From a virus, in the IMG/VR virus record IMGVR_UViG_3300030389_001893, positions 1 through 32,852 of that record: DNA of 32,852 nucleotides; one strand, written 5' to 3'. A program made the translations under genes and the position numbers. The notes under the pieces were generated by a model that was given only the letters and a program-made list of their open reading frames with translations, had not been told where the DNA came from and ran no database searches. This document shows positions 1 to 32,852 of the stretch, piece after piece. Position 1 is the first letter of the stretch, and the number at the start of each line of letters is the position of its first letter.

Positions 1-92
1 AGGTTTCCAGAGAAACTAGAGAAATCGAAAGTGTTGATTCCAGACTTGTTAAGAATACCAGTTAAGTTTGCACCTGACCCGGATCCAGCCAT
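1..92. repeat. Left copy of 92-bp terminal direct repeat
   Basis: Bases 1-92 repeat 32761-32852 with a single difference (C at 78, A at 32838). The difference is silent: it changes a glycine codon from GGT to GGG in the capsid gene. The redundancy shows that the contig closes into a circle of about 32,760 bp. It is more likely an assembly overlap of a circularly permuted or circular genome than a physical terminal repeat, because it falls inside a conserved coding sequence. Confidence 0.9.
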
Positions 93-821
93 AATCTGGT
101 CGGTAAGTGTTAAGTTAACCATAGTTCTAAGTCTTGAATCTATGTAACCTTGAACTGTTGCCACGTCTGCAAGTAATTCTTCTGTTACAGGTAAGAATCC
201 ACCAATTTTTTTAATGTCTTCTGTTCTCTCTGTAAATGCTAATGCACTTTCACCAAGAGCAGAACCTTCAGCAGTTGCTGCCGCATTATTTGTAAATGTG
301 GTTTCTTCTAAGTACTTGTATTGATAAGAATCAGTTGTAATTGTGTCAATTAAGTCAAGAACATTTTGTGGATCTCTTTGTGCAGATTGTACGAGCAAAT
401 CTGATCGTGTTACTGCAGGCGGATATCCAGTTTCTGTAAGAGTTGTTTTAAACTCATATCTTGGATCAAACTTCAATTCAGAAGTGATACCTTTTTGTCC
501 CTCGTTCATAAAGGCGTTGTATGCTTTAGATTCCATTAAAGAATCGCCTAAACCTTTAGCCTCTTCTTTAGTTTCACCGTGTATGCTTTTAGATTCGACC
601 TTTTGGCTTTCCTCTACACCTTTTTCCATTGCCTCTTTTTCAGCTTGAAATTTTTTGGCAACTTTGATGTCTTCAACTAGTTCTGACATCCTCTCATTAC
701 GATTGGTCCATTCTTCGAGCTTTTGAGCGTCCATGTGCTTTGGGTCTACATCATTAAACTCTTTTAAAGTACCCTCTCTTAATTCAAGAAGTTCTTGTTC
801 CATATTTTTAATATCTGACAT
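1..821 (-). CDS. Major capsid protein, HK97 family (N-terminal 273 codons, cut by window edge)
   Basis: This is the first part of the HK97-fold capsid gene; it continues at 32852-32334. The ATG at 821 follows an AGGAAG ribosome-binding site and lies 15 bases after the protease stop. The frame runs to base 3 and is in register with the right-end fragment through the 92-bp overlap, giving a joined protein of about 415 residues. Residues 1 to about 100 are charged and helical (MSDIKNMEQELLELREG at the start), as expected for the scaffolding delta domain removed by the neighbouring protease. The body then begins, with a typical QSAQRDPQNVLDLIDT segment. Family assignment rests on this pattern and on the terminase-portal-protease-capsid gene order. 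Confidence 0.93.
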   Translation of the reverse strand, partial: MSDIKNMEQELLELREGTLKEFNDVDPKHMDAQKLEEWTNRNERMSELVEDIKVAKKFQAEKEAMEKGVEESQKVESKSIHGETKEEAKGLGDSLMESKAYNAFMNEGQKGITSELKFDPRYEFKTTLTETGYPPAVTRSDLLVQSAQRDPQNVLDLIDTITTDSYQYKYLEETTFTNNAAATAEGSALGESALAFTERTEDIKKIGGFLPVTEELLADVATVQGYIDSRLRTMVNLTLTDQIMAGSGSGANLTGILNKSGINTFDFSSFSGN

Positions 822-836
822 ATCTTCTTCCTGTTT

Positions 837-1649
837 CTAAATATCAACAGTTTCTGTCAATATTCGTATTGTTTCTTTAATAGTATCAGCAACTTCCACC
901 TCATTGTCCTCTTCCAATTCTTGTTGAGGGTTCGCAGTTTCTAACATTTGATCTATATCGTTATAGATGTCCTGTATTTCATCTGCTAATGAAGATAGAC
1001 TTTTATAAGCCTGTTCTGATAGCATTTTGTCTTTTTGCAGGCGTAAGGCAGTTAGCTCCTTTGCCCTTTGTGTTACTGAAACTAAGGCACTAAGGGCCTC
1101 TTCAATTTCTTCAGTAAATCTTTTTCCAGTATCTTCAGTTTCTTCTTCTTTTATTTCTATATCTTCTGTATCTTCTTTGACTGCTAATGTATAAGTTTCT
1201 TGATTAGCACCAACAAGAACAGGCGAAACTTCCCATACTCTTAAATCTTTTAAAAATCTAACATCTTGTGTTTCTAGTCCGTCTTTTTGAAAGCTGCCTT
1301 TTTCTGAATCAACAACTTCATAACCAAACGACCATTGTTGTAAATCGCCCATTGCTTTAACTGTGTTATAAGCCTCACGACCTCTTTCGGTGTCCATAAT
1401 AAATTCACCTTTGAAAGTTGCTTTGTCGTCATCTTGTACGATTTCGCCACGACCAATAACATCTTTCCAGTCATGACCCCATACCATAGCTACACCTTTT
1501 TCGCCAAAACCTGACTTTATAGAATTAGGTAAAACTACATCGCCGTCTGAATCAACAGTATTGAAAACTGAAAATACTGCCTCTACTTTACCCTCTACAT
1601 CAATATCGAGTATTGGGTTTATGTTTTTAAATTCTTTACTTTTACTCAT
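837..1649 (-). CDS. Prohead maturation protease, HK97/peptidase S78 family
   Basis: This 270-residue serine protease probably cleaves the capsid N-terminal arm during head maturation. The catalytic domain covers about residues 15-160. VWGHD supplies the predicted catalytic His59 and QQWSFGY the predicted Ser107, both in the family's usual contexts. The core ends with the characteristic VWEVSPVLVGAN strand. Residues 165-270 form an acidic, coiled-coil-like tail that may act as scaffold. The start overlaps the previous gene's stop by 4 bases and the capsid gene follows after 15 bases, the standard HK97 arrangement. A shorter antisense-independent frame inside it (1274-1474) is a shadow. Confidence 0.92.
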   Translation of the reverse strand: MSKSKEFKNINPILDIDVEGKVEAVFSVFNTVDSDGDVVLPNSIKSGFGEKGVAMVWGHDWKDVIGRGEIVQDDDKATFKGEFIMDTERGREAYNTVKAMGDLQQWSFGYEVVDSEKGSFQKDGLETQDVRFLKDLRVWEVSPVLVGANQETYTLAVKEDTEDIEIKEEETEDTGKRFTEEIEEALSALVSVTQRAKELTALRLQKDKMLSEQAYKSLSSLADEIQDIYNDIDQMLETANPQQELEEDNEVEVADTIKETIRILTETVDI

Positions 1650-3502
1650 AACACCTCATGATAGATTAAACTACACCTGCAGTTAATTATTTCGCCTGCA
1701 GGCGCACCACCAGAACTATCTGCTGGATATAACATATTATACCCACCTACGTTAAAAAATCCATTCTTTTGAACTCTTTGTCCGTCAGCTAATCTATGTG
1801 AATCTCTAACAACTCCGTCACGTTGTGCAACCCACTCTTTTTCTAATGTAAGTCCAGTTTGACTAACTGCTAAATCTTGTCCAAATTGTGATAAAGCCAA
1901 GCCCTCTGTTCTTGCTATTGTACTTGCTCTACCTAATCTTTTTTTACCTAATGAATCTGATATACCATTTGCAACATAATCTTCTAAATCTTTACCACGC
2001 AGACCTAAATTAGTTGCCTCTGTAATAGAGTTTCGTAAATCTCTGTTAACTCTGCTCTTTGTTGTTTCAGCTAAACCTGGTAATACTTGATCTAATCTTC
2101 TATTAACAAAGTCGATAGCTTGTCTGTTTCTTCTGAAGTCTTGTATTGGGATTTGTACACCACGTCTACCACGTAATGGATAAAAACCCTCTGTTATAAC
2201 TTCTTGTCTTGGTTTTCTTCTTCTTTGTCGTTCTATCTGTTCTAACTCTGAATCAGTAAACTTAAATTCTTCTGGTAATAATATCTCTATTTGATTAAAA
2301 CCAAAGTCAGTAGCCATAGAAATATACAAATCATACAAATCAGCAGACCACCTTTTTGTTTGATTATCGATCAGATTATTTAAAACTACTAAGTTACCAG
2401 TATTTAATAAACTATTTGTTTTTATAAATTCATTAATATATCTATCTTGGTCTTTTAGTAATTTGAAATACTCTATACCTAATGTTACGTCCCAATTACT
2501 AAGAAGATTGTCATAATTCTTCCATAGTATTTCTTTAACTTCTTCTGACTGAAAACGTTTTACTCTCTCTGATTTTTCTATTTGCTTAATTCTTGATTTT
2601 CTAATAATTAACTCGTAGGCACTATTTGCTTTTTCATCTCTAGCGTTCATACCTCTGACTAATTTATTTGCCCATGATTGACCTGCGTTACCACCCCATA
2701 AAGCCCATGCAATACGACCATTGCTAGGGTAACCGTCTTCACCCGGTCTATAACCCTCTGCTCTTTTATCTACTTCATGTCTAGGAAAGTATCTTGCAAT
2801 TTGTCTTACTTTTTCTGCACTAGCTTTTGAATTACTTAATAAATATCTTGCAGTACCACGACCAACTGAAGTTCCGCCTCTGTTATATTCTGCTACCCAG
2901 TCAAGAGCTTTGCGTGCCTCATCTTTTGCACCCTGTGGAATTGTAAAGTCTAAATCGTCATAAGGTCCTTTGTAACCTTTTTTACTACTAAGCGGGTGAT
3001 TTCTAGGAAGTAAATCTGTATCGAAAGCACTTCTAGGAAACTTACCAGTTCTTAATGCAGTTAAAAAAGCGTTAACTCTTGCATAAGCCCATTGGTCTGC
3101 ACTTCTTACATTGCCTCTTACAGATCCTGGATTATTTCTATAAGCACCTACACCTCTTCTAAATACTGCCTCAAGCATACGTAATGTTGCTCTATATCGT
3201 GGGTCTTTTTCATTATGTTCTTCTACTTTATCTCTAAGCACTCGCTCTACTCTTGCAGAAACAGTTTGTTTTTCTTCTCTAAAATCTTTTATAACTCTTA
3301 GCTTTGATACAGGTTGTGTAACAGTTCTGTCAGTTTGTTCATGTGTACCGTCTTCAAGAATTGCCCATACTCGCATGTTTGCAGTTTCTTCTTGTGAGTT
3401 TATAGATGTAATTATTCCATGTACTGTACTAGGTGGGTCAGGTGTTTTGTCAATAGACCAACTTACTGCGTCGCCTACCGATATTTCACTAAGTGTCGCC
3501 AT
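1646..3502 (-). CDS. Minor head protein: Tudor-like + DUF5824-like + MuF (gpF) C-terminal domain
   Basis: A 618-residue composite. Residues 3-72 (VGDAVSW, VHGIITSI) resemble the Hva1/Tudor small beta-barrel. About 100-175 (ending DTDLLPRNHPLSSKK) resembles DUF5824. About 215-290 carries a segment seen in phage head genes, with YFPRHEVDKRAEG and AWALWGGNAGQSWA. The last 110 residues (STIARTEG, RDGVVRDSHRLADG, NCRCSLIY) match the Mu gpF/SPP1 gp7 minor head domain, which is injected with or binds DNA at the portal. Its ATG overlaps the portal stop by 14 bases. The MuF assignment is firm; the two upstream domain names are from memory of family patterns and less sure. Many MuF proteins carry toxin cargo, but no toxin motif is recognised here. 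Confidence 0.85.
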   Translation of the reverse strand: MATLSEISVGDAVSWSIDKTPDPPSTVHGIITSINSQEETANMRVWAILEDGTHEQTDRTVTQPVSKLRVIKDFREEKQTVSARVERVLRDKVEEHNEKDPRYRATLRMLEAVFRRGVGAYRNNPGSVRGNVRSADQWAYARVNAFLTALRTGKFPRSAFDTDLLPRNHPLSSKKGYKGPYDDLDFTIPQGAKDEARKALDWVAEYNRGGTSVGRGTARYLLSNSKASAEKVRQIARYFPRHEVDKRAEGYRPGEDGYPSNGRIAWALWGGNAGQSWANKLVRGMNARDEKANSAYELIIRKSRIKQIEKSERVKRFQSEEVKEILWKNYDNLLSNWDVTLGIEYFKLLKDQDRYINEFIKTNSLLNTGNLVVLNNLIDNQTKRWSADLYDLYISMATDFGFNQIEILLPEEFKFTDSELEQIERQRRRKPRQEVITEGFYPLRGRRGVQIPIQDFRRNRQAIDFVNRRLDQVLPGLAETTKSRVNRDLRNSITEATNLGLRGKDLEDYVANGISDSLGKKRLGRASTIARTEGLALSQFGQDLAVSQTGLTLEKEWVAQRDGVVRDSHRLADGQRVQKNGFFNVGGYNMLYPADSSGGAPAGEIINCRCSLIYHEVL

Positions 3503-5174
3503 TTTGTTCTGCTAATCTTCTCTCATATTCTTCATGAGTTGAGCAGGGCATGTAAATTAAATTACCGTCTTCATCATGTGTATGTGTACCATTACAACCT
3601 AATTCCTCTGCTCTATCTTGCGCCTCTTCTATAGTTGTAAATTCATCTTTGCCTACTTCTTCTTTCATGTCTATATCTTCGTATTGAGATTCACCGAACA
3701 TGTGTATTTGTGCTAATCGAGCCTCTGCGAGTTTTCTTGTAGGATAGCAACCAAAACTTCTTGTACCCTCTTCGTTGTAAACGCAAAACTCACCGTCTTC
3801 TTGTTTAATAATTTTTGTTTCATCTATGACGTATGATGATTCTTCAAACTCATCATTAACGTCTTCTTGTGATTCTAACTGTTCTTCTTCTATTTTTGGC
3901 TCTACTGCATTTATTGTATTAGCCTCTGTTGGTATAACATTTGCAGGTACATAATAAATATCTTGTTCTTCTGTTGTATCTAAGCCAACTGCTTGTCTTG
4001 CCTCTGCAACTGAAATCCAACCACCTTTTACACCAACGTTTAATCTTTTGTATAAGTTTTCTTCGTCAGCTTGTAATGACCTTACGTTAGAAAAATCATA
4101 TTCAGCTTTTAAGATCGAGTTACTCTCGTAATCTTTTTGTAGTAATTGATACGTAAGCTCTGTACCAACCATACGCCACAAAGGAATTAATTTATTCTCT
4201 GTAAAGAACTCTCTTAACTGTTGAGCATTACTGTAGGTTGCTCTCTCTAATCCTGCACCAAGCCCCGCCAATATTGCAGGTACACCAAGAACTGCAGAAA
4301 CTCTCTCTTCAGGTATTCTTCGTAAAGTTCCAATATCTAACTCACTAGGGCTAAAAGACATTTTTTCTACTTGCATTGAGCCACTAAGTACTAATGGTTG
4401 CCCTCTCTTTGCGCCACCAACTTTTTGTTGATACGTTCTACTTATTTGGTCTGATTCATCTGCAGTAATACCAAAATCTTCTTTAGGGCTAATTATTACG
4501 CTTGGAACACCAGAGTTACTTAGCAATGCACTTGATAACTGACCTGCAGCCTCATCACCAAATATTTCTCTTAAAACTGTTTTTAGTGGCGAATAACCAC
4601 GTTTATGATTGGTTGGGTCTAAACCTAACCTAAAGTGTATGATGTCATCAGGCGATAATACTTCTTTACTATCTTCCATTTCATAAACATATTGAGTTAT
4701 TAATTCTGTATCTGTACCTTTTGGTGTTACTCGATCTGGTATCAAAGGGTATAATGCAGTAACTTGACCTACATTGTTTTTTTCTTTTAACAAGTAAGCG
4801 TTACCAAAAACATGCAGAGCATTAATGATATATGCTTGTACTACTTCACCACTCATAAATGGATTTGGTCTATCCATTAATATTGATAATGGGTGATTAT
4901 GTATAATTGTTTCTTCGCCGTCTTCTTGATAAGACTTAACAATTAAGTTAGCCTCTGAAAATGATGTACCTAATACTTGTAAACATGCGGTAACTGCACT
5001 ATTAGCCTGTCCGTTACCTAAATCTCTTAAATCAAAATTACCTGCGTAAGAGTTGTAACCTAGAACATAACTGCTAGGTGTTACTGGGTCTTCTCTAAAA
5101 AAATTTATTCCGTATCTTTTTTGCTCTGACGTATTACCAAATAATACTTCTCTGATTGATCTTCGTTCTGCCAA
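3489..5174 (-). CDS. Portal protein, HK97 family, with Cys/His C-terminal extension
   Basis: The portal forms the DNA entry ring at the head vertex. The core (about residues 50-400) has the family signatures HPLSILMDRPNPFMSG, NAYLLKEKN, DDIIHFRLG and GVPAILAG. The reading frame is open to a GTG at 5216, which lacks a spaced ribosome-binding site. The TTG at 5174 has GAAAGG six bases upstream, so it is preferred here. After the core come two small extra modules. One has FCVYNEEGTRSFGCY. The other ends with GCNGTHTHDEDG and YMPCSTHEEYERR, whose Cys and His spacing suggests a metal-binding knuckle; similar tails recur on marine phage head proteins. It overlaps the MuF gene by 14 bases. Confidence 0.93.
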   Translation of the reverse strand: MAERRSIREVLFGNTSEQKRYGINFFREDPVTPSSYVLGYNSYAGNFDLRDLGNGQANSAVTACLQVLGTSFSEANLIVKSYQEDGEETIIHNHPLSILMDRPNPFMSGEVVQAYIINALHVFGNAYLLKEKNNVGQVTALYPLIPDRVTPKGTDTELITQYVYEMEDSKEVLSPDDIIHFRLGLDPTNHKRGYSPLKTVLREIFGDEAAGQLSSALLSNSGVPSVIISPKEDFGITADESDQISRTYQQKVGGAKRGQPLVLSGSMQVEKMSFSPSELDIGTLRRIPEERVSAVLGVPAILAGLGAGLERATYSNAQQLREFFTENKLIPLWRMVGTELTYQLLQKDYESNSILKAEYDFSNVRSLQADEENLYKRLNVGVKGGWISVAEARQAVGLDTTEEQDIYYVPANVIPTEANTINAVEPKIEEEQLESQEDVNDEFEESSYVIDETKIIKQEDGEFCVYNEEGTRSFGCYPTRKLAEARLAQIHMFGESQYEDIDMKEEVGKDEFTTIEEAQDRAEELGCNGTHTHDEDGNLIYMPCSTHEEYERRLAEQNGDT

Positions 5175-5280
5175 AATTAACCTTTCATCATGGCCCTCGG
5201 CAAGATAGAAACGCACCTAAAAACTATCTTGCTTTGAGCCAAACTTACTCACCTACCATAATACATAAAAAAATACAAAT

Positions 5281-6549
5281 TTAGTAAGCTATATACCTAT
5301 TTTTATTTTTAATCTCTAATACACCATAGGCTAGTGCGTCAACCATATCATCATGTTCGCCGTCTGGAAATTGTAATAGTTCTCTTTTTAAATCATCATA
5401 GTCCATAATTGCTTGATTGAAAAACATTGATCCACCTTCCATAAATGCAGATAAAGGTAAAGCTCTGTTAACTTTGTCTTTGTCAGGCTTTAATTCTTTG
5501 ACTATCAAGCCCTCACGTCTTGCAATTTGAATTATTGATAACTGATACCCTGCACGTTCTATACCAACATACTGTAAGTCGTGTTCTTGTATCTTTTGTT
5601 TTATCTTAGGTATAATATCGGGTCCCTCTAGTCGTTGTCTTACTAAATCTAAAAGTATTAATTTATTGTTTGGTGTTTTACCTAAACACGCAATAACTGT
5701 ATAATCTGCAGTTTCTTTTGTAGATGTTGCTAGGTCAACTGTTGCGTATTTTGTTAAATCTTGGTCGTATACTGTTTCTTCACCAATTGTCCATTGTATG
5801 CGTTCTTCGTAATAGCCATTGTCGTTCATTACAGTAACAACATCTCTTTTTGCAGTTTTTATCCAATCTTCTTTAAAAATACCACCAGAGAACTCTACAA
5901 ACTTTGCCTCATACTCTTGTGAATATAAGTAACTTCCTATTTCTTCTTTAGCTATATCTAGTTCAGATTCAGGAACAAAGGGATTCGTATTTGTTGGTAA
6001 CTGCCACCTTTCCCAGTCAGCTAATCTATCTGCTTTATTGTATATATCTTCAAACCAGTTAAAGCCTTTTGGGGTACTTATAAACAATGCACCACCTTGA
6101 CGCTCTGTTAATGTAGGTCTAATTACTTCTGCCCACACATTAGGTTTCATAAAGGCGCACTCATCTAATACAACAAAGTCAAGTCCTGCACCTCTTAATC
6201 TATCGGGATTATCTGAAGATCGAATAGAAACCATACCACCAGTTGGTGTAATTATTGTCTTCTCTGATTCTTTTACAATAGTTCCATACTCAATACCAAT
6301 ATTTCTTAAATCTTTCCAACCCTCTAACGCCATTGCGTATGTTGGTGCAATCCACCAAGCACGACCACCTTTCCATGCTTTTTCTAAACATAACCAAACA
6401 CCAAGTCTTGTTTTACCCCACCTACGACCTGCAGATAGTACTTTAAAACGTGAGTTAGACTGTGCTACTTGTTTTTGACCGTCATGTAGCTCTGGTAATG
6501 TAATAACAAACTTTTTGTTATACCCTATGTCTTTGAGTTCTGTTTCCAT
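5281..6549 (-). CDS. terL: Terminase large subunit
   Basis: The packaging motor: ATPase plus nuclease. Walker A is AGRRWGKT (residues 40-47) and Walker B is VVLDE (126-130), followed by a coupling motif LFISTP. The RNase H-like nuclease supplies VDLATS (Asp272) and GEHDDMVDAL (Asp400, Asp401, Asp404). Its 422 residues are normal for the family. The start overlaps a tiny upstream frame by 25 bases, and the portal follows after a gap of about 100 bases. Whether packaging is headful or cos-type cannot be decided from the protein alone. Confidence 0.97.
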   Translation of the reverse strand: METELKDIGYNKKFVITLPELHDGQKQVAQSNSRFKVLSAGRRWGKTRLGVWLCLEKAWKGGRAWWIAPTYAMALEGWKDLRNIGIEYGTIVKESEKTIITPTGGMVSIRSSDNPDRLRGAGLDFVVLDECAFMKPNVWAEVIRPTLTERQGGALFISTPKGFNWFEDIYNKADRLADWERWQLPTNTNPFVPESELDIAKEEIGSYLYSQEYEAKFVEFSGGIFKEDWIKTAKRDVVTVMNDNGYYEERIQWTIGEETVYDQDLTKYATVDLATSTKETADYTVIACLGKTPNNKLILLDLVRQRLEGPDIIPKIKQKIQEHDLQYVGIERAGYQLSIIQIARREGLIVKELKPDKDKVNRALPLSAFMEGGSMFFNQAIMDYDDLKRELLQFPDGEHDDMVDALAYGVLEIKNKNRYIAY

Positions 6550-6635
6550 ACTTTTTCTTTTTTATAGTCGCTATTTTCGTGAATATTTAACTCATCATCT
6601 AAGTCATCTAGTAATATTTCATCAAACCAAGGCAT
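6525..6635 (-). CDS. Small acidic hypothetical protein (36 aa)
   Basis: The frame starts with ATG overlapping the previous stop as TAATG and overlaps the TerL start by 25 bases. The peptide begins MPWFDEILLDDLDDEL and ends in a basic stretch. It has no recognised domain. Support is positional only: the exact stop/start coupling on its upstream side and a fully packed operon. It could instead be a passive spacer that brings ribosomes to the TerL start. Confidence 0.45.
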   Translation of the reverse strand: MPWFDEILLDDLDDELNIHENSDYKKEKVWKQNSKT

Positions 6636-6715
6636 TATTCTTCTTCTTTTTCTGGTAACCATGAGATATGAACTCTATGACCGTCCACAATAACCCATGT
6701 TTCTTCCTCTTCCAT
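6635..6715 (-). CDS. Mini-ORF between terminase subunits (26 aa)
   Basis: A 26-codon frame beginning MEEEETWVIVDGHRV and ending LPEKEEE. Its ATG overlaps the small terminase stop (TAATG) and its own stop overlaps the next ATG in the same way, so it is tiled exactly into the gap. The middle is a short beta-hairpin-like hydrophobic stretch flanked by glutamates. No family is recognised. Confidence 0.4.
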   Translation of the reverse strand: MEEEETWVIVDGHRVHISWLPEKEEE

Positions 6716-7152
6716 TATTCTTCTTCAAAATCTTTAGGATCAATTACTATTTCATTTTCTCTATCTAGTTTTTTACCGTCAGCCCAGTTTAATTCTATCT
6801 CTACAGGAGCATTAGGGTCGCCCTGTAATTGTAGTTTTTCTTTACGACCAAACTTATCGGGGTATTTTCTCTCTAAAACCCATGCGTCAGCCTGCCAGTT
6901 ACCGTCTTTACCTGCTTGTTCAATTCTCGCCATGCGTCTTATTATTGCGGTACCCTCTGCTTGATTCACTTGTAACCAAAATGATTTATAAGGCTCAACG
7001 CCCTCTTCTGCTTTTTTACGCCATAATCTGAACGTTGATGAGTTAATACCTGCATAAGCACAAGCGTGTTCTGTGTACATACCTAATCTAATAGCCTCAA
7101 GAAGTCTATTGGTTAAGTCTTCATCTAATAATTTATAAGGTTTATTATTCAT
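6715..7152 (-). CDS. terS: Terminase small subunit
   Basis: This 145-residue DNA-recognition subunit of the packaging machine is the first gene of the late unit. An N-terminal HTH (about residues 12-50: LLEAIRLGMYTEHACAYAGI followed by STFRLWRKKAEEG) fits phage small terminases. A helical oligomerisation part (AEGTAIIRRMARIEQAGK; WQADAWVLERKYPDKFGRKE) and an acidic tail follow. It sits immediately upstream of TerL. A perfect TATAAT lies 8 bases before the ATG, so the mRNA probably has almost no leader. Confidence 0.88.
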   Translation of the reverse strand: MNNKPYKLLDEDLTNRLLEAIRLGMYTEHACAYAGINSSTFRLWRKKAEEGVEPYKSFWLQVNQAEGTAIIRRMARIEQAGKDGNWQADAWVLERKYPDKFGRKEKLQLQGDPNAPVEIELNWADGKKLDRENEIVIDPKDFEEE

Positions 7153-7160
7153 GCGTTTTA

Positions 7161-7166
7161 ATTATA
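7161..7166 (-). promoter_or_regulatory. Candidate -10 box of the late (packaging/structural) promoter
   Basis: A perfect TATAAT on the minus strand, 8 bases upstream of the small terminase ATG and just past the terminator T-run. A -35 at 17-bp spacing would fall inside the terminator hairpin and is poor (CATTAA). The promoter may therefore need a phage-encoded activator, or late transcription may come from read-through. Confidence 0.4.
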
Positions 7167-7173
7167 GTAACAA

Positions 7174-7198
7174 AAAACCCCTCTTAATGAGGGGTTTT
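7174..7198 (-). terminator. Strong intrinsic terminator between early and late units
   Basis: A 10-bp perfect stem (AAAACCCCTC / GAGGGGTTTT) with a 5-base loop. On the minus strand it is followed by a run of six T. It ends the DUF2958 transcript and insulates it from the late unit starting about 20 bases further on. The + strand also reads out with four T, so it could work both ways. Confidence 0.9.
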
Positions 7199-7218
7199 AA
7201 GTTCTATTTCAGTATTGA

Positions 7219-7518
7219 CTAAAAGTCTTTATGAAAGTTCCATACTTGGCTTACAGGCTCTGGTGTAAAGTATCGATCTCTTTCAACTTTTGTACCAAAT
7301 CGTCCAGTAACTGATTCAAGTTCATCTAGTGAAAAATAACCCATTTCTAATTCTAGTCCGTCAACAAGTCCAAAAAATGTTCTTGTTTGTGGGTCATACT
7401 CATAAGCGTACCAAGTCCAGTTGTCTAAAAAGAATTTAACTTGTAGTACTGGGTCTTCTTCGTGTGTGCCTAATTGTTTTACTAATTTTTTTTCTATGTC
7501 TTTTGTTAAAAGTTTCAT
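7219..7518 (-). CDS. DUF2958 family protein
   Basis: A 99-residue protein matching the DUF2958 pattern along its length: LLTKDIEKKL at the start, WTWYAYEYDP, FGLVDGLELEMGYFSLDEL, and ERDRYFTPEPV near the end. Members are common on plasmids and phages; no function is established. The ATG follows GAGAGG with good spacing. It forms a single-gene unit with its own palindrome-linked promoter upstream and terminators on both sides, which suggests early, separately controlled expression. Confidence 0.85.
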   Translation of the reverse strand: MKLLTKDIEKKLVKQLGTHEEDPVLQVKFFLDNWTWYAYEYDPQTRTFFGLVDGLELEMGYFSLDELESVTGRFGTKVERDRYFTPEPVSQVWNFHKDF

Positions 7519-7542
7519 TTATTTCCTCTCTCTTATATAAGA

Positions 7543-7581
7543 ATATTAGGCCATTTTCTAATTCTTTGTCAATCTAAGATT
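7543..7581 (-). promoter_or_regulatory. Promoter of DUF2958 gene with AATCTWAGATT palindrome
   Basis: The -35 box TTGACA (7567-7572) and -10 box TAATAT (7543-7548) are separated by 18 bp ending in GGCC. The 11-bp palindrome 7571-7581 overlaps the upstream edge of the -35 box. The same architecture recurs at 9454-9492 and 13699-13738, so this looks like a regulated promoter class. Confidence 0.75.
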
Positions 7582-7593
7582 AAAATAAAATAA

Positions 7594-7618
7594 CCCCCTA
7601 AAATTATAATTAAGGGGG
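7594..7618 (-). terminator. Intrinsic terminator after the small-gene string
   Basis: A 6-bp GC-rich stem (AGGGGG/CCCCCT, minus-strand reading with arms reversed) encloses an AT-rich loop. On the minus strand it is followed by TTATTTTATTTT. It ends the unit whose last gene is at 7673-8035 and lies just ahead of the DUF2958 promoter. Confidence 0.75.
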
Positions 7619-7625
7619 CTACATA

Positions 7626-7648
7626 CACACTAAGGGGTATTAAGTGTG
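7626..7648. repeat. Hairpin with CACACT/AGTGTG arms
   Basis: A 6-bp perfect inverted repeat with an 11-base loop, between the stop of the 7673 gene and the terminator at 7594-7618. Together they give two stacked hairpins in the 3' end of the transcript. It may protect the mRNA 3' end or form part of a small RNA; no open frame occupies it. Confidence 0.4.
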
Positions 7649-7672
7649 ATACTAATTTAATTATAGTACTTA

Positions 7673-8035
7673 TTAGAGACCAAAATTCTTTTTTAACTGT
7701 TTAATATACTCGTGGCGTTCTTCAGGTGTTTTATTATTCCAATCTTCGTTCTCTCGATCAGTAACTAGATCTTCTACTATTTGGTCAGAAAATACTAATT
7801 CTTCTGATACAACGCCTGTATTTAGCTTATACATATATAAATCGGACTTATGTTGACAACGTTCTAATTTACATTTTTCACCAATGTATCTTGTCTTTGC
7901 GTATTTTTCTTCGTGTTCTTTGTTAAGTTCACTAATACGATTTCTAGCCGATAAACCAGTTTCAGCTATAAGATCAAGTACACAATGCCACCTACCGTCA
8001 CTAAGAATCTGTTGAATCGTATCAGCGTAACTCAT
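7673..8035 (-). CDS. Small winged-HTH-like protein
   Basis: A 120-residue protein. The N-terminal part (SYADTIQQILSDGRWHCVLD, then ETGLSARNRISELNKE) reads like a winged helix-turn-helix: a starter helix, a recognition helix with SARNRISEL, and a wing with paired Cys (CKLERCQ). It could be a regulator of the phage's own promoters. The remainder is acidic and helical. Its ATG overlaps the previous stop by 4 bases. The function is inferred from fold pattern only. Confidence 0.6.
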   Translation of the reverse strand: MSYADTIQQILSDGRWHCVLDLIAETGLSARNRISELNKEHEEKYAKTRYIGEKCKLERCQHKSDLYMYKLNTGVVSEELVFSDQIVEDLVTDRENEDWNNKTPEERHEYIKQLKKNFGL

Positions 8036-8295
8036 CTATCTGTACCACGTTTTAAAAACCAACCCTCTGTTAACGCAGTCTGCAATACATCTTTAGGTAT
8101 TGCTATTGCATGTTCAGGCTCATTATCTTTATAAACTATAAAGACCATTTCTGCAGTTTTACCGTCATCAGTAGGTAAAAAACCAAATTGTCCAATGCAT
8201 GTTTCTTCTTTTGGTTTTTGATTAGCTTTTACTAAAACTTGCGTCCACAAAAGTTTGTTTTCGTTAGCTTGATATGTAATTTTATCTTGATTCAT
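8032..8295 (-). CDS. Hypothetical protein (87 aa)
   Basis: An unrecognised 87-residue protein. It is predominantly beta-strand in appearance (KLLWTQVLVKANQ, AEMVFIVYKDNE, HAIAIPKDVL), with no transmembrane segment or cysteine cluster. It overlaps the upstream membrane-protein gene by 14 bases and the downstream HTH gene by 4, so all three are co-translated in the early small-gene string. Confidence 0.7.
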   Translation of the reverse strand: MNQDKITYQANENKLLWTQVLVKANQKPKEETCIGQFGFLPTDDGKTAEMVFIVYKDNEPEHAIAIPKDVLQTALTEGWFLKRGTDR

Positions 8296-8500
8296 TGCTA
8301 AACATGTTTTCTGACGTCAGCTCTTCGCCGTCTTGTAGTCTTTGGTAAAAGTCTGTATTGATATACTCTTTATCTTCAAACTCAAACCCTAAGAGCTTTG
8401 CTACCCAGATTGCAACTTCACCGAGTAAAGCGCCTACTAAAAAAATACCAACAAAACCCAACAGTACAATAAATACGTCTGGGTTATCATATTCTCTCAT
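8282..8500 (-). CDS. Small single-pass membrane protein (72 aa)
   Basis: One strong hydrophobic helix at about residues 9-37 (VFIVLLGFVGIFLVGALLGE, continuing AIWVAKLLGF). It is preceded by a short charged N-terminus and followed by an acidic soluble tail. It has an AGAAAGGAC ribosome-binding region and ATGA overlap with the preceding small gene. Early-expressed small phage membrane proteins often target host envelope functions or exclusion, but nothing here names a role. Confidence 0.7.
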   Translation of the reverse strand: MREYDNPDVFIVLLGFVGIFLVGALLGEVAIWVAKLLGFEFEDKEYINTDFYQRLQDGEELTSENMFSNESR

Positions 8501-8625
8501 TTTTTGTCCTTTCTCTTTTTTAGTAATTGTTCTATATTATCTTTAATATCTTGAGCAGAATTAATATCATAAATATCTTTACGTATTTCATTACCGTCTA
8601 TATCAGTAAATATAATGTCAGGCAT
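8497..8625 (-). CDS. Small hypothetical protein (42 aa)
   Basis: The frame begins MPDIIFTDIDGNEIRKDIYD and ends with a very basic segment (LLKKRKDKK). The start is coupled as TAATG to the previous stop, and the stop overlaps the next start as ATGA. It fills the interval exactly, which supports it being a gene. No domain is recognised. Confidence 0.6.
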   Translation of the reverse strand: MPDIIFTDIDGNEIRKDIYDINSAQDIKDNIEQLLKKRKDKK

Positions 8626-8936
8626 TAGAAGGGTACCTCTGCGCCGTCAATAGCTAGATCATGTTCAATGTCTGCTATCTCAACATCATGCTCTAAAGAT
8701 ACAAGATATTCAAGTATCTCTTTTAAGAAAAAACGTTTTTCATCATATCTAGCAAATGCTATATCTGACCAGTTATGTATGCTAACTCTTTTGTTAACTT
8801 CGTTTTTTTCCATTTCGTCTTTTGTCTTCTCTATTAAAGTAGATAAGACTTCTTCTGCACTAGGGTAATCTTTAAACACTCGATCTTGTAAGGGTTTATA
8901 TTTTACTCTACGTGTGTTAGTTTTAATTTCGCTCAT
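8625..8936 (-). CDS. Hypothetical protein (103 aa)
   Basis: An unrecognised 103-residue soluble protein. It has a basic N-terminus (MSEIKTNTRRVKYKPLQDR), a charged helical middle and an acidic end. It starts 8 bases after an AGAAAGG ribosome-binding site. A partial copy of the regulatory palindrome lies 27-36 bases upstream, overlapping the preceding gene's stop, so it may have its own regulated promoter as well as read-through. Confidence 0.7.
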   Translation of the reverse strand: MSEIKTNTRRVKYKPLQDRVFKDYPSAEEVLSTLIEKTKDEMEKNEVNKRVSIHNWSDIAFARYDEKRFFLKEILEYLVSLEHDVEIADIEHDLAIDGAEVPF

Positions 8937-8962
8937 TGTTTTTTCCTTTCTCTTATATTTTA

Positions 8963-8972
8963 AATCTAAGAT
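8963..8972. promoter_or_regulatory. Partial copy of AATCTWAGATT palindrome (10 of 11)
   Basis: AATCTAAGAT(A) lies across the stop codon of the zinc-ribbon gene and upstream of the 8936 start. There is no clear TTGACA beside it. It may be a weaker operator of the same regulon, or chance in AT-rich DNA. Confidence 0.35.
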
Positions 8973-9130
8973 ACGACTATTTTACGTCCATAAGCAGGGT
9001 TTTCTAAGAAACAAAACTTACAGATTGCGTCAAATTCTTCTGTGTTTGCATTAAAAAGAACATGTGCAGTTTTTCTATGTAGAGGGCGATTGCAGTTATA
9101 ACAGTTGCCCTCTGTGTTTGGGTTACTCAT
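8966..9130 (-). CDS. Zinc-ribbon microprotein (54 aa)
   Basis: The peptide carries two CxxC knuckles, CYNC (residues 10-13) and CKFC (37-40), separated by 23 residues, a typical zinc-ribbon layout. The ATG overlaps the upstream stop as TAATG at 9130. It begins MSNPNTEGNCYNCNR. Such ribbons commonly bind nucleic acid or act as transcription adaptors, but the partner is unknown. It is easily missed because of its length. Confidence 0.75.
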   Translation of the reverse strand: MSNPNTEGNCYNCNRPLHRKTAHVLFNANTEEFDAICKFCFLENPAYGRKIVVS

Positions 9131-9447
9131 TATTTACTACCTCTGTTGTAAAACTCTCTTGCACGTCTTCTATCATCAACTTTATTAATATGGTTAAGAT
9201 ATTGAATTACTTCCCAAATACCCTCGTTATCAATGTTTGAATCCCAGTTATCGTCTAATAAGGTAATTGTTGTTTCATGAGCATTAGATAATTCATTTAA
9301 GAGTGTCATTAAACCCTCAACTCTACCTGCTGCCTCAATTTTTCCAACTTGTCTTTTTTGTACTCTAAATGTATCTATTGCGTCATTTATAGTGTTAACT
9401 AAAATAGAATCTCTCTCGATCATTTTTATGCCTTTCTCATTGTTCAT
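9130..9447 (-). CDS. Hypothetical protein (105 or 97 aa), possibly leaderless
   Basis: An unrecognised, mostly helical soluble protein (INDAIDTFRVQKRQVGKIEA; IWEVIQYLNHINKVDDRRR). Two starts are plausible. The ATG at 9447 lies exactly 6 bases after the -10 box, so it would be a leaderless start. The ATG at 9423 has GAGAAAGG correctly spaced upstream. It is first in the early small-gene string running to 7673, under the palindrome-linked promoter. Confidence 0.7.
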   Translation of the reverse strand: MNNEKGIKMIERDSILVNTINDAIDTFRVQKRQVGKIEAAGRVEGLMTLLNELSNAHETTITLLDDNWDSNIDNEGIWEVIQYLNHINKVDDRRRAREFYNRGSK

Positions 9448-9453
9448 ATAAGA

Positions 9454-9492
9454 ATATTAGGCCACTTTTGTAATATATGTCAATCTTAGATT
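9454..9492 (-). promoter_or_regulatory. Promoter of the early small-gene string, with palindrome
   Basis: The -35 TTGACA (9478-9483) and -10 TAATAT (9454-9459) have an 18-bp spacer ending in GTGGCC. The palindrome AATCTTAGATT (9482-9492) abuts and overlaps the -35. The bases after the -10 (TCTTATAT) match those of the 7543 promoter. Confidence 0.75.
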
Positions 9493-9500
9493 AAAGTATT

Positions 9501-9791
9501 TTATAAATAAATTTTAAAGCCATTATCTAAAGAAGTTAGAAAATGTAACAAATCTTCAGCGTCTGGTAGCTCTATATATGCTAAATCTTTATGTGATGTA
9601 ATAACTGAAACTTCAAACTCATTATTTAGATTTAAGACAATAAAATATAAATCATCTTCATATCTAAAAGCAAGTCCACCTTGTGTATCTACCATTGGTA
9701 GTACTTCTTCTAAATCTAGTTTGTTTAGTTCGGGGTATTTAGTTAAATAAAAGGCCACTGCTAAAGCACCCCAGTTTACTTCATTTATCAT
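9501..9791 (-). CDS. Hypothetical protein (96 aa)
   Basis: An unrecognised acidic 96-residue protein with alternating hydrophobic strands (LAFRYEDDLYFIVLNLNNEF; VSVITSHKDLAYIELPD) suggesting a compact alpha/beta fold. It is the last gene of the replication unit that starts at 11218 and follows the initiator-like gene after 12 bases. The ribosome-binding site is poor, so it may depend on coupling. Confidence 0.65.
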   Translation of the reverse strand: MINEVNWGALAVAFYLTKYPELNKLDLEEVLPMVDTQGGLAFRYEDDLYFIVLNLNNEFEVSVITSHKDLAYIELPDAEDLLHFLTSLDNGFKIYL

Positions 9792-9803
9792 ATCTATATA
9801 TTA

Positions 9804-10550
9804 CTATTCTTCTTTGACTTTTTCCTTTTCTGCTTTGCAAAATCTACAATGAAAAATTACATCAAGATCAACCCAACCGTGACCCTCTTTTTCGCAATCT
9901 CTTTGTTTTGGCGGTTTATCTTTTTCGTACATCTCACCAAGTAACGTCCAGTTTTTAGATAATGCAAAAGGCGTCAGCGTGATCTTCGGCCATTTCTTTT
10001 TGTAGATAAATACTCTCTCTTTTATTTCTTCTGAAGTTACATCAATCTCTGACAAGTCTTTAGCAACTTTATTAAAAGCAGATATTTCGTTTTTGGTTTT
10101 AGGTGTCCACAAGTGTTCACATAAAGCTAAATATATTTTTCCTTTATCTGAATCTTGCTTGTAAGTATGACTTTGGTTAAATGGCTTTGGTTTGTGTGTC
10201 ATATCTGAACTACCCCCCTGTTCATATTTGGTATGGGGTGGGGTGTCAGATTTAAAAGCAGGGTTTAATTTTAAGATATAAAGATTAGAAGTTTGCCCTT
10301 TATCTTCTAAGTAACGTTCTTTAACTTCGATAGCACCAATGTCTTTTAATTCTTTGATCGCTCTTTTTACTGATGAACTAGATTTATTACATTTAGTTCC
10401 AATAGTGGCTATTGAAGGCCAACATGTACCGTCATCTTTATCTGCAAATCTGTATAGTGCGGAGTATACACGAAGTGCATTATCAGATACGTTAGATTCA
10501 ATCAGCCACTCTGGAACAATAGAAAAATAAAACTCTGATACAATTTGCAT
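9804..10550 (-). CDS. Replication initiator-like HTH protein with C-terminal zinc knuckle
   Basis: A 248-residue protein. Residues 20-100 form a winged HTH of the kind found in phage and plasmid initiators (NALRVYSALYRFADKDDGTC; PSIATIGTKCNKSSSSVKRA; LKDIGAIEVKERY). A flexible Pro/Ser linker follows (about 100-130), then a helical region resembling DnaD/helicase-loader parts (150-215). It ends with a Cys/His cluster (CEKEGH ... HCRFC) likely to bind zinc. It lies directly after a Rad52-like gene, which supports a role in initiating replication with host polymerase, like lambda O. The exact family is uncertain. Confidence 0.7.
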   Translation of the reverse strand: MQIVSEFYFSIVPEWLIESNVSDNALRVYSALYRFADKDDGTCWPSIATIGTKCNKSSSSVKRAIKELKDIGAIEVKERYLEDKGQTSNLYILKLNPAFKSDTPPHTKYEQGGSSDMTHKPKPFNQSHTYKQDSDKGKIYLALCEHLWTPKTKNEISAFNKVAKDLSEIDVTSEEIKERVFIYKKKWPKITLTPFALSKNWTLLGEMYEKDKPPKQRDCEKEGHGWVDLDVIFHCRFCKAEKEKVKEE

Positions 10551-10559
10551 TGCAGAAGT

Positions 10560-11027
10560 TTATTCTTCTTCTGCGACAATTTCTGTTTTTTCTAAGTAGT
10601 TAGATAACCAAGCGTCTGTGTCGTATAGTTCTATACCAACACCCATACGCATGGCTGCTCTTTTTAAACCGTCAGACATACACTCTTTTATTCTCTGACC
10701 GTTGTTCTGTACTTTGTTTGGGTTGTCATGGAAAAATGGCTTATCACACATGCCGTAATCCTCTCTTGTGATTAAATTACCGTCAACTGTTCCTGACAAT
10801 GTAACTTTGACACCTGTTACAAAACTTCTTGCAACACCGTTAACATCTTCGATCTTGTCATAAATAATTTCGTCTGTTGTTATAAGCAAGTCTGGTATTA
10901 AAGCAATTAGCTTTTGAGTTACTTGCGTATGCTCTACATAATCAATATCGCCAAACCCTTTATTAACTTTTTTTACAAAAGTTTTATTCCATGGTTTGCT
11001 TATTTGTATTTGTGTATTTCGATTCAT
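10560..11027 (-). CDS. Rad52-like single-strand annealing protein
   Basis: A 155-residue protein whose C-terminal half has the Rad52/Sak pattern: VTGVKVTLSGTVDG strands, then QRIKECMSDGLKRAAMRMGV (111-130), where DGLKRAAM is the conserved helix following the beta sheet. It would anneal ssDNA during recombination-dependent replication. The start has a perfect GGAGG ribosome-binding site and overlaps the HTH stop as ATGA. It is followed by the initiator-like gene. It is shorter than typical Rad52 cores (about 180), so the family call is moderate. Confidence 0.65.
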   Translation of the reverse strand: MNRNTQIQISKPWNKTFVKKVNKGFGDIDYVEHTQVTQKLIALIPDLLITTDEIIYDKIEDVNGVARSFVTGVKVTLSGTVDGNLITREDYGMCDKPFFHDNPNKVQNNGQRIKECMSDGLKRAAMRMGVGIELYDTDAWLSNYLEKTEIVAEEE

Positions 11028-11218
11028 TGTTTCCTCCTATTATCAGTTATACCGACTTTATTTATAAAGTCAGATATTTCTTTTGCGTCCCATAAAGGAC
11101 CACATTTTAAAACTTTTTTTGGTGCAGGTAATTTACCATGATGTTTTAAACTAGCTACTTTTTGCCTAGTTACATTTAACATCTTGGCTATTTCTGCAAC
11201 GCCTACTGGATCAAACAT
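11024..11218 (-). CDS. Small HTH DNA-binding protein (excisionase/MerR-like)
   Basis: A 64-residue protein starting MFDPVGVAEIAKMLNVTRQK. The ATG at 11218 has GAAAGGAAG upstream and is preferred to an in-frame GTG at 11281, which would lie inside the leader hairpin. VAEIAKMLNVTRQKVASLKH is a clear helix-turn-helix, followed by a wing (GKLPAPKKVLKCGPLWDAKE), as in AlpA/excisionase/HTH_17 proteins. It heads the recombination/replication unit and sits behind a palindrome operator, so it may be autoregulatory. With no integrase in the genome, an excisionase role is unlikely. Confidence 0.8.
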   Translation of the reverse strand: MFDPVGVAEIAKMLNVTRQKVASLKHHGKLPAPKKVLKCGPLWDAKEISDFINKVGITDNRRKQ

Positions 11219-11239
11219 TTTCTTCCTTTCTGCACAATG

Positions 11240-11279
11240 GGGGGTTGTAGGTGCATTTCCATGAGAAAGGACAACCCCC
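11240..11279 (-). promoter_or_regulatory. Leader hairpin upstream of the HTH gene
   Basis: A 9-bp GC-rich perfect stem (GGGGGTTGT / ACAACCCCC) with a 22-base loop, in the 5' leader. A smaller TTTC/GAAA stem can form inside the loop. It is followed by the ribosome-binding site rather than a T-run, so it is not a normal terminator. Possible roles are mRNA stabilisation or protein binding. Confidence 0.6.
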
Positions 11280-11296
11280 ACCGTGCTTAATTAATT

Positions 11297-11313
11297 ATTA
11301 TAATCTTAGATTA
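11297..11313 (-). promoter_or_regulatory. Promoter/operator of the replication unit
   Basis: A 13-bp palindrome TAATCTTAGATTA (11301-11313) overlaps a perfect TATAAT -10 box (11297-11302, minus strand). No good -35 is seen at 16-18 bp. Here the palindrome lies in the spacer against the -10 rather than at the -35 as in other copies, so a bound protein would block RNA polymerase directly. Confidence 0.6.
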
Positions 11314-11327
11314 AGACAATATTTATG

Positions 11328-11417
11328 TTACTCACAATCTGGGCAAACACGAGTATTATTTTCGTTCCAGTAAGGGGTTAAACAGTCTTCGCAGTAACTC
11401 ACGTATACATCACTCAT
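11328..11417 (-). CDS. Zinc-ribbon microprotein (29 aa)
   Basis: It encodes MSDVYVSYCEDCLTPYWNEN followed by NTRVCPDCE. Two CxxC knuckles 15 residues apart make a minimal zinc ribbon. The ATG overlaps the glycosyltransferase stop by 8 bases. The ribosome-binding site is weak. Support is the two-knuckle pattern and its place at the end of the ParB/glycosyltransferase unit. Confidence 0.6.
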   Translation of the reverse strand: MSDVYVSYCEDCLTPYWNENNTRVCPDCE

Positions 11418-12291
11418 TAAATTTATCTACATCTTTTTCTAATTCTTTATTTTCTACGTTAGCTAATTTCTGAATTTTCATTTTTATTTTCTTGTTTTGT
11501 ATTTCTTCCCAGTTTAAATCTTTACGTCTAATTAATTTTTGGTCGAAGTGTTGCCAGTTAAATTTAATTCTATGTTGAGGTCTACCATATCTTTTGCTTA
11601 CTTCAACAACATAAGGCCAAGCCTCTTGTAGTTCTCTCGCCATGCGTAACCTACCGTCACCAATATAAAGCTCGTCTGCATTACCACCTTTCATTTTAAG
11701 AGTGGCGTTCTTCTCAATCATAAAAGCATTTATTAAAACTGTACACCAGTCCTTACTTAGAGCTTGTAGGCATAAATCGGTGTCTTCGTTGTATCTACCT
11801 CGCCAACGAAAGTCTAAATCGTTTTTAATAAGTAAGTTACTATATACTCTGCAGTTCTGATAAAAAGGTTTTTTATTGTTAGGTGTTACAAAAAATTTAT
11901 AGTTCATACCACTAATAGCAATATTTTCGTACCTATCTGTAAATTCTTCTACTGCACTTATTCCGATATTACCATTAACAACTATTCTTCTACCGTTCCA
12001 AAAATATTTTATATTGTGTATGTTGTCATCAAAACACCAATGCCTTTTGTAGCCTTTTTCTAATGCGTGTTCCCAAATAAAATTTCTTACAGGAATTGAC
12101 CCTTTACCTAAATTACTAAATGGTGTTACCATTAATAATTCTTTATCATAGTACTTAGCGTATTCGTCATATTCTTGTGGCTCTATAACAAGTTTAAATT
12201 TAACTTTATCTTTTAACATAAAGTTTGCAGTATGTCCTATATCTGCTCTACCTTTAGATATAACGTATATTGGATATTTAGGTTTCTTCAT
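11410..12291 (-). CDS. Glycosyltransferase, TET-associated (TAGT)-like
   Basis: A 293-residue GT-A-like protein. It has the opening YPIYVISKGRADIGHT, then VIEPQEYDEY, a GSIPVRNFIWEHALEKG helix, HWCFDDN with an aspartate motif (88-90) likely to bind the nucleotide sugar and metal, and NEDTDLCLQAL (169-179) as the acceptor-side acidic motif. This order matches TET/JBP-associated glycosyltransferases that decorate modified phage bases. It is co-translated with a ParB-like protein (14-base overlap), a pairing seen in base-modification islands. No oxygenase gene is visible in this genome, so the substrate base, or a non-DNA target, is open. Confidence 0.75.
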   Translation of the reverse strand: MKKPKYPIYVISKGRADIGHTANFMLKDKVKFKLVIEPQEYDEYAKYYDKELLMVTPFSNLGKGSIPVRNFIWEHALEKGYKRHWCFDDNIHNIKYFWNGRRIVVNGNIGISAVEEFTDRYENIAISGMNYKFFVTPNNKKPFYQNCRVYSNLLIKNDLDFRWRGRYNEDTDLCLQALSKDWCTVLINAFMIEKNATLKMKGGNADELYIGDGRLRMARELQEAWPYVVEVSKRYGRPQHRIKFNWQHFDQKLIRRKDLNWEEIQNKKIKMKIQKLANVENKELEKDVDKFNE

Positions 12292-12928
12292 CTACAAATT
12301 TAACATTACGTATATCTTCATTGCGTTTTTCTGGGTACCAAAACTTCTGATCTGTTGCAGTTTGATAATTTATGTGTGGATTATCTAACAAGTCCATAAA
12401 GTTTTCTCTATCTTCTTCAGATCGAAAATACACAATTGATTTTATATACTTCTCTCTAGGTTGAAAGTCAGTCATACCAACCCACTCTGCAGCCTCGTCT
12501 AAATCTTGTATCTCATCATTACTTCTAGTTGTATAAACTAATGCAGATAATTGATCTTCGTTAAAACCAGTACCAGTTAAATCGTAATCTTCATCAAGTA
12601 TGTCTTTAAGTATCTCGCTTAGTTCTCTATCGTCAACCATCGCAAGATTACTAATCTCGTTGTCTGAAGTTAAAACTTTTAATGCTTGTGTGCTATTTGA
12701 TTCTATATCTAATCTTATTACAGGTACTTTGTGTTTACCCATAGACTTACACGCTTGAACTACGCCATGACCTGCAAGTATTGTATTATCTGTTGCTACA
12801 ACTACATTACGATAAAAGCCGTGTTCTTCAATAGATTTTATAATATGTTCTATTTGTTGTTCGGGGTGTTGTTTGTAGTTACGTGGGTGTGGTTTTAATA
12901 AATTAATGTCAACGTTTTCTATATTCAT
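12278..12928 (-). CDS. ParB-like (ParB/sulfiredoxin fold) domain protein
   Basis: A 216-residue protein. Residues 5-75 match the ParB N-terminal nuclease/CTPase-like fold: LLKPHPRNYKQHPEQQIEHI, then SIEEHGFYRNVVV, and the box ILAGHGVVQACKSMGKHKVP. The rest (LKVLTSDNEISNLAMVDDRE; DEDYDLTGTGFNEDQL) is typical of phage ParB-like proteins that accompany DNA methylases or base-modification enzymes rather than of partition ParB. It heads a unit with the glycosyltransferase. Its start lies in an inverted repeat (12921-12949). Confidence 0.85.
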   Translation of the reverse strand: MNIENVDINLLKPHPRNYKQHPEQQIEHIIKSIEEHGFYRNVVVATDNTILAGHGVVQACKSMGKHKVPVIRLDIESNSTQALKVLTSDNEISNLAMVDDRELSEILKDILDEDYDLTGTGFNEDQLSALVYTTRSNDEIQDLDEAAEWVGMTDFQPREKYIKSIVYFRSEEDRENFMDLLDNPHINYQTATDQKFWYPEKRNEDIRNVKFVDEET

Positions 12929-12992
12929 AAATGCTCTTTTTATGAATATTGTACCAAATTAATGGTAAAATGTTTGTATAAACGTTCGTTTA
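12921..12992 (-). promoter_or_regulatory. Promoter and operators of the ParB/glycosyltransferase unit
   Basis: The -10 candidate is TACAAT (12948-12953); the -35 is weak. An 11-bp perfect inverted repeat (arms 12921-12931 and 12939-12949, 7-base centre) covers the -10 edge, the expected transcription start and the ATG at 12928. A second dyad, TAAACG-2-CGTTTA (12979-12992), lies upstream. Both look like protein-binding sites. If transcription begins upstream of the arms, the first repeat would instead hide the ATG in an RNA hairpin with the AAGAG ribosome-binding site in its loop. Confidence 0.55.
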
Positions 12993-13004
12993 CGCCCTGT
13001 TATC

Positions 13005-13032
13005 AAAAATGGTCTAGCAATAGACCATTTTT
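13005..13032 (-). terminator. Intrinsic terminator overlapping a stop codon
   Basis: A 12-bp perfect stem (AAAAATGGTCTA / TAGACCATTTTT) with a GCAA loop, ending in T5 on both strands. The stop codon of the 13031 gene lies in its base. It ends the two-gene unit from the 13692 start and may act in both directions. Confidence 0.88.
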
Positions 13033-13282
13033 ATGGGCGTATATCTAAAGCCCACTCATAATAATAAGCATTATGTACACGCTTGTAATTACCACAGTCG
13101 CAATGCATTGTACGAATTGGAAACCCCTCTTGACAAAATACATAGGCATATCTTCTTATCATTTCACTCTCATTAGTGCAAATAAACTCATAATTACATA
13201 ATCTCTTAAATATTTCGCCCTTATAATCTCTAAATGGATTTTTATACTTTGGTTGTATTCTTTGTGCTTTTATGTATGTCAT
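13031..13282 (-). CDS. Hypothetical protein (83 aa)
   Basis: A basic, tyrosine-rich protein (IKAQRIQPKYKNPFRDYKGE) with four cysteines, including a C-terminal CDCGNYKRVHNAYYYEW segment that might bind metal together with the earlier Cys. No family is recognised. It has a good AAAGGGG ribosome-binding site and starts 3 bases after the preceding stop. Confidence 0.7.
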   Translation of the reverse strand: MTYIKAQRIQPKYKNPFRDYKGEIFKRLCNYEFICTNESEMIRRYAYVFCQEGFPIRTMHCDCGNYKRVHNAYYYEWALDIRP

Positions 13283-13284
13283 TA

Positions 13285-13692
13285 TTACCCCTTTCGATAT
13301 TCGTCTGTTATGACACCTCTGATCTCTGCTAATTCTTGCATTTTGTTTTTCATGTATTCGTATAATCTTCTATCGCAACTGACTTCAGTCCATTCATCTC
13401 TGCCCTCAACCATCCACTCTGCGTACCCAAAGTTGTGATCAAGTACTGTATAAACAACTAACCACTCTTGTAAAGTATTTATTGTGTATAAAGTTACGTA
13501 ACCTCTACCAACTCTTTTTGTGTATGAATCAAGCGAACTATAAATATTGTTTATGTCAATATCAGTAACATCACCCATGTCATAATCTGTAAAATTATTT
13601 TGATAATGTTCAAAGTCTGTTTCATCTACAACACGCATTGCAGACGCTTTGATTTCTATTTGATTCGGTTTAAGTGTTTTTTTGTTGTTCAC
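13285..13692 (-). CDS. Hypothetical protein (135 aa) with leaderless GTG start
   Basis: The GTG at 13692 lies 6 bases after a TATACT -10 box, so the mRNA probably begins at or next to the start codon; no ribosome-binding site exists. The protein is acidic with aromatic-rich strands (GYVTLYTINTLQEWLVVYTV; AEWMVEGRDEWTEVSCDRRL). No domain is recognised. It is first in a two-gene unit ended by the 13005-13032 terminator. Confidence 0.72.
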   Translation of the reverse strand: MNNKKTLKPNQIEIKASAMRVVDETDFEHYQNNFTDYDMGDVTDIDINNIYSSLDSYTKRVGRGYVTLYTINTLQEWLVVYTVLDHNFGYAEWMVEGRDEWTEVSCDRRLYEYMKNKMQELAEIRGVITDEYRKG

Positions 13693-13698
13693 AAAATT

Positions 13699-13738
13699 AG
13701 TATAGGCCAGTTGTTAAAAGTTTGTCAAATCTTAGATT
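13699..13738 (-). promoter_or_regulatory. Promoter with palindrome driving the 13692/13282 unit
   Basis: The -35 TTGACA (13723-13728) and -10 TATACT (13699-13704) have an 18-bp spacer ending in CTGGCC. AATCTTAGATT (13728-13738) touches the -35. It is the third member of the shared promoter class and the one with the best -10. Confidence 0.8.
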
Positions 13739-13747
13739 AAAATAGGT

Positions 13748-14152
13748 TTAATATTTCCAACAAAACTTGCTAGGTTTCCAGTGGTGTGAGCCGTCATTAT
13801 AAAATAACCATGACGCAACTGCAGTAGAAACATTTACGTTGGTTCGATCAGAAGTAATTTTTAATTTTGGTGTTAACCATGCCCATGTATTGTCATTGAA
13901 TTGCCACAAGCCAACATCTTTTGTGCCGTCTTTGTTTACACCAACTGCAGTATTCTTACCTCTTGATTCACACCAAGAAATACGAAGTGCAGTTTCTAAA
14001 TCTTCTTTTTTAAAGTATTCAGAGAATAAAGGTATATATTCTTCCATAGCTACAATGATTTCGTTCCTATCTCTACACTCTTTATAATCTGTAAGAATCT
14101 CTGGTGTAATAGGGGATAGGAAAGTACAAGCAATTAAAACTTCAGCTATCAA
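13748..14152 (-). CDS. Endolysin-type muralytic enzyme (lysozyme/transglycosylase-like fold)
   Basis: A 134-residue protein from a TTG start with AGAGG four bases upstream. A short hydrophobic N-terminus (MIAEVLIACTFLSPIT) may be an export signal. ALRISWCESRGKNTAVG places the predicted catalytic Glu62 in the SLT/Rpf-like context, followed by KDVGLWQFNDNTW (79-90) and a C-terminal HHWKPSKFCW. It would cleave peptidoglycan. It is encoded with the phosphoesterase in the early region, far from the holin, so a role in lysis is likely but not proven by context. Confidence 0.8.
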   Translation of the reverse strand: MIAEVLIACTFLSPITPEILTDYKECRDRNEIIVAMEEYIPLFSEYFKKEDLETALRISWCESRGKNTAVGVNKDGTKDVGLWQFNDNTWAWLTPKLKITSDRTNVNVSTAVASWLFYNDGSHHWKPSKFCWKY

Positions 14153-14161
14153 ATAACCTCT

Positions 14162-14302
14162 TTAAGTAACTTTTTCTTTTACGAGTTCATCAAGTGTTGT
14201 TATACCAACTTTTAAGTCTTCAGAACTATACACACCGTCATTGTTGTATATAATTCTCGCTTTGATTCCGTCGTTTTCAATACCAACTAATTTTTTAGCC
14301 AT
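14162..14302 (-). CDS. Small hypothetical protein (46 aa)
   Basis: It begins MAKKLVGIENDGIKARIIYN and ends LDELVKEKVT, a small beta-hairpin-plus-helix pattern. It has a well-spaced AGTAGG ribosome-binding site and lies between the phosphoesterase and muralytic genes with short gaps. An imperfect palindrome copy (14322-14332) lies just upstream. No family is recognised. Confidence 0.6.
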   Translation of the reverse strand: MAKKLVGIENDGIKARIIYNNDGVYSSEDLKVGITTLDELVKEKVT

Positions 14303-14330
14303 ATATACCTACTAACATTTTAATCTAATA

Positions 14331-15413
14331 TTAAGACTTTTCCAACTCTAAATTAATCAAATATTCAGATGTAACGCCTAAACCTTTTTTACAGAACAAT
14401 AAATATTGACATGGTCGACCCATAGACGCTAATTGTTCTTGTGCAAAAGTATTATATGATTCAGTAGAACCATTGATCCAAAGTCTTACATCATTAATGT
14501 ATTGTGTGTTTGGTGTGTGGTAATGACCTGCACAAGCATAATTAAAATCTTCCATAAGCCCTGCACTTGCAAGAGCTTTCCAACCTAATATCTTTTTACC
14601 AAATCCATACCATGGAAAACCACCAAAACCCCTGACTTGGTCGCCATGAAACAAAAAGAATTTACATCTTTCGCCTAAATCTGCAACTGTATACCAGTTT
14701 CTCTCGCCCTCACCCTCTGGTACATTAAAGTTTATTCTTTTGTTGCCCTCATAAGCCATTTCAACAATTTTGTATAACATGCGGTCAGCGTTGGTCTCTG
14801 GATCATAAGAACGCCTACTTTTACCACCTAAAGCGCCATGATTACCTATAACAAAATGACAATCTACTTCCTCAAACTCTGCTAATAGTTTATTTAAAAA
14901 GCCAATCATGATACGAGGTCCGTCAATAGTAACTTGTCTATATAAAGAAGAATCAATTAAATGTTCTTGTCCGGGAAATATTAATTCACCCTCTACAATG
15001 TCGCCTAAAGCAAATACACATACTTTTTTTACTGGGTGGCTTTTTCTCTGTATTCTTGCAATCTCAATTATTTTATCTGCGTAATATAAAACTCTTTGTT
15101 CTGCGATTTCTGAATTATAATCGGGTGTTACTTTTGCTAATTGAATATCGCTAAATAATGCAATTGCTACTTCTTCTTTGGCTTTTCTAGTATCTTTTGG
15201 TGGCGGTTTTACCTTAGGTATCTCTAATAAGCCTAAATTGTCCTTAACTGCCGTATAAACTGCGTTTACGAGATCAATTTTCTTTTGCTTGGCTTTCTCT
15301 AGCGATTTTAAAATACGTCTATTTGTGGCCTTTAAATCGTCATTTTCTTCAATTATCTTTTGGTAGTCTTCTATTGCAAAATCATCAAAACTTTCAGTTT
15401 GTTTTTTCGCCAT
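14331..15413 (-). CDS. Calcineurin-like metallophosphoesterase
   Basis: A 360-residue protein; the ATG at 15413 with AGGTG upstream is preferred to the GTG at 15419. The N-terminal 65 residues are coiled coil. Metal-binding motifs follow in order: ALFSDIQ (Asp89), ALGDIVEG (Asp138), GNHG (190-193), LFHGD (256-258) and AGHYH (295-299). The first motif has Gln where most members have His (DxH). Such enzymes hydrolyse phosphodiesters and occur in marine phages, possibly in nucleotide or DNA processing. It overlaps the upstream HTH gene by 20 bases. Confidence 0.85.
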   Translation of the reverse strand: MAKKQTESFDDFAIEDYQKIIEENDDLKATNRRILKSLEKAKQKKIDLVNAVYTAVKDNLGLLEIPKVKPPPKDTRKAKEEVAIALFSDIQLAKVTPDYNSEIAEQRVLYYADKIIEIARIQRKSHPVKKVCVFALGDIVEGELIFPGQEHLIDSSLYRQVTIDGPRIMIGFLNKLLAEFEEVDCHFVIGNHGALGGKSRRSYDPETNADRMLYKIVEMAYEGNKRINFNVPEGEGERNWYTVADLGERCKFFLFHGDQVRGFGGFPWYGFGKKILGWKALASAGLMEDFNYACAGHYHTPNTQYINDVRLWINGSTESYNTFAQEQLASMGRPCQYLLFCKKGLGVTSEYLINLELEKS

Positions 15414-15633
15414 ATTCACCTAGATAATCTGATATTGTTTTAAATGCTAAAGACCAACCACATGATTCTTGCAACCATTTAACAATTACTTTACGTGGGT
15501 AACCCTCTGCAAGTTTCTCTAAAGCAATCTTAAACTGCTCTTGTCTTTCAGGTGTTTTTTCAAAATAGGGTTTACGAGTTGATTCCAGTAATTCTGGATT
15601 GTTTTTTAAAAATTCTTCAAATGCTTTTTGCAT
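15394..15633 (-). CDS. Small HTH-like protein
   Basis: A 79-residue protein from ATG 15633. The C-terminal half (EKLAEGYPRKVIVKWLQES, then GWSLAFKTISDYLGEYG) reads like a helix-turn-helix of the kind found in phage regulators and small terminases. There is no ribosome-binding site; the regulatory palindrome ends 5 bases before the ATG, so initiation may be near-leaderless and self-repression is possible. It heads the unit with the phosphoesterase and muralytic genes. Confidence 0.7.
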   Translation of the reverse strand: MQKAFEEFLKNNPELLESTRKPYFEKTPERQEQFKIALEKLAEGYPRKVIVKWLQESCGWSLAFKTISDYLGEYGEKTN

Positions 15634-15637
15634 ATTC

Positions 15638-15655
15638 AATCTAAGATTATCTTAG
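15638..15655. promoter_or_regulatory. Overlapping palindromes upstream of the HTH gene (candidate operator)
   Basis: AATCTAAGATT (15638-15648) overlaps a 15-bp perfect palindrome CTAAGATTATCTTAG (15641-15655), so half-sites are repeated three times. A weak promoter (ATGACA at 15671-15676, TAAGAT at 15649-15654, 16-bp spacer) would place the palindrome over the -10 and start. It looks like a double operator. Confidence 0.6.
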
Positions 15656-15737
15656 TGGTTTTTTAAAAATTGTCATAGCTTTACTATATAATTAAAATAT
15701 CATTTTAACTTAGTAAAGTAACTAGATAAAGTAAATT

Positions 15738-15771
15738 AGCTAGGTGTGTTAACTGTAGTACGCACCTAGCT
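15738..15771 (-). terminator. Hairpin ending the late/lysis unit
   Basis: An 11-bp stem with one G-T pair (AGCTAGGTGTG / CGCACCTAGCT) and a 12-base loop, just after the last lysis-cassette gene. The T5 run lies on the + strand side; the minus side is followed by AATTTACTTT. It is best seen as a bidirectional hairpin closing the long late unit. Confidence 0.65.
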
Positions 15772-15773
15772 TT

Positions 15774-15956
15774 TTACATTAATACAGTAATTAAAGTTGC
15801 AATAGATATACCTGCAATAATCCAACCGTAAATCTCTTGTCTTGTTGGTCTTGTTGCTAAATCTTTTTGAATCTGATCGAGTTTCTCAAAAAGTTTTTCA
15901 ATGTCTTTCATTACCATTTCTAGCATATCCTTTTGTGTGTAGCCGTTATCAGCCAT
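15774..15956 (-). CDS. Small XhlA-like membrane protein (60 aa)
   Basis: The start at ATG 15956 is preferred over an in-frame ATG at 15974 because it overlaps the upstream mini-gene. An amphipathic, coiled-coil-like stretch (MLEMVMKDIEKLFEKLDQIQ) is followed by TRQEIYGW and a C-terminal transmembrane helix (about 43-60, IIAGISIATLITVLM). This layout resembles haemolysin XhlA-type proteins that accompany holins. It is the last gene of the late unit. Confidence 0.65.
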   Translation of the reverse strand: MADNGYTQKDMLEMVMKDIEKLFEKLDQIQKDLATRPTRQEIYGWIIAGISIATLITVLM

Positions 15957-16032
15957 TGCAATGCTCACTTCCATGTTTACAGTTACATATTTGAGTAAAA
16001 GAGCCGTCTTCTTTTTCTGTAACCATACACAT
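15949..16032 (-). CDS. Cys/His-rich microprotein (27 aa)
   Basis: It starts with TAATG coupling to the 16032-16214 gene, and its stop overlaps the next start. The sequence begins MCMVTEKEDGSFTQ and ends with CNCKHGSEHCNG, giving Cys at 2, 16, 18, 25 and His at 20, 24, enough ligands for one metal site. No family is recognised. The precise tiling supports translation. Confidence 0.5.
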   Translation of the reverse strand: MCMVTEKEDGSFTQICNCKHGSEHCNG

Positions 16033-16214
16033 TATTTTCTAAATCCTATTGTTAGTAACCAAATTGCTAACGTTACAACAGTTGCTATACCTGTTATAGT
16101 TTGAGCTTGTCCAGTTAAGGTAAGTGTTGCAATAACTAAACCGACCAAAGTCCAACTTAAATTTAAAGTTTCTTTTATGGCCTCTACAAACCATTTCCAT
16201 ATTTTATTAATCAA
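16032..16214 (-). CDS. Small two-helix membrane protein, second holin candidate
   Basis: A 60-residue protein from a TTG start with a perfect AGGAGG five bases upstream. A basic amphipathic N-terminus (INKIWKWFVEAIKETLN) is followed by two hydrophobic segments (about 19-38 and 41-56) and a GFRK tail. Size, topology and position next to the holin suggest a holin-like or antiholin function. Its start overlaps the upstream stop. Confidence 0.65.
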   Translation of the reverse strand: MINKIWKWFVEAIKETLNLSWTLVGLVIATLTLTGQAQTITGIATVVTLAIWLLTIGFRK

Positions 16215-18109
16215 TTAAACCTCCTAAAAGCAAATGAGGCAATTTTTACAAGTATTGTCGGAACAATTACTTCCTGTGCTTTTTCTTTTTGATCCTGCGT
16301 CATATCGCTTGTTATGTTATTTAAAGTTATTTCGTTTAAATCTACGTCAATAATAACACTCAAAGGGTCATCAACAAAAGATTCAAAGGCTATTTCTGTA
16401 GTAGCGTCAGCCAATGTATAATTTTCTACACCTTTATTTTCTACTGCTCTTTCAACAAATTCATCAACTGCTTGTGCAACTTTAGTATCTGTCTTAACAG
16501 CCTCTGCAATAATCTCGACGTCTTCAGTTTCTTTAAACCCTAAAACTTCTGCAACAACTTCAACTTGCTGTTCTGTTAATTCTTCTTCTTGTGCTATTTG
16601 TACAACTTCTTCGACAACTTGTGCTACCACTTCAATAACATCTTGGCTAACTTCTGCAATATTGTCCAATCCGACATCATTAACCTGTTCAAGTACTTCA
16701 ATAACTTCTTCGGTTTCAAGTTCTTCAACATATTCTTCAATTGCCTCTTCTTTTGCCTCTTCATATTCTACTAATTCTTCTTCTGATAGTTCTTCTAATT
16801 CTTCTTCTGTTATCTCTGGGATATCGATTTCAATAATTTCTTCAATTACTTTTTCTAATTCCTCAATCTCTACGTTTAGTTCTTCTTCAGATAGTTCATC
16901 AATTCCTGCCTTATCTCTTCCCAGTTCATCTTCTCTATCTTCAGATACAATGTCAACTTCAGTTGATCTATCTTCTCTTGTATCATCTTTTGTATTTTCT
17001 TCATCTATAAACTCCTCTTCTTCTTCTTTTTCATTTATGATTATTATTTCTATTTCTTCAGGTATAATTATTTCTTCTTCAAAATTAAATTCTTCTTCAA
17101 TTTTCTCAATGTCAATTTCAATTTCCTCTGTAGGTAAATCTTTTTCTTCAGTAGATTTAGATTCTTTATTTTCATCTTTATCGTCCACTTCAGATACCAA
17201 ATCATCATCATTAGAAAACTCTTCTTCGGTATCGTATTCTTGCTCATCTTCAATAATTATAATTATTTCTTCTTCTTTTTTCTCTGGTATATCACAATCG
17301 CCCCTGTCAATTTGGGCATTTGTCATATAGCAGCCATATAAATTTTCGTTCTCTGCTCTCTCTTTATCCCTTTCAACTGTGCCGTCCTTAACTTCAGATT
17401 CTGTATATTCAGATTCTGTACCGTCATCATTAACAACAATATATAAAGTTGTTGTTGTAGTTGGTGGTGGCGGTGGTGGTGGCGGTAAAGTTGTAGTTGT
17501 AGAACTTGTAGTTGACGAAGTAGTTGTAGAAGATGTAGTAGAAGATGTACTAGAAGATGTACTAGAAGAAGTTGTTGTTGTATCTGCAACAGTAGTAGTA
17601 GTAGTAGTAGTAGTAGTTGTAGCAGTATCGTTACAAGTATTAGTTGGTGCAGACCAATCAGTTTGTGTATCGCTAAATGGTGTTTGATTCGGTAGCGTTA
17701 TAGACCTTTCAGAAGATAAAGTACTAAAGCTATTATCAGAATCATTATCAGATCGAATCCTATAGTAAAAATTACCTACTGGTAGTTCAAAATATGAACG
17801 CAAATCAGAAATACTAAATACATAATCTTGCCATGTGTTTGTAACATGTCCAAAACTTGTTGAAACACAAAAGCTACTAGTACTTACACCTGTACTCATT
17901 GCAAAAAATATTGTATATTTCTCTGGTGGACTATCTTCAAATCCGTCAGAACTTAATATACTAATAGTAAAATCACCAGTATTTGTATTTATTGATTCGT
18001 TATAACCATAAGGCTCTTGTGTTGGTACGTGATCTGCCCAAATTGGTGTTGGTATAAATAAAAACAATGCGATCGCACATCTTATAAATACCCTAAATTG
18101 TTTGAACAC
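16211..18109 (-). CDS. Secreted low-complexity protein: Fn3-like head, Thr/Ser and Pro tracts, Glu-rich stalk
   Basis: A 632-residue protein starting with GTG, overlapping the holin stop (TAGTG). A signal peptide covers about residues 1-25 (hydrophobic IALFLFIPTPIWA). Residues 35-150 look like a beta-sandwich. Then come a Thr/Ser tract (about 164-210), eight prolines and a Thr run, a short Cys-containing segment, a very acidic region (about 275-430) and an amphipathic, Glu/Val-rich C-terminal part ending VKIASFAFRRFN. Thr tracts with polyproline are common in exported proteins of marine Acidimicrobiia, suggesting host origin. Placed in the lysis cassette, it may act at the cell wall or in envelope disruption; the function is unknown. 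Confidence 0.75.
   Translation of the reverse strand: MFKQFRVFIRCAIALFLFIPTPIWADHVPTQEPYGYNESINTNTGDFTISILSSDGFEDSPPEKYTIFFAMSTGVSTSSFCVSTSFGHVTNTWQDYVFSISDLRSYFELPVGNFYYRIRSDNDSDNSFSTLSSERSITLPNQTPFSDTQTDWSAPTNTCNDTATTTTTTTTTTVADTTTTSSSTSSSTSSTTSSTTTSSTTSSTTTTLPPPPPPPPTTTTTLYIVVNDDGTESEYTESEVKDGTVERDKERAENENLYGCYMTNAQIDRGDCDIPEKKEEEIIIIIEDEQEYDTEEEFSNDDDLVSEVDDKDENKESKSTEEKDLPTEEIEIDIEKIEEEFNFEEEIIIPEEIEIIIINEKEEEEEFIDEENTKDDTREDRSTEVDIVSEDREDELGRDKAGIDELSEEELNVEIEELEKVIEEIIEIDIPEITEEELEELSEEELVEYEEAKEEAIEEYVEELETEEVIEVLEQVNDVGLDNIAEVSQDVIEVVAQVVEEVVQIAQEEELTEQQVEVVAEVLGFKETEDVEIIAEAVKTDTKVAQAVDEFVERAVENKGVENYTLADATTEIAFESFVDDPLSVIIDVDLNEITLNNITSDMTQDQKEKAQEVIVPTILVKIASFAFRRFN
17591..17616. 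repeat. AGT trinucleotide microsatellite
   Basis: A run of nearly nine AGT units (ACT on the coding strand) encodes the threonine tract of the secreted protein. Related imperfect units continue toward 17455. Slippage here would change tract length in steps of one residue without breaking the frame. Confidence 0.85.
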
Positions 18110-18312
18110 TAACCTTTGTTAGTTGGTGTCCACTCTTCCAAGCCATTTTGAATTGCGGTAACACCTGCTACTAAACCTGCCACAAGTGCGTTCTGTAAAA
18201 CATCAACTTCAACCATTCCTGTACCACTAGCAACTAGCACACCAAGAAATGCTTGAATAAATGTCCTAAGAGTTCTTATACCGACTTTCATAAGCCAATC
18301 TTTATTAAACAT
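18109..18312 (-). CDS. Holin, r1t-like
   Basis: A 67-residue protein with two hydrophobic helices. The first is about 14-32 (LRTFIQAFLGVLVASGTG), the second about 37-57 (VLQNALVAGLVAGVTAIQNG). A short polar loop separates them, and a Thr/Lys end follows. RTxxQAFLG and the Ala/Gly-rich second helix are typical of r1t-type holins of actinobacteriophages. It would form membrane lesions that time lysis. Its ATG overlaps the upstream stop (TAATG). Confidence 0.8.
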   Translation of the reverse strand: MFNKDWLMKVGIRTLRTFIQAFLGVLVASGTGMVEVDVLQNALVAGLVAGVTAIQNGLEEWTPTNKG

Positions 18313-18434
18313 TATTCCTCTTCTGTTTTTCCAAATTGGCGTTTTTTATAATGAGTGCATTTAGGGTTTAAACATTTCCAAACCATTTTGTTTTCAATCA
18401 GTGGTTTTTTACAAGTAGGACAACTTATATTCAT
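18312..18434 (-). CDS. Zinc-ribbon microprotein (40 aa) before the holin
   Basis: The sequence MNISCPTCKKPLIENKMVWK continues CLNPKCTHYKKRQFG. The two knuckles CPTC and CLNPKC form a zinc ribbon like those of topoisomerase C-terminal repeats. A perfect GGAGG lies upstream with correct spacing, and the stop is coupled to the holin start (TAATG). The strong ribosome-binding site makes this a confident small gene. Confidence 0.8.
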   Translation of the reverse strand: MNISCPTCKKPLIENKMVWKCLNPKCTHYKKRQFGKTEEE

Positions 18435-18448
18435 GCCTACCTCCAAAT

Positions 18449-19036
18449 CTACTGAAAGTCTACTCCGTCTATTTTAGCAGCCAGAATCTTAAGCTCACCA
18501 TTAATCTCTGATATTTTTTCATAAACAACTTTTGAGTTTATATATTCAGGACTTGAGGCATTATTAAGTTTTTTAACCTCTTTTAACTGAATTTTTGAAA
18601 CTATTAATGATACTGATTCACCATTTTCTAAAGCAGTTGCTACCTTAGGATAAAACTTTTTATATGCATTTCCCGAAGAGCCAATAAATCCGTCTTTTGA
18701 TACGTCTAAGTCCTGTTGTGTGTCACCAACCAAAACGCAACCTGCGGTGTTTTCGTCCGTATTCCCTAAATGAAAAAGCACCCATTTAAAGTTTGGTATG
18801 TTTTTTATTTCTAACATACCTTTATGAAAATCGTATTTTGCACTATAGCGATTATGGAAACCACCCTCTTTGCGAAATTCTACTGGGTAAGTACCTTCTG
18901 GTATACAGGTTTCACCATATACTTTTTTGTCTTGATATTGATCCTCTAAAGTAAAACACTCAAAGACTTCATCTATAAATAAAAGACCATTGGTGGCGTC
19001 ATCACCAAATTGTGTTCTGATTAAGTTAATTTTCAT
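18449..19036 (-). CDS. DUF5675 family protein
   Basis: A 195-residue protein. Residues 1-145 match the DUF5675 pattern: CFTLEDQY, GETCIPEGTYPVEF, MLEIKNIPNFKWVLFHLGNT, and AGCVLVGD with a conserved Cys. The Cys-His architecture is reminiscent of L,D-transpeptidase-like folds, so a cell-wall role is possible; no function is established. It is the first gene of the lysis cassette, and the C-terminal 50 residues are an extra helical part. The start overlaps the previous stop (TAATG). Confidence 0.8.
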   Translation of the reverse strand: MKINLIRTQFGDDATNGLLFIDEVFECFTLEDQYQDKKVYGETCIPEGTYPVEFRKEGGFHNRYSAKYDFHKGMLEIKNIPNFKWVLFHLGNTDENTAGCVLVGDTQQDLDVSKDGFIGSSGNAYKKFYPKVATALENGESVSLIVSKIQLKEVKKLNNASSPEYINSKVVYEKISEINGELKILAAKIDGVDFQ

Positions 19037-19356
19037 TAACTAGGTTTTGGATTGGCGTCTTTGACTGCTTTGACGGCCTTATACCATTCACCAGTTTTGT
19101 CGCCTTTACCTGCAGTCATATCATGGTAGAGTAGGTCAAGTTGCTCACCTAACGCAGGGTAGCTCTCTTGTCTAGCTCTTGCATATCCATTATTTTGTTC
19201 ATCTAATTTAGATTGTGCTAAATCTTCTATAATAATTGCGTAATCATTGTCATCAAATTCAGATTTATTATTATCTACTTGTTTGTACAATGGTTTAGCA
19301 GATTCAATTTCTGAAGTAGCCTCAGTTCTAAATTGTTCTATTGTTTTAATTGCCAT
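19036..19356 (-). CDS. Tail-fibre-region accessory protein (106 aa)
   Basis: A helical acidic protein ending QESYPALGEQLDLLYHDMTA, then GEWYKAVKAVKDANPKPS. This C-terminal motif recurs in small proteins at the end of tail-fibre clusters in marine phages; no function is known. A perfect AGGAGG precedes the ATG. It follows the last paralogous tail protein and is coupled to the DUF5675 gene. Confidence 0.7.
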   Translation of the reverse strand: MAIKTIEQFRTEATSEIESAKPLYKQVDNNKSEFDDNDYAIIIEDLAQSKLDEQNNGYARARQESYPALGEQLDLLYHDMTAGKGDKTGEWYKAVKAVKDANPKPS

Positions 19357-19387
19357 AGTCCTCCTATCTTACTATATATTTTTAAAT

Positions 19388-19903
19388 TTAAGCTCGAATA
19401 CCATATAAAACAAATCTACCAGTTGAAATGTTACCACTTGTTAATGTAAAATTTACACCGTCTGTAGCTTGATTTTCTGTAAGTACTGCACCGCCTTGGA
19501 ATCCTCTTAAATTACTTCCGTCGTTTCTAATGCTTGCCTCTAAAGAACAAAAACTAAACTCACCAGAATTACTAAAATTATATAAATAAAAAATACCATT
19601 CATAATTTCATTACCTGCCGTACCTATAGTTCCTATATTTATATGGTCTTGGTTTGTATCTTGTATATCTCCAAAACCTGTATCTGCTCTAAGATTTTTA
19701 AAAGCTCTGTCATAATTACTTGAAGTGTCAGCACTACCGCTTACAGTAAATCTAAGTTTTATTGAAATAGAATCCGTATCTGGTAAAACACCACTCATAA
19801 TTAGTTTATAAACATTAAAAGTACTGTTAATTCCTGTTAAAGTTACCGAGCTTACTGCTGAAGTTACATTATTTTCTGATATTCTAACTAAACTACCACT
19901 CAT
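19388..19903 (-). CDS. Tail fibre paralog, second set, member C
   Basis: A 171-residue beta-rich protein starting MSGSLVRISENNVTSAVSSV; the ATG at 19903 overlaps the previous stop as ATGA and has GGAA upstream. It shares with the 22330-22839 protein the opening SAVSSVTLTGI, the central YDRAFKNLRADTGF and IFYLYNF, and the end RFVLYGI. It is a predicted component of the distal tail adhesin. The six related proteins (19388-20984, 22330-23987) probably share one beta-sandwich fold. Confidence 0.72.
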   Translation of the reverse strand: MSGSLVRISENNVTSAVSSVTLTGINSTFNVYKLIMSGVLPDTDSISIKLRFTVSGSADTSSNYDRAFKNLRADTGFGDIQDTNQDHINIGTIGTAGNEIMNGIFYLYNFSNSGEFSFCSLEASIRNDGSNLRGFQGGAVLTENQATDGVNFTLTSGNISTGRFVLYGIRA

Positions 19904-20409
19904 GTTAATATTCCATAACAATTTACTTTGACTGAATCATAAGATCCACCACCTGGAAAAAAACGCATGCCTGTCATACGACCTGCAACTTTATGAACTG
20001 ATATATGCTTAACACCAAACAAACCACTACTAAAATGTCCACTAGCTTGAGCCATACCAAACGTATGTTTGCTTGAATCAAAAGGATTAAACACATAATA
20101 AACAATTGAATCGCCTCTATTTCTTTCCGATCCTCTGTATGCAATATTCTTTATTGATGTTTGATTCGTAAACCTCATCTCGCCAAAACTTGCATAACTT
20201 CTTACAGATTGTCCAGCACTATCGTAGTTTGATGAAGTATCTAAACCACTTTCACTAATATATCTTGCAAATGTATAATTATTTTCTGTTTGGTCGCCTT
20301 TTACTAATGAGATCATATAATTATCATATTTTTCACTAAAACAATTATGTAAATCAATACTACTTACTGAATAACCCTCTGCTGATTGAATAAATTGTAA
20401 ATTGCTCAT
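19900..20409 (-). CDS. Tail fibre paralog, second set, member B
   Basis: A 169-residue protein equivalent to the 22839-23372 protein: both open with a short strand and then DxxxFSxxYDxYxI, have a central Y-D-x(3)-motif (SSNYDSAGQSVRSYASF), and contain VFNPFDSSKHTFGMAQ (compare VFDPFNPNTYTFVINQ). It ends VNCYGILT. It is coupled by TAATG to the preceding gene. A tail-tip structural role is inferred from location and paralogy. Confidence 0.72.
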   Translation of the reverse strand: MSNLQFIQSAEGYSVSSIDLHNCFSEKYDNYMISLVKGDQTENNYTFARYISESGLDTSSNYDSAGQSVRSYASFGEMRFTNQTSIKNIAYRGSERNRGDSIVYYVFNPFDSSKHTFGMAQASGHFSSGLFGVKHISVHKVAGRMTGMRFFPGGGSYDSVKVNCYGILT

Positions 20410-20984
20410 TAACTAAATTCTACCCCATAAAGTGAAAACACGCCTGTTAAATGACCGCCAGTTGTTCCAAATAATCTAATTCCATCAACTAATGTTGCAC
20501 TTGGTCTAGCGCCGTTTCCATATCTACCCTCGAAACCACTATGATTAGCAACTGAATGGATTGTTTGATGACTATACCTAGTTACATCTCCTAAATTTGA
20601 AAAATAATTATATGAACATTTTTGCTCACCTGAATCATTAAATCTAGTTGCAAACAACCTACTACCACTGCTTGCAGTTTCATCAAAACTTCCAGAGGCA
20701 TAAAAATTTTGATAAGCTAACACATAAGAGCCACTACCACTATTTAACGTGCCACTTTCATAAAATCTAACTCCAATACTTTCATTAGTTCCTGTTGATT
20801 CACATATAATTGTTAAAAAATGGACATTGTATTTCGATTCTTTTATGTCCAAAAAATCTACATTTACAACACCGCTTACGTTTTGTGTTTGTATTAATTC
20901 AAGTTGTCCACCCATGCCAGACCATTGGCCATAAGCAGATAAATCATTTATATCTTTTGGACTAAATATACCGTTATTACTCAT
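20409..20984 (-). CDS. Tail fibre paralog, second set, member A
   Basis: A 191-residue protein equivalent to the 23373-23987 protein: NSGIFSPSDILNLSSFG there matches NNGIFSPKDINDLSAYG here. Both then have GGxLELI or LLE, a VDFLDIKESKY/ADFLTIKESKY segment and YASGSF/QASGTF. The end is VFSLYGVEFS. It overlaps the upstream stop by 8 bases. It is probably part of the receptor-binding tip. Confidence 0.75.
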   Translation of the reverse strand: MSNNGIFSPKDINDLSAYGQWSGMGGQLELIQTQNVSGVVNVDFLDIKESKYNVHFLTIICESTGTNESIGVRFYESGTLNSGSGSYVLAYQNFYASGSFDETASSGSRLFATRFNDSGEQKCSYNYFSNLGDVTRYSHQTIHSVANHSGFEGRYGNGARPSATLVDGIRLFGTTGGHLTGVFSLYGVEFS

Positions 20985-21345
20985 CTATTAAATCCCACCT
21001 TTGTTCTTCTTCGTTCCAATTATAGTTTTTTGTGTCATCTGGAAAATCTACTGGCGGTATCCAATCCCATATTTCTGTGCTTAATGTCCAACTATTATAT
21101 GGTTTTGGTGGTACAAAAACATCATTGTCTCGATCATAGGTATACCCTATACCTGCATAATTTCCTCTAAATGCAACACCACCTGTTAAATGTTGATTAT
21201 GGTAAGTGTTGTATGATGTTCTTTTACACTCCATACCATTTACTTGACTATAATAATTTTCCCAGTCAATATCATCTTCATTTTCATTTTTTCCAACAAT
21301 AACTGAATAAACTATATTGTTTGATATAAATGCGTAATGAGCCAT
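20977..21345 (-). CDS. Tryptophan-rich tail-fibre-associated protein
   Basis: A 122-residue protein with HYAFISNNIVYSVIVGKNEN, CKRTSYNTYHNQHLTGG, RGNYAGIGYTYDRDNDVF, and a final VPPKPYNSWTLSTEIWDWIP segment. This pattern is widespread in marine phages beside tail fibres, where it is usually annotated only as hypothetical. It may cap the fibre or help it fold. It is coupled (TAATG) to the glycine-rich gene. Confidence 0.75.
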   Translation of the reverse strand: MAHYAFISNNIVYSVIVGKNENEDDIDWENYYSQVNGMECKRTSYNTYHNQHLTGGVAFRGNYAGIGYTYDRDNDVFVPPKPYNSWTLSTEIWDWIPPVDFPDDTKNYNWNEEEQRWDLIDE

Positions 21346-22319
21346 TATCCTATCCTTATCGTATCAGTACCTGCAGTAAATGTAGTAACTTTAAAATTTC
21401 CATCTGTAATAGTTGTCGAAGTTAAACCTGTACCTATCGTCAAACTATATACTTGCGGATATTTTAAAATAACAACACCACTTCCACCTGCACCACTAAT
21501 TACACCAGTTGTATCGCTAACGTTTCTAGCACCCCCACCTCCGCCACCTGTATTTGCAGAGGCATTTGTAGCATTAGCGTCGCCTGTTGCGCCTTGACCA
21601 CCGCCACCAAGCCCACCATTATCTGAAGATATTGGCGACCCACCGCCACCACCACCATAATAAACATTAGTTGATACAACATCGCCTACACTCTGTGAAG
21701 TTGCTTGCGTTGAATTTAAAATATTTGAAATAATACCATTTCCACCTGCACCACCACCTGTTGTATTATTACTATCAGCACCAACGGCAGCAGCCCCACC
21801 ACCACCTGCGGCTGAAATACCAGAGCTATATGCCCCACCTGCAAAACCTTGTCCTGCTACACCTGATCCTGCTGAACCATTTGAATAAGCGCCACCACCA
21901 CCGCAGCCTCCGTCTTTACCGTTATCATCAGAAGAATTAAAATAAGCACCACCGCCACCTCCACCAGATGAAATTACAGTTGCAAATATTGAATCAGACC
22001 CGTCATTACCTTTCGCCGCAGAACTACCATTAGAAGTTACCGCACCACCACCTGCGCCAACTGTTACTGTTACTGCAACATTTTGTGGTATTTGTAATGC
22101 TTGTTCTAATATATTACCCCCACCTGTATTACCAACAGTTGAACGTACACCACCTGCACCGCCACCAGCACCTATACGAGATCCACCTGCGCCACCACCT
22201 GCTACCACTAAATAATCAACAAGAACTGTAGATAATATTGGATTGTATTTTCTTGGTGCATTATTTAAAGACTGTGTTGGTGCATTACCTGTATATGAAA
22301 ATTCTTTCCTAGTTACCAT
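21345..22319 (-). CDS. Glycine-rich tail-tip adhesin
   Basis: A 324-residue protein with more than 15 glycine clusters from about residue 35 to 285 (LVVAGGGAGGSRIGAGGGAG at the start), a Gly-rich sandwich like phage adhesins that bind host surface receptors. The N-terminus (FSYTGNAPTQSLNN) resembles the YSYTGNFPDQQVTN opening of the 23987 gene, suggesting a common attachment peptide. The C-terminus (about 285-324) is a small beta module. It sits between the two sets of tail paralogs. Polyglycine loops are likely hypervariable. Confidence 0.82.
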   Translation of the reverse strand: MVTRKEFSYTGNAPTQSLNNAPRKYNPILSTVLVDYLVVAGGGAGGSRIGAGGGAGGVRSTVGNTGGGNILEQALQIPQNVAVTVTVGAGGGAVTSNGSSAAKGNDGSDSIFATVISSGGGGGGAYFNSSDDNGKDGGCGGGGAYSNGSAGSGVAGQGFAGGAYSSGISAAGGGGAAAVGADSNNTTGGGAGGNGIISNILNSTQATSQSVGDVVSTNVYYGGGGGGSPISSDNGGLGGGGQGATGDANATNASANTGGGGGGARNVSDTTGVISGAGGSGVVILKYPQVYSLTIGTGLTSTTITDGNFKVTTFTAGTDTIRIG

Positions 22320-22329
22320 AATTTATACC

Positions 22330-22839
22330 TCATGCTTGTTTGTAAAGAGTAAAAGTACCGCTTTCAAAAGTACCGTCCTGCAAAACAAAATTAATTTCAT
22401 TATTTGATTCTGCTACATCATGAACAAAACCACCAGTATTTGCTTGTAGTTCTGGTGCCGAATTTAAAATTACTGGACTAAATATACCAAAACTATACTG
22501 ATCTGAATCATAAAAATTATATAAATAAATTACAAAATTGCATGCTTCCCCTGTGCCTGTACCCGCACCGCCTCCAATGGTAATATAAGGCTGACCTTCA
22601 GCAGAAATATTTTGAAATGAGCCACTAGCTCTAATTCGTCGATAAGCTACGTCATAATCGGTAGTTTTAGCAGTACCACTATTTGAAACTCTAAATCTAA
22701 CTGCTTTATTGTCAATGCTACCTTTTACATTATTTCCAAATACAACATATACGCAGTTTTCTGTAATACCAGTTAAAGTAACTGAAGATGTAGAAGTTGT
22801 TATTGTTGTTGTGCTTTTTTGTATTAGTGTTCCTGCCAT
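22330..22839 (-). CDS. Tail fibre paralog, first set, member C
   Basis: A 169-residue beta-rich protein (TSTSSVTLTGITENCVYVVF; DYDVAYRRIRASGSF; NFVIYLYNFYDSDQYSFGIF; ending GTFTLYKQA). It is paralogous to the 19388-19903 protein. It follows member B with TAATG coupling and precedes the glycine-rich adhesin gene. Distal tail location is inferred. Confidence 0.72.
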   Translation of the reverse strand: MAGTLIQKSTTTITTSTSSVTLTGITENCVYVVFGNNVKGSIDNKAVRFRVSNSGTAKTTDYDVAYRRIRASGSFQNISAEGQPYITIGGGAGTGTGEACNFVIYLYNFYDSDQYSFGIFSPVILNSAPELQANTGGFVHDVAESNNEINFVLQDGTFESGTFTLYKQA

Positions 22840-23372
22840 TATGAATCCTCCACATGAAGACCATAAACCCTAATTATTCCTGCGTCAAGGGCTCCGTCGC
22901 TTTCACCTTTTAAGCTAAAACCTGTAATACTTATTAATTCATGTAATACACCTATTTGTTTGTAACTTCTCATGTTAGCACTTACAATATGAGCCAATTG
23001 ATTAATGACAAACGTATAAGTATTTGGGTTAAATGGATCAAACACATACCCAGTTTGTCCACCAGTGAATCCGCCGTCTTTCGCTAAAGCAAAAAAGTTA
23101 TCAATATCATTACCAGTAGTAGATTGCGCCACAGAAAAAGATGTTTCTGCTTTCATAATTTCAAACCCATAATCATATACAGTATTGTCCATAATTGAGC
23201 CACTTGCGTTAATAAATCTTAAATCATAAGCCTCACTTGAAGATACAGTAGTACTTAAACCTGTGGTTTGTATTTTATATATGTCGTAATCTGCTGAAAA
23301 TACATCAGTAACATTTAAATTAGTTACACCCGAAACAACTTCGACTTCTCTTAACAATCTTAAAGCACTCAT
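22839..23372 (-). CDS. Tail fibre paralog, first set, member B
   Basis: A 177-residue protein with VTDVFSADYDIYKIQTTG, VYDYGFEIMKAETSF, GYVFDPFNPNTYTFVINQ and ending IIRVYGLHVEDS. It matches the 19900-20409 protein in order and spacing of these segments. It abuts member A directly. Confidence 0.72.
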   Translation of the reverse strand: MSALRLLREVEVVSGVTNLNVTDVFSADYDIYKIQTTGLSTTVSSSEAYDLRFINASGSIMDNTVYDYGFEIMKAETSFSVAQSTTGNDIDNFFALAKDGGFTGGQTGYVFDPFNPNTYTFVINQLAHIVSANMRSYKQIGVLHELISITGFSLKGESDGALDAGIIRVYGLHVEDS

Positions 23373-23987
23373 TTATATTTTTTTCACTCCGTAAAGTCTT
23401 GCTACGCCAGTACTACCACTAGATGACATATTTAACCTTATACCATTTACAACCGTTGCCTGGGGTAAAACACCACCGCCAAAATGATTTTTGTTGGTAC
23501 CATTATCCCAAACAACTGAGGCAAAAGTATAAATAGAATATTTATTAGGATTACCAAGATTATGAAAAAATGCAAAACCACTTTCATTATCTTTAGCTAC
23601 TGCACCATTATTTGTGATACCAAAATTTAATCTAGTATTAGTTGTTCCATTTACCTCTGCAAAAGTACCACTTGCTTGCATTGATTGAGCTACATTTTGA
23701 TAAACACCGCTACTCTCTAACACACCTGCCTCATATAATCTTATACCTGTATTTGTTGCAACACTATGAAATATTTTTTCGATTTGCAACATGTGTGTAT
23801 CATATTTAGATTCTTTTATTGTTAAAAAATCTGCGTCCGTAACAGAACTAAATGATTTTTCTTCTAATAATTCTAAACTTCCGCCGTATTCACCAAAAGA
23901 GGATAAATTTAAAATATCACTTGGAGAAAATATACCACTATTGGTTACTTGTTGATCTGGAAAATTGCCTGTATAGGAATATGGCAT
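23373..23987 (-). CDS. Tail fibre paralog, first set, member A
   Basis: A 204-residue protein. It opens with YSYTGNFPDQQ, also present in altered form on the glycine-rich adhesin, then GIFSPSDILNLSSFGEYGGS, ADFLTIKESKYDTHM, AQSMQASGTF, and ends VARLYGVKKI. It is paralogous to the 20409-20984 protein. The shared N-terminal peptide may dock these proteins to the same tail structure. Confidence 0.75.
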   Translation of the reverse strand: MPYSYTGNFPDQQVTNSGIFSPSDILNLSSFGEYGGSLELLEEKSFSSVTDADFLTIKESKYDTHMLQIEKIFHSVATNTGIRLYEAGVLESSGVYQNVAQSMQASGTFAEVNGTTNTRLNFGITNNGAVAKDNESGFAFFHNLGNPNKYSIYTFASVVWDNGTNKNHFGGGVLPQATVVNGIRLNMSSSGSTGVARLYGVKKI

Positions 23988-23997
23988 TGCCTACTCC

Positions 23998-24336
23998 TTA
24001 TGTTATCTCTAATATACTTGCAAACGCTATAAGATCACCAGACGAATTACCGCCTGTAATTTTTACACTATCGCCATTTTCCAAAAACATTTTTGCACCG
24101 TCGCCAACAATATCTATTGCGGAATCAGCAGGTACAGTAATTGTACTTGCTATTTGTGTATCTGCTGACGCAGAAGAATCTCTTACAACAACTGTAACTG
24201 TGTCATCAGTAGCACCGTCAATATTAGTTACCCTTAAATTAACCAATACAGCTATAGCACCTGACGCCGAACATGTATAAATTGTTTGTTCAGAGTTGGT
24301 AATTGTCAATCTTGCATTTTTGTATGTTTCAGCCAT
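23998..24336 (-). CDS. Small beta-rich tail protein
   Basis: A 112-residue protein (TITNSEQTIYTCSASGAIAV; DTVTVVVRDSSASADTQIAS; DGAKMFLENGDSVKITGG) with the strand pattern of a small jelly-roll or Ig-like virion protein. Similar genes occur between tail hub and fibres in marine siphoviruses. The role is inferred from position. Confidence 0.7.
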   Translation of the reverse strand: MAETYKNARLTITNSEQTIYTCSASGAIAVLVNLRVTNIDGATDDTVTVVVRDSSASADTQIASTITVPADSAIDIVGDGAKMFLENGDSVKITGGNSSGDLIAFASILEIT

Positions 24337-24346
24337 ATATCCTCTC

Positions 24347-24826
24347 TTATCCTAAAGCCAATATTAGTCCAACGCTAGCGCCACCACCAGCACTCAAATC
24401 CGCTATTGCTTGTGCGGTTGTCTTTTTTAAAGCGTTGCTATCGTCAGCGTCACCTATTAATACTATATCACTTCCTGCAACAGTTGCCGATGTAGCACTA
24501 TTAGGAGCAATACTTAATGTAGAAGAAAAAGCACCAGACGTAGCAGTTGCACCACCAGATAAACCTGATGTGGCTGCAGTTGTAATTGTTACACCAGTAA
24601 TATCACCCTCGCCAATGTAACTTGCCCAGGCACTACCACTATAAAATTGAAGTACGTTTGTATCCTTAAGATAACAAAACATGCCCTCGCTTGGACTTGA
24701 TACTGCAGAATCTCTAGCCGATGAATCTGCGAAAACCATAATAACTTGTTCTTGTAGGAACGTATTGAACTCTGTTGCGGTGATTAAATCACCAGTTGCG
24801 TAAACTTTAAAACCTGCACCCGCCAT
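24347..24826 (-). CDS. Tail fibre-like protein (159 aa)
   Basis: The N-terminus (YATGDLITATEFNTFLQEQV) is a common opening of marine phage tail proteins. It is followed by FCYLKDTNVLQFYSGSAWAS and a repetitive Gly/Ser/Thr region (GDITGVTITTAATSGLSGGA) of the fibre-shaft type. It lies after the tail hub gene. Probably structural. Confidence 0.75.
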   Translation of the reverse strand: MAGAGFKVYATGDLITATEFNTFLQEQVIMVFADSSARDSAVSSPSEGMFCYLKDTNVLQFYSGSAWASYIGEGDITGVTITTAATSGLSGGATATSGAFSSTLSIAPNSATSATVAGSDIVLIGDADDSNALKKTTAQAIADLSAGGGASVGLILALG

Positions 24827-24839
24827 TTATATTACCTTT

Positions 24840-26108
24840 CTATGCATAAGCAAATCTTGTACCTTCACCTAGTTTAGCTTGACCTAGTACCCATGCGGAA
24901 GATCCTGCAGGACTTAATGTTAGCGTCCATGTCCATGATTGTGCAAGTGCTGACACATTGTGTTGAATACTCTCAATTAACACCTCGTCTTCAAAACTTG
25001 AACTATCTGGATTGACAACTTTGACTTTAATTCTATCGCCAAACTCTCTACCAAGTGCCTGATTCCATAATAACGTATTTTGTCTTGGATTGAGGACTAA
25101 TTTATCAAATCTTATCTGTGGTTGTGATGTTTCTGCCACCTTTTGTTGAATTAAAGAGGCTACATCAGCGTCTGATACATTTATTGTTGTGGTTTGATTA
25201 GAAAAAGCACCGTAAGAAACTACTGAATCTGCGTCAGCAGTATATTGAGTAGTGCTGCCCTCACGTTGCCACTCATAAATATTTATAATTTCTTCATCAT
25301 CAAAACTAACACCAACATCAGAATATGGTAAATTTGAGCCGTCATTACTAAATGTTGCTTGTACATTTACTGCTTTTGTATTAGATAATCTATAATCTCT
25401 GTTTCTAAATGTTGCTTTACCGTCACTAGCTATAAAGAATTGGGCGTTTTCTGCAGTTTCACACTCTTGCAATGCAGTTAAAATATTATCTGTTCCTGAT
25501 TGACTACCAACCTGTAATGTTCCTGTATTAATATCCCTGCGATCAGAAGGAAAGCCAACTGCGTCAAGAATATTACTAACTCTTGTACTTGATAATTCGT
25601 TAGTCGTTGGTACAAAAGATAATCTTGTTGACTGTCCTATTTCAGAAAAACCCGGAAGTCCAATTCTAAAACCTTTAGCTTGTATATCTGATTGTCTAAA
25701 TATTCTAAAAGCGTCAGAGGCAGTAATTTTTACAACTGAATCATTACCACTTGCAGGATATGAAACTGGTATTTTATCTAAAAAACCCTCAAACACTCTA
25801 TAAGTTACAGAATCATATACTGCAGATACTCTTACCCTTTTAAGTGGTTGTATCTTTGTTTTACCTGCAGAAGAATCATAATAAGGTGAACTCGTATTAG
25901 TTGGATTAAATCTATTATCAGCATTAGATAATATCATTGTAAGTCTTCCTGCACCAAACTGACCAAGTTCGTTAACACGTCCTCTATTGGTGTTAAAAGA
26001 CCTTACATAAGTTGATATATCTGTAAAACTTGGACTTGTATCAAAAGGGTTTGAATCAAAAGCAATTTCAATAGTAAGGTTAACGTTAGAATCAAAAGCA
26101 ACACTCAT
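24840..26108 (-). CDS. Distal tail / baseplate hub-like minor tail protein
   Basis: A 422-residue protein following the tape measure (ATGA overlap). The N-terminal 150 residues have a distal-tail-like pattern (DISTYVRSFNTNRGR, GRLTMILSNADNRFNPTN, VFEGFLDKIPV). The centre and C-terminus (FFIASDGKATFRNRD; IESIQHNVSALAQSWTWTLT) resemble hub proteins. It would close the tail tube and carry the fibres. No peptidase domain is seen. Confidence 0.8.
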   Translation of the reverse strand: MSVAFDSNVNLTIEIAFDSNPFDTSPSFTDISTYVRSFNTNRGRVNELGQFGAGRLTMILSNADNRFNPTNTSSPYYDSSAGKTKIQPLKRVRVSAVYDSVTYRVFEGFLDKIPVSYPASGNDSVVKITASDAFRIFRQSDIQAKGFRIGLPGFSEIGQSTRLSFVPTTNELSSTRVSNILDAVGFPSDRRDINTGTLQVGSQSGTDNILTALQECETAENAQFFIASDGKATFRNRDYRLSNTKAVNVQATFSNDGSNLPYSDVGVSFDDEEIINIYEWQREGSTTQYTADADSVVSYGAFSNQTTTINVSDADVASLIQQKVAETSQPQIRFDKLVLNPRQNTLLWNQALGREFGDRIKVKVVNPDSSSFEDEVLIESIQHNVSALAQSWTWTLTLSPAGSSAWVLGQAKLGEGTRFAYA

Positions 26109-28471
26109 ATTATTACTTTAAGTCCTCTTTTTTGTGCCTCTATTGCCTTAATTGCAACCTCATCAGAGTTAATCTCGCCACTAATATTAAATTCATTTTT
26201 TAAACTTATTAATGTAGTAACACCTCTACCACCAATTGTTGTTGTATCTGTTGCTAATGTTTCTGTAGCAGTAGTAGTTGGTGTGTCAAATACTGGTGGT
26301 GGTTTTGAGCCGACAGTTTCAACTGGTGGTTTCATATCCATTACACGTCTTATATCAGCATAAATTTTGCTAAGTGTTTCACCTGTGCTTTCAGCAATAG
26401 AATTTAGAGCGCCTCTTAAATTATCAAAAGCTCTAACATCTGATATTGCGTCATCTAATTTACGTTTTGCGTCTGCTATTCTCATTAAATTAGCTGGTGT
26501 CTTTGCAGTAGCGTCATTATATTCTTTTGTTGCGTCATTTAATCTATCTTGTGCGTCTTCTAAATTTTCTAAAGCTCTTTGTTCTTCAGATCGAGCAGAT
26601 TCTAATTCTCTCATAACCTTAATTACATTTTGATCGTCACCTACTGCCTCTTTTTTAAGTTCATTTAATTTATTTTGTGCAACTATTAATTCTTGTTTCT
26701 GTAGTTCTGATTTATCTTCTACTTCATTAAGTCTTTGTACTGCTGCCTCTTGTCGTAATATTGCTAGTTTTTCTTCATCAGTTATCTTTGTTGCCTCTTC
26801 TCTAGCTTTTATAAGTTCTTGTTCCAAAGCGTTAACTTTTTCTGTAGCCTGTGTTAAAATTTTCTCTGCGTCAGCTTTATCTTGTTCTCTCTCTTTACGT
26901 CTAGTTAATAATTTTTCGTTACCTTTCAATATATCGTTGTAAGCCTCTTCAGCGTCTATCATCGCCATTACTGCATTAAATTGATTATCTATCATCTCTT
27001 TAGATAATTCTGTAACTGCACCTGCTTGATGTTCAACCTGTTCCGTTGTGTCTTGCATTGATTGTGCTAAAAACTCTTGCTCTACTGCGTAACGTTCTGT
27101 ATTTCTTCTAGCGTCAATAAAAGAGGGCATAGCTCTATCTATGCTATCTTGTATTGCGCCTTGATTGATAGCCATATTAGATAGTTGCTCATTAAGTCTT
27201 TGTGATTTTATTGCATTACCTAAATCATCAACTGCACCTGTATAAGCACCAGTAACACCAACACCTGCACCAAGTAAGGCATTTAGCTCTAATAGTTTAA
27301 ATGTTGATTCTTCAACTGTGTCTGTAAATTCTTCTTCTTGTTTGAACTTTATAAATATATCTAATAAATTACCAGTCTTCACAATGATAGATTCTAAAGC
27401 AGGTGCAAAATCTTCTACTAGTAATTGTCCTGCTACAGAAAATTTATCTCTTAATATTTCTGCTTGTCCTGATAAAGACTGTATCTGTTTATCTGAAACT
27501 TCTTGCGTAGTTCCACCTGCGTCCCTTAATGCTTGTTCATATTCGCGGATCTGATTACCTGCACCACTTAAAATCTTTACTGCGTCTGCAACACCACGAT
27601 TCAAACCAAGTTGATCTAAAGTACTTGCTTTTAACTCATCAGACATTGGTCCAAGCACTCTATCTAGTTCTTCTATAATGTCAGCAACGTTCTTCATGTT
27701 GCCCTCGGTGTCAAACATATTAAGACCTAGTTTTGCAAATTCTTCACTATTCTTTGCAGTTGCTCTTGGAATATCTCTAAGTACTTGGTTTAACTTGTCG
27801 CCTGCCTCTGCACCTTTAACACCTCGATCTGCAAAAGCGGCCAATACTGCAACACCCTCTTCTATATCTTTGTTAACAACTTTTAAGGCTGCACCTGCCT
27901 TAGTAGTAAGTGCCTCTGAAAACTGTTGAACACTTGCGTTGGCTAATGTGTTAGCTTTTACAAGAACGTCTGTAACTCTTGTTAGATTTTCCAAGTTTTG
28001 TTGTGCGTCTTGTACAGTAAGACCTAATGCAGATTGGGCGTCAGTTGCTAAGTCTGTAGCTAATGACATATCGAACATACCTGCCTGTGCAAACTTAGCC
28101 ACTTGAGGTAAGGCAGCTATAGATTGTTCTGCGTCTAAACCTGCAGACGCTAAGAAAAAGAACGATTCTGCAGATTCTGTAGCTGATACTCTTGTTGTTA
28201 CTGCAACTTCTCTGGCTGCTCTAGCCATATTCTCTTGTTGTGCGATTGTGGTATTCATAATCGCTAATGATTGGTTTAGTGCGTCTTCAAACTCTATAAA
28301 TTCTCTTGTTGCTTTTGTTATACCAACTGCTAAACCACCTGCAAAGGCTAAACCTGCACCTTTAACTATTCCTGCAAGTTTCTTGGTAGTACCACCAAGA
28401 TTAGACATCTGTTTATTGGCTAATTCTGCACCCTTAGTAACAATACGAATAAAAATATCTGCTACTGCCAT
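26105..28471 (-). CDS. Tape measure protein
   Basis: A 788-residue protein that sets tail length and is expelled during DNA entry. Residues 50-350 match the TP901-type core (ARAAREVAVTTRVSATESAE; FFLASAGLDAEQSIAALPQV; GVKGAEAGDKLNQVLRD). A hydrophobic Gly/Ala segment lies at 33-50. Residues 480-660 are long coiled coil (Glu/Lys/Ala-rich heptads), and the last 100 residues are Pro/Thr-rich. At about 0.15 nm per residue the tail would be near 120 nm. Its ATG overlaps the frameshift product's stop (TAATG). Confidence 0.93.
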   Translation of the reverse strand: MAVADIFIRIVTKGAELANKQMSNLGGTTKKLAGIVKGAGLAFAGGLAVGITKATREFIEFEDALNQSLAIMNTTIAQQENMARAAREVAVTTRVSATESAESFFFLASAGLDAEQSIAALPQVAKFAQAGMFDMSLATDLATDAQSALGLTVQDAQQNLENLTRVTDVLVKANTLANASVQQFSEALTTKAGAALKVVNKDIEEGVAVLAAFADRGVKGAEAGDKLNQVLRDIPRATAKNSEEFAKLGLNMFDTEGNMKNVADIIEELDRVLGPMSDELKASTLDQLGLNRGVADAVKILSGAGNQIREYEQALRDAGGTTQEVSDKQIQSLSGQAEILRDKFSVAGQLLVEDFAPALESIIVKTGNLLDIFIKFKQEEEFTDTVEESTFKLLELNALLGAGVGVTGAYTGAVDDLGNAIKSQRLNEQLSNMAINQGAIQDSIDRAMPSFIDARRNTERYAVEQEFLAQSMQDTTEQVEHQAGAVTELSKEMIDNQFNAVMAMIDAEEAYNDILKGNEKLLTRRKEREQDKADAEKILTQATEKVNALEQELIKAREEATKITDEEKLAILRQEAAVQRLNEVEDKSELQKQELIVAQNKLNELKKEAVGDDQNVIKVMRELESARSEEQRALENLEDAQDRLNDATKEYNDATAKTPANLMRIADAKRKLDDAISDVRAFDNLRGALNSIAESTGETLSKIYADIRRVMDMKPPVETVGSKPPPVFDTPTTTATETLATDTTTIGGRGVTTLISLKNEFNISGEINSDEVAIKAIEAQKRGLKVII

Positions 28472-28665
28472 TATCTTTTAGACCTTTGTTTATTCATCTC
28501 TGCCTCTTGCATTGCTATTTGGTAATCTCTACGTTTTTTCTCGTATAGGTAAAAACCTATCCATTGTTGATATTCTAGCACCGACATTTTTTGCCGTAGC
28601 TCACCAACAGTAAAACCTAGATCGCGGGCTAGTTTGAAATCAAAAGCTAATTCAGAATCGTTTTC
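28471..28665 (-). CDS. Frameshift extension of the tail assembly chaperone (GT part)
   Basis: A 64-codon frame with no usable start of its own, entered by +1 slippage at the end of the chaperone gene. There the codons read CAA-TTT-TGA, and shifting one base gives TTT-GAA-AAC. It encodes FKLARDLGFTVGELRQKMSV, then LEYQQWIGFYLYEKKRRDY, the typical second half of G/GT-type chaperones. Upstream it is closed by a TAG 14 bases before the slip site, so the shift must occur in a very short overlap. The fusion would be 176 residues. Its stop overlaps the tape measure ATG. Confidence 0.85.
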   Translation of the reverse strand, partial: ENDSELAFDFKLARDLGFTVGELRQKMSVLEYQQWIGFYLYEKKRRDYQIAMQEAEMNKQRSKR

Positions 28666-29002
28666 AAAATTGGTCGGCTAGGTCGCCTGTACCTCCAATA
28701 CCATTTAGATTATTTAAAGCAAGAAATATTTTATCTACTATTGTTGAGTCTTTTTCATAGAGCATATTTATTGCGTCATCATCTAACTTTGGCTCAACAA
28801 CTGAAACTTTTAACAACTCTCTTTGATAATCGAAAGCGTCTGTGTCTTCTGCGTTGACGAGCCGACCTAATTTTATTTGTGTTGCTTTTGAAATGCCTTG
28901 TACCAATATAGTTTTATCCCACTCGTCTATATAGACTTCTTCTGTAGGTACTGTTGGTAAACTAGCCAAATCTTCTAGCGTAAGTCGTTTTTTATCACTC
29001 AT
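28664..29002 (-). CDS. Tail assembly chaperone (G-like)
   Basis: A 112-residue acidic helical protein (LTLEDLASLPTVPTEEVYID; ILVQGISKATQIKLGRLVNA; VDKIFLALNNLNGIGG) located between tail tube and tape measure genes, the invariant place of tail chaperones that keep the tape measure soluble. It ends in TTT-TGA, the likely +1 frameshift site leading to the 28471-28665 extension. Confidence 0.88.
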   Translation of the reverse strand: MSDKKRLTLEDLASLPTVPTEEVYIDEWDKTILVQGISKATQIKLGRLVNAEDTDAFDYQRELLKVSVVEPKLDDDAINMLYEKDSTIVDKIFLALNNLNGIGGTGDLADQF

Positions 29003-29010
29003 GTTAACTC

Positions 29011-29421
29011 TTAATGTGTTCCACGAGTTACTGCGCCTGAAACTTGTAGGTCGCTTGAAAATGCCACAACATCGCCTACTGGTGAAGAGATAGCATAGTT
29101 AGTCATAATGCACTCGCCTGTATATTTGATTTTACCAGAGCCTGTTCCCTCTGGGCTATATTCAAAAGATAAGGTTGCAGCCTGTCCGACTACTGCGCCA
29201 AATATTGCGTCTGCAGTTGCGTCCCATACTCCACCAAGAGAAATGGTTGCGTCCTTAAGACCTGCAATATATGTTTTGTTATCTGCACCTAGCGTGGTTG
29301 TTTCCGCAACGTCCGCTGTTTCAGGAAAGTCAACAGTATTTACATAAGTTGATATATCGGTAAGTGATCCACCAGAGTTATCTAGTTTAAATACACTATC
29401 TTTACCATGTACAAATGCCAT
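29011..29421 (-). CDS. Major tail tube protein, short paralog
   Basis: A 136-residue protein with the same opening (MAFVHGKDSV) and the same sequence of motifs as its upstream neighbour: VDFPETADVAETTTLGADNK, YIAGLKDATISLGGVWDATA, SSPVGDVVAFSSDLQ. It corresponds to the tube domain alone. The fold is probably the lambda gpV/SPP1 gp17.1 tube barrel. It lies 10 bases after the long paralog. Confidence 0.85.
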   Translation of the reverse strand: MAFVHGKDSVFKLDNSGGSLTDISTYVNTVDFPETADVAETTTLGADNKTYIAGLKDATISLGGVWDATADAIFGAVVGQAATLSFEYSPEGTGSGKIKYTGECIMTNYAISSPVGDVVAFSSDLQVSGAVTRGTH

Positions 29422-29431
29422 ATTTGTTCTC

Positions 29432-30148
29432 CTATCCTATTCTTCCAAAGCCAACAATACATGCGAAACTAGGGTTAGTTCCACTAATTGTATAGTTAAC
29501 TCTTAGGTATCTATTTATTGTTGTTCCACTTGCAACCTCGCTTACTTGTGAGCCTGCAGCCGTGAAATTTGTAAAAGTTACTAAATCAACATAAGTTGAA
29601 TCGTCTGAACTATGTTGAATCTTTATTGTCGCAGTTGGTGTAGAAGTACCAGATACTGAAGATACTATAGCTATTGCACCACCACCATTTGCAGTAGATG
29701 ATGAATTATCTGTAGCAGTTGAGTTACCTGTTGTAGTTATTGTCGCATTATCTAAAACTAAACCATTAAATAGGCCTGCGTTAGATTGTAAGTCTATTGA
29801 TGTAGCTACTACATCGCCAACTGGACTAGATTGTCCATAAGCAGTTACTGGTCCAATACCAAAAAAAATACTTTTGCCGTCAGTTATACCGTCAGCACCG
29901 ATACAAATACTTGTATTAGAAGATGACCCAAGTAATGGTTGTATTATACCGTCAGCAGTAGCGTCAAACATACCAGTTAAGCTAACTGTACCGTCTTTAT
30001 CCCCTGCAATATAATTTTTATTATCATTACCAAAAGCGGTTGTTTCGGCAATATCAGCAGTTCTTGTAAAATCTACGTTGTTAAGATACTCACTAATATT
30101 ACTTGCATTTAAGAATATTACTGAATCTTTACCATGCACAAAAGCCAT
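29432..30148 (-). CDS. Major tail tube protein, long paralog with C-terminal decoration domain
   Basis: A 238-residue protein. Residues 1-130 align by eye with the short paralog (MAFVHGKDSV; DFTRTADIAETTAFGNDNKN; SSPVGDVVATSIDLQ). Residues 135-238 are an added beta domain (IKIQHSSDDSTYVDLVTF; NRYLRVNYTISGTNPSFACI), of a type often displayed on tail or capsid surfaces to bind carbohydrate. The ATG has GGAGG upstream and TAATG coupling. Tails may mix both forms, as SPP1 does with two lengths of one tube protein. Confidence 0.85.
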   Translation of the reverse strand: MAFVHGKDSVIFLNASNISEYLNNVDFTRTADIAETTAFGNDNKNYIAGDKDGTVSLTGMFDATADGIIQPLLGSSSNTSICIGADGITDGKSIFFGIGPVTAYGQSSPVGDVVATSIDLQSNAGLFNGLVLDNATITTTGNSTATDNSSSTANGGGAIAIVSSVSGTSTPTATIKIQHSSDDSTYVDLVTFTNFTAAGSQVSEVASGTTINRYLRVNYTISGTNPSFACIVGFGRIG

Positions 30149-30186
30149 TATCTACCTCCACAACAACCGTTACCACAACAGTCCAT
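30148..30186 (-). CDS. Possible 12-residue double-Cys peptide
   Basis: The frame MDCCGNGCCGGR is flanked on both sides by TAATG overlaps. It contains two CC pairs, and its own codons include the GGAGG ribosome-binding site of the tail tube gene. It may be only a coupling leader. Translation is unproven. Confidence 0.3.
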   Translation of the reverse strand: MDCCGNGCCGGR

Positions 30187-30266
30187 TATTTTTTACCTCT
30201 TGTATTTCTTCTTCGTCTTCGTCTTCTTGACCCGCTACCAGAGCCGTAACTTCTTCCGTAACCCAT
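30186..30266 (-). CDS. Arginine-rich microprotein (26 aa)
   Basis: It encodes MGYGRSYGSGSGSRRRRRRR followed by NTRGKK: a Gly/Ser/Tyr head and a strongly basic tail that could bind nucleic acid or the acidic C-terminus of a virion protein. TAATG couples it on both sides and GGAAGAAG precedes it. No family is recognised. Confidence 0.5.
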   Translation of the reverse strand: MGYGRSYGSGSGSRRRRRRRNTRGKK

Positions 30267-30505
30267 TATTCTTCTTCCTTTTCTTCGTACCATGCCTCAT
30301 TTTCAGGTGTGTTTGGGTCATCAGCAATGTAATGACCTTTATCATTTCTAGCACGTTTTAAATTTTCGTTTAAATCAGCTTTTGCAATAACTCCCATATC
30401 TTTAAGTTCTTTCCAAGTTTTATTAGAAAAGCCGTCTTTTTGTATAAGGTCGCCTATTTCATACCTTTTATCTTTATGATCGAATCCTATTTTTACTTCA
30501 AACAT
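30266..30505 (-). CDS. Hypothetical head-tail region protein (79 aa)
   Basis: The N-terminus (MFEVKIGFDHKDKRYEIGDL) is of a small beta-barrel type found in phage neck/tail clusters. It is followed by WKELKDMGVIAKAD and an acidic end rich in Glu. It is coupled by TAATG to the tail terminator gene and placed before the tail tube genes. The function is unknown. Confidence 0.65.
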   Translation of the reverse strand: MFEVKIGFDHKDKRYEIGDLIQKDGFSNKTWKELKDMGVIAKADLNENLKRARNDKGHYIADDPNTPENEAWYEEKEEE

Positions 30506-30912
30506 TATGCTATTACCTCTACTATAAATTCTGCACCTAAGTAATCTATACTGTTAACAGTATACACGCCAACCTCTTTTGCCTCCACTACTCTACAAGA
30601 ATTTGCAGAGCCATCTAAAGTTACGTCTGATTCTATTTGTGCTTTTACAGAACTTGCACCAGTACTCGCTAAATATCCGTCTAGTGTTTCTTGGCTATCT
30701 TGTGCGTCAACTCTTGATACATAAACAAATATTGGTATCTCGTACTTGTCAGCACCTCTCTGTATAGTTGTATCATACTCTATTGTTTCTACAACTCCAA
30801 CAACTGCAGTTGGTGGCTCAATAAAGTCTGGTACAAAATTAAATACAGTTAACGTAGATATATTACCTAAGTTAGTTCCTATACCATTGCGAATCGAAGT
30901 TAAACTAGCCAC
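30505..30912 (-). CDS. Tail terminator protein
   Basis: A 135-residue alpha/beta protein (MASLTSIRNGIGTNLGNIST; KYEIPIFVYVSRVDAQDSQE; YLGAEFIVEVIA) of the expected size and position, between the HK97 gp10-like gene and the tail tube, for the gpU-like protein that caps the tail at the head-proximal end. The assignment is mostly from gene order and strand pattern. Confidence 0.75.
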   Translation of the reverse strand: MASLTSIRNGIGTNLGNISTLTVFNFVPDFIEPPTAVVGVVETIEYDTTIQRGADKYEIPIFVYVSRVDAQDSQETLDGYLASTGASSVKAQIESDVTLDGSANSCRVVEAKEVGVYTVNSIDYLGAEFIVEVIA

Positions 30913-31435
30913 TTATCCTACCTTTTTTATATTCTCTCTCTATCTCTTTTGCAGTTCTTCTTGTAACTGCACTTCTCTTAACTCTAGTCTTTTTTTCTGC
31001 AATAAGGAAGAAAGGAACTAAAGGCGTACCTTTTTTACCAATCGATCTTTGAACTGCATAAGGGTTTAATCCTTTTGCCTCTGCCCATTTTTTTAATTTT
31101 TTTATTGGTGGATAATGAGGCACACTTCTTGTGTAAGGTTTTGTTAGCTTTAATGTACCACTAATCTTCTCATCACCATGCACGTACTTTGCATAACTTC
31201 TTGATGAATATATTTTTACTGACTGTGGTAAACGTCCTCTGCTTTGTATTCTCTGTACGTGAATAGACCTAGCTAAACTACCACTAAACTTTGGTGCCTC
31301 TTTTTGGGCTCTTTTTCTAATTATCTGCCCTTGTTCTCTCATAAGTTTTCTAATTGGCTTTGCAGACATGTTAGCTAAATCTAAGCGGTCTTTTAATTTA
31401 TCTACACCCTTTATTTCAAAACGTGTTTCAGCCAT
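30905..31435 (-). CDS. Head closure/tail completion protein, HK97 gp10-like
   Basis: A 176-residue basic protein with the HK97 gp10 pattern: FEIKGVDKLKDRLD, then IIRKRAQKEAPKFSGSLARS (a conserved AP..sGxLxxSI helix) and SRSYAKYVHGDE. The C-terminal half is Lys/Arg-rich. TAATG joins it to the connector gene. It functions at the head-tail joint. Confidence 0.82.
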   Translation of the reverse strand: MAETRFEIKGVDKLKDRLDLANMSAKPIRKLMREQGQIIRKRAQKEAPKFSGSLARSIHVQRIQSRGRLPQSVKIYSSRSYAKYVHGDEKISGTLKLTKPYTRSVPHYPPIKKLKKWAEAKGLNPYAVQRSIGKKGTPLVPFFLIAEKKTRVKRSAVTRRTAKEIEREYKKGRISG

Positions 31436-32073
31436 TAAAGTATTTGACCTACCAAATTTTGTCTTCGATAATCTTTTAGTAAAGCTAAAGCGTCTGGGTC
31501 AAACTTATTAAACAACTCTATTGTGCCTGTTTCGTCATTACCAAAGACATTAAAAGGTGTGTCCTTTCTTTTAAATAATCGTAATGCTTGTATTCTTGTA
31601 GCTTGTTCAACTGCCTCTGGTACTACTGCAAACCCATATTTTGCAGTTACTTGCACGTTGTTTATTATGCTAGGGTCAAATCTTTCACTTGATCTAGTAT
31701 TTAAAATTCTTATTTCGTTAAATGGCTCATGTTCGCCACTACCTGTACCAAGTAAAGTAGGATTAGTAGGCATAACTATAAAATCTGTATTAATTGTTAA
31801 AGTCTTGTCGTAACTTCCGTCATCTGTTGTGTCTAGTTTTACAATAAGTCCAGTTGTAGTAGAAATGTCTGGAACTTCTAAATAAATATTGCTAACTGGT
31901 GTAAACGTTTTTACTTGAACAGAAGAATCTTGCCAGAATCTTCTATTGCATATTCTATCTATTTGCCTAGAGGCAGCCGTTATTGAATTAGATATATTTG
32001 TATCTTGTCCACTGCCTGTTAAACCAATATAGCTCTTTAGGTCGGCAGCCGAGATGTAACCTGCAGTAGCCAT
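31435..32073 (-). CDS. Head-tail connector (adaptor), HK97 gp6-like
   Basis: A 212-residue protein. ISAADLKSYIGLTGSGQDTN, then ISNSITAASRQIDRICNRRF is the classic gp6/gp15 connector helix pair, followed by beta strands and a C-terminal helix (PEAVEQATRIQALRLFKRKD). It attaches to the portal and receives the neck proteins. It lies directly after the small gene that follows the capsid gene. Confidence 0.85.
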   Translation of the reverse strand: MATAGYISAADLKSYIGLTGSGQDTNISNSITAASRQIDRICNRRFWQDSSVQVKTFTPVSNIYLEVPDISTTTGLIVKLDTTDDGSYDKTLTINTDFIVMPTNPTLLGTGSGEHEPFNEIRILNTRSSERFDPSIINNVQVTAKYGFAVVPEAVEQATRIQALRLFKRKDTPFNVFGNDETGTIELFNKFDPDALALLKDYRRQNLVGQIL

Positions 32074-32080
32074 TTATAAC

Positions 32081-32269
32081 CTACTTAGATTTATTCTCTG
32101 CAGGTGCCTTAGCTTTTTTACCTATACCCCACTCTTTAGCTTGTGCGTCAGTAATTTCTTGTCCTTTACGACCAAGTAATTTACCTTTAGCCCAACCAGT
32201 AGGAAGACCTTTTGCAGATTCTTTTACTTCACCTGCGTCATTTATGTAAACATCTTTTGCTAATTTCAT
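32081..32269 (-). CDS. Small basic protein after the capsid gene (62 aa)
   Basis: The ATG at 32269 is chosen because AGAGAGG lies six bases upstream; a longer frame to 32326 would run through the hairpin. The sequence MKLAKDVYINDAGEVKESAK ends in a Lys/Ala-rich tail (GKKAKAPAENKSK). Position immediately after the capsid gene and small size are compatible with a minor head or decoration-type protein. The motif is common in actinophage contigs but has no known role. Confidence 0.7.
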   Translation of the reverse strand: MKLAKDVYINDAGEVKESAKGLPTGWAKGKLLGRKGQEITDAQAKEWGIGKKAKAPAENKSK

Positions 32270-32287
32270 TTTTTCCTCTCTTTGATC

Positions 32288-32319
32288 TATCGCACCCGAA
32301 TTAATAGACGAGTGCGATA
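32288..32319. repeat. Hairpin downstream of the capsid gene
   Basis: An 8-bp perfect inverted repeat (TATCGCAC / GTGCGATA) with a 16-base loop lies 14 bases after the capsid stop. The minus strand lacks a T-run after it, so it is not a clear terminator. It could stabilise the capsid mRNA 3' end or partly reduce downstream expression. Confidence 0.5.
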
Positions 32320-32333
32320 AAATCATAACTTAA

Positions 32334-32852
32334 TTATAAGTTTGTTATAGAACAGAAAGCGGTTGCTCTATAGATAGGAAGTCCTACCCTTACTTTTGCT
32401 TTCATAACCATAATATCTTTAACAAAGTTTTCATCATGTGAATCTGACATTGAAACTTCCATACCTTGTCTTGCGACTAAGTGTATAGCTTGTCCGCCAC
32501 CAAATACACCGACAACTGCAGTTCCTGCCGGTCTTGTTGTATCGGCAATGACTGGTAGTCCCCAAAGGGATTGTACTACGCCATTTCCAAATTGACCTGC
32601 ACCAACGAATAGTGGATTTAATGAACCACTTGTTGTTACTGCGTTAACTTCTGTTACAACTTGATACCAATCGCTAGGGTGCATAATGATTGCGTCAGGT
32701 TGTAAGAAACTATCTTTTTGAATTTCTGTGATAGCCTCGTAAAACTGTCCAATTCTCTTAAGGTTTCCAGAGAAACTAGAGAAATCGAAAGTGTTGATTC
32801 CAGACTTGTTAAGAATACCAGTTAAGTTTGCACCTGAACCGGATCCAGCCAT
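32334..32852 (-). CDS. Major capsid protein, HK97 family (C-terminal 172 codons)
   Basis: The continuation of the capsid gene from 821-1. The Met at 32852 is internal (residue 244 of the joined protein), in the motif MAGSGSGANLTGI. Body motifs FLQPDAIIMHPSDWYQV, LWGLPVIADTTRPAGTA and MKAKVRVGLPIYRATAF are typical of HK97-fold A- and P-domains. It ends 14 bases before a hairpin. Confidence 0.95.
   Translation of the reverse strand: MAGSGSGANLTGILNKSGINTFDFSSFSGNLKRIGQFYEAITEIQKDSFLQPDAIIMHPSDWYQVVTEVNAVTTSGSLNPLFVGAGQFGNGVVQSLWGLPVIADTTRPAGTAVVGVFGGGQAIHLVARQGMEVSMSDSHDENFVKDIMVMKAKVRVGLPIYRATAFCSITNL
32761..32852. repeat. Right copy of 92-bp terminal direct repeat
   Basis: Matches bases 1-92 with one silent difference at 32838. 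See the left copy: it indicates that the window closes on itself inside the capsid gene. Confidence 0.9.

Follow-up and report, generated by a model that had tools for sequence, protein, structure and literature searches.

A short palindrome fixed at non-structural promoters of an uncultured phage family as a likely operator of a phage-encoded repressor

The palindrome AATCTWAGATT recurs along a phage genome, which raises the question of what it does at the promoters that carry it and which protein reads it. The window, that is, the whole 32.9-kb virus record analyzed here, has its main genes on the minus strand and contains five exact copies of the palindrome, while dinucleotide shuffles gave 0.01 copies on average and one at most, which rules out chance as their origin. 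All five lie wholly inside the 8.1% of the window that is non-coding (0.081^5 = 3e-6), and every gene near them is read from the minus strand. The initial annotation had reported these five copies, and we confirmed each of them at its position. Copies with up to two mismatches number 28 against 23 expected, a count not above chance, and near copies were therefore judged by conservation instead. By this measure the two near copies reported earlier, AATCTAAGATA at 8963 and AATCTAATATT at 14322, both hold up, their positions being conserved in relatives; a third copy with one mismatch, at 19749, falls within a coding gene and probably arose by chance. The picture of operator-like sites distributed over the phage at non-structural promoters, with no copies in structural genes, is thus supported, and the genes under the palindrome-bearing promoters, being non-structural, are presumably early. 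A literature search on the motif returned unrelated papers only.

The sites are tied to recognizable promoters (Table 1). At 7571, 9482, and 13728, the layout described at the outset, in which TTGACA is followed by an 18-bp spacer with ggcc and then TAATAT or TATACT, was found exactly. The two remaining sites had been thought to cover the -10 box, and here the description had to be revised: at 11302 the palindrome only abuts the -10 box, its last T being common to TATAAT, and at 15638 TAAGAT, in the best-scoring promoter match, immediately precedes the palindrome, which covers the start-site region instead. The 11302 site is a candidate for autoregulation of the HTH gene, and the terminator-like hairpin at 7594..7617 is a candidate insulator of the 7571 unit. 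Within the spacers, the GGCC directly before the -10 box is conserved in close relatives at the promoters 7543-7572 and 9454-9483, the rest of the spacer being variable; at the 13728 promoter it is present in the window and missing from its relatives. A leaderless ATG at 9447 and a leaderless GTG at 13692 are both probable, and an ATG or GTG about 7 bases past the -10 box is also found in the contigs L142, L194, and L197, which suggests that several genes are expressed from leaderless mRNAs.

Table 1 Palindromes and associated features in the window.
Feature	Position	Strand	Remarks
Exact palindrome	7571..7581	-	Final TT opens the -35 box TTGACA (7572-7567); -10 box TAATAT (7548-7543)
Exact palindrome	9482..9492	-	Overlaps the -35 box TTGACA (9483-9478); -10 box TAATAT (9459-9454)
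Exact palindrome	13728..13738	-	Final T opens the -35 box TTGACA (13728-13723); -10 box TATACT (13704-13699)
Exact palindrome	11302..11312	-	Final T opens the -10 box TATAAT (11302-11297); HTH gene downstream
Exact palindrome	15638..15648	-	Lies over the start-site region of gene 15394-15633, with ATGACA (15676-15671) and TAAGAT (15654-15649) as the promoter match
Degenerate site AATATTAGATT	14322..14332	-	Adjoins a -10 box, TAAAAT
Degenerate site TATCTTAGATT	8963..8973	-	Kept in two close relatives only
Terminator-like hairpin	7594..7617	-	Directly upstream of the 7571 promoter
64-residue BldC/excisionase-like winged-helix protein	11024..11218	-	Proposed repressor
Leader hairpin of the proposed repressor gene	11232..11286	-	Loop has CCTTTCTC; hand-registered stems

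Support for a function of these sites also comes from relatives fetched by protein similarity. A motif equally frequent in coding regions, or not conserved upstream of orthologs, would have spoken against the regulon; apart from being non-coding in five of five cases, the sites are kept upstream of orthologous genes. The site after the 9501 gene (the 9482 position) is exact in all seven clade members that have this gene, the 7571 site, after the 7673 gene, occupies the same place in L001, L025, L013, and L016, and the 13728 site, after the lysozyme-like gene 13748, is exact in L005, L030, L032, and L033, while the 11302 site at the HTH gene promoter is exact in L001 and L002 and degenerate in L030 and L008. 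At the start of the 15394 gene (the 15638 position), the site often has one mismatch in relatives and reads AA(C/A)CTTAGATT in L005, L029, L032, L033, and L105. The position of the degenerate 14322 site holds an exact AATCTTAGATT in the mid clade (L036/L206, L039, L040, and L204), and that of the 8963 site holds TATCTWAGATT in L099 and L025. The motif is relaxed to TAATCnnnGATTA in relatives with 56-59% terminase identity; in relatives at 56-61%, an unbiased search for over-represented palindromes returned AATC-n3-GATT as the top de novo palindrome (72 copies versus 6.5 expected) and the extended TAATC-n3-GATTA with 35 copies versus 0.67 expected. All 17 sites of the window's clade have the TWA center, as against 14 of 77 in the distant clade; if the binder evolves along with the phage, such a clade-specific operator center is what one would expect. 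Co-variation between the recognition helix and the operator center looks suggestive, and we set it aside because it is confounded with phylogeny. Two AT-rich relatives (L034 and L207, 29% GC) contain no AATCn3GATT in 21 kb, though both retain both HTH genes, and half-sites alone are visible in them at some of the corresponding places.

Where the operator sits on the promoter, as judged with a simple sigma-70 score, bears on how it might act. In the window's clade, 13 of 17 sites are centered at -39 to -41, so that TTGACA, or a box much like it, begins with the last T or TT of the palindrome. In other clades, the center met most often at promoters that score well is -17, where the palindrome ends on the T that opens the -10 box. 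The -10 placement is also seen in the window, at 11302 and at the degenerate 14322 site, so a single genome uses both. Spacers at well-scoring promoters are mostly 16-18 bp, with 19 bp in some assignments. Both placements overlap core elements of near-consensus promoters, and the -35 boxes of the -40 placement match the consensus, as would suit a repressor; nothing here supports activation. Of the position-dependent dual control proposed in the initial annotation, only the repressing part therefore fits, consensus -35 boxes and spacers of 16-18 bp arguing against the activating part. MerR-activated promoters have spacers of 19-20 bp, and activation of this type, with the operator inside an over-long spacer, is disfavored by the spacers found here. 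Activation from the -40 sites combined with repression from the -10 sites would have in its favor that a center at -40 to -41, where sites of the window's clade lie, is typical of class II activators, as for lambda CI at PRM, and that the placement is sharply fixed. We nevertheless consider it very improbable, since the -40 promoters, with a consensus TTGACA and a near-consensus -10 box, should need no activator, the palindrome and the -35 box have bases in common, and the register varies by one base among promoters. Repression, on the other hand, accords with sites that hold a fixed place on core promoters in several units and that relatives have kept, as in a phage repressor-operator regulon.

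Three HTH proteins, encoded at 11024, 15394, and 7673, had been named as candidate binders, and their distribution in relatives favors the 11024 protein, whose family is found in all motif-bearing clades. The mid and distant clades carry the palindrome and lack the 7673 gene, and the L193/L194/L200 clade, which retains the motif, lacks the 15394 gene. In L194 (1046-2248), a different calcineurin-like phosphoesterase stands in the place of the exonuclease and 15394 is missing, a natural gene exchange; the predicted fold of the 15394 product gave no significant match. When long contigs were selected by the exonuclease only, at least two sites occurred in 6 of 7 with the 11024 gene versus 1 of 25 without it. 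In exonuclease relatives without the gene the motif is depleted (2 sites versus 9.3 expected); the groups set against them had been selected for carrying the 11024 gene. The lone exception without the gene, L038, ends before the locus, and three terminase-selected contigs with sites and no 11024 gene (L115, L124, and L159) begin only a few kb upstream of the terminase; all four look like contigs cut before the 11024 locus. L034 and L207, which encode the 11024 family yet contain no site, count against this protein as the binder. A site precedes the 11024-family gene, or the operon containing it, in most clades; for the mid and distant clades its distance from the stop codon of the HTH gene is 600-1150 bp, so autoregulation there would act through the operon.

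Another binder would change this reading. The palindrome could be the operator of a host transcription factor, through which host physiology would gate the early promoters of the phage, and we regard this as unlikely, while giving it more weight than any other alternative binder. That the same core recurs in phages at only 56-59% terminase identity would fit such a factor, as would the absence of sites from L034 and L207, which, at 29% GC, may have another host. The clade-specific operator center and the depletion in exonuclease-sharing relatives that lack the 11024 gene speak against it, and so does a scan of all viral contigs, in which intergenic operator-promoter combinations were all in the 11024-encoding family except for one in L254 that is likely due to chance. 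Such family-restricted combinations argue against a host factor common to unrelated phages. Outside the family, the operator together with -35 and -10 boxes was almost always a single match inside a long reading frame, and none of the contigs concerned encodes the 11024 protein. A different phage protein, for example the replication-initiator-like product of 9804 or the 15394 product, might bind instead and link transcription to replication, which seems to us improbable. The 9804 gene resembles the 11024 gene in its distribution, being found in almost every contig that bears the motif and in none of the exonuclease-only group, and it matches replication initiation families having helix-turn-helix domains; for 15394, the site covers the gene start in the window and in close relatives, but the gene is absent from the one motif-keeping clade named above. 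The usual targets of replication initiators are clustered iterons at one origin, whereas the sites here are dispersed single copies fixed to promoters, and 9804 is the weaker rival as compared with 11024.

The 11024 protein is itself of a kind that might read such sites. Its start had been placed at 11281, and the most likely start is instead the ATG at 11218, behind the Shine-Dalgarno sequence AGAAAGGA. An AlphaFold model of the protein (pLDDT 82) has as its best fold match BldC bound to DNA (6ama; Foldseek probability 1.00, TM-score 0.65-0.71, identity about 20%, with a weak E-value of 0.05), and the top PDB matches are BldC-DNA and an excisionase with probabilities of 0.99-1.00 and E-values of only 0.05, pointing to a MerR/BldC-type winged-helix fold. 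PHROG excisionase families match the protein at E 3e-5, and it scores 19.7 bits against Pfam HTH_17, below the curated cut-off of 27. Similarly to BldC (68 versus 64 residues), it has neither a coiled-coil dimerization domain nor an effector domain in the predicted fold, and the two have an actinobacterial connection. BldC of Streptomyces binds direct repeats as head-to-tail multimers (PMC5859096), whereas the conserved sites here are single short palindromes; the likeness therefore lies in the fold and not in the kind of site. Upstream of the gene, the leader hairpin ends one base before the Shine-Dalgarno sequence, and its loop is complementary to the Shine-Dalgarno sequences of the phage (GAGAAAGG sites). 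A hairpin is found at this position in nine relatives with differing stem sequences. In the hand-registered stems 81 of 81 cells pair versus 62 in shuffles, a count biased by the picking of the arms as pairs, and automatic folding of the leader alignment recovered four pairs only, which is accounted for by misaligned stems; the hairpin has no Rfam match. It possibly provides translational control.

Taken together, the sites, their positions on promoters, their conservation, and their co-occurrence with the 11024 gene lead us, on sequence comparison and with modest confidence, to favor a model in which a repressor encoded by the phage, likely the 11024-11218 protein, uses AATCTWAGATT as its operator and shuts early units including its own promoter. 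We infer the identity of the binder, the pairing of its subunits, repression, and its timing as follows. On phage entry, host polymerase would fire the near-consensus early promoters. The 11024 protein would then act as a dimer or as a pair assembled on DNA, with one subunit per half-site, and the bound repressor would block polymerase at the -35 box at 7571, 9482, and 13728 and in the spacer against the -10 box at 11302 and 14322. As the protein accumulates, the early units would be closed together, and the protein would repress its own promoter at 11302. No integrase of the tyrosine or serine recombinase type (PF00589 and PF00239) was found in 18 records, which may be incomplete, and we therefore read the system as early-gene shut-off with autoregulation and not as lysogeny; the phage is apparently non-integrating, and maintenance of lysogeny by this system is unlikely. 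It is tempting to speculate further, and only tentatively, that a BldC/excisionase-type protein, of a kind known for direct repeats, has become a palindrome-reading early repressor in a large non-integrating clade, that its operator has moved between the -35 edge and the -10 edge across clades while some units kept their positions, and that the conserved anti-Shine-Dalgarno hairpin of its own mRNA adds a second control layer.

The role proposed for the 11024 protein resembles that of lambda Cro, a small early repressor that binds over core promoter elements and controls its own promoter; the DNA-binding fold is different, and a CI-like partner or lysogeny switch was not found here. Phage-wide short repeated sites in promoters and short intergenic spaces, read by one phage regulator in an actinobacterial phage group, are also a feature of the operators and stoperators of cluster A mycobacteriophages. 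The L5-type sites of these temperate phages are asymmetric 13-mers, present at more than 20 per genome, and the repressor is a monomer with two DNA-binding domains (PMC9283540). Here, in contrast, about 5-7 palindromes, five of them exact, in 32.9 kb lie at promoters only, in place of many asymmetric 13-bp sites aligned with transcription, and the integration functions that would mark a temperate immunity repressor were found in none of the 18 possibly incomplete records. The SAS/ESAS elements of cluster K are likewise conserved repeats upstream of some non-structural genes and found by comparison only, but they are asymmetric, lie 3-7 bp from start codons, and have a proposed role in translation initiation (PMC3203893), whereas the palindromes here are tied to -35 and -10 boxes.

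As to the host, a search of bacterial and archaeal genomes with the terminase gave no near relative, the best match being 48% in a Chloroflexota MAG; the exonuclease is 44% identical to that of Streptomyces phage Dagobah and the capsid protein matches Arthrobacter phages, which together point to actinobacteria. A glucosyltransferase of the beta-glucosyl-HMC type (11410-12928; PHROG 842, E 5e-39) adjoins a ParB/methyltransferase-like protein, and this pair may point to modified DNA. Since uncultured phages lack a host in which to test them, next to nothing is known of their gene regulation. In this family of dozens of contigs, comparison alone yields an operator together with the promoters that carry it and one likely regulator, as well as a testable rule for operator docking, and it offers a case of an operator that changes its place on the promoter while its target units are kept.
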